Notes under the pieces: generated by a model
The model's input: only the letters and a program-made list of their open reading frames with translations
What the model was told of the DNA's origin: nothing
The model's database searches: none
Shown here: in pieces, positions 1 through 64,000 of the stretch
How positions within the stretch are numbered: position 1 is the stretch's first letter
Layout: every line of letters starts with the position of its first letter
Assembly: GCF_025061645.1 (NCBI RefSeq)
Contig: NZ_JANYMP010000023.1
Coordinates: 1 to 64,000 of the forward strand
Direction of reading: 5' to 3'
DNA: 64,000 bases
Origin: Umezawaea endophytica
GTDB taxonomy: Bacteria > Actinomycetota > Actinomycetes > Mycobacteriales > Pseudonocardiaceae
Translations under genes and position numbers: made by a program

Positions 1-615
1 CAGGAGGTCGGTGCGGACCGGTCGGGACGCGGCGCCCCTGCCGCCCGCGTGGACGGTCACCTCGCGTTCCGCGAGAACGCCGTGGCCGGTGCCGAGGCCG
101 GTCCAGCGGCCTTCGCCGACGCGCAGTTCCACGTCCGCCCCCGGCCACGTGCCGAACGGGACGAGGACCGCTTTGCGCTGCCTGGCGCGGGCGGAGAGCC
201 TGCGGGCGGTGTGCGGTGCGACGGGCACGGCCACCGAGACGAGGTCGATGCCGTCCAGCAGGGCGGCGACCGTGCGCTCGACCACCGCCGGATCGCTGCC
301 CGGCTTGGGAACCAGTGCCAGGCGGCCCACGGCGACCCCCAGTTCCGCCGCCGCGAGCACGCCCAGGTTTGGCAAACCGACCACGGCCGCCCAGCAGCCC
401 TCGGCCGTCGCCGTCGAGAGCAGCGCGAGCAGCAACGATGTCGATCCGCGCACCGACACCGTGCTGCCGCGCCTCAAGCCGCCCCACGGGAGCAGGTCCG
501 CGAGTTCCCCGCGAACCGGCAGGACCCGCCCCGTGATCTCGGTGGCTGGAATGGTCAGCCCGCCGGTCGCGTCTACCCCGAGCGCGACCGACATCGCCGT
601 TGCCGACCTGGACAC
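1..615 (-). CDS. imuA': ImuA'-like mutasome protein, N-terminal part (runs off the left edge)
   Basis: The minus strand is open from a GTG at 615 to the window edge, with no stop, so about 205 N-terminal residues are seen. The GTG has a GGAGGAG ribosome site 5 bases upstream; an in-frame ATG at 594 is the alternative. The protein opens MSVALGVDATGG after the ATG and has the degenerate RecA-like core (LLPWGGLRRGSTVSVRG, where a Walker A would sit) typical of the actinobacterial proteins encoded upstream of ImuB. In mycobacteria ImuA', ImuB and DnaE2 form the SOS-induced error-prone repair mutasome. A perfect LexA box at 689-704 and the later presence of guaA fit the Rv3395c neighbourhood. The imuB partner would lie to the left, outside the window. 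Family assignment is inferred from sequence style, context and the SOS box. Confidence 0.72.
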   Translation of the reverse strand, partial: MSRSATAMSVALGVDATGGLTIPATEITGRVLPVRGELADLLPWGGLRRGSTVSVRGSTSLLLALLSTATAEGCWAAVVGLPNLGVLAAAELGVAVGRLALVPKPGSDPAVVERTVAALLDGIDLVSVAVPVAPHTARRLSARARQRKAVLVPFGTWPGADVELRVGEGRWTGLGTGHGVLAEREVTVHAGGRGAASRPVRTDLL

Positions 616-688
616 CCAGCCTCCTCCCACCGTCCGTGAGCACCCCTGAACACGGACCGCCGTGGGAAGTCGGCGGCTTGCCTGTCTA

Positions 689-704
689 TCGAACAGGTGT
701 TCGA
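689..704. promoter_or_regulatory. LexA (SOS) box
   Basis: TCGAAC-AGGT-GTTCGA is a perfect palindrome that matches the actinobacterial LexA consensus TCGAAC-N4-GTTCGA exactly. It lies 74 bases upstream of the imuA' start on the minus strand and 179 bases upstream of the divergent subtilase gene. The imuA' gene is the expected target. Confidence 0.85.
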
Positions 705-882
705 ACGACGTGGTCGATCCTATCGGGTTCGGCCTGCCCGGTGTCAATGCCGGGGGACCATTCGGGTGACGGGAACCCGTGCCCGTTCTTCGCGGTTGTT
801 TGAAAACCCACCCGGCCCCGACCGTGAACATCCGGATCCCGGTAGGTCTTCGACCTCGAAGGATCGAACCCGAGGGGGGACC

Positions 883-2541
883 ATGGGGAACAGGTGGATA
901 CCGGCGGTGCTGTTGGCGCCGCTGCTGCTGTCGTCAGGTGTCGCGGTGGCGCGAGCGGAGGTGTTGAGCGGCTACACCGTGCTCGTCGAGACCGGCGCGA
1001 GCCGCGACGCGGCCATCGCCGCGATCCGCTCGGCGGGCGGCACCGTGATCAAGGAGAACACCGCGGTCGGGACCATGAGCGCGATGGCCCCGAAGGCGGG
1101 GTTCATCCAGCAGGTCTCGGCGTCGGACGCGGTGTTCGGCGCGGCCCGCGACTTCACGGTCGCGGAGACCACCGCGGCACCGACCGCCGCGCAGGGCCCG
1201 GCCGCCGACCCGCCCGCCGACCCGCCCGCCCAGGCGGCCGACCCGTTGGAGGAGGAGCAGTGGGGGCTGCGGATGGTGCGCGCGGACCTGGCCAGGGACA
1301 AGCAGCTCGGTGACCCGCGGGTGCGCGTCGGCGTGCTGGACAGCGGGATCGACGGCAGCCACCCGGACCTGGCGGCGCGCCTCGACCGCGGGCTGTCCCG
1401 CAACTTCACCCGCGACGTCCCGGCCGTGGACGGGCCGTGCGAGGTCGCGAGCTGCGTCGACCCGGTCGACGCCGACGACGACGGGCACGGCACGCACGTC
1501 GCGGGGATCATCGCGGCCGCCGCCAACGGGTTCGGCACGGCGGGCGTCGCGCCGAACGTCACGCTCGTCAACCTCCGCGCGACCCAGGACAGCGGGTCGG
1601 CGTTCCTCCAGCCCGTCGTGGACGGGTTGACCTACGGCGCCGACATCGGCCTCGACGTGATCAACATGTCGTTCTTCGTCGACCCGTGGCGGTACAACTG
1701 CGCGGCGAACCCCAACGACAGCCCGGAGTTCCGGACGGAGCAGCGCACGATCGTCGCCGCCTTCCAGCGCGCGCTGGACTACGCGCACGGCAAGGGCGTG
1801 ACGCTGGTCAGCTCGATGGGCAACAACCACGAGGACCTCGGCAGGCCCCGGCCCGACACCACCAGCCCGAACTTCCCGGAGAGCGGGGAGTACTCGCGGC
1901 CGGTGGACAACGCGACCTGCTCCAAGATGCCCGCGGAGGCCGGTCACGTGCTGGGCGTCACCGCGCTGGGCCCGTCGCAGGCGAAGTCCGACCGCTCCGA
2001 CTACGGGGTCGAGCGGGTCGACCTGTCCGCGCCGGGCGGGTACCTCAAGGACTACTTCGGCACGCCCTGGTACGAGACCAGGGAGAACCGGGTCCTCTCC
2101 GCGTACCCGCGCGGCGCCTCGCTGGCCAAGGGCTTCATCGACGCGGCGGGCGACATCACGCCGGAGGGCGAGCGGAACCACATGCTCAAGCACTGCGCGG
2201 GCACCAGGTGCGCGTACTACATCTTCCTGGACGGCACCTCGATGGCGGCGCCCCACGTCTCCGGCACCGCCGCGCTCGTGGTGAGCCAGTACGGCAAGGC
2301 GGACCCGGCGCACCCCGGCACGCTCACGCTGGCGCCGGACGTGGTGGAGCGGGTGTTGAAGGGCACGGCCGACAAGATCCCGTGCCCCACACCGAGAACG
2401 GTGTCCTACGAGCACACCGGTCGCACGCCCGAGTGGAACGCGACGTGCGAAGGGGACCTGGCCTTCAACGGGTTCTACGGCCACGGCGTCGTCAACGCCT
2501 TCGCCGCCGTCACCCGCGGCGACGAGTTCCTCGGCGGCTGA
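883..2541 (+). CDS. Secreted S8 (subtilisin-family) serine peptidase
   Basis: Predicted 552-residue secreted protease. ATG 883 follows a GAGGGGGGA ribosome site; the longer open frame upstream lies in the promoter region. Residues 1-26 form a signal peptide (charged start, Leu/Val-rich core, ARA cleavage site). Residues 28-95 look like an inhibitor-I9-type propeptide. The catalytic triad is visible: Asp153 in VGVLDSGIDG, His202 in DDDGHGTHVAG and Ser453 in DGTSMAAPHVSG; Asn314 in SMGNN is the likely oxyanion residue. The domain ends close to the C terminus, with no extra repeat or membrane anchor, so the enzyme should be released. Several Cys residues (for example Cys187 and Cys192) could form disulfides. 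It is alone on the plus strand, divergent from imuA'. Substrate unknown. Confidence 0.93.
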   Translation: MGNRWIPAVLLAPLLLSSGVAVARAEVLSGYTVLVETGASRDAAIAAIRSAGGTVIKENTAVGTMSAMAPKAGFIQQVSASDAVFGAARDFTVAETTAAPTAAQGPAADPPADPPAQAADPLEEEQWGLRMVRADLARDKQLGDPRVRVGVLDSGIDGSHPDLAARLDRGLSRNFTRDVPAVDGPCEVASCVDPVDADDDGHGTHVAGIIAAAANGFGTAGVAPNVTLVNLRATQDSGSAFLQPVVDGLTYGADIGLDVINMSFFVDPWRYNCAANPNDSPEFRTEQRTIVAAFQRALDYAHGKGVTLVSSMGNNHEDLGRPRPDTTSPNFPESGEYSRPVDNATCSKMPAEAGHVLGVTALGPSQAKSDRSDYGVERVDLSAPGGYLKDYFGTPWYETRENRVLSAYPRGASLAKGFIDAAGDITPEGERNHMLKHCAGTRCAYYIFLDGTSMAAPHVSGTAALVVSQYGKADPAHPGTLTLAPDVVERVLKGTADKIPCPTPRTVSYEHTGRTPEWNATCEGDLAFNGFYGHGVVNAFAAVTRGDEFLGG

Positions 2542-2585
2542 CCGGTTCCGGGGGCCGGTGGACGTCCACCGGCCCCCGGTCGCCG

Positions 2586-4169
2586 CTAGTGCGCGAAGTG
2601 GCGCGTCCCCGTCAGGTACATCGTGACGCCCGCCGCCTCGGCGGCGGCGATGACCTCGGGGTCGCGGACGGAGCCGCCGGGCTGCACGACGGCGCGCACG
2701 CCCGCGTCGAGCAGGACCTGGAGGCCGTCCGGGAACGGGAAGAACGCGTCGGAGGCGGCCATCGCGCCCTCGACCCGCTCGCCCGCGCGGGTCACCGCGA
2801 GCTTCGCGGAGTCGACCCGGTTGACCTGGCCCATGCCGACGCCGACCGTGGCGCCGTCCTTGGCCAGCAGGATCGCGTTCGACTTGACCGCGCGGCAGGA
2901 GCGCCACGCGAACGCCAGGTCCGACAGCTCCTGCTCGGAGAGCGGGGTGCCGCAGGCGAGGGTCCACTTGGCGGGGTCGTCGCCCTCGGCGTCGATGACG
3001 TCCTTGCCCTGCAACAGCAGGCCGCCGGACACCGGGCGCAGCTCGACGCCCTGCCGCACGGGCGGCTCGGCGACCAGGATGCGGACGTTCTTCTTGCGGG
3101 ACAGCACGTCCACCGCGCCGTCGGCGTACGACGGGGCGATCACGACCTCGGTGAAGATCTCCGCGACCTGCTCGGCCATGTCCACGGTGACCTCGCGGTT
3201 CGCCGCGATGATGCCGCCGAACGCGCTGGTCGGGTCGCACGCGTGCGCCTTGCGGTGCGCTTCGGCGATGGCGGCCGGACCCTCCACTGTGGACACCGCG
3301 ATGCCACACGGGTTGGCGTGCTTGATGATCGCGACGCACGGCAGCTCGTGGTCCCACGCGGCCCGCCAGGCGGCGTCACCGTCGAGGTAGTTGTTGTACG
3401 ACATCTCCTTGCCGTGCAACTGCTGCGCGGTCGCGAGCCCGGTGCGGCCGTCGCCCTGCGTGTACAGCGCGGCCTTCTGGTGCGGGTTCTCGCCGTAGCG
3501 CAGGACGTTCGAGCGGTTCCAGGTCGCGCCGACCCAGCCGGGGAAGCCGGTGCCCTCGTCGTCCGAGGTGAGCGCGGAGCCCAGCCAGGACGCGACGGCG
3601 ACGTCGTAGGAAGCGGTGTGGCGGAACGCGCCGAGCGCCAGCGACTGCCGGTCCGCGAGCGTGAAACCACCCGCGGCGACCTGCTCCAGCACCCACCCGT
3701 AGCGGCTCGGGTCGACCACGACGGCGACGCTGGCGTGGTTCTTCGCCGACGCGCGGACCATCGCGGGGCCGCCGATGTCGATCTGCTCGACGCACTCGTC
3801 GACCGACGCGCCGGACGCGACGGTCTGCGCGAACGGGTACAGGTTCACCACGAGCAGGTCGAACGCCTTGATGCCCAGTTCGTCGAGCTGCGCCAGGTGC
3901 TCGGGCCGCCGCGTGTCCGCGAGCAGGCCCGCGTGCACGCCGGGGTGCAGCGTCTTGACGCGGCCGTCCAGGCTCTCCGGGAACCCGGTCACCTGCTCGA
4001 CCGGGACGACGGGGATGCCCGCGTCCGCCAGTGCCTTCGCGGTGCCGCCGGTCGAAACGATCTCGACTCCGGCCGCGTGCAGGCCGGTGGCCAGTTCCAG
4101 CAGCCCCGACTTGTCGGACACCCCGATCAGGGCCCGGCGAACCGGTCGCCTCTCGGCAGGAGTGGTCAC
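2586..4169 (-). CDS. purH: Bifunctional AICAR formyltransferase / IMP cyclohydrolase PurH
   Basis: 527 residues, the normal PurH length. It catalyses the last two steps of IMP synthesis: formyl transfer from 10-formyl-THF to AICAR, then ring closure of FAICAR. The N-terminal cyclohydrolase (MGS-like) domain shows [15 protein letters not shown] and [16 protein letters not shown]. The transformylase domain shows [24 protein letters not shown] and [12 protein letters not shown] with the Lys-His pair used in catalysis. The start is a GTG whose GTGA overlaps the purN stop, so the two are probably translationally coupled. It is the distal gene of the purN-purH pair, as in many actinobacteria (Rv0956-Rv0957). 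Confidence 0.98.
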
Positions 4170-4876
4170 GGAATGCTCACCTTTCGTCCGGTCACGGTGC
4201 AGCCCTCGCGGGCCAGGCTGGCGACCACGTCGACGAGCAGTCGCCGCTCCACCACCTTGATGCGCTCGTGCAAGCTGTCGGCGTCGTCGCCGGGTTCGAC
4301 CGCCACCGCCTCCTGGGCCAGGATCGGCCCGGTGTCCACGCCCGCGTCGACCAGGTGCACGGTCGCGCCGGTGACGTGGACGCCGTAGTCCACCGCGTCG
4401 CGCACGGGGTGCGCGCCGGGGAAGGCGGGGAGCAGTGCGGGGTGCGTGTTCAGCATCCGGCCGCCGAAGCGGGCCAGGAAGCCGTCACCGATGATCTTCA
4501 TGAACCCGGCGGAGACCACCAGGTCCGGTTCGTGCTCGGCGACCGCCTTGGTCAGCGCCACGTCCCACGCGGCGCGGTCGGCGTGGTCGCGCAGCTTCAC
4601 CGAGAACGCGGGCACGCCCGCGCGTTCGGCACGGGCCAAGCCCTCGATGCCGTCGCGGGCGGCGCCCGCGACCACCTCGACGGGGTAGCCGGGTTCCTCC
4701 GCGGCGTCCAGCAGTGCCTGGAGGAGGGTGCCGGAGCCCGAGACGAGCACGACCACCCTCGCGGGCACGGGCAGCCTGAGGGTGCTGGGTTCAACGGCGT
4801 TCAGCGTGGTCTCCTGGCGGGCCGGTGCGGGAACGTCAGCCGGGCGAGGACTCAGACCATCGCCGCAGCTCAGCAC
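4166..4876 (-). CDS. purN: Phosphoribosylglycinamide formyltransferase PurN
   Basis: GAR transformylase of purine synthesis, using 10-formyl-THF. Recognisable blocks are [18 protein letters not shown] at the N terminus of the fold, [37 protein letters not shown] (formyl-folate/catalytic Asn-His region) and [18 protein letters not shown]. The stop overlaps the purH GTG by four bases. The start is uncertain. The open frame reaches GTG 4876, but a TACGCT -10-like element at 4879-4884 would start transcription after that codon. An AGGAG six bases before an in-frame CTG near 4805, or a GTG just before the PARVVVLV segment, may be the true start. The protein proper is therefore probably about 200 residues rather than 236. 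Confidence 0.95.
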
Positions 4877-4892
4877 CTAGCGTAGGCGTTGC

Positions 4893-6434
4893 CTAACGGG
4901 CCTTGCCGGTCAGGTCCGGTTCCGGGGACCCGTCGTCCGGGTCGTCGTCGGGCTCGACGTCCGGTTCGCCGGTCTCCTCGACGTCGGCGGGGGTCTCGTC
5001 GACGGCGTCCTCCGGGTCGTCGTCGAAGTCCTCGTCCAGCTCGTCCTCGGCCGCCTCGTCGGTCTCGTCGAGGAGTTCGTCGTAGTCGTCCTCGGACTCC
5101 TCGAACTCCTCCGCCAGTTCGTCCTCGAGGGCGAGTTCCTCGTCGGCGTCCTCGTAGTCCTCGTACTCGTCGTAGTCCTCGCCCTCTTCGGCGTCCTCCG
5201 CGACGGCCTCGTCCTCGTCCGGGATCTGCTCGACCGCCGGGGCCTCCGCGGCGGGCGCGCGCTTCGGCCGCGGGCCGGCGAACCAGGCGACGAACGACCC
5301 CGGCACCACGATCCAGCCCAGCACGAGCACCGAGAGCAGGCCCGCGGGCACCGTCACCGGGTTGAAGGGGCCGTCACCGAGGTTGCCGCCCGCGGTCGCG
5401 GCGAGCACGAGCGAGACCACCGCGACCGTCACGCCCGCGACGAGGACCGCGCGCAGGCGGGTCGACGGCCGGTCGGAGATCTTGCGGCAGTACCAGCCCA
5501 CCACGCCGCCGAGGACCAGCGGCAGCAGGAGCAGGCCGGACAGGAAGCCCAGTCGCGCCTCGGGCAGCGCGGCCAGCAGCGGCACCGCGGGCACGTCGCC
5601 GCCGACGAAGCGCGTCGGCGTCATCGAGACCGGGCCGATCGAGAAGCCCGCGCCGACCACGTACGACAGCGCGGCGACCACCGCGTTCGGCAGGTAGCCG
5701 AGGCACAGCAGGAACAGCCCGAGTCCGACGCCGAACGTGGAGTCCGCGCCCGCGAACAGGCCGCTCGTGGTGGTCCAGGAGAACGCCAGACCGAGCGCCA
5801 CCAGCAGCGACCCCAGTCCGCCGAGCACGAACAGCGCCAGCAGCCCCGCCCGCATCCCGCGGCGCGCGACCGGGTCGATGCGGTCGATCAGCACCTCGAC
5901 CAGCCCGCAGCGCTGGGCGACGCCGATCGTCGCGGCGACACCGGACACCGCGGCGCAGCCGAAGAACGCCACCGCGGGCGTCGCCCGCACCGGCCCGTCC
6001 CCCATCAGCAGCGCGATCGTGCCGCCGGTGATGGCGTGCGCCCCGGCGATGCAGAACACCACACCGCGGGCCTGGAGCGGTTCGTACAGCCCGAGCCGGT
6101 CGGCGGCCCCCGCGGCGGCCCGGCCCGCCAGCAGCATCAGCAGGGCGGTCGGCAGCAGCGGCAGCACACCCAGTTGGGCGGAGCCCTCGAAGCGCAGCGG
6201 CACGTGGTGCGCGACCAGCCAGCCGGGAGCGGCGGCCGTGAGCACACCGGTCGTGGAGAACGCGGCGTTCGTGGCCGTCGCGGCGATCAGGGCGAGCAGG
6301 GCGGCGACGGCGGCGTAGCCGATCACGACGGACCCCGCCGCGGTCATCACCAGGACCCGGACGCGTTCCGGACGGGAGAACTCGGGTGGGCGCACGTCGG
6401 TTCCGCCGTGCGTGGAGGGTTGCAGCACCGGCAC
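4893..6434 (-). CDS. DUF6350-type polytopic membrane protein with long acidic tail
   Basis: 513 residues. About the first 390 residues contain roughly ten hydrophobic segments, beginning VLVMTAAGSVVIGYAAVAALLALIA. The last 100 or so residues are almost wholly Asp/Glu with Tyr and a few Ser/Thr, ending in a short basic KAR. This architecture and the place directly upstream of purN match the uncharacterised actinobacterial family at Rv0955. The function is not known. The acidic tail would be cytoplasmic or extracytoplasmic depending on topology and could bind cations or basic proteins (speculation). GTG start at 6434, 16 bases before the purN frame on the same strand. Confidence 0.85.
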   Translation of the reverse strand: MPVLQPSTHGGTDVRPPEFSRPERVRVLVMTAAGSVVIGYAAVAALLALIAATATNAAFSTTGVLTAAAPGWLVAHHVPLRFEGSAQLGVLPLLPTALLMLLAGRAAAGAADRLGLYEPLQARGVVFCIAGAHAITGGTIALLMGDGPVRATPAVAFFGCAAVSGVAATIGVAQRCGLVEVLIDRIDPVARRGMRAGLLALFVLGGLGSLLVALGLAFSWTTTSGLFAGADSTFGVGLGLFLLCLGYLPNAVVAALSYVVGAGFSIGPVSMTPTRFVGGDVPAVPLLAALPEARLGFLSGLLLLPLVLGGVVGWYCRKISDRPSTRLRAVLVAGVTVAVVSLVLAATAGGNLGDGPFNPVTVPAGLLSVLVLGWIVVPGSFVAWFAGPRPKRAPAAEAPAVEQIPDEDEAVAEDAEEGEDYDEYEDYEDADEELALEDELAEEFEESEDDYDELLDETDEAAEDELDEDFDDDPEDAVDETPADVEETGEPDVEPDDDPDDGSPEPDLTGKAR

Positions 6435-6543
6435 CGCTCCACTCTGTCAGTCGCGCTCGGCCAACCGGGTGAGGCACGCCGGACGTGCCGGAGGGGTGGC
6501 CCCGGATGATCCCGGCACCACCCCTCCGTTCTGAGCTGTCGGC

Positions 6544-7239
6544 TCAGCCCTGCTGCTGCGGCGGACCGCCGAAGCCGCCGGGCGGCGTGCCGGGGTTCTG
6601 CTGCTGGCCGAACTGGCCGGGCTGCGAGAGGTACGACGTCGGGCCGGGGGCCTGCGCACCGGGCTGCTGCGGCTGGACCGGCGCGCCGAAACCGCCGGTC
6701 GGGGGCTGCTGCTGCTGGGGCTGCTGGCCGTACTGCTGCTGGGCCTGCGGCTGCTGCTGGGGCGGGAAGCCGCCGGTCTGCGGGTTCCAGGTACCGGGCT
6801 GCGGCTGCTGGGCGAACGGGTTCGCGGGCTTGGGCTCGAACTTGAGGATGCCCGCCTCCACCAGGATGCCGCCCACGACCGCGGCGGTCTGGAGCAGCGA
6901 CACGATGAACAGCACGATCTGCATGCCCTGGATGTCCGCGCTGCTCTTGATCATCCCCTGGAGGATGGCCAGCGTGGACACGATCGAGAGCGGCGCGGCC
7001 GCGTACAGCAGCCGAGGGGCCTTCGGCAGCACCGACAGGCCCGCGAGCACGCCGACCGCGTACATGTACTCGACCGCGCTCAACAGCGGGACGTCGTCGG
7101 CGAAGGCGAGCAGGAACGCGATCAACCCGAGACCGGCCGCGGCCAGCGGGAGGACGAAGCCCAGGTTCAGGCCCATCGCCGGCTGCGCCGGGCCGGGTGC
7201 CCCCGGCTGTTGCTGAGGGGCGCCGTACGGGACGGACAT
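6544..7239 (-). CDS. DUF5336-type membrane protein (34-kDa antigen homologue)
   Basis: 231 residues from ATG 7239, which has a GGAGGAGG ribosome site nine bases upstream; the open frame runs further but lacks a site. After a short Pro/Gln-rich start come four hydrophobic segments (residues about 20-130: LNLGFVLPLAAAGLGLIAFLL, YMYAVGVLAGLSVL, LLYAAAPLSIVSTLAIL, IVLFIVSLLQTAAVVGGILV), then a long Gln/Pro/Gly-rich tail of QPQQQ repeats. This matches the Rv0954 family of proline-rich membrane proteins, which sits next to the DUF6350 gene and sucD in mycobacteria. Mycobacterial work has linked the family to cell-envelope growth. The exact role here is unknown. Confidence 0.85.
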   Translation of the reverse strand: MSVPYGAPQQQPGAPGPAQPAMGLNLGFVLPLAAAGLGLIAFLLAFADDVPLLSAVEYMYAVGVLAGLSVLPKAPRLLYAAAPLSIVSTLAILQGMIKSSADIQGMQIVLFIVSLLQTAAVVGGILVEAGILKFEPKPANPFAQQPQPGTWNPQTGGFPPQQQPQAQQQYGQQPQQQQPPTGGFGAPVQPQQPGAQAPGPTSYLSQPGQFGQQQNPGTPPGGFGGPPQQQG

Positions 7240-7467
7240 GGTGAGGTTCCTCCTCCAGCGAGGGACGACGAGCGGCAGCAAAACGCTAGCCGATCCGAGT
7301 AGTCAGACGATGACCGGATCGGATTGGTTCCGCCACTTGAGGGTGCCAGTAGATCACGGACCGTGGCGGACCAGGGGTCTGTACGCCCGATTGAGGCAAG
7401 GCTCGGGGAAGTTGTCCACAGGCCGTCACCCCGTCCACAGGCGAGGTGGGGATTCGTGGACGCGGAA

Positions 7468-7497
7468 GGGCCGGACCCCCGTACCGGGGCCCGGCCC
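7468..7497 (-). terminator. Hairpin terminator after sucD
   Basis: GGGCCGG pairs with CCGGCCC, followed by an A/C mismatch and a CCCC/GGGG inner stem round a small GTAC loop. It lies 23 bases past the sucD stop and before the DUF5336 gene on the same strand. There is no U-tract, as is common in high-GC actinobacteria. Confidence 0.65.
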
Positions 7498-7519
7498 TCG
7501 CGTCAGCGCAGCGGCTCTA

Positions 7520-8410
7520 TCAGCCGATGGACTGCATGATCTCCCGCATCAGGGCGGCGGTCTCGGACGGCGTCTTGCCGACCTTGACGCCCGCGGCCTC
7601 GAGGGCCTCCTTCTTCGCCTGCGCGGTGCCCGCCGAGCCCGAGACGATGGCGCCCGCGTGGCCCATCGTCTTGCCCTCGGGGGCGGTGAAGCCCGCCACG
7701 TAGCCGACGACCGGCTTGGTGACGTTGTCCTTGATGAAGGCCGCCGCGCGCTCCTCGGCGTCGCCGCCGATCTCGCCGATCATGACGATGGCGACGGTCT
7801 CCGGGTCGGCCTCGAAGGCCTCCAGCGCGTCGATGTGCGTGGTGCCGATGATCGGGTCGCCGCCGATGCCGATGGCGGTGGAGAAGCCGAAGTCGCGCAG
7901 CTCGTACATCATCTGGTAGGTCAGGGTGCCGGACTTCGACACCAGGCCGACCTTGCCCGCGCCGCTGATGTTCGCGGGGATGATGCCCGCGTTCGACAGG
8001 CCGGGGCTGATGAGGCCGGGGCAGTTCGGGCCGATGATGCGGGTCTTGTTGCCGGTCGCGACGGCGTGCGCCCAGAACTTCGCGGTGTCGTGCACCGGGA
8101 TGCCCTCGGTGATCACGACGGCGAGGCCGATGCCCGAGTCGATCGCCTCGATGACGGCGTCCTTGGCGAACTTCGGCGGGACGAAGATCACCGTGACGTT
8201 CGCGCCGGTCGCCTCGATGGCCTCGGCCACGGTCGCGAAGACCGGGAGCACGTTGCCGTCGAAGTCGACCTTCTCGCCCGCCTTGCGGGGGTTCACGCCG
8301 CCGACGATGTTCGTGCCGGACGCGAGCATCCGCTTGGTGTGCTTCGTGCCCTCGGCACCGGTCATGCCCTGGACGATGACCTTGCTGTCCTGGTTGATGA
8401 AGATGGCCAT
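7520..8410 (-). CDS. sucD: Succinate-CoA ligase, alpha subunit
   Basis: 296 residues. It converts succinyl-CoA to succinate with substrate-level phosphorylation in the TCA cycle, together with SucC. Visible: the CoA/nucleotide-binding start [24 protein letters not shown], the conserved [12 protein letters not shown] block, [11 protein letters not shown], and [21 protein letters not shown] containing the phosphohistidine (GHAGA). ATG start three bases after the sucC stop, so the two are co-transcribed in the order sucC-sucD. Confidence 0.98.
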
Positions 8411-8413
8411 CGG

Positions 8414-9583
8414 TCAGACCCCCGCTGCTGCGAGCTCGGCGGCCTTGTCGGCCGCGTTGTCCATGGTGTCGACGACGGTGACCAACGGGTGGTTGGCGTC
8501 GGCGAGGATCCGACGGCCTTCCTCCACGTTGTTGCCGTCGAGGCGGACGACGAGCGGCTTGGTCGCCGCGTCGCCGATGATCTCCAGCGCCTGCACGATG
8601 CCGTTCGCGACCGCGTCGCAGGCGGTGATGCCGCCGAACACGTTCACGAAGACGCTGCGCACGTCCGGGTCGTTCAGGATGATGTCCAGGCCGTTCGACA
8701 TCACCTCGGCGGACGCGCCGCCGCCGATGTCGAGGAAGTTCGCGGGCTTGACGCCCTTGTGCTTCTCACCGGCGTACGCGACGACGTCGAGCGTGGACAT
8801 CACGAGACCGGCGCCGTTGCCGATGATGCCGACCTGGCCGTCGAGCTTCACGTAGTTGAGGCCCTTGGCCTTGGCCTTCGCCTCGAGCGGGTCCTCGGTC
8901 TTCTCGTCGACCAGCGCGGCGTGCTCCGGGTGCCGGAACGCGGCGTTCTCGTCGATCGTGACCTTGCCGTCGAGGGCGACGATCTTGCCCTCGGGGTCGC
9001 GCACGAGCGGGTTGACCTCGACCAGCGTGGCGTCCTCGGAGACGAACGTCTCCCAGAGCTTCACGATGACGTCGGCGACCTGGTCGGCGACCTCGGCCGG
9101 GAACTTCGCGGCCGCGACGATCTCCTGGGCCTTCGCCAGGTCGACGCCCTTGATGGCGTCGATGGCGATCTTGGCCAGCGCGTCGGGGTTGGTGGCCGCG
9201 ACCTCTTCGATCTCCATGCCGCCCTCGACCGACGCCATGGCCAGGAAGGTGCGGTTGGAGCGGTCGAGCAGGAAGGAGAAGTAGTACTCCTCCGCGATGT
9301 CGGACGCGGTCGTCACCAGCACGCGGTGGACGATGTGCCCCTTGATGTCCAGACCGAGGATGGCCTCGGCCTTCGCCTCCGCCTCGTCCGGGGTCTCGGC
9401 GAGCTTGACGCCACCGGCCTTGCCGCGGCCGCCCGTCTTGACCTGGGCCTTCACGACCACGGTGGTGCCGTACTGCTCGGCGAGCGCCTTGGCCTCGGCC
9501 GGGGTGCTGGCCACATCGCCCGGAAGTACCGGAACGTTGTGGGCGGCGAAGAGATCCTTCGCCTGGTACTCGTACAGGTCCAC
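8414..9583 (-). CDS. sucC: Succinate-CoA ligase, beta subunit
   Basis: 389 residues, the usual length. The protein opens [20 protein letters not shown], followed by the ATP-grasp fold ([20 protein letters not shown]) and a C-terminal ligase-CoA region ([33 protein letters not shown], the grip loop for the phosphohistidine of SucD). GTG start with AGGAGA six bases upstream. It is the first gene of the sucCD operon, behind an unusual leader at 9643-9715. Confidence 0.98.
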
Positions 9584-9642
9584 TCGGGTCTCCTGCGACG
9601 TCGGTGTCGGACACCGCGTCCTGGGGGGTGGTCCTCAAAGGT

Positions 9643-9715
9643 CCGGCGCTCCAGGTGGAACCCAGGGCACGGTCTTCAGGCGCTCACACGCACCAGGTAC
9701 CACCTGGAACGCCGG
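9643..9715 (-). promoter_or_regulatory. Long stem-loop with competing inner hairpin in the sucC leader
   Basis: Bases 9643-9658 pair with 9700-9715 over 16 positions with one mismatch and a 41-base loop. The CCACCTGG at 9700-9707 can instead pair with CCAGGT at 9693-9698, giving a small local hairpin. The two structures exclude each other. In the minus-strand RNA the small hairpin would form first and the long one later, about 60 bases before the sucC start. No U-tract follows. Structure is read from sequence; a regulatory role is inferred. Confidence 0.45.
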
Positions 9716-9885
9716 CTGAGCAGTGATGAGGACCGGCTGGACGCGGCTGCGCAAGAGATTATCGACCTGCGTGGACCGTCCGCACGCCGTACCCGGTGAG
9801 GTCCGTCATAACGGCGGTGAGGTCGATCACGACAACGTCGTCACCACGCCTGCGCGGCCACGTCCGGCAGGACCGCCGGGCCCGC

Positions 9886-10287
9886 TCAGACGGGCTGCGA
9901 GACGTGCTCGCGGACCCAGTCGACGATCTCCGTCGTCGTCGCGCCGGGGGTGAAGATCTTGGCGACACCCATCTCGGTGAGCACCGGCAGGTCCTCCTCC
10001 GGGACGATCCCGCCGCCGAAGACGACCACGTCCTCGGCGCCCTTCTCCTTGAGCAGCTCGATGACCCGCGCGAACAGGGTCATGTGCGCCCCGGAGAGCA
10101 CGGACAGGCCGACGGCGTCGGCGTCCTCCTGGAGAGCGGTCTCCACCACCTGTTCGGGTGTTTGGTGGAGTCCGGTGTAGACGACCTCCATGCCCGCGTC
10201 GCGCAGCGCGCGCGCCACGACCTTGGCACCGCGGTCGTGGCCGTCCAGTCCTGGTTTGGCCACCACCACGCGGATCCGACCACTCAT
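9886..10287 (-). CDS. Stand-alone cobalamin-binding (mutase small-subunit-like) protein
   Basis: 133 residues forming just the B12-binding module of acyl-CoA mutases: [33 protein letters not shown] carries the DxHxxG cobalamin ligand motif, followed by LSVLSGAHM and [14 protein letters not shown], all standard for this fold. Such proteins pair with a separate large subunit, either methylmalonyl-CoA or isobutyryl-CoA mutase; none is in the window. Neighbouring sucCD may be meaningful, since methylmalonyl-CoA mutase makes succinyl-CoA. ATG start at 10287. The gene lies about 300 bases upstream of sucC on the same strand. Confidence 0.9.
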
Positions 10288-10345
10288 GGCTGTCTCCCGT
10301 TCGTCGTCGCGGGGATCGCCCGCGTCCGCAGAGTAGGCCGGCGGT

Positions 10346-12013
10346 TCAGCGGCGGGAAGCCGACAGGGCCGCGCCCGCGAGCAGCGCCACCACGGAGGCG
10401 ACCGCGAGCCACAGTCCGGGGCCCGGTGCCGCGTCCTCGACGCGCGCCGACGTGAGCGGGTACTCCAGCGCCCGCACGGCCGTCACCAGCGCGGCGCCGA
10501 GCAGCAGCGCCGCCGCGTGGGACGAGCGTGACACCAGCGCGAGCCCGGCGGCGGCCACGACGGCCAGCAGCCCGGCCAGCAGGCCCCACGAGCCGACGCG
10601 GAAGTCCAGCAGGCCGACCGGGTGGAAGTCCGGGCCGGTCAGGACCGGGAGGGCGAACGCGCCGAGCGCCAGCAGGCCGCCGATCAGGGTGACCGCGACC
10701 GTGGGCAGCGGCGTCTGCGCCTTGTGCGGCTCCGCCTCCTCCCGTTCGAGTGCGCCCGCCAGCGCCGCGGTGATCGCGGCGGCGACGGCCAGGACGACGG
10801 CCAGGACGGTGAACCAGATGCCGTTGCCGGGTTTGACCGACCCGATCTGGGTGGCGGCGAAGACGGAGTCCAGCGCGCTGCCCGCGGCCAGCGGGAGCGC
10901 GGCCAGCGCGACGGTGAACGCGGGACGGGCCCGGCCCGCGACCACGGCGGCGGAGAGGACCGCCACGGCGACCAGCGCGGGCCAGAGGAGGCGTTCGGCG
11001 TAGCCGACCGGGAGCGGCAGGCCGTCCGGGACTTCGAGCTGGGGGCTGAGCGCGCCGCCCAGCGCCGCCGCGGCGGCCAGGAGGCCCAGGACGCCCGCGA
11101 TGAGGTGCAGGCGGCGCAGGCCGGGGAGTTCCACGGCCTTCTGCTCGGTGGGGGCCTGGCTCCGGCCGAGAACGCCTGCCAGGACGGCGTGGGCCACCGC
11201 GGCCAGCAGCACGAGCACCGAGCCGACGGAAACGCCCAGGTCCTCCGCCACCAGACCCGCGACCAGCGGGGGCAGGGCCAGAGCCGCGAGAGCCGCCGCG
11301 ACCGCCAGTAGCCCGCCGCGGCGGTTCTCCGGGTCGGGGTTGCTGGCGGCGAGCACGCCCGCCGCGGGCGCCGCGGCGGCCAGGAGGAGACCGCCGACCA
11401 TGGCCAGCGCGGGCGCGTCGAACGGCCCGCCGGTGGGGACCAGCGGGTCCGTGGAGGTGATCGGGGCCATGAACAGGCCGACCGCGGCCAGCGCTCCCGC
11501 CGTGACCACCAGGCCGAGGAACCTGCGGGTGCTCGCCTGGTCGGCCTCGCCGTCGTCCGACGGGGTGGTCGCCGCCGCGATGCCCGCCGCCAGGACCAGC
11601 AGGTGGCCCGCCACCAGCAGCCAGAGGCCGGTGCCGGGGGTCAGCGGCGTGAGGCTCGTGGGGCGGAACAGCTCCGGGCGGGTGGTGTACGTGGTGTCGA
11701 CGGTGATCTGGAGGTCGACGAGCAGGCGGCCGGGGGCGAAGAACGCCGTGACGGCCAGTACCCCCGCCGCCACGGTCGGGTGAGCGCGCAGGAACGTCGC
11801 CGCCAGTGCCACCGGGAGGAGCGCCAGGAGAAGGAGGAGCGGCCACGCGGTGTACGCGGGCGCGATGTCCTCGCCAACCACGCCCGCGAGGGGGGCGGCG
11901 GCCGAGAGGAGCGCCCCCGCGACGGCCAGCCCGAAGGCCACTCGGAGCCGGACGGAGGCCGGGAACGCCGGATCAGCGCCGGCCACGACGGTGTCACGGG
12001 TGGTTCGGGTCAT
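10346..12013 (-). CDS. Polytopic membrane protein of unknown function
   Basis: 555 residues from ATG 12013. That start was chosen because TAGCGT (12026-12021) lies seven bases upstream, the layout of a leaderless transcript. The frame extends 14 codons further without a ribosome site. Some fourteen hydrophobic segments run through almost the whole protein (for example [61 protein letters not shown]), separated by short acidic or Pro-rich loops. No transporter or enzyme motif was recognised. The repeated segment style suggests an internal duplication. Divergent from the lipase gene. Confidence 0.75.
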
Positions 12014-12026
12014 CGGCTCGACGCTA

Positions 12027-12420
12027 GCAAGTCCGGGGAACGGGCGTGCGGGCACGTGCGGTGCGCGGAGGGCGGCTGGGCTGAATGGAGGAAAGGCGGG
12101 AAGAACGGCCGAGGGGAATGTCGCGGGTCAGGCGCGGGCTGGTTGGGACGGCGTGCCGTAGTCGTCCCGGAGATACGGCGGGTCGGCTTTCGGAATGGAT
12201 TTGGTGGGCGAGCTGGACTCGTTCGTGATTCTCGTTCCGGTTGTCGTGGCGAACCGGGCGGCGCGGTGGGCCGTTCGGACGAGTACGCGCATTCGTGACG
12301 GTGCTGATCGCGTGACGGGGCTTCTTCGTGGACGTCCCGGCTCCCGCGTTGCCGGTTTTCGTGTCCGCTCGACCTTGGAATGACCGAAGTGGGCGCTCGT
12401 TCTCCGTCAGGGGGATGACC
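12027..12420. other. Intergenic region without a convincing gene
   Basis: About 390 bases between two divergent, apparently leaderless genes. Short open frames exist on both strands (for example plus 12195-12383), but their third codon positions are not strongly G/C, unlike the real genes here. No tRNA, riboswitch or repeat was seen. It should hold the promoters of both neighbours. Confidence 0.6.
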
Positions 12421-12433
12421 TACCTTCACCCTT

Positions 12434-13414
12434 ATGGGGAATCTCGGGCTGCGGCGGCTGACGGATGAGCTGTTGCGCCGCGCCGATTCCGGGGCGCACG
12501 CGGTTCGAGAGGTGTCCGAGCAGACCGTCAGCGCGCTGAAGGCCGTCGCCACCGTCGGCGGTCTGCGCGGTGTCGCGGTGGAAACCGCCTGGTTGGCGGC
12601 GCACGCGGTGCTCTACCCGTGGGGAGCCGTCGCGCAGCAGTTCCGGCCCGAGGGGCACCTGCGGCACTACCGGACCGATCTCCTGCCGCCCCGGCAGCGC
12701 GGCTTGGTGGTTTCGGCCATGGACGCGGCGGGCACCCCCATCGTGCTGGTCCACGGTATCGGGGACAACAGGTCCGCCTTCGCAGTGCTGTCGGGGGCTC
12801 TGCGGAGGCGCGGCTTCGGGGTCGTGCACGCGGTGAACTACAGCGTGCTGACGGCGTTGACCGGCGACGTCCGCCGGTCCGCCGCGCTGCTGGGCGCTCA
12901 CATCGAGCGGATCTGCGAGCAGACCGGGTCCGACCAGGTGCACGTCGTCGGGCACTCGCTCGGCGGACTGATCGCGCGGTACTACGTGCAGCGGCTGCAC
13001 GGGGACGCGCGGGTGCGCACGCTGGTCACGTTGGGCACGCCCCACGGCGGCACGCTGGCCGCCTACCTCCTGCCCACCCCTCTCACCCGGCAACTGCGGC
13101 CGGGGTCGGACCTGCTGACCGAGCTGGCCGAGCAGGGCAAGACCTGCCGCACCCGGTTCGTGGTCGTGTGGAGCGAGATGGACCAGGTGATCCTGCCCCA
13201 GCGAAATGCCCGGATCACCCACCCGGGGTTGCTCGTCGAGGAGCACCAGATACGTGATTCAGGTCACCTGTCACTCCCTGTTGACCCACGCACTCTGCAC
13301 ACGGTTGTCACGGCAATCACTCGATCGGATGACAGCCCTCCTCGACGCATCACGCCTGGACGCGCCGGGTTTGCCGACGCGGGCATGACGGAGCGTCACG
13401 ACTCATGCTCCTAG
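12434..13414 (+). CDS. Triacylglycerol lipase-like alpha/beta hydrolase
   Basis: 326 residues. An alpha/beta-hydrolase core with oxyanion segment PIVLVHGIGDNRSAF (from residue 102), nucleophile elbow GHSLGG (Ser175), LVTLGTPHGGT, a catalytic Asp in WSEMDQVI (Asp250) and His in DSGHLSLP (His278). This set is typical of the LipA/EstA group of secreted or membrane-associated bacterial lipases. No clear signal peptide is present; a hydrophobic stretch at residues 48-65 could be a membrane contact. The start ATG lies seven bases after TACCTT (12421-12426), so the mRNA is probably leaderless. The C-terminal 30 residues are polar and poorly conserved in appearance. Substrate unknown. Confidence 0.88.
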   Translation: MGNLGLRRLTDELLRRADSGAHAVREVSEQTVSALKAVATVGGLRGVAVETAWLAAHAVLYPWGAVAQQFRPEGHLRHYRTDLLPPRQRGLVVSAMDAAGTPIVLVHGIGDNRSAFAVLSGALRRRGFGVVHAVNYSVLTALTGDVRRSAALLGAHIERICEQTGSDQVHVVGHSLGGLIARYYVQRLHGDARVRTLVTLGTPHGGTLAAYLLPTPLTRQLRPGSDLLTELAEQGKTCRTRFVVVWSEMDQVILPQRNARITHPGLLVEEHQIRDSGHLSLPVDPRTLHTVVTAITRSDDSPPRRITPGRAGFADAGMTERHDSCS

Positions 13415-13607
13415 CCTTCACGCGAACCGCTATTCGGTAGACATCGACAGCGGGGATTGCCGACGGGACGCCCGTCCCGTTATGTTCCCCCGGTCCGTTG
13501 TCACGGTCTGGTCACATGCAAGGACACAGAGTCGGAACCCCCGACCGGCTCTCCGGGATCCCCCGCCCGGGTCCGACTGGACTCCCCGGAACACGGAAGG
13601 CCCGGCT

Positions 13608-14399
13608 TTGTCTCAACACCGCTCCTCCGGCGGCCAAGCAGGTACCGATGTGCTCGACGAGGCTGTTTCCCGTGCCTCGACCCGAGTGGTGAGCACTCAC
13701 CGCCTGCCGCCGCCACCCTCCGCCCTTCGCGGGCGGATCGTCGTCGCCGCTGTCGCCGTCGGTGCTTTCGCCGCGGCTGGCGCGGGTCAGACACTGCAAG
13801 CTGTGGGCGCGAGTTCCTCCGACGAGGTGACGCCGCTGGCCAGCGCCAGTGACGGCGCGGCCGCGTTCGGCGTCGGTGGCACAGCCCCCGCCGCCGCCCC
13901 GCAGGTGCTGCCCGTCGCGAAGCTCGTCGACCCATCCGCCGAGGCCAGCAAGCTCGCCAAGAGCCAGCGGATCACGGAGAAGCGCGAAGCCGACGAGATC
14001 GAGGCCAAGCGACCCAAGGTCGTCCGCCCCGCACCCGGCATCTTCACCTCCGGCTACGGCGGCCGGTGGGGCGAGATGCACTACGGCATCGACATCGCGG
14101 GCCCGATCGGCGACCCGATCTACTCCGTCGCCGATGGTGTCGTGATCGAGGCCGGTCCGGCAAGCGGATTTGGCCTCTGGGTCCGGATCGAGCACTCCGA
14201 CGGCACCGTCACGGTGTACGGCCACATGAACAGCTTCTCGGTGCAGAAGGGCCAGAAGGTCCGCGCGGGCGAGCAGATCGCCGAGGTCGGCAACCGCGGC
14301 TTCTCCACCGGCCCCCACCTCCACTTCGAGGTGTGGAACGCGGGTGGCATGAAGATCAACCCGCTGCCCTGGCTGAACGAGCGCGGCGTCACCCTCTAG
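13608..14399 (+). CDS. M23-family zinc metallopeptidase (cell-wall hydrolase)
   Basis: 263 residues from a TTG with GGAAGG seven bases before it; the frame is open 42 codons further upstream but without a site. A membrane-spanning or signal segment is at about residues 42-65 (GRIVVAAVAVGAFAAAGA). A Lys/Glu-rich linker precedes the C-terminal LytM domain: MHYGIDIAGPIGDPI and GPHLHFEVW contain the zinc-binding HxxxD and HxH motifs, with VYGHMNSF between. It should cleave peptidoglycan cross-bridges outside the cytoplasm or regulate an amidase. The position before pcrA matches Rv0950c. The 190-base leader has several GC hairpins but no riboswitch that I recognise. Confidence 0.9.
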   Translation: MSQHRSSGGQAGTDVLDEAVSRASTRVVSTHRLPPPPSALRGRIVVAAVAVGAFAAAGAGQTLQAVGASSSDEVTPLASASDGAAAFGVGGTAPAAAPQVLPVAKLVDPSAEASKLAKSQRITEKREADEIEAKRPKVVRPAPGIFTSGYGGRWGEMHYGIDIAGPIGDPIYSVADGVVIEAGPASGFGLWVRIEHSDGTVTVYGHMNSFSVQKGQKVRAGEQIAEVGNRGFSTGPHLHFEVWNAGGMKINPLPWLNERGVTL

Positions 14400-14439
14400 C
14401 GGGCCCGCTCCGCCGTGCGCCACGCGCGGCGGAGCTTGA

Positions 14440-14724
14440 TCAGGCGCGGAACCGGCGGCGCTCCCACGGGAGCCGGTGCACGAAGTAGCCGCACGCCACC
14501 CGCCAGACCGAACACAGGCGACGGCCCCTGGCGCACGCCTTGCAGCCGTTGGTGAGGTCGTGCAGCGCGAGGAGGGCCCGCCAGGCGGCGGCCAGCCTGC
14601 GGGCCTCGAAGGCGGTAGTCCGCGACTCCTCCAGCGCCGCCAGGCGGTCAACGGCGTCGAGATAACCGACCACACGCTCGTGAAGCAACCGAGCCAAGAC
14701 CTCGTCCACACCGAGCACCCCCAC
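14440..14724 (-). CDS. Small Cys-containing hypothetical protein
   Basis: About 94 residues if started at GTG 14724; GTGs at 14718 and 14709 are equally possible. The sequence is helical and Leu/Arg-rich (LARLLHERVVGYLDAVDRLAALEESR). Near the C terminus is a cluster of four Cys, GCKACARGRRLCSVWRVACGY, which might bind zinc. No family recognised. It faces the M23 peptidase gene, ending 40 bases from it. Confidence 0.5.
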   Translation of the reverse strand: MGVLGVDEVLARLLHERVVGYLDAVDRLAALEESRTTAFEARRLAAAWRALLALHDLTNGCKACARGRRLCSVWRVACGYFVHRLPWERRRFRA

Positions 14725-14816
14725 TTCCGAGCCCGTGCGGCTCGTGATCGCGTAGGGGCCAGGTAAGCAGGCAGCACCGACAATTTTTGGTCGGATGGGC
14801 TTCGACCTGCGGAAAA

Positions 14817-14842
14817 GGCCGGGTCGCTGACGCGACCCGGCC
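14817..14842. terminator. Perfect 11-bp hairpin
   Basis: GGCCGGGTCGC and its exact complement flank a TGAC loop. It lies upstream of the small Cys protein, in the gap before the pcrA terminator. It may end a short unannotated transcript or act in both directions. Confidence 0.55.
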
Positions 14843-15300
14843 GGTCCCCCGGTTGTACCTCTCCCCCTTGCGACGAGCACGCCGCCCCCGAGCGGAGTGC
14901 TCTGATCCCCTCCGCCGGTCGCGGGTTCCCCCTGGTCCCCCACCCCGAAATGGGGGTCCAGACCGCTTCCGACAACCACTAAGACGCGTGGCGGTTGGGG
15001 AGGTTGCACACGGGTTGAGGAGTTTTTTCACGGCATTTGGAATGGGGGCGGGCGCGGAGGGCGGCGGGCAGATAAATGGAACTGGCGAGCGCCGGAAATA
15101 GAGGGCCCAATGGTCGTGAGGGCTTCCCGACGCACCGATGAATCGGGTCGAGCGGGCGCGTGCCACCGCACCGCCGCGTGGTGGCCTCAGGGCGCTGTGG
15201 AGCGGCTGGGGAGTCCTGGATGGACGGCGGGTGCCCCCGACGGCGTGGACGGCCTTCTCCTGCCTCGTGGCGGCTGGTCGTCGGTTCGTTGTGCCACAAC
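14843..15300. other. Gene-poor intergenic stretch
   Basis: About 460 bases with no convincing coding frame. Contains a CCCCCA/TGGGGG mini-hairpin near 14940-14955 and a few A/T runs (near 15026 and 15072) unusual for the region. A small RNA is possible but nothing here identifies one. Confidence 0.4.
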
Positions 15301-15339
15301 GCCGAACGCCGCCTGCCCTGGTGGGCGGCGGCGTTCGGC
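15301..15339 (-). terminator. Terminator after pcrA
   Basis: GCCGAACGCCGCC (15301-15313) pairs perfectly with 15327-15339, a 13-bp stem and 13-base loop, starting 18 bases past the pcrA stop. Confidence 0.75.
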
Positions 15340-15356
15340 GTGGGTGGTTCGTGCTG

Positions 15357-17732
15357 TCAGAGCTTGGTGATGGGGACTCCGCCGATGAGCATGAGGCGGA
15401 CCGTGCCCGCGCCGCCGAAGTCGATGGTGGCCGTCGCGCGGGGGCCGGAGCCGTCCACGGCGATGACGCGGCCGAGGCCGTACTTGTCGTGGGTGACGCG
15501 GTCGCCGACGTCCAGGGTGATCGCGGGGGCCTCGTTCCAGCCCTTGAACTGCGAGGTGCGCATGCCCCTGGCCGCCAGGCCCGCCTGGGCGGAGTCGCCG
15601 CCACCCCTGCGCCAAGTGGTGGCCGCGGCCGGGCTGGAGCGCTCCGGTTCGACCCGGCGCCAGTCCATCAGGTCCGCGGGGATCTCGTCGAGGAAGCGGG
15701 ACGCCGGGTTGGCGCTCGGCTGGCCCCACGCCGAGCGGACCAGTGCGCGGGAGAGGTAGAGGCGCTGCTGGGCGCGGGTGATGCCGACGTAGGCGAGGCG
15801 GCGTTCCTCCGCGAGTTCCTGCGGGTCACCCAGCGCCCGCATGTGCGGGAAGATGCCGTCCTCCCACCCGGTGCTGAAGACGACCGGGTACTCCAGGCCC
15901 TTCGCGGTGTGGAGGGTCATCAGGGTGACCATGCCGTCGGAGTCCGCGTCCGGGATGGAATCCGCGTCCGCCACCAGGGAAACGCGTTCCAGGAACGCGG
16001 CCAGCGAGCTCTCGGTCGGCAGGCCCTCGTCCTCCGCGGGGATGTCGACGACCTCGATGGCCTCGGCGTCCGAGGAGACCGGCGCCGACGCGGTCAGGTC
16101 GCCGAACTCGCGGGCGACGGTGACCAGCTCGTTGAGGTTCTCCACGCGGGTGTGGTCCTGCGGGTCCTCGCTCGCCTCGAGTTCCGCGCGGTAGGCCGTC
16201 TTCTCCAGCACCGCTTCGAGGATGTCCGCGACGTCGTCGCCGCGCTCCACCAGCTTGCCCAGCTCGTCCATCAGGTCGATGAACCCGCCGATGGACCGCT
16301 GCGACCGCGGGTTGAGGAACGCGACCTTGCCCGCCACGGCGTCGCGCAGCGCCGCGTGGAAGCTCATCCGGTACTTCTCGGCGTGGTTCGAGACGCACAC
16401 CTCGGCGCGGTCGCCGATGCCGCGCTTGGGGACGTTCATGATGCGGCGCATGGAAACCGTGTCGTCCGGGTTCGCCAGCGCGCGCAGGTACGCGAGCGCG
16501 TCGCGGACCTCGCGGCGCTCGTAGAAGCGGACGCCGCCGACGACCCGGTACGGCAGGCCGAGGCGGATGAAGATCTCCTCGAACACGCGCGACTGGTTGT
16601 TGGTGCGGTAGAAGACGGCGATCTCGCCGTTCGTGGCGTCGCCGCCGTCGACCAGCTTGTCGATCTCGCCCGCGACGAACGCCGCTTCGTCGTGCTCGTT
16701 GTCGGCGACGTAGCCGACGATCTTCTCGCCCTCGCCGAGATCGCTCCACAGGCGCTTGTCGCGGCGGTCCGGGTTGCGGGAGATGACGGCGTTCGCGGCC
16801 GTCAGGATGTTCTGCGTGGACCGGTAGTTCTGCTCCAGCAGGATGGTCGTCGCCTGCGGGTAGTCGCGCTCGAACTCCACGATGTTGCGGATCGTCGCGC
16901 CGCGGAAGGCGTAGATCGACTGGTCCGCGTCGCCCACGACGCACAGCTCGCCGGGCGGGACGTCGTCCGCGCCGGTGCCGACGAACTCGCGCACCAGCGT
17001 GTACTGCGCGTGGTTCGTGTCCTGGTACTCGTCGACGAGGACGTGCCGGAAGCGCCTGCGGTAGTGCTCCGCGACGGCCGGGAAGTTCTGCAGCAGCTCG
17101 ACCGTGCGCATGATCAGGTCGTCGAAGTCCATCGAGTTCGACTCGCCGAGGCGCCGCTGGTACGACGTGTAGACCTCGGCGACCCGGCGCTCCAGGTCGT
17201 TCGCCGCCTGCGCGGCCGCGGTCTCCGCGTCGACCAGTTCGTTCTTCAGGTTGGAGATGTGGATCGCGAGCGTCCGCGCGGGGTAGCGCTTCGGGTCGAG
17301 GTCGAGATCCCTGGCCACCAACGTGATCAGCCTGCGCGAGTCGTCCGAGTCGTAGATCGAGAAGTTGGACGACATGCCGAGCGTCTTGGCTTCGCGGCGC
17401 AGCACCCGCACGCACATCGAGTGGAACGTCGACACCCACATCGACCGCGCGCGGGGACCGACGAGGTCGGCCACGCGCTCCTTCATCTCGGCCGCGGCCT
17501 TGTTGGTGAAGGTGATCGCCATGATCTCGCCGGGGTGCACCCGGCGTTCGGCGAGCAGGTAGGCGATGCGGCGGGCGAGGACCCGCGTTTTACCGGAGCC
17601 CGCTCCCGCCACGACCAACAAGGGCGAGCCGGTGTGCTCCACCGCCCGCCGCTGGGCGGGGTTCAGGTCGTCGAGCAACCTGGACGGCCGGGGGGACGGG
17701 GGACTCGCGGGCAAGTCGAACAAGGCGCTCAT
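15357..17732 (-). CDS. pcrA: ATP-dependent DNA helicase PcrA/UvrD1
   Basis: 791 residues, usual for actinobacterial UvrD1. SF1A helicase motifs in order: Q-motif DDLNPAQRRAVEH, Walker A AGAGSGKT (42-49), ITFTNKAAAEMKERV, VDEYQDTNHAQY (Walker B/motif II), VVGDADQSIYAFRGA (motif III), LEQNYRST (motif IV), LMTLHTAKGLEYPVVF (motif V) and EERRLAYVGITRAQQRLYL (motif VI). The last 55 residues (VGDRVTHDKYGLGRVIAV) are the tudor-like domain that contacts RNA polymerase. Role: nucleotide excision repair, replication-fork clearance and removal of stalled transcription complexes. Divergent from the chorismate mutase leader, the same arrangement as Rv0949/Rv0948c. Confidence 0.97.
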   Translation of the reverse strand: MSALFDLPASPPSPRPSRLLDDLNPAQRRAVEHTGSPLLVVAGAGSGKTRVLARRIAYLLAERRVHPGEIMAITFTNKAAAEMKERVADLVGPRARSMWVSTFHSMCVRVLRREAKTLGMSSNFSIYDSDDSRRLITLVARDLDLDPKRYPARTLAIHISNLKNELVDAETAAAQAANDLERRVAEVYTSYQRRLGESNSMDFDDLIMRTVELLQNFPAVAEHYRRRFRHVLVDEYQDTNHAQYTLVREFVGTGADDVPPGELCVVGDADQSIYAFRGATIRNIVEFERDYPQATTILLEQNYRSTQNILTAANAVISRNPDRRDKRLWSDLGEGEKIVGYVADNEHDEAAFVAGEIDKLVDGGDATNGEIAVFYRTNNQSRVFEEIFIRLGLPYRVVGGVRFYERREVRDALAYLRALANPDDTVSMRRIMNVPKRGIGDRAEVCVSNHAEKYRMSFHAALRDAVAGKVAFLNPRSQRSIGGFIDLMDELGKLVERGDDVADILEAVLEKTAYRAELEASEDPQDHTRVENLNELVTVAREFGDLTASAPVSSDAEAIEVVDIPAEDEGLPTESSLAAFLERVSLVADADSIPDADSDGMVTLMTLHTAKGLEYPVVFSTGWEDGIFPHMRALGDPQELAEERRLAYVGITRAQQRLYLSRALVRSAWGQPSANPASRFLDEIPADLMDWRRVEPERSSPAAATTWRRGGGDSAQAGLAARGMRTSQFKGWNEAPAITLDVGDRVTHDKYGLGRVIAVDGSGPRATATIDFGGAGTVRLMLIGGVPITKL

Positions 17733-17916
17733 CGTGTGGCCACGTTACCCGCCCCGTGCGGCGGTCGGTTCCGCTCACCGGGCAACGCGGTGGGCGGAAC
17801 CGGTTGCTCACAGCGGAAACGGTCCGGAAGACGATCACCGCGCGCTGGTGTGGCGGGACCGCCCACGCGTTGGGACGTGGTCGCACCGCGAGCGGGCGCT
17901 GTGGCACTATGTGGGT

Positions 17917-17979
17917 GTGCGTGCGACTCACTTCGAGTTTTTCTACGGGATCCGGACTCCGGCTCCCGTGGTCGCCTAG
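17917..17979 (+). CDS. Phe/Tyr-rich leader peptide of the chorismate mutase attenuator
   Basis: Short frame GTG...TAG of 20 codons (or 22 from the in-frame GTG at 17911) with the run THFEFFYGIRTP: three Phe and one Tyr codon within five consecutive positions, followed by two Pro. A CACTAT -10-like element at 17905-17910 would start transcription at or near the GTG, so the leader mRNA is probably leaderless. Position just upstream of a terminator hairpin and of the first enzyme committed to Phe and Tyr makes this a classic attenuator leader peptide. Confidence 0.75.
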   Translation: MRATHFEFFYGIRTPAPVVA

Positions 17980-18010
17980 CGCGCGAACAACCACTGAAGC
18001 CCCGGAGTCC
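17954..18010 (+). promoter_or_regulatory. Antiterminator pairing of the Phe/Tyr attenuator
   Basis: GGACTCCGG (17954-17962, inside the leader-peptide codons just after the Phe/Tyr run) is exactly complementary to CCGGAGTCC (18002-18010). The second strand overlaps the 5' arm of the terminator, so only one structure can form. A ribosome stalled at the Phe codons would leave 17954-17962 free; one that reaches the stop codon would cover it. Confidence 0.7.
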
Positions 18011-18026
18011 TCGGACATCCGGGGCT
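17998..18026 (+). terminator. Attenuator terminator hairpin
   Basis: AGCCCCGGA (17998-18006) pairs with TCCGGGGCT (18018-18026), a perfect 9-bp stem with an inner GTCC/GGAC extension, followed by TTCGTCG. It lies between the leader-peptide stop and the chorismate mutase ATG. Confidence 0.75.
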
Positions 18027-18075
18027 TTCGTCGCTTCGGGGGTCCGGGACTCAAGCAGAGTCGAGAGGTCACACC

Positions 18076-18360
18076 ATGAGCACCACCGAAACCCCCGCGG
18101 CCGCCGCTCCCGAGGCGGCACCGGACATCGACGAGTTGCGCCAGGAGATCGACTTCCTGGACCAGGAGCTGCTGCGGCTGGTGAAGAGGCGCGCCGAGGT
18201 CTCCAGGACCATCGGCGCGGCGCGGATGGCGGCGGGCGGGACGCGCATCGTGCACAACCGCGAGATCGACGTGCTGAACCGCTACAGGGAACTGGGTCCG
18301 GACGGCAAGGACCTCGCGATGATCCTGCTCAGGCTGGGCCGCGGGGCGATGGGGCGCTGA
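18076..18360 (+). CDS. AroQ-type chorismate mutase
   Basis: 94 residues: a Pro/Ala-rich start, then a three-helix AroQ domain, DIDELRQEIDFLDQELLRLVKRRAEVSRTIGAARMAAGG and HNREIDVLNRYRELG. The Arg/Lys (RRAEVS, KR) and Arg of NRYREL fit the active-site charges. It turns chorismate into prephenate, the branch to Phe and Tyr. The size and place beside pcrA match Rv0948c, whose activity in M. tuberculosis depends on the DAHP synthase partner; the same may hold here (inference). GAGAGG ribosome site nine bases before the ATG. Expression is probably controlled by the Phe/Tyr attenuator directly upstream. Confidence 0.95.
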   Translation: MSTTETPAAAAPEAAPDIDELRQEIDFLDQELLRLVKRRAEVSRTIGAARMAAGGTRIVHNREIDVLNRYRELGPDGKDLAMILLRLGRGAMGR

Positions 18361-18385
18361 GGACCGCGCCGGGGCGGGTCGGGCC

Positions 18386-18408
18386 TGCGGGGTCGTTCGA
18401 GCCCCGCA
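18386..18408. terminator. Hairpin between convergent genes
   Basis: TGCGGGG (18386-18392) pairs with CCCCGCA (18402-18408) across a 9-base loop, between the chorismate mutase and deacetylase stops. Confidence 0.5.
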
Positions 18409-18435
18409 CGGCCGCGGCCCCGCCGGGAGCACCGG

Positions 18436-19536
18436 TCAGGAGGGGTCCGCGAGACCTCCGCCGAACACCTTCCAGTACCGCGCGTGGGGAGCGCGGGCCT
18501 TGTCGAGGTCGGCGTCCGTGCACTGCGCGTCGTCCGGCACGTAGGCCAGCGGGTCGTCGAGCAGCGGTTCCGGGAGGCGGAGCAGGCCCTCCACGAGGGC
18601 GTGCAGGCAGAGGGCGCTGTACCCGCGCAGGTAGCCGCCCTCCTGGGTGAGCACCAGCGGGAGGCCGAGGTCGGCCACGCGCCCACCGATCCGCCGGTAG
18701 CCGTCGGCGGTGAGGTTGTGCCGCCCGTTGGGGTCGAAGGCGCTGCCGTCGAACCCCGAGGCACACACGACCAGGTCCGGGGCGAACTCCTGGAGCGCCG
18801 GGAGGGCGATCTCGTCCAGTGCGCGCAGGTAGGCCTGGTCGCCAGCCCCGAGGGACAGCTCGACGTTGATGTTGCGGCCGTCGACGCCGGTCTCGTCGGG
18901 GGCACCGGTCTGCGGGTGGTTGGTGCCCCACGCGCCGTGGCGCATGTGCAGGGACACCGCCAGGACGTCGGGCTCGGACAGGAAGACCTCCTGGGTGCCG
19001 TTGCCGTGGTGGACGTCCCAGTCGAGGACGGCGACCCTCAGGCCCGCGCGGCGGGCCGTCTCCGCCACCAGTGCGGCGTTGTTGACCAGGCAGTAACCGT
19101 CGGCCATGGTCGGCTGGGCGTGGTGACCGGGGGGCCTGACCAGCGCGTAGGCGATCGGGGTGCCCCCGCGGACGGACTCCAGCGCGGCCAGGGCGGTGCC
19201 CGCCGCGGCTCGGGCCGCGTCCCACGATCCGGGGCCGACCACGGTGTTGACCTCCAGGGCGACCCTGTCGGGGCCCGCGCAGGCCTCGCGGAGCGAAGCG
19301 AGGTACGCGGGGGTGTGGACGCGTTCGAGCTCCTCGTCGGTGGCGAACCGGCCGGTGCGCCACGTGAGGTGCTCAGCGACCGGGCCGTGGCGCAGCGCGT
19401 GGCGGAAGGTGCGCAGGCGGGCGGCGTTCTCGGGGTGCGGCTCGGCGACGTCGAGCCAGGCCCGGTCGCCCGGCAGCTCCCACAGGCCTTCGCCCGCGTC
19501 GTGCTCCAGGCAGGCGTCGTGCCAGAAGATCTCCAC
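18436..19536 (-). CDS. Class II histone-deacetylase-like amidohydrolase
   Basis: 366 residues. HDAC/acetoin-utilisation fold with all active-site blocks: [12 protein letters not shown] (catalytic His pair), [18 protein letters not shown] (zinc Asp and His), [13 protein letters not shown] (second zinc Asp) and [12 protein letters not shown] (active-site Gly/Tyr region). Bacterial relatives deacetylate small molecules, polyamines or acetyl-lysine; the substrate cannot be told from sequence. The GTG start has no strong ribosome site. Convergent with chorismate mutase and divergent from the small membrane protein. Confidence 0.93.
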
Positions 19537-19598
19537 CCGCTGGGGATATCAGGGGGATCACCGATGGTCCAGCGGTTATGTCCAGGCACACTGGACGC

Positions 19599-19919
19599 AT
19601 GGGAACAGTCATCGGCCTCATCGCAGGCATCATCGCCATCGTCGGGGTGCTGGCCGCCCTGGCCCACGACGGCTACCTCGCCATGCTCGGATCGGCGGCC
19701 AAGAACAAGGCGGCCTCGGGCGCCCCGATCGCGCAGTACGTCCGCAGCCGGTACACCATCGCGGGCGTCACGACCGTGGTCGCGCTGATCGGCCTGCTGA
19801 TCACCACGGGCGACGGGACCGGCTCGGACATCATCGGCGCGCTGATCGCGGGCGGCGGCGGCCTGGCCGCGACGAGCGCGCTCCAGAGCAGCCGCAAGCG
19901 CCTGAACAGCGGCGGATGA
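19599..19919 (+). CDS. Small membrane protein, unknown
   Basis: 106 residues from ATG 19599 (an in-frame ATG lies at 19578). Three hydrophobic segments: [37 protein letters not shown] and [18 protein letters not shown], with a short basic end ([10 protein letters not shown]). No family recognised. Lies between the deacetylase and the membrane-protein/kinase cluster. Confidence 0.65.
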
Positions 19920-20008
19920 CCTAAACAGCCGCCAAGTCCAGCAAGTTCACACTTACGGGTGTCACCCCGCGTCACAAGGTGGACCCGGAGAGCTACGGCC
20001 CGGACCTG

Positions 20009-20028
20009 CACCTACCCTCAGGTAGGTG
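20009..20028 (+). terminator. 8-bp hairpin before the signalling cluster
   Basis: CACCTACC, CTCA loop, GGTAGGTG. It lies 90 bases past the small membrane-protein stop and 72 bases before the next gene. It could be a terminator or an operator; no U-tract. Confidence 0.4.
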
Positions 20029-20099
20029 TGGGTGTTCACGGGCACCTCGTTCGCCCCCGTCCCCCCGCACAGCGCTAGGGCGGGAGGGGTCTGGACAGC

Positions 20100-21047
20100 A
20101 TGGTCGACTGGGCGGGATCAGCGGACAGCGGCAAGCACCGGCTGCACGAGCGGGTGGCGGGGTGGCCGCACCCCGAGTGCGAGCCGCGGCCGACCGCGCA
20201 CACCCGGCCGAGCGCCGGCCCCGGCCAGGTGCCCGCGCAGCGCGGCGGCAGGCCCGTCCCCGACCCGCTGGTCGACTCGGACGGCAGCGGGCTGCGGAAG
20301 TTCAACATCGGCCTCGTCCCGGCGTCCGTCACACCGCCCCGCACGTGGAAGCGCGCGGCCTGGTTCGCGGTCGCGTCGTCGGGGTGCGTCCTCGTCGGGC
20401 TGGCCATCGCCGCGGCGAAGCTGGTCGGCAGCAGCGGCCCGGTCGAGCGGATCGGGATGCCGGAGTACCCCGCCGCCGTGCCCATCGTGACCGACTTCGG
20501 CACCCGCACGTCCACGCCCTCCGCGGGCTCCCCGGCCCCGGACACGAGGCCCCAGGCCCCCGGAAGGGCGTCCACGACGGCGGCGGCGCCGTCGAGCGGT
20601 GCCGCGCCGAGCAGCAGCGCCAGCTCGTCGGGCAGCACGTCCGGCGGCGCGGGTCCGACGACCGCGACGTCCCCCGGCGCGCCGAGCACCACGTCGCCGA
20701 CCGTGACGACGGTGCCGAGCCAGGAGCAGCCGCTGGTCGACTCGACGGCGATAGCCGGCCGGACGGAGAAGTTCTACGAGGAGCTGGCGGCCAACACCGA
20801 GACGGCCATGGCGCTGACGACCGAGGCGTTCCGGTCGGACACCGAGGCGCTGCTGGAGCAGCGGTTCGCCGACGTGTCGCTGATCGAGGTCAAGGAGATC
20901 AGCGTGGACCCGAGCAAGGGGATCACCATCAGCACGCTCCAGATCACCAGGAAGGACGGCACGGCCAGCACCGAGCAGCGCGAGTTGACCTTCACCTTGA
21001 GTGGCAACCCGTTGATCAACGCCGAACGGCTGGCAGCAATCGGCTAG
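20100..21047 (+). CDS. Single-pass membrane protein with extracytoplasmic kinase-associated domain
   Basis: 315 residues. A polar, Pro-rich cytoplasmic part with His and Cys (RLHERVAGWPHPEC) precedes one membrane segment at about 87-109 (AAWFAVASSGCVLVGLAIAAA). A long Ser/Thr/Pro/Ala linker follows, then a C-terminal domain of about 100 residues beginning near AIAGRTEKFYEELAANTETAMALTTEAF and ending in beta-strand-like segments (ITISTLQITRKDG, RELTFTLSG). That domain has the same pattern as the ends of kinases 2-4 in this cluster. No enzyme motif. ATG start with a GGGAGGGG about ten bases upstream. Function unknown; a sensor or accessory role for the adjacent kinases is inferred. Confidence 0.75.
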   Translation: MVDWAGSADSGKHRLHERVAGWPHPECEPRPTAHTRPSAGPGQVPAQRGGRPVPDPLVDSDGSGLRKFNIGLVPASVTPPRTWKRAAWFAVASSGCVLVGLAIAAAKLVGSSGPVERIGMPEYPAAVPIVTDFGTRTSTPSAGSPAPDTRPQAPGRASTTAAAPSSGAAPSSSASSSGSTSGGAGPTTATSPGAPSTTSPTVTTVPSQEQPLVDSTAIAGRTEKFYEELAANTETAMALTTEAFRSDTEALLEQRFADVSLIEVKEISVDPSKGITISTLQITRKDGTASTEQRELTFTLSGNPLINAERLAAIG

Positions 21048-21219
21048 CGGTCATTAGCGAACGCACAGCCCGACGCCAAGCGGTAACCACTACTCCATCC
21101 GAGTGACCCGGTTCGACCGCTGAACGCCACGAAAAGGTGAATGCGCGAGTCGAACTGGCTTTGAGCAGGTCAATCACGGTACGAGTTCTGGCGACCACGA
21201 AGGTACGGAGGAGCCGCCA

Positions 21220-22047
21220 GTGCAGCGCCCTACGACGACCGGCAGACGGCACAACCGCGTCGGATCGATCACCGTGGCAGAGCTGATCAGGAAGCAGCCG
21301 AGCCCGGTCCGCATCCCTTCGCGGGAAGAGGCCGAGACCGACGTCCTGGTCGTGGACGTGCTTGGTCTGGAGGAGTCGCCGCACCGGCGCAGACCGAACC
21401 GGGCGGCCAAGGCCGCCGGGCTGATGACCGGCGCGCTCGTGCTGTTCGCGTCCGTCGCGGCGGCGTCGATCCTGGCGGGCAAGCGGCCGCAGGGGCCCGA
21501 GGAGCAGCCCGTGGCGGCCCCCATCGAGCTGAGCGGCTCGACCGCCCTCCGCCCCGACCTGCTCAGCGCCCGGCTCGGCAACGACCCGGCGCCGGTCCCC
21601 GGAGCGGCCGCGACCGGCTCCCCCGGCACCTCGCCGTCGGCCGTCCCGGTGCCGAACGCGCCGCTCGCCGCCGACCCGAAGCGCGATCCCGGCACGCCGC
21701 CCGCCACGACCGCGGCGCCGCCGACGGTGCCCTCCACCTCGCAGCCCAAGATCGACGTCGTCCGCGGGTTCTACGACCTGCTGCCCGCGAACCCGGCCGA
21801 GGCGTCGCGGCTGCTGACCGCCGACCTCGTCGGTGGCAACACGCTCGACTTCATCCGGTCGTGGAGCACGATCAGGGCCATCACGGTCGAGAGCACGACG
21901 CTCCAGCCGGAGGGCAGCGTGCTGGCCGAGGTGTCGATGCAGGAGCTCGACGGGCGGTGGCTGAGGGTGCTCCAGCGGTTCTGGTTCGCCGACACGTCCA
22001 CGCCGAAGATCATCGCCACCGAGCTCCTCTCAGCACAGCTAAGATGA
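21220..22047 (+). CDS. Single-pass membrane protein with VAEL motif and kinase-associated domain
   Basis: 275 residues from GTG 21220 (GGAGGAG seven bases upstream). The cytoplasmic part carries ITVAELIRKQ at residues 17-26 and REEAETDVLVVD near 35-46; one membrane segment at 65-87; a Pro/Ala/Thr linker; and an extracytoplasmic domain from about 175. The region VVRGFYDLLPANPAEASRLL...IRSWSTIRAITVESTTL closely follows the end of kinase 2 (DYFALAPGDPDAAFQWLL...YKSFWSTIKSAEVENITM). It has no kinase or enzyme motif. It probably belongs functionally with the downstream kinases. Confidence 0.75.
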   Translation: MQRPTTTGRRHNRVGSITVAELIRKQPSPVRIPSREEAETDVLVVDVLGLEESPHRRRPNRAAKAAGLMTGALVLFASVAAASILAGKRPQGPEEQPVAAPIELSGSTALRPDLLSARLGNDPAPVPGAAATGSPGTSPSAVPVPNAPLAADPKRDPGTPPATTAAPPTVPSTSQPKIDVVRGFYDLLPANPAEASRLLTADLVGGNTLDFIRSWSTIRAITVESTTLQPEGSVLAEVSMQELDGRWLRVLQRFWFADTSTPKIIATELLSAQLR

Positions 22048-22207
22048 CTTTGAGTAGTGGACACCCCCTAAAAGCTCACTCAGAGTTTCCTTAAATAAGG
22101 TTTAACCCGAGAAAATCCCCCAAAGGGGTTACAAGCGGGGTCACGATTCGGTATCCATGTTCCCGGTCAGTGAACGCAGTGCAGTTGCCGGGAAGGTGTG
22201 ACACGCG

Positions 22208-23074
22208 GTGTCGAACGAGGACAAACGTCGTCGGCGAGATGGATCGACCGCTCAGCTCTCGGTAGCGGAGCTCCTCGCCCGGCGTGAAGCCGAGACACAG
22301 GAGATCCCGGTCTACCGCGAGGTCGAAGAGGACACCGTCCGCTTCAAGCCGGTCACCCCTCCTGCCGCGCTCGCCACCGCGCAGATCTCCCGCCAGTCGC
22401 TCTCCGGCCGCGAGCTGCACGTCGCCGAGCTGCTGCGCCGCGAAGGCCGCCCCGCCGACGAGGAACGCGGCGGCCTGAAGATCAGCAAGCTCGTCGCCAT
22501 CGCCAGCGGCGGCGTCGTCCTCGCGGGCACCGTCGCCTTCGGCGTCTCGTCGTGGCTCGGCTCCCCCGACGAGCGCCCCCTCGCGGACGTGCGCTTCGAC
22601 GACCGTCCCGCGGCCCGCAACTCGAACAACACCGGCGGCATCGGCGCTCTCGCCCTCCCCGGCACGACCAGCCCGTCCACGACGGACACCAGCACCACCC
22701 AGCAGCAGACGCAGGAGCAGCAGGCCACGCAGCAGCAGACGCAGCAGCGCACGGCCCAGAACCAGACCCAGCAGCAGGCTCCCGCGGCGCAGACCCCCGG
22801 CACGCAGACGACGACCACCACGACCGAGTCGACGACGCAGCAGCCGACCACGGACAAGGGCACCACCACGGCGCCGAGCACGACGACGCCGCCGCCGAGC
22901 ACCAGCACGTCGCCCTCGACCTCGACGCCGCCCGCCTCCGGCTCGACCACGCCGCCCTCGTCGAGCACCCCGCCGTCCTCCGAGGCGCCGTCCACCGGCA
23001 TCGACCTCGGCACCGGCCTCGGGCTCGACCTCGGCGTCAAGCTGGGCGGGTTCGACTTCTTCGCGGAGGCCTAG
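22208..23074 (+). CDS. Single-pass membrane protein with two VAELL motifs and Gln/Thr-rich tail
   Basis: 288 residues from GTG 22208. The N-terminal cytoplasmic part has LSVAELLARREAET (17-30) and a second copy LHVAELLRREGRP (70-82). One membrane segment at 92-116. The outer part is low complexity: TQQQTQEQQATQQ, then long Thr/Pro/Ser runs, ending in a Gly/Asp/Leu pattern (IDLGTGLGLDLGVKLGGFDFF). It lacks the folded outer domain of its upstream neighbours, just as the adjacent kinase 1 does. The preceding 160 bases are A/T-richer than the rest and hold small inverted repeats (for example CCTTA-AA-TAAGG). Function unknown. Confidence 0.75.
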   Translation: MSNEDKRRRRDGSTAQLSVAELLARREAETQEIPVYREVEEDTVRFKPVTPPAALATAQISRQSLSGRELHVAELLRREGRPADEERGGLKISKLVAIASGGVVLAGTVAFGVSSWLGSPDERPLADVRFDDRPAARNSNNTGGIGALALPGTTSPSTTDTSTTQQQTQEQQATQQQTQQRTAQNQTQQQAPAAQTPGTQTTTTTTESTTQQPTTDKGTTTAPSTTTPPPSTSTSPSTSTPPASGSTTPPSSSTPPSSEAPSTGIDLGTGLGLDLGVKLGGFDFFAEA

Positions 23075-23313
23075 CGGCTCGCGGCTAGACCGTTCAGCCC
23101 AATTCGGAAGACTTTTCGCGTGAACCGGTGACGGCGCGGACCGGGATCGGGTATCCCTTCGCGATCCGTGCTCGACGGCGCGTGACCTGCACAACGGTCC
23201 GAAAGCCGCCGTCACGGCCGGGGTAGGCTCTGCGGGCAACGACAGCCCGACACGGCGATGAGCGGTGCCCTACCCTTATCCGCCAACCGGAGCGCATGAC
23301 GAGGAGCCCCAGC

Positions 23314-23370
23314 GTGAGACCTGCTGCACCTGCCGCGGTCCCGCAGCACCCGCGCGAGGTGGCCAGGTGA
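23314..23370 (+). CDS. Possible upstream reading frame coupled to kinase 1
   Basis: An 18-codon frame (24 from the in-frame ATG at 23296) with GAGGAG just before the GTG. Its TGA overlaps the kinase GTG in a GTGA. The peptide is Pro/Ala/Arg-rich with no known motif. It could serve translational coupling. Low confidence that it is translated. Confidence 0.25.
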   Translation: MRPAAPAAVPQHPREVAR

Positions 23371-24734
23371 GCGGCGAGGGTCAACTGATCGCCGACCGCT
23401 ACCGGTTCCTCGACCGCATCGGCAGCGGCGCCATGGGCATCGTCTGGCGAGCGCAGGACGAGCGGCTCGGCCGGATCGTCGCGGTCAAGCAACTGCTGTT
23501 GCAGGCGGGCATGGACACGCGCGAGCACGACGAGGCGATCCAGCGCGCCATGCGCGAGGGCCGCATCGCGGCGAAGCTCCACCACCAGAACGCCATCGCG
23601 GTCTACGACGTGGTCGAGGAGAACGGCGCGCCGTGCCTCGTCATGGAGTACCTGCCGTCCTACAGCCTCGCGGACACGCTTTCCGAGTACGGCGCCCTCG
23701 ACCCCCTCCAGGTCGCCCGGATCGGCGCACAGGCCGCCTCAGCGCTCGCCGCGGCCCACGCGGCGGGCATCGTCCACCGCGACGTGAAGCCCGGCAACGT
23801 GCTGATCGCGGACAGCGGCCTGGTCAAGATCACCGACTTCGGCATCTCGCGCGCCACCGACGACATCACGGTCACCAAGACCGGCCTGATCGCGGGCACC
23901 CCGGCGTACCTGGCGCCGGAGATCGCCAGGGGCTCGGACCCGACGCCCGCGTCGGACGTGTTCTCGCTCGGCTCGACGCTGTACGCGGCGGCCGAGGGCG
24001 AACCCCCGTTCGGACTCAGCGAGAACACCCTCGGCGTGCTGCACGCGGTCGCCGCGGGGCGGATCAACCCGCCGTCGCAGGACGGCCCGCTCACCGACGT
24101 GCTGCTGCGGCTGCTCAACGTCGACCCGGCGGACCGGCCGACGATGGGGCAGGCCCGCGACCTGCTGGCGGCCGTGGCCGCCGGTCGCAACCCCAGCCTG
24201 ACCGGCCTGCGGGCCGCCAGCACCCCCGGCGTGCTGCCGGTCGCCGGTCCCACCGCCGTGCTCGACCCCAACCGCACCCGCGTGGTGTCGGCTGGTGGCG
24301 CGGGCACCGGGTACCGCACCGGGCAGAACGCGCACCCGCGCACCGTGGGCCCGTCCCGCCCGGTCTCGCCGCCGCCGAGCGGGGGCAACAAGCCCCTCGC
24401 CATCGCGGCGGCCGTGCTGGTCGGGCTGCTGCTGATCGGTGGTCTGATGATCGTGCTCGGCGTGTTCAACAAGAAGGACGAGAAGACGCCACTCGTTCCT
24501 CTGCCCAGCTCGTCCTCACAGGTCGTCCCGACGACCACGTCGTCGAAGCCCCCAGTGGTTACGACCCAGGAGACGACGGAAGAAACGACGGAAGAGACGA
24601 CGACCACAACGACGACCACGACCACCACCACGAAGCCCCCTCCGACCACCACCACGACCACCACGACCACCACAACGACCACCACGACCACGAAGCCCTC
24701 GGTGCCGAGTTCAAGCGCCGAACCCACCGTGTGA
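23367..24734 (+). CDS. Ser/Thr protein kinase, PknB-like, membrane-anchored (kinase 1)
   Basis: 455 residues. GTG 23367 was chosen because GAGGTGG precedes it and the kinase fold starts ten codons later; the open frame continues upstream. Hanks motifs: IGSGAMGIVW (glycine loop), Lys41 in VAVKQL, HRDVKPGNVL with catalytic Asp139, DFG at 157-159, GTPAYLAPEIARG, and SDVFSLGSTLYAA. One membrane segment at 343-367 (LAIAAAVLVGLLLIGGLMIVLGVF). The outer part is only a Thr/Pro low-complexity tail (about 388-450), with no PASTA or other sensor domain. The activation loop DDITVTKTGLIAGTP has several Thr for autophosphorylation. Closest relative in the cluster is kinase 2. Confidence 0.93.
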   Translation: MSGEGQLIADRYRFLDRIGSGAMGIVWRAQDERLGRIVAVKQLLLQAGMDTREHDEAIQRAMREGRIAAKLHHQNAIAVYDVVEENGAPCLVMEYLPSYSLADTLSEYGALDPLQVARIGAQAASALAAAHAAGIVHRDVKPGNVLIADSGLVKITDFGISRATDDITVTKTGLIAGTPAYLAPEIARGSDPTPASDVFSLGSTLYAAAEGEPPFGLSENTLGVLHAVAAGRINPPSQDGPLTDVLLRLLNVDPADRPTMGQARDLLAAVAAGRNPSLTGLRAASTPGVLPVAGPTAVLDPNRTRVVSAGGAGTGYRTGQNAHPRTVGPSRPVSPPPSGGNKPLAIAAAVLVGLLLIGGLMIVLGVFNKKDEKTPLVPLPSSSSQVVPTTTSSKPPVVTTQETTEETTEETTTTTTTTTTTTKPPPTTTTTTTTTTTTTTTTKPSVPSSSAEPTV

Positions 24735-24773
24735 GTGCGTAGCCGGTTGTCGTAGCTCGTAAGGTGGACCCAC

Positions 24774-24807
24774 ACACGGACGGGTTAAATCGAACCCAAC
24801 CCCGTGT
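24774..24807 (+). terminator. Imperfect hairpin after kinase 1
   Basis: ACACGG/CCGTGT outer stem and GGGTT/AACCC inner stem with a small internal loop, 40 bases past the kinase 1 stop and 80 before kinase 2. Confidence 0.5.
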
Positions 24808-24889
24808 CGCTACGTTTGTGCCCTAGTGGCGGTAACCCGAAGTTGGGTCGCCACTGACGAAGACACCGCAATCACTCATGGGAGCAGCC

Positions 24890-26551
24890 GTGACCGACGA
24901 TGGTCGCCTGGTCGCAGGCCGCTACCGATTGGGAACCCGAATCGGTAGCGGTGCGATGGGCGTCGTTTGGCAGGCGCACGACCAGCGCCTGCACCGCATC
25001 GTCGCGGTCAAGCAGCTCTTGCTCCAGCCCGGCCTGGCCGCCGCGGACACGGACGAGGCGAAGCGCAGGGCCATGCGCGAGGGGCGGATCGCCGCCCGCT
25101 TGCAGCACCCGCACGCCATCGCCGTGTACGACGTGGCCGAGGACGACGGCCAGCCGTGGCTGGTCATGGAGTACCTGCCGTCCAAGAGCCTCTCCACCGT
25201 GCTGTCCGAGCGGGGCACGCTGTCGCCCCGCGACGTGGCCTCGATCGGCGAGCAGGTGGCGTCGGCGCTGACCGCCGCGCACAACGCCGGGATCGTGCAC
25301 CGCGACATCAAGCCGGGCAACATCCTGCTCGGTGACGAGGGCGTCGTGAAGATCACGGACTTCGGCATCTCGCGGGCCACCGGCGACGTCACGGTCACCG
25401 CGACCGGGATGCTCGCGGGCACCCCCGCGTACCTGGCGCCGGAGGTGGCGAAGGGCTACGACCCCGGTTCGCCGTCGGACGTGTTCTCGCTGGGCTCCAC
25501 GCTGTACGCCGCGATCGAGGGCGCGCCGCCGTTCGGGCTGAACGAGAACACGATCGCGCTGCTGCACCAGGTCGCGTCCGGCAAGGTCACGCCGCCGAAG
25601 CAGGCCGGTCCGCTGACCGCGCTGCTGATGCGCCTGCTGCGCCCGGAGCCCGAGGACCGCCCGACGATGGCCGAGGCGCGCGAAGCGCTGGCCGCCGTCG
25701 CCGCGGGCCGCGCCGCCCCCGAGTTCCCCATGGCCGCCCCGCAGGTGAGCCCGCCGTCGTGGCGCGGCACGCCCGTGTCGTCGGACCTCCAGACCCGCGC
25801 GATGTCGCCGCAGGCGGCGGTCAACACACCGCCGCCCGGCACCCGCATCGACGTCCGCCCCGGCCCGCCGCAGCAGCACCAGCCCGCGCCGCAGCAGCAG
25901 TCGTACCAACAGCCCTACCAGCAGCAGCGCCCGGCCGCCGCGCCGCCGCGGCAGCGTCCGCCCAAGCGGTCGTTCGGGGCCGCGGGCACCGGCCCCGGCT
26001 CGGGCAAGCAGCGGTCGACGATGGTCACCGCGCTCGCCATCGTGGCCGCGGCCGTCGTCGGCATCATGCTGGCCAGCTTCCTGTCGGACACCGACGACTC
26101 GACGGACAAGATCGCCGAGCCCGGTTCGTCCGTCACGCAGTCGAACCCGCAGAACAAGCCGAGCGAGGCCACCGACGCGCCGGACTCGGGCGGCGGTTCG
26201 AAGCAGCCCCCCAAGATCACCAGCGGGTCCGGTCCCGACCAGGCCACGCAGGAAAAGATGATCAAGGACTACTTCGCGCTCGCGCCGGGCGACCCCGACG
26301 CGGCGTTCCAGTGGCTCCTCCCGGAGATGCAGGCCCAGGGCGGCGGCCTCTCGGTCTACAAGAGCTTCTGGTCCACGATCAAGTCCGCCGAGGTCGAGAA
26401 CATCACCATGAACGAGCCCTTCGCGTTCGTGGTGGACCTGAAGTACACGGAGAAGGACAAGACCGTCACCAAGGAGCGCAAGCTCATCGTGCTGAACTGG
26501 TCCGGCTCCGTGGTGCTGCTGCAACGCGAGCAGCGGCTCGGCACCTACTAG
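24890..26551 (+). CDS. Ser/Thr protein kinase with extracytoplasmic domain (kinase 2)
   Basis: 553 residues from GTG 24890 (GGGAG five bases upstream); an in-frame ATG at 24878 is the alternative. Kinase domain 10-280 with Lys41, HRDIKPGN (Asp139), DFG 157-159 and GTPAYLAPEV. A Gln/Pro-rich linker (QQHQPAPQQQSYQQ) leads to a membrane segment near 377-399 (TALAIVAAAVVGIMLASFL). Beyond a polar linker, the last 100 residues form the shared outer domain: MIKDYFALAPGDPDAAFQWLL, FWSTIKSAEVENITM, FVVDLKYTEKDKTVTKERKLIVLN. The kinase domain is closest to kinase 1. A terminator-like hairpin separates the two, so each may have its own promoter. Confidence 0.94.
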   Translation: MTDDGRLVAGRYRLGTRIGSGAMGVVWQAHDQRLHRIVAVKQLLLQPGLAAADTDEAKRRAMREGRIAARLQHPHAIAVYDVAEDDGQPWLVMEYLPSKSLSTVLSERGTLSPRDVASIGEQVASALTAAHNAGIVHRDIKPGNILLGDEGVVKITDFGISRATGDVTVTATGMLAGTPAYLAPEVAKGYDPGSPSDVFSLGSTLYAAIEGAPPFGLNENTIALLHQVASGKVTPPKQAGPLTALLMRLLRPEPEDRPTMAEAREALAAVAAGRAAPEFPMAAPQVSPPSWRGTPVSSDLQTRAMSPQAAVNTPPPGTRIDVRPGPPQQHQPAPQQQSYQQPYQQQRPAAAPPRQRPPKRSFGAAGTGPGSGKQRSTMVTALAIVAAAVVGIMLASFLSDTDDSTDKIAEPGSSVTQSNPQNKPSEATDAPDSGGGSKQPPKITSGSGPDQATQEKMIKDYFALAPGDPDAAFQWLLPEMQAQGGGLSVYKSFWSTIKSAEVENITMNEPFAFVVDLKYTEKDKTVTKERKLIVLNWSGSVVLLQREQRLGTY

Positions 26552-27451
26552 TCAGCTCGCCGCCGCGGCGTCCTTCAGCGCGTCCAGGAGGCTCGCCGCG
26601 GCCGGGTTGACGGCGCCCGCCTCGCGGAACGCGGCGTAGATCGCCCGGTGCGGCTCCGGCCTGCGCAGGCGGCGGACGACGACACCGGGGTGGGTCACGC
26701 CGAGGCCGAGCTTCGGCACGATCGTGACGCCCAGGCCAGCGGCGACGAAGCCCTGCGCGGTCGGGTAGTCGTCGGACTCGACGACGAAGTTCGGCGCGAA
26801 CCCGGCGCCCGCGCAGGCGTCGAGGACGATGTCGCGGCACGCCCCCGGCGGTATCGCCGAGTCCACCCACGGGTCTCCCGCCAGGTCGTTCAGGTCGAGC
26901 ACGCGCTTGCGGCCCAGGTCGTGGCCGCGCGGCAGGACGGCCACGTACGGGTCGTCCAGCAGGTGCACCAACTGGACGCCGGGGGCCACCTCGGCGTCAC
27001 GGGGGTGGACCACGATCGCCACGTCGGCGCGGCCCGCGACGATCTCCACCATCGGGTCCAGCGGCTCGGTCAGCTTGAGGTCGAGCTTCACCGACGGGTG
27101 CTCGGCGCGGAACCGGGCCACCGCGGGCGGCACGAGCGCCGCGCCCGCCGTGGCGAAGTAGCGGACGCGGAGCCTGCCGGTGCGGCCCGCCCTGAGGTCC
27201 GCCAGCGCCGACTCGGCCTCGACCAGGCGGTCGGTGATGCCCGCGGCGTGCTCGGTGAGGAGCTTGCCCGCCTCGGTGGGCCGGACGCCGCGGCCGACGC
27301 GTTCCAGCAGCGCCATGCCGACCTGCTTCTCCAGCGCCGCCACCTGCTGGCTGATGGCGGACGGCGTGTACCCGAGGTTCGTGGCGGCGGCGGTGATGGA
27401 ACCGCTGGTCACGACGGCTCTGAGGACCTGCATCCGGCGTACGTCGAGCAT
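26552..27451 (-). CDS. LysR-family transcriptional regulator
   Basis: 299 residues. N-terminal winged helix-turn-helix (MQVLRAVVTSGSITAAATNLGYTPSAISQQVAALEKQVGMALLER) and a type-2 periplasmic-binding-like effector domain (GRLRVRYFATAGAALVPPAVARFRAEHPSV; GFVAAGLGVTIVPKLGLG). Divergent from an EamA transporter with 81 bases between starts, the usual arrangement for a LysR regulator controlling its neighbour. The effector is unknown. Embedded in the kinase cluster, on the opposite strand. Confidence 0.93.
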   Translation of the reverse strand: MLDVRRMQVLRAVVTSGSITAAATNLGYTPSAISQQVAALEKQVGMALLERVGRGVRPTEAGKLLTEHAAGITDRLVEAESALADLRAGRTGRLRVRYFATAGAALVPPAVARFRAEHPSVKLDLKLTEPLDPMVEIVAGRADVAIVVHPRDAEVAPGVQLVHLLDDPYVAVLPRGHDLGRKRVLDLNDLAGDPWVDSAIPPGACRDIVLDACAGAGFAPNFVVESDDYPTAQGFVAAGLGVTIVPKLGLGVTHPGVVVRRLRRPEPHRAIYAAFREAGAVNPAAASLLDALKDAAAAS

Positions 27452-27532
27452 GGCCCAACCTTTCAGTCCTGCTACAAGGTCATGCAGTTCTTTTCACTTG
27501 TGCTGACGCTTCGTCGGCACGATCGTAGACCT

Positions 27533-28456
27533 GTGAACAAGCCCGGCACGTTGATCAGGTTCGGTGTCCTCGCCCTCGTCTGGGGTTCGAGCTTCCTGTG
27601 GATCAAGATCGCCCTGACCGGCCTGTCGCCGGTCCAGATCGCGGTCGTGCGCACGGCGCTGGGCGCGGCGGTCATCGTCGCGCTCGTGTACGCACGCGGC
27701 CACCGGCTGCCGCGGTCGCGCAAGGCGTGGGGCCACCTCACGTTCGCCGCGCTGTTCGGCAACGTGATCCCGTTCATCCTGTTCGCCGTCGGCGAGCAGA
27801 GCGTGGACTCCGGTGTGGCGGGCGTCATCAACTCGACGACCCCGCTGTGGACGCTCGCGATCGGCCTGCTCCTCGGGTTCGAGAAGCAGCGCGGCGGGGC
27901 GCGGCTGGCGGGGCTGGTGCTCGGCTTCGTCGGGACCCTGCTCATCTTCGCGCCGTGGGAGCACTCGGGACTGGCGAGCTGGGGTGCCCTGGCGTGCCTC
28001 GCGGCGGCCGCCAGCTACGCCGTGGCGTACGTCTACATCGGCCGCACGCTGTCCGGGCAGGGCCTGACGTCGATGCAGCTCTCCTCGACCCAGTTGGTCA
28101 TCGGCACCGGTCTCACGGCGCTGGTCGTGCCGGTCGCGGGCCTCCAGCCGGTGCACCTGAACCTCGCCGCGGTGATCGCGGTCGTCGTGCTGGGCGTCTT
28201 CGGCACCGGGGTCGCGTTCGTCATCAACTATCGGCTGATCGAGGACGAGGGCCCCACCAACGCGACCACGGTCGGCTACCTGCTGCCCGTCGTGTCGGTG
28301 CTGCTGGGCGCCGCGTTCCTGGGCGAGGCGCTGAGCGTCCGGGTCGTCGCGGGCATGGTCGTGGTGCTGTTCGGCATCGCGCTGACCCGCCGCCGCCCCG
28401 TCACGGCGGTCGCGCCCGTCGACACCCGACCGGTACAGCCCGTGACTCTGAAGTGA
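27533..28456 (+). CDS. EamA/DMT-superfamily exporter
   Basis: 307 residues from GTG 27533. Ten membrane segments in two homologous halves, starting LIRFGVLALVWGSSFLWIKIAL, with the second EamA repeat near LASWGALACLAAAASYAVAYVYIGRTL. Ends VVLFGIALTRRR and a short polar tail. Such transporters export amino acids, nucleosides or drugs. Probably controlled by the divergent LysR regulator. Substrate unknown. Confidence 0.92.
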   Translation: MNKPGTLIRFGVLALVWGSSFLWIKIALTGLSPVQIAVVRTALGAAVIVALVYARGHRLPRSRKAWGHLTFAALFGNVIPFILFAVGEQSVDSGVAGVINSTTPLWTLAIGLLLGFEKQRGGARLAGLVLGFVGTLLIFAPWEHSGLASWGALACLAAAASYAVAYVYIGRTLSGQGLTSMQLSSTQLVIGTGLTALVVPVAGLQPVHLNLAAVIAVVVLGVFGTGVAFVINYRLIEDEGPTNATTVGYLLPVVSVLLGAAFLGEALSVRVVAGMVVVLFGIALTRRRPVTAVAPVDTRPVQPVTLK

Positions 28457-28644
28457 TCAACAACTACTGAGCGTGCGACGCCTGGAAAGCCAGTTGAGAC
28501 GAGCCAACAGGCCAAACAGGCGTGAATGAGACCCACGTCTCCCCCGATAGCGTGGTTGTCGGGCGAATAGCGTCTCGGAGCGCTGTCTCGGACGTCTCTT
28601 CCCATGAGAGCGTGAACAACGCAGGTAGGGAAGGGATGAACAAG

Positions 28645-29058
28645 ATGTCCGAGAACACGATCATCACCGCCGGCACCACGTTCCATCTGCTGGTCCCCGG
28701 CATCGCGCCGGCACCGGTGGAGGCGGAGCTCCAGTACAACCCGGAAGACCCGTACGCGGTCGCCGTCCTGTTCCACACCGGGCAGGGCAAGGTCGAGTGG
28801 ATGTTCGCGCGCGACCTGCTGGCCGACGGACTGCTGACCCCGTCCGGCGAGGGCGACATCATGGTGCGGCCCGCGGCGGATGACCCGGAGCGCGTCCTGC
28901 TGGAGCTGAACGCCCCCACCGGCTTCGCGATCCTGTCGGCCGAGGCCGAGCACATCGCCGAGTTCCTCGACCTCACGTACGACGTCGTGCAGCCCGGTGA
29001 AGAGGACCTGTGGATCGACTTCGACCGGGAGTTGGCCAAGCTCGTCGCCTCGAGCTGA
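28645..29058 (+). CDS. SsgA-family sporulation/cell-division protein (SsgB-like)
   Basis: 137 residues. ATG 28645 (MSENTIITAG) has AAGGG nine bases upstream; ATG 28636 is closer to the site than usual. The SsgA-like fold is clear: LQYNPEDPYAVAVLFHTGQGKVEWMFARDLLADGLLTPSGEGDIMVRP matches SsgB at DPYAV, FHTG, VEW.FARDLL and GL..P.G.GD. In Streptomyces SsgB recruits FtsZ to future septa. Here the gene sits 22 bases upstream of kinase 3, so regulation of, or by, that kinase is plausible but unproven. Non-sporulating relatives also carry single SsgB-like proteins. Confidence 0.9.
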   Translation: MSENTIITAGTTFHLLVPGIAPAPVEAELQYNPEDPYAVAVLFHTGQGKVEWMFARDLLADGLLTPSGEGDIMVRPAADDPERVLLELNAPTGFAILSAEAEHIAEFLDLTYDVVQPGEEDLWIDFDRELAKLVASS

Positions 29059-29067
29059 GCGGACCGC

Positions 29068-29073
29068 TAGCCT
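29068..29073 (+). promoter_or_regulatory. -10 element of kinase 3 (leaderless)
   Basis: TAGCCT ends seven bases before the GTG of kinase 3. The stretch GCTAGCCTGCTCGAC is nearly repeated before kinase 4, supporting both as functional promoters. Confidence 0.6.
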
Positions 29074-29080
29074 GCTCGAC

Positions 29081-30484
29081 GTGAACGCTGTCGGCGGCCG
29101 TTACGTCCTCAAGGAGGAGATCGGCAGCGGCGGGATGGGTGTGGTGTGGCTGGCTCACGACGAGCTGCTGCACCGCGAGGTGGCGGTCAAGCAGCTCAAG
29201 CTGCCAGACCTGGCACCGGCGGCGTCCGAGGTGGCCCGCACCCGCGCCATGCGCGAGGCGCGCATCGCGGCCCGGCTCCAGCACCCGAACGCGATCGTGG
29301 TCTACGACGTGGTCGTCGAGGACGACCTGCCGTGGATCGTCATGGAGTACCTGCCGTCCCGCAGCCTCGCGGCACTGGTCGAGGAGCGGGGTCCGCTGAC
29401 CCCGGCCGAGGCGGCCCGGATCGGCGAGAAGGTGGCGGCGGCGCTGGCCGCGGCGCACGCGAAGGGCATCGTGCACCGCGACGTGAAGCCCGGCAACGTC
29501 CTGATCGGCCACGACGGCACCGTGAAGCTCACCGATTTCGGCATCTCCCGCGCGACCGGCGACGTGACCATCACCGAAGCAGGCGCGCTCGCGGGGACCC
29601 CCGCGTACCTGGCGCCCGAGGTGGCGCGCGGCGACGCGCCCGACTCCAGGTCGGACCTGTTCTCCCTCGGCGCGACGCTGTACGCGGCCGTCGAGAACCG
29701 GTCCCCGTACGGCGACAGCGACAACAACCTCGGCCTGCTCTACCGGGCCGCCACCGGCAAGCTGGAACGCCCCGTCCGCGCGGGCTCGCTGTCCCGGCCC
29801 CTGGAACTGCTGCTGGCCGTCGACCCGGCCCAGCGCCCCACCGCCACCCAGGCCACCGCGCTCCTCCAGGTGCTGCCGACCGAGGTCATCCCCACTCCGA
29901 AGGGCATCCCGGTACAGGCGCCCCCTCCCCCCGCCCAGACGCCGTCCGAGCAGACTCGCCCGCAGGCCCGGCCCACCCAGCACCTCCCCCCGCGCCCACA
30001 GGCGCCGCCGCCGAGCACCCCGGCCCCCCGAGCACGGCCCCGCTGGCTCGTGCCGGTCCTCGTCGTCTGCCTGCTCCTCGGCGGCGCGGCGGCGGCCAGG
30101 GCGTTCCTGCCGCTGGGCGGGCGGAACCACGACGCCCCGTCCTCGTCCAGCTCGACCACCACCACGCCGAAGGCGGTCCAGCTCACCGACCAGGTGGCGT
30201 CGAACTTCGTGCTCGGCTACCTGCGCTCCGTCAAGCACGAGACGCGCGGCTCGTGGGAGAAGCTGACCGACGCCTCCCGGAAGTCGTACGCCGACTACGA
30301 GGAGAGCACGGCGGCGTTCGACGAGCTGATCCCGCTGGCGAACCCCGAGGTGGTGCGCAGCGGTGACGACTTCCTGGTGATCGGGAAGGTCAAGGTCGTC
30401 ACGAAGGGCGTGCCGACCACCAAGGACTACCGGTTCAGGGTCCTGCTCGTGGAGGGTCGCCCGAGGCTCCAGCAGGAGGGCTAG
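29081..30484 (+). CDS. Ser/Thr protein kinase with extracytoplasmic domain (kinase 3)
   Basis: 467 residues. GTG 29081 lies seven bases after a TAGCCT -10 element and no ribosome site is present, so translation is probably leaderless. Kinase domain: IGSGGMGVVW, Lys37, HRDVKPGNV with Asp134, DFG from Asp152, GTPAYLAPEVARG. Pro-rich linker (APPPPAQTPSEQ...PPPSTPAPRARP), membrane segment near 343-368 (WLVPVLVVCLLLGGAAAARAFL), short Ser/Thr spacer, then an outer domain of about 100 residues (TDQVASNFVLGYLRSVKHETRGSWEKLTDASR; DYRFRVLLVEGRPRL). Very similar to kinase 4 in the kinase domain, with some identical 50-base DNA stretches, which indicates tandem duplication or conversion. Confidence 0.94.
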   Translation: MNAVGGRYVLKEEIGSGGMGVVWLAHDELLHREVAVKQLKLPDLAPAASEVARTRAMREARIAARLQHPNAIVVYDVVVEDDLPWIVMEYLPSRSLAALVEERGPLTPAEAARIGEKVAAALAAAHAKGIVHRDVKPGNVLIGHDGTVKLTDFGISRATGDVTITEAGALAGTPAYLAPEVARGDAPDSRSDLFSLGATLYAAVENRSPYGDSDNNLGLLYRAATGKLERPVRAGSLSRPLELLLAVDPAQRPTATQATALLQVLPTEVIPTPKGIPVQAPPPPAQTPSEQTRPQARPTQHLPPRPQAPPPSTPAPRARPRWLVPVLVVCLLLGGAAAARAFLPLGGRNHDAPSSSSSTTTTPKAVQLTDQVASNFVLGYLRSVKHETRGSWEKLTDASRKSYADYEESTAAFDELIPLANPEVVRSGDDFLVIGKVKVVTKGVPTTKDYRFRVLLVEGRPRLQQEG

Positions 30485-30539
30485 CGGGACACCCGCCATC
30501 TGAGACGTCCGACTCGCCACCGGCGACCCGGCAGCCAGC

Positions 30540-30545
30540 TAACCT
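30540..30545 (+). promoter_or_regulatory. -10 element of kinase 4 (leaderless)
   Basis: TAACCT ends seven bases before GTG 30553. The context GCTAACCTGCTCGTC matches the element of kinase 3 at 12 of 15 or more positions. Confidence 0.6.
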
Positions 30546-30552
30546 GCTCGTC

Positions 30553-31887
30553 GTGGTGAACGCGGTGGGCGAGCGGTACCTCCTGCTGGAGCAGATCGGT
30601 GCCGGCGCCATGGGTGTCGTCTGGCGGGCCCACGACGAGCTGCTGCACCGCGAGGTGGCGGTCAAGCAGCTCAAGCTGCCCGACCTGGACCCGGTGGCGA
30701 CCGACATGGCCCGGACCCGCGCCATGCGCGAGGCGCGCATCGCGGCCCGGCTCCAGCACCCGAACGCCATCGGCGTGTTCGACGTGGTCGTCCAGGACGA
30801 CCTGCCGTGGCTGGTCATGGAGTACCTGCCGTCCCGCAGCCTCGCGGCGCTGCTGGCCGAGAACGGGCCGCTGCACCCGGTCGAGGCGGCGCGGATCGGC
30901 GGCAAGATCGCGGCGGCGCTGGCCGCGGCGCACGCGGCGGGCATCACGCACCGCGACGTGAAGCCCGGCAACGTCCTGATCGGCCACGACGGCACCGTGA
31001 AGCTCACCGACTTCGGCATCTCCCGCGCGGTCGGCGACGGCACGCTCACCGAGGCGGGCATGATCTCCGGCACCCCCGCCTACCTGGCGCCCGAGATCGC
31101 CCGCGGCGACGCACCGGACGCGCGGTCGGACGTGTTCTCGCTCGGCGCGACCCTGTACGCGATGACCGAGGACCGGTCGCCGTACGGGGCGACCGACAAC
31201 AACCTCGGCCTCATCTACCGGGCGGCCACCGGCAAGATCGACCCGCCGTCGCGGGCCGGAACGCTGACCGGTCCGCTGAAGCGGCTGCTGTCGAACGACC
31301 CGGCGAGGCGGCCGACCGCCGCCCAGGCCGTCGACCTGCTGGCGTCGGACGAAGGGCCGACCTCGGTCTTCCGGCGTCCCGCCGTCGAGCCGAGGAGGGC
31401 TCCCCGGTGGATCGTGCCCGTCGTCGCGGCCCTGGTGCTGATCGCCGGGGGCGTGGTGGGTGGGCTGGTGTGGTTGCTGCCCCTCGTCGACGAGCACCTG
31501 GTCTTCACGTTCGACGAGAGCGTGACCGTGCAGGAGTCGGGGACCGGGCAGGACCCGAACGTCCCGGTGGACGCCCTCAGCCCGGTGGACGCGGCGGCGA
31601 ACTTCGTCCGCGACCACTACCGCCAGGCCGCCTCCGACCCCACGACCGCGTGGAACAACCTGACCGAGAGCTTCCGGCCGACGCTGGAGGAGTACGAGGG
31701 CTTCTGGTCCAAGTACGACGAGGTCCAGCCGGACATCCTGACCGTGTCCGCCAGGCCGAACGGCTCCTACACCGTGGACGTCCAGCTCACCTTCGTGCTC
31801 GGCAGCAGCCTGGACGTCCAGACCTACCGGGTCGGCGTCGAGGTCGTCGACGGCGCGCGGAAGATCGTCAGCTCGTCGAAGATCTGA
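30553..31887 (+). CDS. Ser/Thr protein kinase with extracytoplasmic domain (kinase 4)
   Basis: 444 residues, tandem paralogue of kinase 3. IGAGAMGVVW, Lys38 in VAVKQLKLPDL, HRDVKPGN with Asp135, DFG from Asp153, GTPAYLAPEIARG. The cytoplasmic linker is much shorter than in kinase 3. Membrane segment near 280-303 (WIVPVVAALVLIAGGVVGGLVWLLPL), then the shared outer domain: ANFVRDHYRQAASDPTTAWNNLTESF, YEGFWSKYDEVQPDILTVSA, YTVDVQLTFVLG. The 3' end overlaps the convergent PAP2 gene by 20 bases. Confidence 0.94.
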   Translation: MVNAVGERYLLLEQIGAGAMGVVWRAHDELLHREVAVKQLKLPDLDPVATDMARTRAMREARIAARLQHPNAIGVFDVVVQDDLPWLVMEYLPSRSLAALLAENGPLHPVEAARIGGKIAAALAAAHAAGITHRDVKPGNVLIGHDGTVKLTDFGISRAVGDGTLTEAGMISGTPAYLAPEIARGDAPDARSDVFSLGATLYAMTEDRSPYGATDNNLGLIYRAATGKIDPPSRAGTLTGPLKRLLSNDPARRPTAAQAVDLLASDEGPTSVFRRPAVEPRRAPRWIVPVVAALVLIAGGVVGGLVWLLPLVDEHLVFTFDESVTVQESGTGQDPNVPVDALSPVDAAANFVRDHYRQAASDPTTAWNNLTESFRPTLEEYEGFWSKYDEVQPDILTVSARPNGSYTVDVQLTFVLGSSLDVQTYRVGVEVVDGARKIVSSSKI

Positions 31888-32497
31888 GCGCCAGCTCCAG
31901 CAGCGCGTACCCGCCACCGCCCACGACGACGCCCATGAGCGAGCCGACGAGCACCTGCGCGGCCGTGTGGTCGCCCAGCTCCACCCGCGACCACGCCACG
32001 AGCACGGCGGGCACGACCAGCACCAGCAACCACGGCCCGTAGACGACCGCGCCCACGACCACGGCGGCGAACGCCACGGCCGCGTGCAGCGACACCTTCC
32101 ACTTCAGGCCGAACGTGATGGCCATGCTGACGACCAGCGACGCGAACATGCTGCCCGCCAGCGCGAGCATCTCGTGCGGGGCGCCGCCCACCACGAGCAC
32201 GGCCGTGCCGACGGCGAGCGAGCCGCCCGCCGCGACCAGCGGCACCAGCCTGCCCTCGCGGTTGGTGACGTGGTGGCCGTCCCAGCGGCCGCTGCGGGCG
32301 CCCTTCACGATGACGACCATCGGGATCACCGACGCCGTGATGGCGACGACGAGCCCCCACGCGACCGTCGGCCACAGCTCGCGGGTCGCGGCGGCGGCCA
32401 CGGCGAACGGCAGCGTGAGCACCCACACCCACGGTGCGAGCACCTCGGTGGCGAAGCGGGCCAAGCGGTGAACCGGTGGTGACGTGCGCTGGGTCAA
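31868..32497 (-). CDS. PAP2-superfamily membrane protein
   Basis: 209 residues with six hydrophobic segments. The region KWKVSLHAAV and WSRVELGDHTAAQVLVGSLMG resemble the SxxHA and SRxxxGDHT blocks of PAP2 phosphatases, so a phosphatidic-acid or polyprenyl-phosphate phosphatase role is likely. The first PAP2 motif (KxxxxxxRP) is not clear. TTG start one base after the stop of the response regulator, so it is probably the last gene of the sensor-kinase operon. Its end overlaps kinase 4 on the other strand. Confidence 0.75.
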   Translation of the reverse strand: MTQRTSPPVHRLARFATEVLAPWVWVLTLPFAVAAAATRELWPTVAWGLVVAITASVIPMVVIVKGARSGRWDGHHVTNREGRLVPLVAAGGSLAVGTAVLVVGGAPHEMLALAGSMFASLVVSMAITFGLKWKVSLHAAVAFAAVVVGAVVYGPWLLVLVVPAVLVAWSRVELGDHTAAQVLVGSLMGVVVGGGGYALLELALRSSTS

Positions 32498-32498
32498 C

Positions 32499-33161
32499 TC
32501 AGACCAGCCTGCGGTCGGAGGCCCAGCGGGACAGCTCGTAGCGGTTGGAGAGCTGCGTCTTGCGCAGCACGCTCGACACGTGCGTCTCGACCGTCTTCAC
32601 CGAGATGAACAGCTCCGAGGCGATCTCCTTGTACGCGTAGCCGCGCGCCAGCAGCCGCAGCACATCCCGCTCGCGCGGGGTCAGCAGGTCCAGCTCGGGG
32701 TCCCGGATCGGGGCCGCGCCGGGCCGGTCGGCGAACGCGTCCAGCACGAAGCCCGCGAGCCGCGGCGAGAACACCGCGTCGCCGTCGGACACCCGCACGA
32801 CCGCGCGCACCAGCTCCTGGCTGGAGATCGTCTTGGTCACGTAGCCGCGGGCGCCCGCGCGGATGACCGCGATGACGTCCTCGGCGGCGTCGGAGACCGA
32901 GAGCGCGAGGAACACGACGTCCGGCAGCGCGGTCCGCACCTGGGCGAGCACCGCGGCACCGCCGCCGTCGGGCATGTGGACGTCGAGCAGCACCACGTCC
33001 GGCCGGTGGTGGCCGATCCCGGCGACCGCCTCGCCGACGGAGCCCGCCTCGCCGACGACCTCGATCTCGTCGCTGATCGAATCGAGCTCGGCCCGAACCC
33101 CCGCGCGGAACAGCGCGTGGTCGTCGACCAGGAACACCCTGACCCGTTTGCCTTCGGTCAC
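32499..33161 (-). CDS. NarL/LuxR-family response regulator
   Basis: 220 residues. Receiver domain with the acidic pair Asp13-Asp14, phosphoacceptor Asp60 (VVLLDVHMPDGGG) and switch Lys in YVTKTIS; C-terminal LuxR helix-turn-helix LTPRERDVLRLLARGYAYKEIASELFISVKTVETHVSSVLRK. The start overlaps the 3' end of the histidine kinase gene by four bases, so kinase and regulator are co-translated. Probably the output half of an envelope-stress two-component system. Confidence 0.95.
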   Translation of the reverse strand: MTEGKRVRVFLVDDHALFRAGVRAELDSISDEIEVVGEAGSVGEAVAGIGHHRPDVVLLDVHMPDGGGAAVLAQVRTALPDVVFLALSVSDAAEDVIAVIRAGARGYVTKTISSQELVRAVVRVSDGDAVFSPRLAGFVLDAFADRPGAAPIRDPELDLLTPRERDVLRLLARGYAYKEIASELFISVKTVETHVSSVLRKTQLSNRYELSRWASDRRLV

Positions 33162-34393
33162 GACCTGGCCTCCTGCTTCCTCGGCATCTCCAAGTGCACC
33201 TCCGTGCCCTCTCCAGGGCTCGTGCGCAACTTGGCCTCCCCACCGTGCCGGACCATTCTCCCCCGGATCGAGTCAGCTAGGCCATGCCGGTCCTCCGGAA
33301 CGGACTCGGGGTCGAAACCCTTGCCGCGGTCGCGCACGAAGACGGTGACGCCGTCCTCCTCCACCTCGCCGTAGACGCTGATCTCGGCCACCCCGGCGTG
33401 CTTGGCCGCGTTGACCATCGCCTCGCGCGCCGCCTGCACCATCGCGAGCAGGTTGTGGTCCAGCGCGCAGTCGCCGACGACGACCTGCTGCACCGAGATG
33501 GCGAACGTGTCCTCGACCTCCCCCGAGGCCAGGGCGATGGCGGCGGACACCGTGGTCGGCCGCGCGGTGTCGCCGACGTCGCGGCCGTACAGCCAGTCCC
33601 GCAACTGGCGTTCCTGGCCGCGCGCGAGCCTGCGGACCTCGCGCGGTGCCTCGGCCTGCTTCTGGATCAGCGCCAGCGTCTGGAGCACCGAGTCGTGCAG
33701 GTGGGCGGCGATCTCCGCCCGCTCCTCGGTCCGGATGCGCGCGCTGCGCTCCTCACCGAGGTCGTTCACCAGCTTGATCCACAGCGGCACGGTGAGCAGG
33801 GCGACGCCCGCCAGCGTCGCGAGCACCGCGACCAGCGTGAACTGGATCTGGTCGAGCTGGTAGGTGGTGACCACCAGCACCCCGATGCCGAGCGCGACCA
33901 GCGCCACCCCGGCGGCGATCCGGATCAGCGTCGACCGGCCGCTCTTGCCCAGCACCCCGCTGCGCGCCCCGTCGCGCCAGCGGCGGCGCTGCGCCTCGTC
34001 CGCCTCCCGCCACACGACGGCCGCGCCGACCAGCGCCACCGCCATCGGACCGACGATCCACCCGCTGACCGCCCCCGTGAGCAGCGTGACCAGCACCGCC
34101 GCGCCGAGCCCCAGCGCCAGCAGACCGACGGCCTGCTGGCGTTCCCTCGGCTTCAGCGGCGCTTCCCCCGGCTCGCCGGTGACCCGCTGCGGCACGAAGA
34201 TCCACAGCAGGCCGTACGCGATCACGCCGACGCCGTTCAGCGCCGTGAGCGCGGCGAAGACCGCGCGCACCCAGAACACCTCGACGCCGAGGTGGTCGGC
34301 GATCCCGCCCGCCACCCCCGCGACCACGCGCCCGTTGCGGCGTCTGCGGACCGCGAGGTCCGCCCCTGCTGCCAACTCCACCTGCGAACTCAC
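33158..34393 (-). CDS. PspC-domain sensor histidine kinase (NarL-type)
   Basis: 411 residues from GTG 34393. A cytosolic start is followed by a PspC domain (RRRRNGRVVAGVAGGIADHLGVEVFWVRAVFAAL, residues 16-72), four further hydrophobic segments to about 207, then HisKA_3 dimerisation with phospho-acceptor His233 (EERAEIAAHLHDSVLQTLALIQ) and an HATPase_c domain (AAREAMVNAAKHAG; FVRDRGKGFDPE; HGLADSIRGRM). The PspC-HK fusion next to a PspC/LiaF-like protein is the actinobacterial envelope-stress arrangement. Divergent from that protein, 110 bases apart. Confidence 0.94.
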   Translation of the reverse strand: MSSQVELAAGADLAVRRRRNGRVVAGVAGGIADHLGVEVFWVRAVFAALTALNGVGVIAYGLLWIFVPQRVTGEPGEAPLKPRERQQAVGLLALGLGAAVLVTLLTGAVSGWIVGPMAVALVGAAVVWREADEAQRRRWRDGARSGVLGKSGRSTLIRIAAGVALVALGIGVLVVTTYQLDQIQFTLVAVLATLAGVALLTVPLWIKLVNDLGEERSARIRTEERAEIAAHLHDSVLQTLALIQKQAEAPREVRRLARGQERQLRDWLYGRDVGDTARPTTVSAAIALASGEVEDTFAISVQQVVVGDCALDHNLLAMVQAAREAMVNAAKHAGVAEISVYGEVEEDGVTVFVRDRGKGFDPESVPEDRHGLADSIRGRMVRHGGEAKLRTSPGEGTEVHLEMPRKQEARS

Positions 34394-34503
34394 CACCCGA
34401 TCGTCACACGTGCCCGGACGTGAATCATCAGGGTTCCACCCGAGTCGGTGTTCAGGGTGCACCCCCGATGTGCCGAGCGCCGCGAAGCCGCAAACTCGGT
34501 GAC

Positions 34504-35733
34504 GTGAGTGGGAACGTGACAGCAGCCAACGTCGAGGAGACGTTGAAGGACTTCTGGGTCAGCAGGCCCAGACGGCCGCACCGCGGGCGGAAGATCGCCG
34601 GTGTGGCCGAGGGCATCGCGGAGCGGTACCGGATCGACCCGGTGATCGTGCGGGTCGCTTTCGTCGCGATGGCGTTGTGCAACGGTGCCGGCGTGTTCAT
34701 CTACCTGCTGGGCTGGCTCGGGCTGCCCCAGGAGGACGACGAGGTGTCACCCGTCGAGGCGTTGATCGGGAAGGGCCGCAGCTCGACCCCGATCCCGCTG
34801 ACGGTGCTGCTCTGCCTGGCGCTGTTCCCGGCGACCGGGTTCTTCTTCGACGGTGGTTTCACGATGGTGGCCGGGGTGCTGCTGTCCGTCGGGGCCATCT
34901 ACCTCCTGCACCAGAACCGGGGCGCGCAGAACCGGCCCGCCCCGATGACCACGACCACCTCGACCACGGATCAGGTGACCACCATGGGCACGGGCCAGGA
35001 GAAGACGGCCGACACCCCTCCGGCCTGGGACCCGCTGGGCGCCGCGCCCTTCGCGTGGGACCTGCCCGAACCCGGCCAGGGGATGGTTCAGCCGCCCGAG
35101 GCCCCTCCCGCGCGGAGGTCACGGCACCGGTCGCCCATCACCGGCATCACGCTGGGCGTGTCGCTGCTGGTCGTGGCCGGAGCCGTCATCGCGGGCCCCT
35201 ACATCGACTGGCTGAGCCCGTTGCACACCCTGGGCCTGGTCATCGGCGTCATGGCGCTCGGGCTGGTGGCCGGCGCGTTCAGCCGCGGCGGGCGCGGCCT
35301 GATCGGCCTGGTCATCCCGCTGAGCCTCGTCGCGGTGTTCGGCACGATCGCGAACTTCGACGACTTCGGCGGCAGCGACCGCATCGGCGACTTCACCGAC
35401 AAGCCCGCGTCGATCGAGCAGGTGCAGCAGCGGTACGACACCAGGGCGGGCACCATCGAGATCGACCTGACCGCGCTGCCCAGCTCGGGCACGGTCGAGA
35501 CCGAGGTCTACGCGGCCGTCGGCGCAGTGCAGGTGACCGTGCCGAAGAACGCCGACGTCGAGGTGCGCTGCGAGACCGAGGTCGGGTCCGTGCAATGCCT
35601 GGGCAAGCAGAGCGACGGGCGGGCGCCCGCGTTCGAGTTCACCTCCGAGGGCGAGGACAAGGCCGACGGAGGCCTCAAGATCGTGCTCAACGCGCACGCC
35701 GGATTGGGAGAGGTCGTGGTCAACCGTGGCTGA
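34504..35733 (+). CDS. PspC/LiaF-like envelope-stress membrane protein
   Basis: 409 residues from GTG 34504. N-terminal PspC domain (RRPHRGRKIAGVAEGIAERYRIDPVIVRVAFVAM), then membrane segments, a Thr/Pro-rich linker, three more segments near 225-300, and a C-terminal LiaF-like beta domain (AGTIEIDLTALPSSGTVETEVYAAVGAVQVTVPKNADVEVRCETEVGS). LiaF-type proteins hold a cognate sensor kinase inactive until the envelope is damaged. The divergent PspC-kinase and its regulator are the obvious partners. Confidence 0.9.
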   Translation: MSGNVTAANVEETLKDFWVSRPRRPHRGRKIAGVAEGIAERYRIDPVIVRVAFVAMALCNGAGVFIYLLGWLGLPQEDDEVSPVEALIGKGRSSTPIPLTVLLCLALFPATGFFFDGGFTMVAGVLLSVGAIYLLHQNRGAQNRPAPMTTTTSTTDQVTTMGTGQEKTADTPPAWDPLGAAPFAWDLPEPGQGMVQPPEAPPARRSRHRSPITGITLGVSLLVVAGAVIAGPYIDWLSPLHTLGLVIGVMALGLVAGAFSRGGRGLIGLVIPLSLVAVFGTIANFDDFGGSDRIGDFTDKPASIEQVQQRYDTRAGTIEIDLTALPSSGTVETEVYAAVGAVQVTVPKNADVEVRCETEVGSVQCLGKQSDGRAPAFEFTSEGEDKADGGLKIVLNAHAGLGEVVVNRG

Positions 35734-35932
35734 CCAGGAGGTGGAGTCGCGCGGCGGCTTCGACGTCGTGTCGCTCGTGTTCGGGCTCGGGGCCGCGCTG
35801 GTGTCGGCGTTCGTGCTGACCGGCGGGAACAACTGGCCCGACTTCTTCGACCTGCGGTGGGTGATCGCCGGTGGCGCGATCGTCGTCGGACTGGCCCTGC
35901 TGGCCGGATCGGTGTTCCGCCAACGCCGCTAG
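35726..35932 (+). CDS. Small membrane protein coupled to the PspC/LiaF-like gene
   Basis: 68 residues. GTG 35726 overlaps the upstream stop by eight bases, so it is translationally coupled. Two hydrophobic segments (VSLVFGLGAALVSAFVLTGG and WVIAGGAIVVGLALLAGSVF) with a basic RQRR end. No family recognised; probably part of the same envelope-stress unit. Confidence 0.75.
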   Translation: MADQEVESRGGFDVVSLVFGLGAALVSAFVLTGGNNWPDFFDLRWVIAGGAIVVGLALLAGSVFRQRR

Positions 35933-35952
35933 GAGTCCCGCCACTCACGCGG

Positions 35953-35984
35953 AAGGCCGTGACCCCCTCGGGGGTCACGGCCTT
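35953..35984. terminator. Bidirectional terminator
   Basis: A perfect 14-bp stem (35953-35966 with 35971-35984) and a CTCG loop, between the convergent small membrane protein and guaA; the A-A / T-T ends give a short tail on both strands. Confidence 0.85.
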
Positions 35985-36000
35985 CGTGGTCAGCGGGGGA

Positions 36001-37560
<1,560 letters not shown>

Positions 37561-37569
37561 GGCGCAAGG

Positions 37570-38295
37570 ATGTCAGACGTGGACGGAGAACTCCTGACCG
37601 GAGGCGGTCTGAACGAGGTCGTGCGGATCGGTTCGACGGTGCGCAGGCCCGCCGGTCCGTGGGCCCCGCGGGTGCACGAGCTGTTGCGGCGCTTGGCACC
37701 GCTGGGGTTCGTGCCGGAGGTGCACGGGATCGACCCCCAGGGTCGGGAGGTGCTGTCGTACCTGCCGGGTGAGGTTGGCCACCCGCCGATCCCCGTCGGG
37801 TTGCGGGGCGACGCGACGCTGGTCGCCTACGCGCGGATGCTGCGGCGGCTGCACGACGCGTCCGTGCCGCTGGTGGGCACCTCGGGCTGGCAGTTCCCCG
37901 CGCGGGAGCCCGCGGAGGTCGTCTGCCACGGCGACCTCGCGCCGTACAACGTGGTGTTCGCCGACGGCCTGCCCGTCGGGGTGATCGACTGGGACACCGC
38001 CCACCCCGCGCCCCGGTGGTGGGACGTGGCCTACGCGGTCTACTGCCTGGCACCGTTCTCACCCGAGTGGGGCACGCCCGCGGAGCAGTGGCGGCGGGCC
38101 TCGCTGTTCTGCTCGGAGTACGGCTGTTCGAGTGAAGGCCTGGCCGACCACGTGCTGGAGCGGTTGGCGGACATGGTGCGGGCCATCAGGGAGGACCCGG
38201 CTTTCCACGTCCAGCGCGCCGAACGGCACGACGAGCACTACCTGTCCCACGCGGAGCACGTCCGCGCCAGTCGGGCCGCACTGGCATACCGTTGA
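37570..38295 (+). CDS. Aminoglycoside phosphotransferase (APH)-family protein
   Basis: 241 residues. Kinase-like APH fold: [42 protein letters not shown] contains the catalytic HGDxxxxN and metal-binding IDWD motifs. The N-terminal lobe is short and lacks a clear nucleotide loop, as in many APH/choline-kinase-like proteins of unknown substrate. Drug resistance cannot be concluded. ATG start nine bases from the guaA start on the other strand. The last codons contain the -10 element of the aldehyde dehydrogenase gene. Confidence 0.88.
38287..38292 (+). promoter_or_regulatory. -10 element of the aldehyde dehydrogenase gene (leaderless)
   Basis: TACCGT ends seven bases before ATG 38300 and lies across the end of the APH gene. 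No ribosome site precedes the ATG. Confidence 0.5.
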
Positions 38296-38299
38296 CGGC

Positions 38300-39745
38300 A
38301 TGGACGCGATCACTCCTCAGCCCCGGCCCTGCTGGATCGCAGGCCACCCCGAACAGGGTGTGCGGGAGATCACCGTGCACCACCCGTACGACGGGACGGA
38401 GGTGGCGACGGTCGCCGTTCCCGGTCCCGAGCAGGTCGAACGCGCCGTAGCGGCGGCCGCCGCCGTGGCGAAGGAGTTCCGGCAGACACCCGCGCACGTC
38501 CGGGCCACCGCCCTGGAGCACGTGTCGCGGGCGTTGGGCGAGCGGATCGAGGAGATCGCCGAGACGATCACCGCGGAGAACGGGAAGCCGCTGAAGTGGG
38601 CCGAGATCGAGGTCCGGCGAGCCGTCAGCGTGTTCAAGTTCGCCGCGGAGGAGGCCCGGCGCGGTGGTGGTGACCTCCAGCGGCTGGACACCGACGCGAA
38701 CGGCGTCGGGCGGATGGCGCTCGTCCGCCGCGTCCCCCGCGGGCCGGTGCTGGCCGTGGCGCCGTTCAACTTCCCGCTGAACCTGGTGGCGCACAAGGTC
38801 GCGCCCGCGCTGGCCGTCGGGGCGCCGGTGATCGTGAAACCCGCCTCGGCCACGCCGCTGTCCGCGCTGCTGCTGGGTGAGCTGCTGGCCGAGACGGACC
38901 TGCCGGACGGCGTGTTCTCGGTCCTGCCGGTCAAGGGCGGGGACATGGAGTCGTTGGTGACCGATCCCCGGCTGCCGGTGATCTCGTTCACCGGGTCCAC
39001 CGGGGTCGGGTGGTCGTTGATGGAGTCCGCGCCGCGCAAGCACGTGGTGATGGAGCTGGGGTCGAACAGCGCGGCGATCGTGTGCGCCGACTGGGACGAC
39101 CTGGACCAGGCGGCCTCGCGGATCGCCACCTTCGGGAACTACCAGGCCGGGCAGTCGTGCATCGCCGTGCAGCGGGTGGTCGTGGACCGGGCCGTGGCGG
39201 ACGACTTCGTGCCGAAGCTGGTGGCGGCCGTGGCGGCGTTGAAGACCGGCGACCCCCACGACCCCGAGGTCGAGGTCGGGCCGCTGATCGACGAGGACAA
39301 CGCCGTGCGGGTGAAGGAGTGGATCGACGAGGCGATCTCCCTCGGCGCGAAGCTGCACGTCGGCGGCGGGCGGTCCGGGACCACCGTGGAACCGACCGTG
39401 CTGGAGGGCGTCCCCGACGACGCCGCGGTGTGGCGCCAAGAGGTCTTCGGGCCCGTGCTGGTCGTGTCGGTGGTCGACGGGACCACCGAGGCCTTCGCCG
39501 CCGCCAACGACTCGGAGTACGGGTTGCAGGCCGGGGTGTTCACGCGGGACGTGAAGGTGGCCTTCGCCGCGGCGGCCGAGCTGGAGGTCGGCGGGGTGAT
39601 CGTGGGGGACGTGCCGTCCTACCGGGCCGACCAGATGCCGTACGGCGGGGTGAAGGGCTCGGGGACCGGGCGCGAAGGGGTGAAGTCGGCCATGGAGGAC
39701 TTCACGGAGGAGCGGACGATGGTGCTGACGGGGATCCAGTTGTAG
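38300..39745 (+). CDS. NAD(P)-dependent aldehyde dehydrogenase
   Basis: 481 residues. ALDH superfamily: APFNFPLNLVAHKVAPALAVG (active-site Asn), VIVKPASATPLSALLLGELL (cofactor Lys), SFTGSTGVGWSLMES, general-base Glu in VVMELGSNSAAIV and nucleophile Cys in NYQAGQSCIAVQRV; C-terminal EVFGPVLVV and ADQMPYGGVKGSGTGREG. The set and the GxGREG end fit the group of succinate-semialdehyde/lactaldehyde/glyceraldehyde-type dehydrogenases; substrate not assignable. Probable leaderless start. Confidence 0.94.
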   Translation: MDAITPQPRPCWIAGHPEQGVREITVHHPYDGTEVATVAVPGPEQVERAVAAAAAVAKEFRQTPAHVRATALEHVSRALGERIEEIAETITAENGKPLKWAEIEVRRAVSVFKFAAEEARRGGGDLQRLDTDANGVGRMALVRRVPRGPVLAVAPFNFPLNLVAHKVAPALAVGAPVIVKPASATPLSALLLGELLAETDLPDGVFSVLPVKGGDMESLVTDPRLPVISFTGSTGVGWSLMESAPRKHVVMELGSNSAAIVCADWDDLDQAASRIATFGNYQAGQSCIAVQRVVVDRAVADDFVPKLVAAVAALKTGDPHDPEVEVGPLIDEDNAVRVKEWIDEAISLGAKLHVGGGRSGTTVEPTVLEGVPDDAAVWRQEVFGPVLVVSVVDGTTEAFAAANDSEYGLQAGVFTRDVKVAFAAAAELEVGGVIVGDVPSYRADQMPYGGVKGSGTGREGVKSAMEDFTEERTMVLTGIQL

Positions 39746-39750
39746 GTGCC

Positions 39751-39829
39751 GGGGTTGGGCGGGCCGGGTTGGCGCACCGGTTCCGGCGGCGGGGTTGGGC
39801 GGGCCGGGTGGCGCTCCGGTTTCACCGGC
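39751..39829 (+). repeat. Two tandem 40-bp G-rich repeats (G-quadruplex type)
   Basis: Units 39751-39790 and 39791-39829 share GGGGTTGGGCGGGCCGGG and then GGCGC(A/T)CCGGTT. Each unit has four runs of three or more G with 1-2-base loops on the plus strand, a textbook quadruplex pattern. It lies just after the aldehyde dehydrogenase stop, facing the convergent flavin hydroxylase gene. It may act in transcription termination. Confidence 0.7.
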
Positions 39830-39884
39830 GGGGCCGGGAAGCCGGGTTTCCCGGCCGGCTCCGGCGACCGGTCGGGCTGGTGTC

Positions 39885-41168
39885 CTACGCCCAGCCGGTG
39901 GCGCGGCGGTGGGCTGCCGGGGTGGCCGTGCGGGCGGCGCGGTGGCCGTCCGGGCGGAGCAGGGTGCCGTCGGGGAGTGCGGTGAAGTCCGGGCCGCACC
40001 AGCGGCTGTTCGGTTGCAGCGCGCCGTCGCAGTCCGGGGTGGTCAGCGGTGAGTCCCGGTACTCGTGCGGGGTGAAGAGCTTGCCCGAGTCGATGTCCTT
40101 GCGCGTCGCCAGTGCTCTCGCGCGGTGGGCGCGTTCTTCCGGTGTCCTCGGTGCCAGGAAGCGCATGGTGTTCCCGGTGACCCGCAGGTTCTCGTCCGCC
40201 GCGGCGCCGCGTTCCCGGTCGTAGGACGCCAGCAGGGCCGGGCCCGCCTCACCCCTGCGGTCGAAGGCGATCTTCCAGGCGGCGTTGTCGGCGTCGCAGA
40301 TGCCCGAGTTGAGGCCCCTGGCGCCGAACGGGCTCATGACGTGGGCCGCGTCGCCCGCCAGCAGGACCCGGCCCTGGCGGAGGGTGCCCGCCCTGCGCTG
40401 GTGGAAGCGGTAGGTGGAGTGCCACACGACCTCGTACTCGCGCGTGCCGACGATGGCCTCCACGTGGTCCGCGGTGAGGTCGACGCCCGGCGGCACCTGC
40501 CAGTCGATGCGCCAGACACCGCCCGGCTGCGGGTGCAGGAGCACCTGGCGGCCGGGGTTCCACGGCGGGTCGAAGTAGAAGCGGCGTTCCGGAGGGCCGT
40601 CCGACAGGTCGACGGCCACGTCGGCGATGAGGAAGCGGTCGTCGAAGGAGTAGCCGTCGAAGCTGATGCCCAGCAGCTTCCGGACGGTCGAGTGCGCGCC
40701 ATCCGCTGCCACGCAGTGGGTTCCGGTGACCGTACAGTCCACAGTGGACACGTGGACGCCAGCGCCGTCCTGGGTCAGCGCCGTCACCTCCGCGCCGTAG
40801 CGGAGGTCGATCAGGGGCTGGGCGCGCACCCGCTCCTCCAGCAGGCGCTCCACGACCGTCTGCGGGGTGTTCACGAACGGGGGGAAGTCGTCACCGGTCG
40901 ACTCGGGGAACTCGGTGGTCAGCACTTCCTCGTCGCGGTGGAAGGTGCGGCCCCGGTACCAGGTGACGCCCGCCGCCGCCACGGCCCGGCCCGCGCCGAC
41001 GCGGTCGAGGACATCCAGGACGTCGCGCTGCACGCAGATCGACCTGCTGCCCGCGGCGGTCCGCTCCTCGGCCGCTTCCAGCACCACGCTCGGAACGCCC
41101 GCCCTGGCCAGCAGCAGTGCCGCGGTGAGACCCACCGGGCCCGCGCCGACGACGACCACCGGGGTCAT
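39885..41168 (-). CDS. FAD-dependent aromatic hydroxylase (MhpA/PheA-type)
   Basis: 427 residues. Group A flavoprotein monooxygenase: VVVVGAGPVGLTAALLLARAG (FAD dinucleotide loop), CVAADGAHSTVRKLLGISFDGYSF (DG motif) and GRVLLAGDAAHVMSPFGARGLNSGICDADNAAWKI (GD motif). Best compared with 3-(3-hydroxyphenyl)propionate and related phenolic hydroxylases, but shorter, without the thioredoxin-like C-terminal domain; the last 50 residues are Ala/Arg-rich. ATG overlaps the MBL hydrolase stop by four bases, so it is the last gene of a three-gene operon starting with the GMC oxidoreductase. Confidence 0.9.
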   Translation of the reverse strand: MTPVVVVGAGPVGLTAALLLARAGVPSVVLEAAEERTAAGSRSICVQRDVLDVLDRVGAGRAVAAAGVTWYRGRTFHRDEEVLTTEFPESTGDDFPPFVNTPQTVVERLLEERVRAQPLIDLRYGAEVTALTQDGAGVHVSTVDCTVTGTHCVAADGAHSTVRKLLGISFDGYSFDDRFLIADVAVDLSDGPPERRFYFDPPWNPGRQVLLHPQPGGVWRIDWQVPPGVDLTADHVEAIVGTREYEVVWHSTYRFHQRRAGTLRQGRVLLAGDAAHVMSPFGARGLNSGICDADNAAWKIAFDRRGEAGPALLASYDRERGAAADENLRVTGNTMRFLAPRTPEERAHRARALATRKDIDSGKLFTPHEYRDSPLTTPDCDGALQPNSRWCGPDFTALPDGTLLRPDGHRAARTATPAAHRRATGWA

Positions 41169-42124
41169 TGGAGTGCCGCCCAGACCTCACGATCGCGTTG
41201 CGCGGTCCAGATCTTCGGCCAGTCGACGCCGTCGCACTCGTCCCAGTAGCGCTGCACGTCGAACGGCAGGCAGTGCTCGAAGATGGGCCAGCCGCCGAAG
41301 CGCGGGGCGAGAGCGGCGTGGGCCGCCCGGAACGCCTCCTGGAGGGTGCCGCCGCGGCCGTGGACGGTGCCGACGGTGCGGCGCAGCTCGTTCAGGAAGT
41401 GCCTGCTCTGGGCGATGGCGGCGTCCACCTCCGCCCGCCCGCGCGCCACGGCGCCCCGGCCGCCGACCAGCACCTCGGCGCCGAGCGCGGCCACGTTGTC
41501 CAAAGTGGACGTCGCCCAGTCGTCGTGGAAGGCGTCACCGGTGTAGAGGGCGGCGCGGGACTCGACCAGGTCGCCCGCGAACAGGATCCGTTGCTGGGGA
41601 AGCCATCCGACGATGTCGCCCGCCGTGTGGCCGCGGCCGAGGTACCTCAGTTCGAGGTCGCCGCGGTCGCCGCCCAGCGGGATCGTGAGGCGGTCGGAGA
41701 AGGTCATGGTGGGCCAGGTGAGGCCGGGGATGGTGTCCGGTTCGAGGAACAGCCGCGGCATGCGGCCGAGTTCGCTGTCCCAGTCCTGCCTGCCGCGTTC
41801 GGCGATCAGCGCCCTGGTGCGCTCGTGGGCGATGACCACGTCGGCGTCGAACGCGCTCGCGCCCAGCGTCCGGACGGCGTGGTAGTGGCTGAGGACCAGG
41901 TAGCGCACGGGTTTGCCGGTGCGCTCGCGCAACCGGGCCAGCCAGGACCGGGCCGCGGCCGGGGTCGCTCGGGCCTCGAAGCAGACCAGGAAGTCCTCGG
42001 CCTCGACCGCTCCCACGTTCGGGTCGCCTTCGGCGGTGAGCGCGTGGACGCCGTCGGCGAGGGTGACGAACTCCTCGTCCTTCGGCGCCAGGTCGGTGCT
42101 GGACGCGAACGGCTTCGTACCCAT
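41165..42124 (-). CDS. Metallo-beta-lactamase-fold hydrolase with altered metal motif
   Basis: 319 residues. MBL fold: YLVLSHYHAVRTLGASAF stands where HxHxDH is expected, keeping the first two His but with Val/Arg at the Asp/His positions. Later LRYLGRGHTAGDIVGWLPQQRILFAGDLVES gives the third His and the bridging Asp. A mononuclear metal site or altered chemistry is likely. Middle gene of the GMC-MBL-flavin hydroxylase operon: starts ten bases after the GMC stop and overlaps the hydroxylase start by four. The pathway may be catabolism of a cyclic or aromatic substrate (inference). Confidence 0.85.
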   Translation of the reverse strand: MGTKPFASSTDLAPKDEEFVTLADGVHALTAEGDPNVGAVEAEDFLVCFEARATPAAARSWLARLRERTGKPVRYLVLSHYHAVRTLGASAFDADVVIAHERTRALIAERGRQDWDSELGRMPRLFLEPDTIPGLTWPTMTFSDRLTIPLGGDRGDLELRYLGRGHTAGDIVGWLPQQRILFAGDLVESRAALYTGDAFHDDWATSTLDNVAALGAEVLVGGRGAVARGRAEVDAAIAQSRHFLNELRRTVGTVHGRGGTLQEAFRAAHAALAPRFGGWPIFEHCLPFDVQRYWDECDGVDWPKIWTAQRDREVWAALQ

Positions 42125-42133
42125 GCGCCAAGG

Positions 42134-43852
42134 CTAGCGAGAATCGACCCGCACGACGGTCAACCTGAGCGCGCCGGGCGCCGACGCCGGAACGGCGGGC
42201 GTTCGCGGTGCGACAGGCGCGAGGCGCCGGTAGTCCGCCCCCTGCTCCGGCCGCTGGTCGGTCTCGCCCTTGTTGGGCCACAGCGCGAACGCGCGTTCCG
42301 CCTGGGCGGTGATGGTCAGGCTCGGGTTGACGCCCAGGTTCGCCGAGATGGCCGCGCCGTCGACCACGGACAGGCCGGGGTAGTTGTGGACGCGGTGGTA
42401 CGGGTCGATGACGCCGTGCTCGGCGTCCTCGCCGATCGGGCAGCCGCCGATGAAGTGCGCGGTCAGCGGGATGTTCACCAGCTCGCCCCACGTGCCGCCG
42501 GGGGTGCCGCCGATGTGCTCGGCGGTCAGCACGTTCGCGCGGTGGCCCGCCGGGATGAACGTCGGGTTCGGCTCGCCGTGGCCCTGGCGGGAGCTGAGCC
42601 GGTGCCGCCCGAACAGGCCGCGCTTCGCGAACGTGGTGATCGAGTTGTCGAGGCTCTGCATGACCAGCAGGATCAGCGACCGCTCGCTCCACCGCTTCAC
42701 CGACAGCAGCCGCACCAGGCGGCGCGGGTGGCGGACGGCCTGGCCGAGGAACTGGAGGAATCGGGGCGTGCCGGACGCGCCGTCCGTGGCGAGGGTCTGG
42801 AGCAGGCCCATCGCGTTGCTGCCCTTGCCGTACCGGCACGGCTCGATGTGGGTGATCGCGTCCGGGTGGAACGACGACGTGATCGCCACACCGCTGGTGA
42901 AGTCGCGGTCCGGGTCGACGGTCGGCCGGGCGGCGCCGACGATCGACTCCGAGTTCGTCCTGGTCAGCTCCCCCAGCCTCGGCGACAGCGCGGGCAGCGT
43001 CCCGTCGGCGCGCAGCCGGTGCAGCAACTGCTGGGTGCCCCAGGTGCCCGCCGCGAGCACGACCCGGCCGGCGGTGATCGTGCGCTTCCCCTTGCGCAGG
43101 GTCGTCCCGGTGCGCTGGGTGCTGATCTCCCAGGTGTCGCCGACCTGCTTGACGCCGGTGACGGTGGTCATCGGCAGCACCTTCGCGCCGCCGCGTTCCG
43201 CGAGGTGGAGGTAGTTCTTGACCAGCGTGTTCTTCGCGCCGACGCGGCAGCCGGACATGCAGGAGCCGCACTCCGTGCAGCCCGTCCGCTCCGGCCCGGC
43301 GCCGCCGAAGTACGGGTCGGCGGCCTTCACCCCCGGCTCGCCGAAGTACACGCCGACCGGCGTCGGGTGGTAGCTGTCGGCCACGCCCATGTCGGCCGCG
43401 ACCTGCCGCATGACCACGTCGGCGGGCGTCGTGGTCGGGTTGGTGACGACGCCCAGCATCCGGCTCGCCTGGTCGTAGAACGGCGAGAGCTCGGCCTCCC
43501 AGTCGGTGATGTGCGCCCACTGCCGGTCCGCGAAGAACGGCTTGAGCGGCCGGTACAGCGTGTTCGCGTACACCAGCGACCCGCCGCCGACACCCGCGCC
43601 AGCGAGCACCATGACGTTGCGGAGCAGGTGGATGCGCTGGATCCCGAAGCAGCCGAGCTTCGGCGCCCACAGGTACTTGCGCAGGTCCCACGACGTCTCG
43701 GCGAACTCGTCGTCGGCGAACCGCCGCCCGGCCTCCACGACGGCGACCCGGTAGCCCTTCTCCGTCAGCCGCAGCGCCGCGACGCTGCCGCCGAACCCGG
43801 AGCCGACCACGACGACGTCGAAGTCCACGTTGTTACCGGCGAGTTCACCCAT
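42134..43852 (-). CDS. GMC-family oxidoreductase, ChoD-like, with Cys cluster
   Basis: 572 residues. FAD-binding start VVVVGSGFGGSVAALRLTEKGYRVAVVEAG, GAGVGGGSLVYANTLYRP, and the C-terminal GMC block (GLSVVDGAAISANLGVNPSLTITAQAERAF). Between them, residues near 187-202 read CTECGSCMSGCRVGAKNTL, a CxxCxxCxxxC pattern like a [4Fe-4S] site. The context and sequence match Rv3409c (ChoD), named as a cholesterol oxidase though its true substrate is debated. First gene of an operon with the MBL hydrolase and flavin hydroxylase. Confidence 0.9.
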   Translation of the reverse strand: MGELAGNNVDFDVVVVGSGFGGSVAALRLTEKGYRVAVVEAGRRFADDEFAETSWDLRKYLWAPKLGCFGIQRIHLLRNVMVLAGAGVGGGSLVYANTLYRPLKPFFADRQWAHITDWEAELSPFYDQASRMLGVVTNPTTTPADVVMRQVAADMGVADSYHPTPVGVYFGEPGVKAADPYFGGAGPERTGCTECGSCMSGCRVGAKNTLVKNYLHLAERGGAKVLPMTTVTGVKQVGDTWEISTQRTGTTLRKGKRTITAGRVVLAAGTWGTQQLLHRLRADGTLPALSPRLGELTRTNSESIVGAARPTVDPDRDFTSGVAITSSFHPDAITHIEPCRYGKGSNAMGLLQTLATDGASGTPRFLQFLGQAVRHPRRLVRLLSVKRWSERSLILLVMQSLDNSITTFAKRGLFGRHRLSSRQGHGEPNPTFIPAGHRANVLTAEHIGGTPGGTWGELVNIPLTAHFIGGCPIGEDAEHGVIDPYHRVHNYPGLSVVDGAAISANLGVNPSLTITAQAERAFALWPNKGETDQRPEQGADYRRLAPVAPRTPAVPASAPGALRLTVVRVDSR

Positions 43853-43901
43853 GTACCCGAGAGTAGGGGTTACCTCCGGTAACGCCTAGATCCGAACCGG
43901 T

Positions 43902-44132
43902 TCAGAGCCCGTGGCTGTCGAGCCACGCCAACAGCGGCGGGGCCAGCCAGAACAGCACCAGCCAGGCCAGCAGCGCGACGGCGGCCACCGCCGCCACGAC
44001 CAGCGCGACCACCGATCCGGCGAAGCCCGCGCGGCTGTCCCTCGCCGCTGACGGCTCGTCGTGCCCCGCCTCCGCGTCCGCCTCGGTGTCGGTGTCGCCT
44101 TCAGCCAGTCCCAGCTCGACCAGGTCGTCCAC
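43902..44132 (-). CDS. Small single-pass membrane protein
   Basis: 76 residues from GTG 44132, which has AGGAAGG five bases upstream; the frame extends 23 codons further without a site. An acidic start (EGDTDTEADAEAGHDE) is followed by one membrane segment (SVVALVVAAVAAVALLAWLVLFWLAPPLL). No family recognised. It lies just upstream of the GMC oxidoreductase gene on the same strand. Confidence 0.6.
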   Translation of the reverse strand: MDDLVELGLAEGDTDTEADAEAGHDEPSAARDSRAGFAGSVVALVVAAVAAVALLAWLVLFWLAPPLLAWLDSHGL

Positions 44133-44342
44133 GTAGCCCTTCCTCGGTTTTGGTCCAGTCCCGCCGCGCAGTCTACCGAGGGGCGCGCGGCGCAAGATCA
44201 TCTAGCGGGTGGTGGGCCGCGCGGTCGGGCGTGCTACCGGGTGGGAAGGGTCCGGCGGAAATATTCTGCTCCCCGTGTCGATCCGGCCGGTGCCCGTTCG
44301 ACGCGTCGGTGAAAGCCACCCGGACCACCAGGGAGTTCGAAG

Positions 44343-44771
44343 ATGCGTTTCATGGTTCTGATCAAGGCCACGCCCGAGACCGAAGCGGGTGTGCTGCCGA
44401 GCGAGCGGCTGCTCACCGAGATGGGCGCGTTCAACGAGAAGCTGGTCAACGCCGGTGTGCTGCTGGCGGGAGAGGGCCTGCTCGACAGCTCGAAGGGCGC
44501 GCGGGTCAAGTTCTCGGCGTCGGGCACGACGGTCGTCGACGGGCCGTTCACCGAGACGAAGGAGCTGATCGCCGGGTTCTGGATGCTCGACGTGAAGTCG
44601 AGGGACGAGGCGGTCGAGTGGGTGCGGCAGGTCCCCAACCCGGACGGGCAGGAGTCCGAGATCGAGATCCGCCAGGTGTTCGAGGCCGCCGACTTCGGCG
44701 ACAACCTCACCCCGGAACTGCTCGAAGCCGAGGGGAACCTCCGCCGAAGGGCCGCTGAGCAGCGGAAATAG
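44343..44771 (+). CDS. YciI-family (DGPF-domain) protein
   Basis: 142 residues. RFMVLIKATPETEAGVLPSERLLTEMGAFNEKLVNAGVLLAGEGL and VVDGPFTETKELIAGFWMLDVKSRDEAVEWV match the DGPF/YCII family, which in other actinobacteria often accompanies an ECF sigma factor. No sigma gene is adjacent here. Biochemical role unknown; the ferredoxin-like fold with a conserved His/Asp suggests a small enzyme. GGGAG eight bases before the ATG. Confidence 0.9.
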   Translation: MRFMVLIKATPETEAGVLPSERLLTEMGAFNEKLVNAGVLLAGEGLLDSSKGARVKFSASGTTVVDGPFTETKELIAGFWMLDVKSRDEAVEWVRQVPNPDGQESEIEIRQVFEAADFGDNLTPELLEAEGNLRRRAAEQRK

Positions 44772-44797
44772 GACTCCGCGACCTTCGCGGGTGGGGT

Positions 44798-44813
44798 TCA
44801 CCCCACCGGGTGA
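44798..44813. promoter_or_regulatory. BldM-box-like palindrome (or hairpin)
   Basis: TCACCC-CACC-GGGTGA, extended to GTTCACCC/GGGTGAAC. The 6-4-6 layout equals that reported for BldM homodimer targets in Streptomyces, from memory TCACCC-N4-GGGTGA. A bldM-like gene lies 6 kb away. It is also able to form an 8-bp hairpin after the YciI gene, so a terminator is the alternative reading. Confidence 0.4.
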
Positions 44814-44893
44814 ACGGGGTAACGGCGTCGGCGGGCGCCCGATGTGGACTCGTGAGATCCCCATCGACAGACGAGCACGCAGGACGGCCGCCG

Positions 44894-45151
44894 ATGCCCC
44901 ACCCCACGCGCACCACCGCCCGGACGCTCCGGGCCCTCGCCGCCGTCGGACTGGCGCTGGTCGCCGCGTGCTCCACGCCGAAGGGGACAGGCGGGTCTTC
45001 TGCGCCCAGTTCGGCGGCGACCAGCGTGACACCCGCCCCGGCCACGGCTCACCGGGCCGACCTCGTTCCTCAGGGCTTCGCCGCCGGGGGCGTGTCCACC
45101 GTCGACCGGTCGGTCGCCCCGAGCCGCGGTCGGGTGTGGCAGGCCAGGTGA
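44894..45151 (+). CDS. Putative small lipoprotein
   Basis: 85 residues from ATG 44894. The signal sequence TLRALAAVGLALVAAC ends in a lipobox LVAAC, so the protein would be lipidated at Cys and exported. The rest is Ser/Ala/Thr-rich and ends GRVWQAR. No family recognised. The frame continues upstream but without an initiation site. A BldM-like palindrome lies about 90 bases before the start. Confidence 0.5.
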   Translation: MPHPTRTTARTLRALAAVGLALVAACSTPKGTGGSSAPSSAATSVTPAPATAHRADLVPQGFAAGGVSTVDRSVAPSRGRVWQAR

Positions 45152-45161
45152 GCGGGCACGG

Positions 45162-45193
45162 CTGTGGGCGCCTCCCGGAGGAAGCGCCCACAG
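45162..45193. terminator. Terminator between convergent lipoprotein gene and guaB3
   Basis: CTGTGGGCGC (45162-45171) pairs with GCGCCCACAG (45184-45193); the 12-base loop can form a further CTCC/GGAG pair. Confidence 0.7.
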
Positions 45194-45207
45194 AGGTCCA
45201 CCCCGGT

Positions 45208-46341
45208 CTAGCCGCGGATGGTGAGGCCGACCTTCTGGAACTCCTTCAGGTCCGAGTAGCCGGACTTGGCCATGGCCCTGCGGAGCGAGCCGAACAGGTT
45301 GGTGACACCGCGCGGGTCGACGGACGGGCCGAAGAGCAGCGTGCGGAGGTCCACCTCCTGGTCCACGCCGGGCGAGACGAAGCTGCGCGGCACGGACGGG
45401 TGGGCGCTCGCCGCCGTCCAGTACAGCCCCTGGCCGGGGGCTTCGGTGGCGGAGGCCAGCGGCTCGCCCAGCATCACGGCGTCCGCGCCGCAGGCGATGG
45501 ACTTGGCGATGTCGCCGCTCGTCTGCGCGCCGCCGTCGGCGATGACGTGGACGTACCGGCCACCGGTCTCGTCCAGGTAGTCGCGGCGGGCCGCCGCCGC
45601 GTCGGCGATGGCGGTGGCCATGGGGACGCCGATGCCCAGCACCGAGTCCGTGGTGGTGACGCCCGGCGTGTAGCCGTAGCCGACGATGACACCCGCCGCG
45701 CCGGTGCGCATGAGGTGCATCGCGGTGCGGTAGTCGCCGACACCGCCCGCGATCACCGGGACCTCCAGGTCGGCGATGAACGACTTGAGGTTCAGCGGCT
45801 CACCGTCGCGGAGGACGTGCTCGGCGGAGATGATCGTGCCCTGCACGACCAGGATCTCCACGCCCGCCGCCAGCAGGTCCGGGGTCAGTTCGGCCGCGCG
45901 CTGCGGGCTCACCCGGACCGCGACCGTGACGCCGGAGTCGCGCACCTCCTTGATGGCCGCCGCGACCAGGTCCAGCCGGACCGGGGCCGAGTGCAACTCC
46001 TGGAGCACCTTGACGGGCGCGCCGGGGTCGTCCGTGTCCTCGGTCGCCTCGACGAGGCGGAACAGGGCCTCCTCGACGTTGGCGTGCCTGGCCCACAGGC
46101 CCTCCGCGTTGAGGACCCCGAGACCGCCCAGCTCACCGACCGCCACCGCCGTGCCCGGCGACACGATGGCGTCGGTCGGGTGGGTGATCAGCGGGATGTC
46201 GAAGCGGTAGGCATCGATCTGCCACGCCGTCGAGACGTCCTTCGACGAACGAGTCCGCCGGGAGGGGATGATCTCGATGTCGTCCAGCTCGTAGGCCCGC
46301 CTCGCGGTCCGGCCCATGCCGATCTCGACCAGATCGCGCAC
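45208..46341 (-). CDS. guaB3: GuaB3-family IMP-dehydrogenase-related protein
   Basis: 377 residues, no CBS domains. Aligns with GuaB2 over the TIM barrel, but the catalytic loop reads GYGYTPGVTTTDSVLGIGVP where GuaB2 has [19 protein letters not shown], so the nucleophilic Cys is missing and one residue is inserted. Only GuaB2 is regarded as an active IMP dehydrogenase in M. tuberculosis, where the homologue is Rv3410c. The natural substrate is uncertain. GTG start with GAGAGGA, 11 bases after the guaB2 stop, thus an operon. Confidence 0.93.
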   Translation of the reverse strand: MRDLVEIGMGRTARRAYELDDIEIIPSRRTRSSKDVSTAWQIDAYRFDIPLITHPTDAIVSPGTAVAVGELGGLGVLNAEGLWARHANVEEALFRLVEATEDTDDPGAPVKVLQELHSAPVRLDLVAAAIKEVRDSGVTVAVRVSPQRAAELTPDLLAAGVEILVVQGTIISAEHVLRDGEPLNLKSFIADLEVPVIAGGVGDYRTAMHLMRTGAAGVIVGYGYTPGVTTTDSVLGIGVPMATAIADAAAARRDYLDETGGRYVHVIADGGAQTSGDIAKSIACGADAVMLGEPLASATEAPGQGLYWTAASAHPSVPRSFVSPGVDQEVDLRTLLFGPSVDPRGVTNLFGSLRRAMAKSGYSDLKEFQKVGLTIRG

Positions 46342-46352
46342 TTTTGATCCTC

Positions 46353-47975
<1,623 letters not shown>

Positions 47976-48024
47976 TCATGGTATCTGGGCGGTCACCGGC
48001 CTCCGCCCGGTACCGTGCGGGGTC

Positions 48025-48414
48025 GTGCCGCACGACGCCTTGCCGCCAGACCCCTTCGCCGAGGATCCGGAAGATCCCGCGAAGGCCATGGTCGAGCCAG
48101 AAGAAGACCACGAGCACCCCGAGATGGGCGATGAGGAACGCGCCGAACTCGTGGGTGACCTCAGCGACCTCGCGGTGTACCAAGCGCTGCTGGAACCCAG
48201 TGGTGTACGGGGAATCGTGGTGGACTGCGGCGAGTGCGAGGAGCCGCACTTCCACGACTGGGCGCTGCTGCGGGCCAGTCTGGAGCAGCTCCTGAACGAC
48301 GGCCGGATGCGTCCGCACGAACCCGCGTACGACCCGGACCCGTCGTCGTACGTCACGTGGGAGTACTGCCGCGGGTACGCCGACGGCGTCACCGCCACCG
48401 AGGACGCGCGCTGA
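48025..48414 (+). CDS. DUF5319-type protein (Rv3412-like)
   Basis: 129 residues. Acidic N-terminal half (PDPFAEDPEDPAKAMVEPEEDHEHPE), then a conserved core VRGIVVDCGECEEPHFHDWALLRASLEQLL with a CxxC and two His that could bind a metal, and ASYVTWEYCRGYADGV near the end. Matches the uncharacterised family found between guaB2 and the sigma-D locus in mycobacteria. GTG start eight bases after TACCGT (48011-48016), so probably leaderless. Confidence 0.88.
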   Translation: MPHDALPPDPFAEDPEDPAKAMVEPEEDHEHPEMGDEERAELVGDLSDLAVYQALLEPSGVRGIVVDCGECEEPHFHDWALLRASLEQLLNDGRMRPHEPAYDPDPSSYVTWEYCRGYADGVTATEDAR

Positions 48415-48416
48415 TG

Positions 48417-48460
48417 GTGTGACGAAGCCCGCCCCCGATCGGGGGCGGGCTTCGTCACAC
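48417..48460. terminator. Very strong bidirectional terminator
   Basis: A perfect 20-bp stem (48417-48436 with 48441-48460) and GATC loop between the convergent DUF5319 and anti-sigma genes; the most stable hairpin seen in the window. Confidence 0.9.
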
Positions 48461-48471
48461 CTGCTGCTGAT

Positions 48472-49401
48472 CTAGGAGGTCGCCGTCGTCCCGCTGGAGT
48501 TCGGCGAGACGCCGCCGGTGGGTTCCTCGGTCGGCTCGTCGGTCTCCTCCGGCGGGGGCGGCGGAGGAGCGACGCTCGACGAGTTCTGCGTCGGCTGCGA
48601 CGAACTGGTCGTGGGCGCGGGCGTCGTCGTCGACGAGGCCGTCGACGAGGTCGTCTGCGGGTTGCTGGTCGACGAGCCGGTGCCGGTGCTGTTCACCGTC
48701 GTCGTGGTGTCCGAGGTCGGGTTCGACGGGTTCGCGGTCGTCGCCGTCGTGCTCACCAGCTCGTCCAGGAGCTGGGTGTGCTTCTGGGACAGGTCGACGT
48801 GGCCGTCGTCGGCGGACACCTTCGGGAGTGCGACCCCCGCCTTCTCCAGCGCGTCTTTCGCCTCGTTGACCTTGCCCTCGCGCAGCGCGGCGCGGGCGTT
48901 CTCCAGGTCCGAGCTGACGGCGACGGCGGCCTCGATCGACTGCGCGTGGTCGGCGTACAGGACGCGGGTGAGGCCCCACAGCGCGTCGCCGGGCTGGGCG
49001 TCGCGGGCCACCAGGCTCACGCCGGTGAACGCGATGGCGATCATGGCGGCGGCGCTGGCGAGCGGGATGAGGAAGCGGTGCCGGGACGGGGCCTTCGGCC
49101 TCGCGGCCGCGATCGTCGCCACGGCGGTGTCCGTGTCGACCAGGTCCGAGATCGCCTGGCTGTCGACGTCGTGCCGCCACGCGAGCAGCAGCGCGTTGAG
49201 GTCGTCGTGGACGAGGTCGCCAACGCGGTCCGGGTCCTTGCCGCCCAGCGCGTCGAGCAGCGCGTCGTCGGCCTGGATACCGGTCAGGTCGCCGGGGAAC
49301 ACGTCACCGCTGTCCGCCGACTGGTCGTCGGAGGAGAGCTGGGCTCTCCCTTTCTGTCCGCGCACGACTTCTCCGTAGCCCTTCTCGTGCTGGTCGGCCA
49401 C
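48472..49401 (-). CDS. rsdA: Anti-sigma-D factor RsdA
   Basis: 309 residues. N-terminal sigma-binding segment DDALLDALGGKDPDRVGDLVHDDLNALLLAWRHDV, as in the RsdA family. One membrane segment (FLIPLASAAAMIAIAFTGVSLV). The outer part has a helical stretch (ENARAALREGKVNEAKDALEKAG), then a long Ser/Thr/Pro tail. It holds sigma-D inactive at the membrane; in mycobacteria it is cleared by regulated proteolysis. GTG start directly follows the sigD stop (TGA|GTG), so the pair is co-translated. Confidence 0.93.
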   Translation of the reverse strand: MADQHEKGYGEVVRGQKGRAQLSSDDQSADSGDVFPGDLTGIQADDALLDALGGKDPDRVGDLVHDDLNALLLAWRHDVDSQAISDLVDTDTAVATIAAARPKAPSRHRFLIPLASAAAMIAIAFTGVSLVARDAQPGDALWGLTRVLYADHAQSIEAAVAVSSDLENARAALREGKVNEAKDALEKAGVALPKVSADDGHVDLSQKHTQLLDELVSTTATTANPSNPTSDTTTTVNSTGTGSSTSNPQTTSSTASSTTTPAPTTSSSQPTQNSSSVAPPPPPPEETDEPTEEPTGGVSPNSSGTTATS

Positions 49402-49974
49402 TCAGACCACCTCCTCGGCTGCCAACGTCTTGCGGAGCCTGGACAGCGCGCGGTGCTGCGCCACCCTGACCGCTCCGGCGGTCGACCCGACCGCCGCGGC
49501 GGTCTCCTCGGCCGACAACCCGACCACCACCCGGAGCAGCAGGATCTCCCGCTGCTTCTCGGGCAGGACGCGCAAGAGCTGGGCCATCTGCCCGGTGAGT
49601 TCGCCCTGCATGGCCCGCTGCTCAGGACCGGCCTCGGTCTCGGGACCGTCCGGAACCTCGGCGACCGGTTCGGACCGGTTCCTGGAAGAGGACCGGTGGG
49701 AGTCGGCCACCTTGTGCGCGGCGATGCCGTACACGAAGGCGAGGAACGGGCGACCTTGATCGCGGTAGCTGGGCAAGGCCGTCAACACCGCGAGACACAC
49801 CTCCTGGGCCACGTCGTCCGCCGAAGCGAAAGACCTCTCCTGCCTTCCGACTCTGGCGCGGCAGTACCGCACCACCAGGGGACGGATCGAGGCCAACAGG
49901 CGCTCAACGGCGGCCCTGTCGCCCTCGACGGCCGCGCCTACTTCGGCGTCCAGTCCGTCCCCCAAGTTGGTCAT
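49402..49974 (-). CDS. sigD: ECF sigma factor SigD/ShbA
   Basis: 190 residues from ATG 49974 ([19 protein letters not shown]); the open frame runs far upstream without coding character. Region 2: [60 protein letters not shown]. Region 4: [46 protein letters not shown]. Corresponds to SigD in mycobacteria and to ShbA in Streptomyces, which drives transcription of the main sigma factor. Co-translated with its anti-sigma factor. The location beside bldM and guaB matches both lineages. Confidence 0.95.
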
Positions 49975-50188
49975 CGCGGACAGCAGTCCCGGTGTTACGC
50001 CTCGGCGTCTCGACAGCAAACAGCACACGACGTTCGACGTCACTCGTACTGGTGACCCACACGGTACCGGCCACGTGGGCAAATGGAGGAGGGAGGGGCA
50101 CCAAGACCCCTCTGACCTGCTCCACGCACAACCGAATCCAGCCCGGCGACAAGTCACCGGGCTGGATGAGGATACCCGCGGGCGTGAT

Positions 50189-50785
50189 CTAGGACACGAG
50201 ACCGCGACGGAAGCCGTGGGCGACCGCCTGTGCGCGGTCGCGGACACCCAGCTTGCGGAACAGCCTCCGCGCGTGGGTCTTCACGGTGTCTTCGGACAGG
50301 TAGAGCTCGCGCCCGATCTGACCGTTGCTCTTGCCCTGGCTCATGCCGCGCAGCACCTGGAGCTCGCGCTCCGTGAGCTGGACGCCGGGGTCCGAGGGTT
50401 GACGGGGCGCAGGCACCGACGTGCTCGCGAGGGTGTGGGCCAGCGCGGCCACCAACTCGGGGCGCGAGGCGTCCCAGCGGAGGTAACCACGGGCGCCACC
50501 CGCGATCGCGGCGGCGATGCTGCCCGCGTCGTCCGGGGCACCGAACACGATGACGTTGGCCTGCGGGTTGGCCGAGACGAGTCGCCGGGTCGCTTCGACA
50601 CCGGTCGGGACGGCGCGCTGGGTACCGACCAGCACGACGTCGACTGGCTGGCGTGAAAAGCGAGCCAACAACTCGTCACCGTGCGCTACGCAGTCAATGC
50701 GACTAACCCCGGGGACGGCCGACATGACACGGGTGAGGCCCTCCCGCACGCTGCGCCGGTCGTCGCAAATAAGGACCGTAGTCAC
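50189..50785 (-). CDS. bldM: BldM-like orphan response regulator with degenerate receiver
   Basis: 198 residues. BldM signature across the LuxR domain: [61 protein letters not shown]. The receiver retains Asp8-Asp9, but the phosphoacceptor position 54 (VLV-G-TQRA) is Gly instead of Asp. In Streptomyces BldM activates early and late sporulation genes, the latter with WhiI. Adjacent to sigD and near a whiB3/whiD gene, as in Streptomyces. GTG start with GGAAGGAG eight bases upstream. No histidine kinase nearby. Confidence 0.92.
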
Positions 50786-50865
50786 GGGGACTCCTTCCTG
50801 CAGCCGAGTGACGTTTCATCTCCCCTATCGGACGCTGGAGGCCCAACCTTGACACGATCCGGTGC

Positions 50866-51759
50866 TTAATCCGTCAAGAACTTCGACAGGGGGTCTGCGT
50901 TCGGGGGTTCCCCGGAACGGAGCAGCGCGGTCGGCACCCAGGGGGAGTCCCGCGCCAGCCGTCGACCGATCGGGTCAGCCCTGCGCAACACGCAGCTCAG
51001 AGCCTCGGTAGCCCGTACGGGAGGTTTACCCGCCGCAAATGGGTCGTGGTCGACGAGCACGAGTGCCGTCGGCCAGATCAACGACCACAGGTCTCGTTTG
51101 GTAATGTGATTTAGGTCACACTCTAGTAGCTCAACCCCGCGAGCCACCCCGTCGGCGGTCCCCCACACGACCAGAGAGGTCCCCAGGACGACCTCCGACT
51201 TGAGGACGTGGCGGACCGCCCCGGCCTCGCGGGCGACCTCCACGGCGGCCTCGGCGGGCGCGACGGCCGCCTCGGCGTGACCCTCCGCCAGCTCGATCTC
51301 CGCCGCCACCCACCCCCGGCGCACCTCCGTCCGCCAGCAGCGGGGCTCGACCGCGGCGAGCAGCCGCCGCGCCTCGCCCGTCCTACCAGCGCCGATGGCG
51401 TCCGCCGCCAACCCGAGCAGCGCGTCCGCGCGGGCACCGGCCGCGTCGACCCCGTCCGGGTCGGGCGCACCGGAGGTCGGAGCGGTCGCCAGCGCTCGGG
51501 CGTCCAGCCCCCTCGCCACCGCGTGGCCGCCCAGTTGGCGCCTGTGCGACGCGAACGCCGAGGCGGCCAGTGAGGCGACCACCCGGTCCCGGTCGTGCAG
51601 CAGGGCGCCCAGGACGGTCGCCGCGGCCGCGTAGTGGCCCTGCCCGCCGAGCACCACCGCGGCCAGCCAGCGCTCGCGCGCCGAGCCGTCCCGGAGGGTG
51701 CTCCAGACGGGTGTCCCCGGCTCGTCCCCGAACGCCGCACGTCTCAACTGGTCTTCCAC
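50866..51759 (-). CDS. Hypothetical helical-repeat protein (position of Rv3415c)
   Basis: 297 residues. Ala/Leu-rich helices throughout (ERWLAAVVLGGQGHYAAAATVLGALLHD; DALLGLAADAIGAGRTGEARRLLAAVE; GHAEAAVAPAEAAVEVAREAG) suggest TPR-like repeats. A conserved-looking end LLRSGEPPNADPLSKFLTD. Position between the sigma-D/bldM genes and whiB3 agrees with Rv3415c, of unknown function. GTG start. Confidence 0.75.
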   Translation of the reverse strand: MEDQLRRAAFGDEPGTPVWSTLRDGSARERWLAAVVLGGQGHYAAAATVLGALLHDRDRVVASLAASAFASHRRQLGGHAVARGLDARALATAPTSGAPDPDGVDAAGARADALLGLAADAIGAGRTGEARRLLAAVEPRCWRTEVRRGWVAAEIELAEGHAEAAVAPAEAAVEVAREAGAVRHVLKSEVVLGTSLVVWGTADGVARGVELLECDLNHITKRDLWSLIWPTALVLVDHDPFAAGKPPVRATEALSCVLRRADPIGRRLARDSPWVPTALLRSGEPPNADPLSKFLTD

Positions 51760-51790
51760 GGTTACATCGTGCCGCTCCCGGACGACTCAG

Positions 51791-52807
51791 TCAGCAGACG
51801 GCCTGTTCGACCGCCGCGGCGGCCGTGCCCAGGTCATCGATCCGCTCCGCCGTCGAGGGGACGACACCGCGCTCCCAGCCGGGACCGCCCACGAACAGGC
51901 GCACCCGCTGCCTCGTTCGTGGCAACGCCGCGAGCGCCCCCGGATCGGCGTAGCGCGGGAGCTGCGCCCAGAGCACCACGGCGGCGGGCGCGACGCGGCG
52001 CACGGCCGACCGCAGCGCTTCCGCGGGCAGGGCCGCCCCCAGTTGACGAATCCCCACTCCGCGCTGCGACAGGACAGCCGCCAACGGGTACAGCGGGATG
52101 TTGTGGCGCTCGTCCGGCATGCACGCGAGCAGCACCGGCCGGTGGTTACGCGGAGTGGTCACCACCGGCGTCACGCGGATCATCGCGGCCAGCACGCACT
52201 CGTTCAGCAGGTGCGAGACCTCGACCCCGGCGCCCGAGTGCTCCCACCGCGCGGCCATCGCGCCCAGCAGCGGGCGGACCACCTCGTCCCACGTCGCGAC
52301 CACGCCGTCCTCGCCGAGCGAGTCGGCCAAGATCTGCTGCGCGGCGACCGAGTCCATCGCGAGCACCGCCCGGCCGAGCCCCCTCGCCCGACGGCTCGCC
52401 CCCGGCATGCTCAGCCCGCGACCGCCGGTGCCCGCCTCCACCTCGCCGCCGGTCAGCACCGGGAGCGGCGCGGGCGACGGCGGGTGCAGGGCCCGTGGCA
52501 CGGGCACCCGCGACGCCAGCGCGTACTTCGCGGCCTCCGCCGACGACGCGCCCCGCAGCAGCGCCCGCTGCATCAGCTCCAGGCGGGCGATGTCACCCGG
52601 CGCGTACCGGCGGTGTCGCCCGGTCGTGTGATCGCTGGGGCCGAGGCCGTACCGGCGGTCCCAGGTGCGCAGGGTGGCGGGCGCGACTCCGAGCCGACGA
52701 GCCACCGCCGCCACCGACAGCACCAGTTGGGCGGCCGGATCCTCTTCTGCCGCGCCGGTTTCCCGTTCACCGCCGGTCGGCGCGGCGGGGTGTTCCGGAT
52801 GCGTCAT
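51791..52807 (-). CDS. MerR-family regulator with B12-binding-like C-terminal domain
   Basis: 338 residues from ATG 52807 (a GTG directly before it is equally possible). MerR helix-turn-helix: LSVAAVARRLGVAPATLRTWDRRYGLGPSDHTTGRHRRYAPGDIARLELMQRALLRGASSAEAA. The C-terminal part, GLGRAVLAMDSVAAQQIL...VVRPLLGAMAARWEHSGAGVEVSHLLNECVLAAM, resembles the helical cap and the following fold of cobalamin-dependent light sensors (CarH/LitR); the cap's Trp and His ligand motifs (WxxxEH type: RWEHSGAGVEVSHLL) are visible but the DxHxxG motif is not. A light or B12 response is thus uncertain. Divergent from whiB3. Confidence 0.85.
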   Translation of the reverse strand: MTHPEHPAAPTGGERETGAAEEDPAAQLVLSVAAVARRLGVAPATLRTWDRRYGLGPSDHTTGRHRRYAPGDIARLELMQRALLRGASSAEAAKYALASRVPVPRALHPPSPAPLPVLTGGEVEAGTGGRGLSMPGASRRARGLGRAVLAMDSVAAQQILADSLGEDGVVATWDEVVRPLLGAMAARWEHSGAGVEVSHLLNECVLAAMIRVTPVVTTPRNHRPVLLACMPDERHNIPLYPLAAVLSQRGVGIRQLGAALPAEALRSAVRRVAPAAVVLWAQLPRYADPGALAALPRTRQRVRLFVGGPGWERGVVPSTAERIDDLGTAAAAVEQAVC

Positions 52808-52871
52808 CACGCGGCCATCGTCCGGTCGCGGAGCCCGCGCGGCAACTCCGGGGGGTGAATGCCCAGGCACG

Positions 52872-52883
52872 GGGTGATCACCC
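52872..52883. promoter_or_regulatory. Palindromic operator candidate
   Basis: GGGTGATCACCC, a perfect 12-bp palindrome in the region between the divergent merR and whiB3 starts. The GGGTGA/TCACCC halves are those of BldM boxes in the reverse order. Confidence 0.4.
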
Positions 52884-53010
52884 ATCGGTTGAATAACGGG
52901 CTTTCTCGAGCCAGACCTCTTGAACAAGTTTTGGCGCGGTTCTACGGTGGATCAACATTAAGCCGAATGGAGCAGTCCACAGCAAAGTGGGCCAAGGAGG
53001 CGGTCTCGAC

Positions 53011-53307
53011 ATGGCGGACACCCGAAGGCTCCCCGGACCCAACGCCGACGTGTGGGACTGGCAGATGACCGGGTCTTGTCGCGGAATGGACAGCGCGTTC
53101 TTCTTCCACCCGGACGGGGAACGAGGCCCGGCTCGGGCCCGGAGGGAAGCACGGGCCAAGGCGGTGTGCCTCGCCTGCCCGGTGCTGGAGATGTGCAGGC
53201 GGCACGCGCTGGCCGTGCAGGAGCCCTACGGGATCTGGGGAGGCCTGTCGGAATCGGAACGGGACAACATCATCAAGTCGAGGAAGCGGCAGTTGGCGCT
53301 GACCTGA
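53011..53307 (+). CDS. whiB3: WhiB-family [4Fe-4S] regulator (WhiB3/WhiD-type)
   Basis: 98 residues from ATG 53011 with AAGGAGG ten bases upstream; an in-frame GTG 24 bases earlier lies in that site. Four cluster ligands Cys23, Cys53, Cys56 and Cys62 (C...CxxCxxxxxC) and the GIWGGLSESER turn at 74-84, followed by a basic end (IIKSRKRQLAL). WhiB proteins bind sigma-A region 4; WhiD is needed for spore maturation in Streptomyces, WhiB3 for redox control in mycobacteria. Order relative to groEL1 matches both. Confidence 0.94.
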   Translation: MADTRRLPGPNADVWDWQMTGSCRGMDSAFFFHPDGERGPARARREARAKAVCLACPVLEMCRRHALAVQEPYGIWGGLSESERDNIIKSRKRQLALT

Positions 53308-53396
53308 TCCGAGGCGCCGGAACGTTCGGCGCCGGGAGCCGGGACGCGGTCGACTTGTCGAGGGAGTCGACCCCGAACGGCGGTTCGGGCACGTGA

Positions 53397-53429
53397 AAGG
53401 GGCGGCACCAGGATCTGGTGCCGCCCCTT
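53397..53429. terminator. Bidirectional terminator between whiB3 and groEL1
   Basis: A perfect 14-bp stem (53397-53410 with 53416-53429) with GGATC loop and short A/T ends, between convergent stops. Confidence 0.85.
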
Positions 53430-53446
53430 CTCGCTGACAGGTGGAG

Positions 53447-55069
<1,623 letters not shown>

Positions 55070-55144
55070 CTAGCCTCTCTTGTGCGAAACGCCCCGGTAG
55101 CCCCGGGTAGGGGTCGCCGGGGCGCTTGCGTGTCAGCCGAACGA

Positions 55145-55438
55145 CTAGTTGATGACGGCCAGCACGTCGCGGGCGGAGAGGATCAAGTACTCCTCGCCGT
55201 TGTACTTGACCTCGGTGCCGCCGTACTTCGAGTAGATGACGACGTCGCCGACGGCCACGTCCACGGGGACGCGGTTGCCCTTGTCGTCGATTCGGCCCAG
55301 GCCGACCGCGATGACCTTGCCCTCCTGGGGCTTCTCCTTCGCGGTGTCCGGGATCACGAGGCCGGAAGCGGTCGTGGTCTCGGCCTCGCTGGCCTGGACG
55401 ACGATCTTGTCCTCGAGCGGCTTGATGTTCACGCTCAC
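55145..55438 (-). CDS. groES: Co-chaperonin GroES
   Basis: 97 residues from GTG 55438 ([14 protein letters not shown]), preceded by GGAGGT at seven bases; the ATG at 55459 has no ribosome site. GroES core: [25 protein letters not shown] (mobile loop and start of the barrel) and [33 protein letters not shown]. Forms the heptameric lid of GroEL. The untranslated leader contains an 8-bp hairpin (GGCAGGTG/CACCTGCC, 55470-55492) between CIRCE and the start. Confidence 0.97.
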
Positions 55439-55535
55439 CGGGCTGACCTCCACGGTCATTGAAAGCGTTGGCAGGTGGGTACGGCACCTGCCACCCCGCC
55501 GTCGCGGGGGTCGGGGCGGTACTGGCGCCGTGTGA

Positions 55536-55562
55536 TTAGCACTCTACCCACTTGAGTGCCAA
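55536..55562. promoter_or_regulatory. CIRCE (HrcA operator)
   Basis: TTAGCACTC-N9-GAGTGCCAA matches the CIRCE consensus TTAGCACTC-N9-GAGTGCTAA at 17 of 18 arm positions. It lies 98 bases upstream of groES, so the operon should be repressed by HrcA and induced by heat. Confidence 0.92.
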
Positions 55563-55644
55563 CGCTTCAACGGAGGGGCGGCTGGACTGTTCGGCGCAGG
55601 CGTGACAGGACAGGTGAACGCTGTCGAAAAGACCCTCGAAGTAG

Positions 55645-55797
55645 CATGATAATGCGAACGCAATACGCTCGTGCCGCACCTACCGAGGCCGCTACCTGCT
55701 GGTGGTGGCCACCGAGAACCACGGTGAGGCGTTCATCGTGACCGCACGTGACATGACCCCCGGCGAGAAGAAGACCTTCCAGAGGAAGGCGCGATGA
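55645..55797 (+). pseudogene. 5'-truncated toxin remnant (BrnT-like)
   Basis: The frame ending at TGA 55797 encodes GRYLLVVATENHGEAFIV followed by TARDMTPGEKKTFQRKAR, the C-terminal beta-strand and the ISARxxTxxEKxxF-like signature of BrnT-type toxins. Upstream in the same frame there is a stop at 55642-55644 and no ATG, GTG or TTG before the conserved part, so the N-terminal half is missing. The stop overlaps the antitoxin ATG (ATGA), as in intact toxin-antitoxin pairs. A GATAAT -10-like element at 55648-55653 sits in the decayed part. Confidence 0.6.
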
Positions 55798-56228
55798 CGA
55801 TGACCGAGCAGAACGAACACCTGCCACGCCCGGTTGAGGAACTGGAGGCGTTGGCGGCGTACTACGACACCCACGACACGTCGTCGGAGATGGAACAGGG
55901 CGAGTGGGTGGATCCGCGGCCGATGCGGACGACCTCGCTGCGGCTGCCGTCGGACGTGGTCGACGCCTTGAAGACCCTCGCCCAGGGCCGTGGTCTCAGG
56001 TACACGGCGTTCGTCAGGGAGATCATCGAAGAAGCCGTGAACGGCACACGGGCGGCCGAGTACGACGAACTCGCCATGATCAACCAGCGCCTCACCAGGA
56101 TCGAGGAGGCCGTGGCCGAGCACTCGGCACCCGTTCGGAGAGCACGGCCGCGATCGGGCAGGCGTCCGCCGAACCCGGCGCTCCGAGCCCTGGCGAAGCA
56201 GCAGGCGAACCACCGCCAGGCGAGTTGA
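55794..56228 (+). CDS. CopG-type (BrnA-like) antitoxin
   Basis: 144 residues. Acidic N-terminal part (LEALAAYYDTHDTSSEMEQGEWVDP), ribbon-helix-helix domain RTTSLRLPSDVVDALKTLAQGRGLRYTAFVREIIEEAV (about 43-80), and a basic Arg/Pro tail. Starts inside the stop of the toxin remnant. Without an active toxin it may persist as a plain DNA-binding regulator. It ends two bases from the convergent tsaD. Confidence 0.85.
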   Translation: MTMTEQNEHLPRPVEELEALAAYYDTHDTSSEMEQGEWVDPRPMRTTSLRLPSDVVDALKTLAQGRGLRYTAFVREIIEEAVNGTRAAEYDELAMINQRLTRIEEAVAEHSAPVRRARPRSGRRPPNPALRALAKQQANHRQAS

Positions 56229-56230
56229 CC

Positions 56231-57283
56231 TCAGAACACCTGGATCGTGCTCACCGGCAGGCCGGGGGTGGTGCTGAGGTCGATGGGGGACGGTTTGGCG
56301 CCTGCCGCGACCAGGTGGGCGCCGATGGCGGCGATCATGGCGCCGTTGTCGCCGCAGAGCTTCGGGCGGGGGACGCGGAGGGTGATGCCCGCCTCGGCGC
56401 AGCGTTCGGCGGCGAGGCCGGAGATGCGGGAGTTGGCCGCCACGCCGCCCGCGATGACGAGGGTGTCGATGCGGAGGTCCTCGCAGGCCCTGATGGCCTT
56501 CATGGTGAGGACGTCGGCGACCGCCTCCTGGAACGACGCGGCCACGTCGGCGAGCGGGATCTCCTCGCCCGCGCGTTCGGCCTTCTCGACCCAGCGGGCC
56601 ACGGACGTCTTCAGGCCGGAGAAGGAGAAGTCGTACTTCGCGTCGCGCGGGCCGGTGAGTCCGCGCGGGAACGCGATGGCGCAGCCGTTGCCCGTCCTGG
56701 CCAGCTTGTCGATCGGCGGGCCGCCGGGGTACGGGAGGTCGAGGAGCCTGGCGACCTTGTCGTAGGCCTCGCCCGCGGCGTCGTCGACGGTGGAGCCGAG
56801 TTCGGTGATCTTGTGGGCCAGGCCCTCGACCAGCAGGAGCTGCGAGTGGCCGCCGGAGACCAGCAGCGCGAGGCAGCGCTCGGGGAGCGGGCCGTGCTCC
56901 AGGGTGTCCGCGGCGACGTGGCCCGCGAGGTGGTTGACGCCGTAGAGGGGCTTGCCGAGCGCGGCGGCGTAGGCCTTGGCGGCGGAGACGCCGACCAGCA
57001 GGGCGCCCGCCAGGCCGGGGCCCGCGGTGACGGCGATGGAGTCGATGTCCGACAGCTCGACGCCCGCGATCTCCAACGAGCGGCGCATGGTCGGGACCAT
57101 CGCCTCCAGGTGGGCGCGGCTGGCGACCTCGGGGACGACGCCGCCGAACCGGGCGTGCTGCTCGACGCTGGACGCGACCTCGTCGGACAGCAGTTCGAGC
57201 GACCCGTCCGGCCCGAGGCGGACGATGCCGACACCGGTCTCGTCGCACGAGCTCTCGATGCCGAGGATGAGCCTGTCGGTCAC
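56231..57283 (-). CDS. tsaD: tRNA N6-threonylcarbamoyltransferase TsaD
   Basis: 350 residues from GTG 57283 ([21 protein letters not shown]), whose GTGA overlaps the rimI stop. Kae1/TsaD motifs: [15 protein letters not shown] (metal His), [62 protein letters not shown]. Transfers threonylcarbamoyl to A37 of ANN-decoding tRNAs, with TsaB and TsaE, whose genes are both here. The longer frame upstream belongs to the rimI region. Confidence 0.97.
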
Positions 57284-57765
57284 GGGTTTTCCCTCACAAC
57301 AGCGGGTCGGGCCATCGTGTAGGCGTCGGCACCGGATGGCATGTAGTAGCGGCGGCGCAGGCCGATCTTCTCGAAGCCGTGCGCGACGTAGAGGCTGATG
57401 GCGGGCACGTTGTCCGTGCGGACCTCCAGGAACACCGGGGCGTGGACCTCGTCCGCGCGTTCCAGCAGCGCGCGGAGCAGGCGCTTGCCGATGCCCGAGT
57501 GCTGGTAGCCGAGGTCGACGGCCAGGGTGTGGACGCTCGCCTCGAAGTCCGGGTCGCGGCCGGTGACGGCCAGCCCGCCGTAGCCGATGAGCGTGCCGTC
57601 GGCCAGGTACGCGCCGAGGTAGTGGTTGCCCATCGCCATCTCGGAGAGGAACGAGGTCGCGCTCCACGGGTCGTCGCCGGGGAACAGCTCGTGCTCGATC
57701 TCGACGCAGCGCGGCACGTCCTCGCGGCGCAACGGCGCGATCGTCACCAGACTGGCGCGGCTCAT
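57280..57765 (-). CDS. rimI: Ribosomal-protein-alanine N-acetyltransferase RimI
   Basis: 161 residues. GNAT fold: [23 protein letters not shown], then [25 protein letters not shown] (acetyl-CoA loop, QxxGxG/A form) and [30 protein letters not shown]. Acetylates the N terminus of ribosomal protein S18 in E. coli. Overlaps tsaB by four bases and tsaD by four bases: one coupled operon tsaB-rimI-tsaD. Confidence 0.95.
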
Positions 57766-58436
57766 GCCCGTGTCACCCGCTTGCGGCCGACCGGCTCGAC
57801 CGCGTCGGGCCTGCGCAGGTAGAGCGGGGTCAACGGGCCGGGCTCGGCGCCCGCGAGCAGCTCGGCCGCGGCGGCCCGGACCAGGGCGAGCGGGGTCGGG
57901 TGGTGCGGTTCGACGACCGGGAAGCCGAGGACGTCCGCGTAGAGCACGGCCCCCTCCCCCACGGCCGCGCGCACGTCCAAGCCGCGTTCGGCCAGGTCGG
58001 CGGGCCGGTCGACGCCCGGCCCCGCGGTCCGGCGGCCCGCCGCGTCGTAGACGGCCCAGTAGACCTCCTTGCGACGCGCGTCGGTCGCCACGAGCAGGGG
58101 TTCACCCGTGCCCGCGGCCAGCGCGACGGCGTCGGGCGTCGGCACGGGGTACACCGGGCGGTCGAGCGCCTGCCCCAGCGCGGCGGCCGTGACCAGGCCG
58201 ACCCGCAGGCCGGTGAACGGTCCAGGACCCGCGCCGACGACGATCGCGTCGACGTCGGCGAACGTCTTCCCCGCTTCCGCGAGGACGGCCTGGAGGTGCG
58301 GGGTGAGCAGTTCGCCGTGGGCCTTCGCGTTGAGCGTCACCCGCTCGGCGAGCAGGCGGGGCGGCGAATCGGCCGTCAGGTCGACTGCACCGGCGGTGAC
58401 CGCGGGTGTGGCGGTATCGATGGCGAGGACGAGCAC
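57762..58436 (-). CDS. tsaB: tRNA threonylcarbamoyladenosine synthesis protein TsaB
   Basis: 224 residues from GTG 58436 ([18 protein letters not shown]), eight bases after a TACCCT -10 element, probably leaderless; a TTG three codons upstream is the alternative. ASKHA fold with [26 protein letters not shown] (GPGPFTGLR motif) and [15 protein letters not shown]. Partner of TsaD in t6A formation. First gene of the tsaB-rimI-tsaD operon; the usual upstream tsaE lies 3.4 kb away, separated by an inserted operon on the other strand. Confidence 0.96.
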
Positions 58437-58473
58437 GGTTGTCAAGGGTACGGGTGGTCGCCACCCGCCCTTG

Positions 58474-58493
58474 CCTTGACGTCGGCGTCAAGG
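58474..58493 (+). promoter_or_regulatory. MerR-type operator/promoter
   Basis: CCTTGACG-TCGG-CGTCAAGG, a perfect 8-bp inverted repeat overlapping a TTGAC -35 element, 64 bases before the merR start. This is the layout MerR proteins use to re-space their own promoter. It lies in the divergent region with tsaB. Confidence 0.7.
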
Positions 58494-58556
58494 TGGAGCA
58501 TCGCCCGCGGAGGACGAAGGGCCACTTGCCGGGCCCGAGCATCGAACGGGGTCGCC

Positions 58557-58967
58557 ATGCGCATCGGGGAACTGGCCGAGCTGGCCGGGACGACGACCAG
58601 GGCACTGCGCTACTACGAGGCGCAGGGCCTGCTGCCCGCTCGGCGGGACGCCAAGGGCTACCGGTCCTACGACCTGTCCGACCTGCGGCTGGTCACCGAG
58701 ATCCGGTCGCTGACCGGCATCGGGTTCGCCCTGGAGGAGACCCGGCCGTTCGTGGAGTGCCTGCGGGACGGGCACCCCACCGGTGACTCGTGCCCGGCGT
58801 CGGTCGCGGTCTACCGGCGCAAGCTCGCCGAGGTCGACGACCTGATCGACCGGATGACGGCGGTGCGCGACCGGCTGCGCGACCAGTTGGCGCTGGCCGA
58901 GGTGCCCTTCTCCACACCGGTGTGCGCGACGAGTGGTGGGAGTGGACTTGAGGACGCTGACGGATGA
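58557..58967 (+). CDS. MerR-family regulator with Cys residues
   Basis: 136 residues. MRIGELAELAGTTTRALRYYEAQGLLPARRDAKGYRSYDLSDLRLVTEIRSLTGIGFALEE is the MerR winged helix; a coiled coil (VYRRKLAEVDDLIDRMTAVRDRLRDQL) follows. Cys in VECLRDG, DSCPASV and near the end (VCATS) could sense metal or redox state. The 3' end overlaps the thioredoxin gene, so the pair is coupled; a redox role is a reasonable inference. A palindromic operator precedes it. Confidence 0.93.
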   Translation: MRIGELAELAGTTTRALRYYEAQGLLPARRDAKGYRSYDLSDLRLVTEIRSLTGIGFALEETRPFVECLRDGHPTGDSCPASVAVYRRKLAEVDDLIDRMTAVRDRLRDQLALAEVPFSTPVCATSGGSGLEDADG

Positions 58968-59256
58968 GACGTTCGCTGACGCGGTGGGCGAGGGGACGGT
59001 GCTGGTCGAGTTCAGCGCCGTGTGGTGCGGGCCGTGCCGGATGGTCGAGCCGGTGCTGGAGCAGATCGCGGTCGAGCAGGGCGACGCGCTGACGGTGGCC
59101 AAGCTCGACATCGACGCCAACCCCCGCACCGCGCGGGACCTCGCGGTGATGGCCGCGCCGACATTGCACCTGTACAAGGACGGTGCTCTGGTGGCCCAAG
59201 CGGTGGGCGCCAAGCCCAAGGCGCACCTGATGGCGTGGCTCGAACCACACTTGTGA
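58933..59256 (+). CDS. Thioredoxin
   Basis: 107 residues at most; starts at GTG 58936 or 58942 or TTG 58948 are also possible, the last having GGAG five bases upstream. VEFSAVWCGPCRMVEPVLEQIA carries the WCGPC active site; KLDIDANPRTARDLAVMAAPTLHLYKDG has the cis-Pro loop. Cytosolic disulfide reductase. Overlaps merR by about 35 bases and is followed 36 bases later by matB. Confidence 0.94.
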   Translation: MVGVDLRTLTDETFADAVGEGTVLVEFSAVWCGPCRMVEPVLEQIAVEQGDALTVAKLDIDANPRTARDLAVMAAPTLHLYKDGALVAQAVGAKPKAHLMAWLEPHL

Positions 59257-59292
59257 TGCACGGCGGGCGCGGGGGCCGGCATCGTTCAGCAG

Positions 59293-60639
59293 ATGTTGAT
59301 CCCCGCGCTCGCCTCGCCGTCCGATGAGATCGCGCTCGACTTCCCCGGCAGGACCCTGACGTACCGGGAGCTGGCCGAGGAGGCGCGGTCGGTCGCCGGT
59401 GGGCTGGCCGGGGTGTCGCGGGTGGCCGTGTGGGCGCACTCGACCGTCGAGACGGTCGTGGCCGTCGTCGGCGCGCTGCTCGCCGGCGTGCCCGTGGTGC
59501 CGATCAACCCGAAGATCGGTGAGCGCGAGCTGGCGCACATCATGTCCGACAGCTCGCCCGACCTGGTGCTGGACGGGACGCTGCCGTCCGGGCCGCCGGT
59601 CGAGGTGCGGTCGCTCGGCCCCGAGACGCCCGCACTGATCATCTACACGTCCGGGACCACCGGTCCGCCCAAGGGTGTCGTGCTCCCCCACCGGGCACTG
59701 AGCAGCAACCTCGACTCGCTGGCCACCGCGTGGGGGTGGACGGCCGAGGACGTGGTCGTGCACGCGCTGCCGCTGTTCCACGTGCACGGCCTGGGGCTCG
59801 GCGTGCTCGGGCCGCTGCGGCGCGGCGGGACCGTGAAGCACCTCGGGAAGTTCTCCGTCGCCGCCGCCTCGGAGGCGTTGGGCGGTAGCGGGGTGATGTT
59901 CGGCGTGCCGACGATGTACTCGCGGATCGCCGCCGAGGTGGAGGCCGACCCGACGCTGGCCGCCGGGTTCTCCGCGGCCCGGCTGCTGGTGTCCGGGTCC
60001 GCCGCGCTGCCCGCGACGGTGCACGCGCGGATCACGGCGGCCACCGGTCAGGAGGTCGTCGAGCGGTACGGGATGAGCGAGACGCTGATGAACACCAGCG
60101 TCCGCGCGTCCGGTGACCGCAGGCCGGGGACCGTGGGGCTGCCGCTGGACGGCGTCGACGTGCGGCTCTCCGGCGAGGAGGACGGGATCGGCGAGATCGA
60201 GGTGCGCGGGCCGAACCTGTTCCTGGAGTACCTGAACCGGCCGGACGCCACGGCCGCCGCGTTCGTGGACGGCTGGTTCCGGACCGGCGACATGGCCGTG
60301 CTTGACCCGGACGGGTACGTGCGGATCGTCGGCCGCCGGGCCACCGACCTGATCAAGAGCGGCGGGTACAAGATCGGCGCGGGCGAGATCGAGAACGCCC
60401 TGCTGGAACATCCGGGGGTGGCCGAGGCGGCCGTCACCGGGGAGCCGGACGAGGACCTCGGTGAGCGGGTCGTGGCGTGGATCGTGCCCGCCACCGGCGA
60501 GTTCCCGAGCGAGGCCGAGCTGGCCGACCACGTGGCGAAGCTGCTGTCCCCGCACAAGCGGCCGAGGGTCGTGCGGTTCCTGGAAGCGTTGCCGCGCAAC
60601 GACATGGGCAAGGTCCTCAAGCGTTCCCTTGGCGCATGA
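59293..60639 (+). CDS. matB: Malonyl-CoA synthetase-type acyl-CoA ligase MatB
   Basis: 448 residues. ANL superfamily with ALIIYTSGTTGPPKGVVLPHRAL (P-loop), LPLFHVHGLGLGVLGPLRRGG, RYGMSETLMNTSVRASGDR, WFRTGDMAVLDPDGYVRIVGRRATDLIKSGGYKIGAGEIENALLEHP, and the C-terminal catalytic Lys near RNDMGKVLKRSL. The run of shared blocks with Streptomyces MatB is close. Makes malonyl- or methylmalonyl-CoA from the free acid, a polyketide or fatty-acid extender supply. Overlaps the carboxyltransferase gene by four bases, as in Streptomyces. Confidence 0.92.
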   Translation: MLIPALASPSDEIALDFPGRTLTYRELAEEARSVAGGLAGVSRVAVWAHSTVETVVAVVGALLAGVPVVPINPKIGERELAHIMSDSSPDLVLDGTLPSGPPVEVRSLGPETPALIIYTSGTTGPPKGVVLPHRALSSNLDSLATAWGWTAEDVVVHALPLFHVHGLGLGVLGPLRRGGTVKHLGKFSVAAASEALGGSGVMFGVPTMYSRIAAEVEADPTLAAGFSAARLLVSGSAALPATVHARITAATGQEVVERYGMSETLMNTSVRASGDRRPGTVGLPLDGVDVRLSGEEDGIGEIEVRGPNLFLEYLNRPDATAAAFVDGWFRTGDMAVLDPDGYVRIVGRRATDLIKSGGYKIGAGEIENALLEHPGVAEAAVTGEPDEDLGERVVAWIVPATGEFPSEAELADHVAKLLSPHKRPRVVRFLEALPRNDMGKVLKRSLGA

Positions 60640-61865
60640 ACCCCCTCGGGTGGGCCGGCTACGGCGCCCAGCTCGGGCGGGCCCGGTCGAAGACCGGCGG
60701 CGACGAGTCGGTGTCGTGGGAGCGGCGGGGTGACGCCGTGGCGATCTCGTTCGACTTCCGGTTCCTCGGCGGCTCCGTCGGAACGGCCACCGGCGACCTC
60801 ATCGAGGAGGCGTTCACCGAGGCCGGGGCGGAGGGCCTGCCGGTGGTGTCGGTGATCGCGACCGGCGGCAGCCGGATGCAGGAGGGCATGGCGTCGCTGC
60901 GGCAGTTGCAGCGGATCTCCGGGCTGTGCGCGCGGCACGCCGAGGTCGGGCTGCCGCACGTGTCCGTGCTGTGCGACCCGACGACCGGCGGGATCTGGGC
61001 TTCGCTGGGGGCGGGCGCCGACGTGGTGCTGGCCGTGCCGGGCGCCCAGGTCGGCTTCGCGGGCTCACGGGTGCGGCCGGAGGCCGACCTGGACGACCCC
61101 GCGTACACCAGCGAGGGCCAGTTCGCGGCGGGCGCGGTGGACCTCGTCGTGGAGCCCGCCGAGCTGGGCGGCGTGCTGGGGGCGCTGCTGCCGCTGCTGA
61201 TGGGCGGCGACCTGCGGCCCGCCTCGGTGCCCCGCGTGCTGGGCGCGACGGACCTGCCCGCCGACGGGTGGTCGGCCGTGGAACGGGCGCGGGACCCGCG
61301 CCGCCCACGCGCGCAGGCCTACCTCGACGACTACTTCTCCGCGCGGGTGCCGTTCAGCGGCGACCGGGCCGGTGGGGTCGATCCGGGGATGCTCTGCGGG
61401 ATCGGGCTGCACGAGGGCCGGTCCGTGGTCTACGCGGCGCAGACCGGGACCGCCAACACGCCCGCCGGGTTCCGCACCGCCAGCCGGGTCGTCCGGCTCG
61501 CCGAACGGCTGGGGCTGCCGGTGCTGACGCTGGTGGACACGCCGGGAGCGGCCAACGACGCCGCGGCCGAACGCGCCGGGGTAGGACCCGCCATCGCCGA
61601 GCTGTTCGGCACGCTGGCCGCCGCGCGGGTGCCCGTCACGACGCTGGTCGTCGGCGAGGGCGGGTCCGGCGGGGCACTGGCGCTGGCGTCACCCGACCAG
61701 ACGTGGATCGCCCCCGACGCCTACTTCTCCGTGATCGCGCCCGAACTGGCCGCCGCGATCCTGAAGCGCGACCCGGCGCAGGTGAGGGCCACGGCGGACC
61801 AGTTGAAACTGCGCCCGCAGGACCTGGTGGAGCTGGGCGTGGTCAGGGGGATCGCCGGACCCTAG
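60636..61865 (+). CDS. Acetyl/propionyl-CoA carboxylase carboxyltransferase-like protein
   Basis: 409 residues, ATG overlapping the matB stop. Two crotonase-like halves: DLIEEAFTEAGAEGLPVVSVIATGGSRMQEGMASLRQLQRIS and CDPTTGGIWASLGAGADVVLAVPGAQVGFAG (beta-like), then PAGFRTASRVVRLAERLGLPVLTLVDTPGAANDAAAERAGVGPAIAELFG and GEGGSGGALALASPDQTW (alpha-like). No zinc ribbon. Next to matB it may act on malonyl-CoA or a related substrate; no biotin-carrier gene is present here. Its stop shares the palindromic CTAG with the tsaE stop on the other strand. Confidence 0.88.
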   Translation: MNPLGWAGYGAQLGRARSKTGGDESVSWERRGDAVAISFDFRFLGGSVGTATGDLIEEAFTEAGAEGLPVVSVIATGGSRMQEGMASLRQLQRISGLCARHAEVGLPHVSVLCDPTTGGIWASLGAGADVVLAVPGAQVGFAGSRVRPEADLDDPAYTSEGQFAAGAVDLVVEPAELGGVLGALLPLLMGGDLRPASVPRVLGATDLPADGWSAVERARDPRRPRAQAYLDDYFSARVPFSGDRAGGVDPGMLCGIGLHEGRSVVYAAQTGTANTPAGFRTASRVVRLAERLGLPVLTLVDTPGAANDAAAERAGVGPAIAELFGTLAAARVPVTTLVVGEGGSGGALALASPDQTWIAPDAYFSVIAPELAAAILKRDPAQVRATADQLKLRPQDLVELGVVRGIAGP

Positions 61866-62323
61866 GGCAGTTCGCGGTCCACCCACGAGCCGTGCGGGAG
61901 CAGGTGGGCCAGGCGGACGTCGTCCTCGCGGCGCTCCAGGCGGATGAGCAGGTGGTCCTCGGAGAGGCGTTCGGCCGCGCCCTCGCCCCACTCGACCGCG
62001 ACCACGGAGTCGACCAGGTCGGTGTCCAGGTCGAGGTCGTCCAGCTCTTCGAGGTCGCCGCCCAGCCGGTAGGCGTCGACGTGGACCAGGGTGATGCCCC
62101 GGCCGCCCTCGGCGGGCTCGTGGACCCGCGCGATGACGAACGTGGGCGAGCTGACCCGGCCGGTGACGCCCAGCCCCACGGCGAGGCCCCGCACCAGCGC
62201 CGTCTTGCCCGCGCCCAGCGGCCCCGCCAGCAGCAGCAGGTCACCGCCCTGGAGCACTTTGCCCAGCCGTTCACCGAACGCCTCGGTGTCCTCCACGCGG
62301 GGGAGTTCCAAGGTCTTGTTCAC
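61862..62323 (-). CDS. tsaE: tRNA threonylcarbamoyladenosine ATPase TsaE
   Basis: 153 residues from GTG 62323, whose GTGA overlaps the hydrolase stop; an in-frame ATG at 62338 is possible. Walker A GPLGAGKTALVRG (34-41), SSPTFVIARVHE (switch), and LVHVDAYRLGGDLEELDDLDLD, VAVEWGEGAAERL are the TsaE family blocks. Drives the TsaBD complex in t6A synthesis. Third part of the t6A set, separated from tsaB-rimI-tsaD by the merR-matB operon. Confidence 0.96.
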   Translation of the reverse strand: MNKTLELPRVEDTEAFGERLGKVLQGGDLLLLAGPLGAGKTALVRGLAVGLGVTGRVSSPTFVIARVHEPAEGGRGITLVHVDAYRLGGDLEELDDLDLDTDLVDSVVAVEWGEGAAERLSEDHLLIRLERREDDVRLAHLLPHGSWVDRELP

Positions 62324-63423
62324 GCTCGTCGCCACCATCGCCGTCGACTTTCGTCCTGCTCGACGGCGGACCGCCGAATCAAACCGATCAGGTGCCCGGT
62401 GACCAGTTCCGGTTGTTCCAGCATGACCATGTGGCCCGCGCCGGGCGCGCGCACCAGTTCGCCGTCCGGCATCTCCTCCGCCATGCGCTCCGCGTGGGAG
62501 AACGGGGTGAGCCGGTCCGCGTCGCCGCTGATGACCAGTACCTCGCAGTGGCGGAGTCCGGCCAGCGCGCGGTAGCGGTCGTGGGTCCCCAGGGTCTCCA
62601 GGAACTCCGTCAGGACCTTGACGCTGGTCTGGTTGATCATCTTCTCCATCAGGTCGACCAGCAGCGGGCTGACCTTGCGGTCGCCGAACGCCAGCACCCT
62701 GATGCCGCCCCAGGTGACCTTGTCCGCCCGCCGCCGCGCCCACTCGACGAAGCCCGGCTGGATGCCCGCCAGGCGACCGATCCCGAGCGTGACGGGGTTG
62801 TAGCGGGACAGCACCGACTTGGACAGGCCCGCGCCGCCGACGGCCCCGGCGGCCGTGCCGACCAGTGCGACGCCGCGCACGCGGTCGGCGAACAGCTCCG
62901 GCTTCTGCTCGGCCAGCGCCATGATCGTCATGCCGCCCATGGAGTGGCCGACCAGGACCAGTGGCCCGTCGGGCACGACCGCGCGGATCACCGCGTCCAG
63001 GTCGTGGGCCAGTTGCTCGATGGTGCTGCTCTCGGCCGTGGACCGACCCGACCGACCGTGGCTGCGCTGGTCGTAGAGGACCTCGCGGACCCGCGGTTCG
63101 GTCAGCTTCGCCAGGTCGCGGCGCTGGAAGTGCCAGCAGCGGCGGTCCAGGGCGAACCCGTGGACCAGCACGACGGTCAGCTCGGGCTCGCCGCCGTCCT
63201 CCGGGAGGACCTCCTCCACGAACAGGGGCACGCCGTCGTCCGCCGCGACGGTCGACTCGCGGTCCGCGGGCAGCTCGCCCAGCGGCTCGTCGGCTAGCGG
63301 ATCCCTGGCCTTGCGCTCCTGCGACACCTTCTTGCGGTGCGCGGCGGCACCGACGGCGGCACCGGTCGCGGCGGCGCCGATCACACCGGTCGCCAGCCCT
63401 ATGGTCTTCCAGAGCGAGTTCAC
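62320..63423 (-). CDS. Alpha/beta-fold hydrolase with N-terminal membrane anchor
   Basis: 367 residues. An N-terminal hydrophobic segment (LWKTIGLATGVIGAAATGAAVGAAA, 4-28) with basic flank anchors it. Then TVVLVHGFALDRRCWHFQ, nucleophile GHSMGG (Ser161), acid in SGDADRLTPF and His in GAGHMVMLEQPE. The frame between tsaE and alr is typical for actinobacteria, where the substrate is unknown. GTGA overlap with alr and with tsaE: coupled operon alr-hydrolase-tsaE. Confidence 0.92.
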   Translation of the reverse strand: MNSLWKTIGLATGVIGAAATGAAVGAAAHRKKVSQERKARDPLADEPLGELPADRESTVAADDGVPLFVEEVLPEDGGEPELTVVLVHGFALDRRCWHFQRRDLAKLTEPRVREVLYDQRSHGRSGRSTAESSTIEQLAHDLDAVIRAVVPDGPLVLVGHSMGGMTIMALAEQKPELFADRVRGVALVGTAAGAVGGAGLSKSVLSRYNPVTLGIGRLAGIQPGFVEWARRRADKVTWGGIRVLAFGDRKVSPLLVDLMEKMINQTSVKVLTEFLETLGTHDRYRALAGLRHCEVLVISGDADRLTPFSHAERMAEEMPDGELVRAPGAGHMVMLEQPELVTGHLIGLIRRSAVEQDESRRRWWRRA

Positions 63424-64000
63424 GTCTCGACCAGCTCCGGGACGCCCACGTAGGTGCGGCGCAGCCGGGGGCGGTGCATGCCGGTGACGATCTCGTAGTC
63501 GATCGTGCCGGTCTTGTCCGCCCAGTCGCGCGCGGTGGGCTCGCCGCGGTCGCCGGGGCCGAAGAGGACGACCTCGGCGCCCTCCCGCACGTCGAGGTCG
63601 CCGCAGTCGACCATGATCTGGTCCATGCAGACGCGGCCCACGACGGGGAGCAGCCTGCCCGCGACCAGTACCTCCATCCGCCCGGACAGGCTGCGCGGCA
63701 CGCCGTCCGCGTAGCCCGCCGTGACCAGCGCGATGGTCGTGTCCCGCGGGGTCGTCCAGGTGAGGCCGTACGACACCGACTCGCCTGCCGGGAGGCGCTT
63801 GGTGAGCGCCACGCCCGCGCGGAACGTCATCACCGGCTTCAGGTCCAGCGGCACGTGCACCGGGTTCAGCCCGTACGTCGCGATGCCGGTGCGGACGAGG
63901 TCGAAGTGCAGGTCCGGGCGGGTGATGAGGGCCGCGGAGTTCGCGAGGTGCCGCAGCGGTCGCAGGCCGGCGGCCAGCGCCTGCCGGTAGGCCAGGTCGA
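63420..64000 (-). CDS. alr: Alanine racemase, C-terminal part (runs off the right edge)
   Basis: The minus frame is open to the window edge (about 193 codons). It holds LANSAALITRPDLHFDLVRTGIATYGLNP and the C-terminal beta domain, with the catalytic Tyr in GESVSYGLTW, GYADGVPRSLSGRMEVLVAG, and GRVCMDQIMVDCG. The PLP-Lys half lies to the right. It makes D-alanine for peptidoglycan. The stop overlaps the hydrolase GTG by four bases. Confidence 0.97.
   Translation of the reverse strand, partial: DLAYRQALAAGLRPLRHLANSAALITRPDLHFDLVRTGIATYGLNPVHVPLDLKPVMTFRAGVALTKRLPAGESVSYGLTWTTPRDTTIALVTAGYADGVPRSLSGRMEVLVAGRLLPVVGRVCMDQIMVDCGDLDVREGAEVVLFGPGDRGEPTARDWADKTGTIDYEIVTGMHRPRLRRTYVGVPELVET

Follow-up and report, generated by a model that had tools for sequence, protein, structure and literature searches.

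The chorismate mutase gene found in the genome of Umezawaea endophytica is very probably controlled by a ribosome-mediated transcription attenuator that senses charged tRNA-Phe and tRNA-Tyr. At this enzyme, the flow of chorismate turns towards Phe and Tyr and away from Trp. The locus lies in the 64,000-nucleotide stretch of DNA that was analysed here, which we refer to as the window. The parts of the element, their conservation, paired changes in the stems, codon bias and a dependence on ribosome position in folding calculations were all observed; a promoter, a leaderless start, termination and a response to Phe and Tyr are what we infer. The attenuator appears to be real and widely conserved, with an unusual breadth, and is apparently undescribed. 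Its parts and neighbours in the window are as follows:

15,357–17,732, minus strand: pcrA-type helicase, the divergent neighbour (sequence and domain match)
17,900–17,910, plus strand: predicted extended −10 element, TGTG-G-CACTAT (sequence and relatives)
17,917–17,979, plus strand: leader frame of 20 codons, GTG start at 17,917–17,919 and TAG at 17,977–17,979 (sequence)
17,932–17,946, plus strand: sensing codons TTC GAG TTT TTC TAC, encoding Phe, Glu, Phe, Phe, Tyr (sequence and codon counts)
17,946–17,968, plus strand: 1:2 hairpin, arms 17,946–17,955 and 17,959–17,968, one mismatch (folding and covariation)
17,954–17,962, plus strand: segment 2, the 5′ arm of the antiterminator, GGACTCCGG (sequence and covariation)
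17,997–18,027, plus strand: terminator hairpin 3:4, arms 17,997–18,006 and 18,018–18,027, followed by TTCGTCGCTT
18,002–18,010, plus strand: segment 3, the 3′ arm of the antiterminator, CCGGAGTCC, overlapping the 5′ arm of the terminator
18,063–18,068, plus strand: likely Shine-Dalgarno sequence of chorismate mutase, GAGAGG, outside the hairpins (by eye)
18,076–18,360, plus strand: chorismate mutase, the target gene (Pfam CM_2, E 1.8e-10)

Translation from GTG 17,917 gave the leader peptide V R A T H F E F F Y G I R T P A P V V A (VRATHFEFFYGIRTPAPVVA), and the alternative start, GTG 17,911, a frame of 22 codons. The 20–22 codon frame containing THFEFFY described in an earlier, sequence-only reading of this DNA was therefore present, and the coordinates which that reading gave for the frame, the terminator and the antiterminator were all correct to the base. 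The antiterminator (2:3, 17,954–17,962 with 18,002–18,010) has nine exact pairs, as does the core of the terminator (AGCCCCGGA, 17,998–18,006, with TCCGGGGCT, 18,018–18,026), which is extendable to ten (17,997–18,027). Nucleotides 18,002–18,006 are common to both structures, which makes them mutually exclusive. The same reading had the terminator followed by T-rich bases; its hairpin stood, with nine exact pairs, but the T tract behind it in the window (TTTCGTCGCTT) is poor even though the hairpin is strong, and a strict terminator scan of 17,700–18,400 (loop 3–8, at least five T in eight) returned no terminator-like site. It had also held that all the parts of an attenuator were present, which agrees with the sequence, although the 1:2 stem was missing from its list. 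This third stem (17,946–17,955 with 17,959–17,968) is the one that completes the classical attenuator set. It joins the end of the Phe/Tyr run to the codons behind the run, and together with the 2:3 stem it can explain the constancy of GGG-N-CGG-ACT-CCG-GCT-CCC. The assignment of the target as chorismate mutase was upheld by the Pfam match; its C-terminal Arg-Gly pair was invariant in 30 aligned sequences, and such a pair is given as invariant in AroQ-delta (PMC4281200).

In the proposed mechanism, transcription would start at or near the leader start codon and the ribosome would load without a Shine-Dalgarno site. If Phe and Tyr are plentiful, the ribosome would reach the stop codon (17,977) and cover segment 2, upon which segments 3 and 4 would form the terminator before chorismate mutase. 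When Phe-tRNA or Tyr-tRNA is short, the ribosome would stall on TTT-TTC-TAC (17,938–17,946), blocking the 5′ arm of the 1:2 stem and leaving segment 2 (from 17,954) free; segment 2 would then pair with segment 3 ahead of the synthesis of segment 4, allowing transcription of chorismate mutase.

The conservation of the element was analysed in 60 genomes (that of U. endophytica and 59 relatives), all 60 of which encoded chorismate mutase. A Phe/Tyr-rich short frame, defined as three or more Phe/Tyr among six residues within 450 nt upstream, preceded the gene on the same strand in 57/60 genomes, compared with 0/60 on the opposite strand and 6/300 for other stretches of the longer loci, with relatedness among the genomes inflating every conservation count. 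Below the three-in-six test were L048 (RFLYG, two in six), L132 (RYF) and L038 (none). Among 40 named loci (Saccharothrix, Umezawaea, Actinosynnema, Kutzneria, Prauserella, Saccharomonospora, Actinokineospora, Mycobacterium and Mycolicibacterium), a leader was found by pattern in 34 and by eye in the remaining six, where variants included RFPYG, RFTYG and RFFHG. A covariance model built from 53 leaders placed the element 1–266 nt upstream of chorismate mutase, on the same strand, in 53/60 genomes (E ≤5.1e-8); most of the matched leaders were among its inputs, and the 11 that lay outside it (in G001, G005, G011, G022, G027, G039, G043, G046, G048, G056 and G059) include some with close kin inside it. 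Genomes missed by the model either encoded Phe/Tyr-rich leaders of other sequence before chorismate mutase (G037, G040, G045, G051, G052), a weak leader (G044) or no leader (G055). The conserved Phe/Tyr codons that the sequence-only reading proposed to look for in relatives were thus found, and the loss of the short frame and stems from relatives, by which it proposed to be judged, was not the rule.

Of the 67 rows of model matches, 14 were off the expected place: six matched the opposite strand of the expected locus and eight were elsewhere. Two of these eight weak matches were looked at and set aside, both lying at the ends of other frames. Two loci of one genus, L038 and L190 (G055 and G148), encoded chorismate mutase without a Phe/Tyr leader; by eye, L038 kept a leaderless-looking promoter (GTGGCAAACTGGCAGCATG), as L190 similarly did, which was then followed by another short frame. 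L131 (YPRFVFAYAYAF) and L133 (FFYGFRYAFF) carried expanded chorismate mutase leaders with many Phe/Tyr codons, unlike the standard form.

Many stems arise in GC-rich DNA, and a chance combination of such stems with a chance frame would be the simplest account of the locus. Its probability is negligible, given the occurrence of the element in 53 and of the short frame in 57 of the 60 genomes, and given that 0/5000 dinucleotide-preserving shuffles of 17,905–18,076 contained both a hairpin of 9 bp (loop ≤25, three or more T in the next eight) and an upstream 9-bp stem excluding it. The shuffles likewise bear out the terminator and exactly complementary antiterminator of the sequence-only reading. 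When 172-nt tiles of both strands of the window were screened by the same criterion, 2/3192 passed, both covering the leader locus. The strand at 17,917–18,040 folded at z = −4.5, and 0/200 shuffles were equally stable. A search of the U. endophytica genome for a second copy of the element gave none that was clear, the leader locus matching the model at E 1.5e-25 and the next match at E 0.24.

Paired changes were examined in an alignment of 53 distinct leaders and compared with 500 shuffles, which leave relatedness in place. In the 1:2 stem, 90.2% of cells were paired and both sides had changed in four pairs (29 cells); 0/500 shuffles reached this cell count or the covariation score, and 18/500 the pair count. 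The 2:3 stem was 95.0% paired, with both sides changed in four pairs (12 cells), values reached by 0/500 shuffles for cells and score and by 4/500 for pairs, and RNAalifold, unprompted, chose exactly this stem. In the window's own register, the 3:4 stem was 72.7% paired with four pairs (12 cells) changed on both sides; here 109/500 shuffles reached the pair count, 2/500 the cell count and 4/500 the score. One column further, this stem was 81.8% paired, because the window has extra loop bases. Paired changes are therefore clear in the 1:2 and 2:3 stems and weaker in 3:4, so that the compensatory changes sought by the earlier reading in both of its stems were evident in the antiterminator and less so in the terminator.

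The poor T tract of the window, and the lack of a strict terminator in the scan described above, would suit an arrangement in which the same leader and stall act by translational coupling or Rho-dependent termination instead of by intrinsic termination. We regard this as highly unlikely, as the 53 leaders of the alignment keep a GC-rich hairpin whose 5′ arm the antiterminator also uses, longer T runs lie behind the hairpin in several relatives (e.g. L039, L041, L046), and the likely Shine-Dalgarno sequence of chorismate mutase is outside the stems.

Codon usage was analysed with codons numbered from the Gly that follows the aromatic run. TTT accounted for 105 of the 200 Phe codons at −7 to −1 of the leaders and for 0/51 Phe codons in a comparison set made up of the chorismate mutase genes downstream and of the pcrA and deacetylase-like genes of the window (Fisher p 1e-14, relatedness ignored). 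By place, the share of TTT was 75/79 at −3, 24/70 at −2 and 5/39 at −5. In the window, the Phe codon at −3 is TTT (17,938–17,940); Phe at −5 is mostly TTC in the leaders. Behind the Gly, ACT encoded 60/61 Thr at +3 compared with 6/223 Thr codons in the downstream genes, and GCT encoded 54/62 Ala at +5 compared with 21/821 Ala codons. None of the TTT, ACT and GCT biases was forced by the pattern used to select leaders.

The peptide itself (FFYGxRTPAPV) was strongly conserved across many genera, as it would be if it arrested its own ribosome on another signal and the RNA stems followed from that stall. In L021, L030 and L037, however, a shifted frame altered the tail of the peptide and the stem bases were unchanged; ACT at +3 and GCT at +5 were fixed at the base level, and diverged leaders held the aromatic residues with quite different tails. 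Arrest by the nascent peptide is thus very improbable, and was rejected mainly because of the shifted frames and the fixed choice among synonymous codons. The shifted frames and the TTT, ACT and GCT biases indicate that the Phe and Tyr matter as codons and that the part behind them matters mainly as RNA.

Analysis of the region before the leader start codons revealed a hexamer with A at its second and T at its sixth position, ending 6–7 nt before ATG or GTG, in 79/82 leaders, although start codon and hexamer were picked together by a score favouring such hexamers. At a fixed offset from the start codons at −10 (57 distinct sequences), G was found at −14 in 91%, A at −11 in 81% and T at −7 in 81%. 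This pattern fits an extended −10 element and a leaderless transcript with a predicted start at approximately 17,917. A sigma-70 scan requiring a −35 element returned no site in 17,700–18,400.

The effect of ribosome position was calculated for 82 leaders (72 distinct in the core). The pattern that selected them required aromatic residues and then Gly, and Phe/Tyr therefore occupy −3 to −1 by construction. Equilibrium folding of the complete transcript with a masked ribosome showed no switch in the 82 leaders in four states (no ribosome, ribosome at the stop codon, at −1 and at −2): the terminator had P > 0.5 in 62, 62, 62 and 60 leaders, respectively, and the antiterminator exceeded the terminator in 0, 9, 7 and 10. 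A second model, picked after the complete-transcript model gave nothing, followed the cotranscriptional order by folding only the RNA from the ribosome to the start of segment 4. Before segment 4, the 2:3 stem had P > 0.5 in 68, 70 and 66 of the 82 leaders with the A site at −3, −2 and −1 before Gly, in 0/82 with the ribosome at the stop codon and in 25/82 without a ribosome. With the ribosome further downstream, this number was 61/82 at the Gly codon, 44 at +1, 7 at +2 and 0 from +3. Further upstream it fell gently, from 62/82 at −4 to 41/82 at −12, because the calculation does not let the 1:2 stem form first. In the cotranscriptional-order folding only, then, a stall is predicted to free segment 2 and a ribosome at the stop codon to cover it, which supports the earlier proposal that stalling would leave segment 2 free (66–70/82 stalled compared with 0/82 at the stop codon).

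The known system nearest in kind is the aroR leader before aroF in Corynebacterium glutamicum, which in the work of Neshat et al. of 2014 is reportedly leaderless. The two are alike in that aroR encodes a Phe-Tyr-Phe leader peptide in an actinobacterium and belongs to the aromatic pathway; aroR controls the DAHP synthase aroF, whereas the predicted target here is chorismate mutase, and it is on the target that the two are compared. The pheL leader of Escherichia coli has a ribosome-binding site and is not known for an emphasis on Tyr. Like the leader described here, it places Phe codons before a gene encoding chorismate mutase activity, but it is gammaproteobacterial and precedes the bifunctional pheA. 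The aroR/aroF system has been read as ribosome-mediated attenuation responding to Phe (PMC11802643, PMC4046766) and the E. coli pheA attenuator has Phe codons in its leader peptide, pheL (PMC11802643). Short peptides, several of them leaderless, are likewise described for the actinobacterial trp, ilvB, leuA and leuS leaders (PMC1262725, PMC8079986), which differ from the present one in serving other amino acids and other genes.

A search of Rfam with 17,000–19,000 of the window (E up to 5) returned three unrelated matches, all far below gathering scores, and no match to a Phe leader, another amino acid leader or a T-box; five related loci had no match at the gathering threshold. In the literature searched, no chorismate mutase leader of Actinobacteria was found, and the sequence-only reading knew of no description either; the papers by Lopatovskaya et al. 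(2010) and Neshat et al. (2014) may mention one. Seliverstov et al. 2005, in the available part of the paper, reported no conserved RNA structures before Phe/Tyr operons in Actinobacteria (PMC1262725), a statement that the attenuator would revise, and, in the available part of the Streptomyces lividans reannotation, Phe or Tyr is assigned to none of the eight leaders given (PMC8079986). Apparently, then, it is the attenuator of chorismate mutase that is new, ribosome-mediated leader attenuators as a kind being already known. For mycobacterial chorismate mutase, the known control is described as allosteric, in a complex with DAHP synthase on which Phe and Tyr act together as inhibitors (PMC4281200); a switch at the level of the gene that reads the same Phe and Tyr would add a second layer of control to this allostery. 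It would also offer a natural Phe/Tyr sensor and a point for deregulation in antibiotic-producing genera.

A class-wide search with the covariance model gave matches at E 0.01 in 32/148 genomes, U. endophytica included. Of the 30 matches with loci, 18 were before chorismate mutase (tblastn), ten of these from one genus (g73) with 6–10 Mb genomes and leaders such as MLTQTTFLFTYGNRPTGCHGRAA. Six were before DAHP synthase, identified by an adjoining PF00793 match in L111, L116, L117, L118 and L119 and by translation similarity in L114; L120 and L121 had the same kind of leader, and L112 and L122–L124 were before neither gene. Another 23 chorismate mutase loci had no model match at that place, and five of them passed when Trp was also counted in the three-in-six test (L174, L175, L178, L187, L188), one of the five having Trp (L174). 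In family f30 (12 loci, including L178), an open frame contained FYG in 11 and FYQ in one. L189 had RFYPD upstream of chorismate mutase, and the locus of L195 was cut off. No leader was found in L190–L194 (family f8, same order) among these 23 loci. Diverged forms thus stand before chorismate mutase in further families of the class, and in some lineages the element has been lost, replaced or reduced.

The DAHP synthase loci were analysed as the best 30 matches of the class search together with one locus of the U. endophytica genome. A Trp/Phe/Tyr-rich short frame was upstream of 18 of these 31 loci; counted in a fixed search interval, it occurred in 18/31 in sense and 0/31 in antisense. Trp was in the aromatic run of 13/18 DAHP synthase leaders and of 1/82 chorismate mutase leaders (codons −7 to −1), a not quite even comparison because Phe/Tyr content was the basis on which the 82 were selected. 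Codons matching the end products of each enzyme are a prediction of the attenuator reading. Leaders of trp genes are known from other actinobacteria. In the U. endophytica genome, the pattern revealed no aromatic leader before the prephenate dehydratase (L197) or the three TrpE-type genes (L198–L200) on C6 and C22 of G000, nor before one type I DAHP synthase (L125), but this pattern had no positive control, the expected trp leader not being recovered either. Among the type II DAHP synthases L126–L130, L126 was the one judged by eye, and it had no aromatic leader.

It is about an even chance that the aromatic pathway of actinomycetes is run by matched leaderless attenuators whose codons follow the place of each enzyme in the pathway, a proposition to be taken as a whole. 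In it, chorismate mutase would be preceded by Phe and Tyr codons and many DAHP synthases by codons for Trp as well as for Phe and Tyr, in parallel with the reported allosteric inhibition, in which the chorismate mutase complex responds to Phe and Tyr and DAHP synthase to all three amino acids; the near-invariant, rare TTT at −3 would set the sensing point of the chorismate mutase leaders.

The aromatic frames before DAHP synthase (L144–L173) included MQRVYFWFSKP, MSMTSRWYAYF and MSCSAYYWFTDG (e.g. L148, L152, L159, L171).
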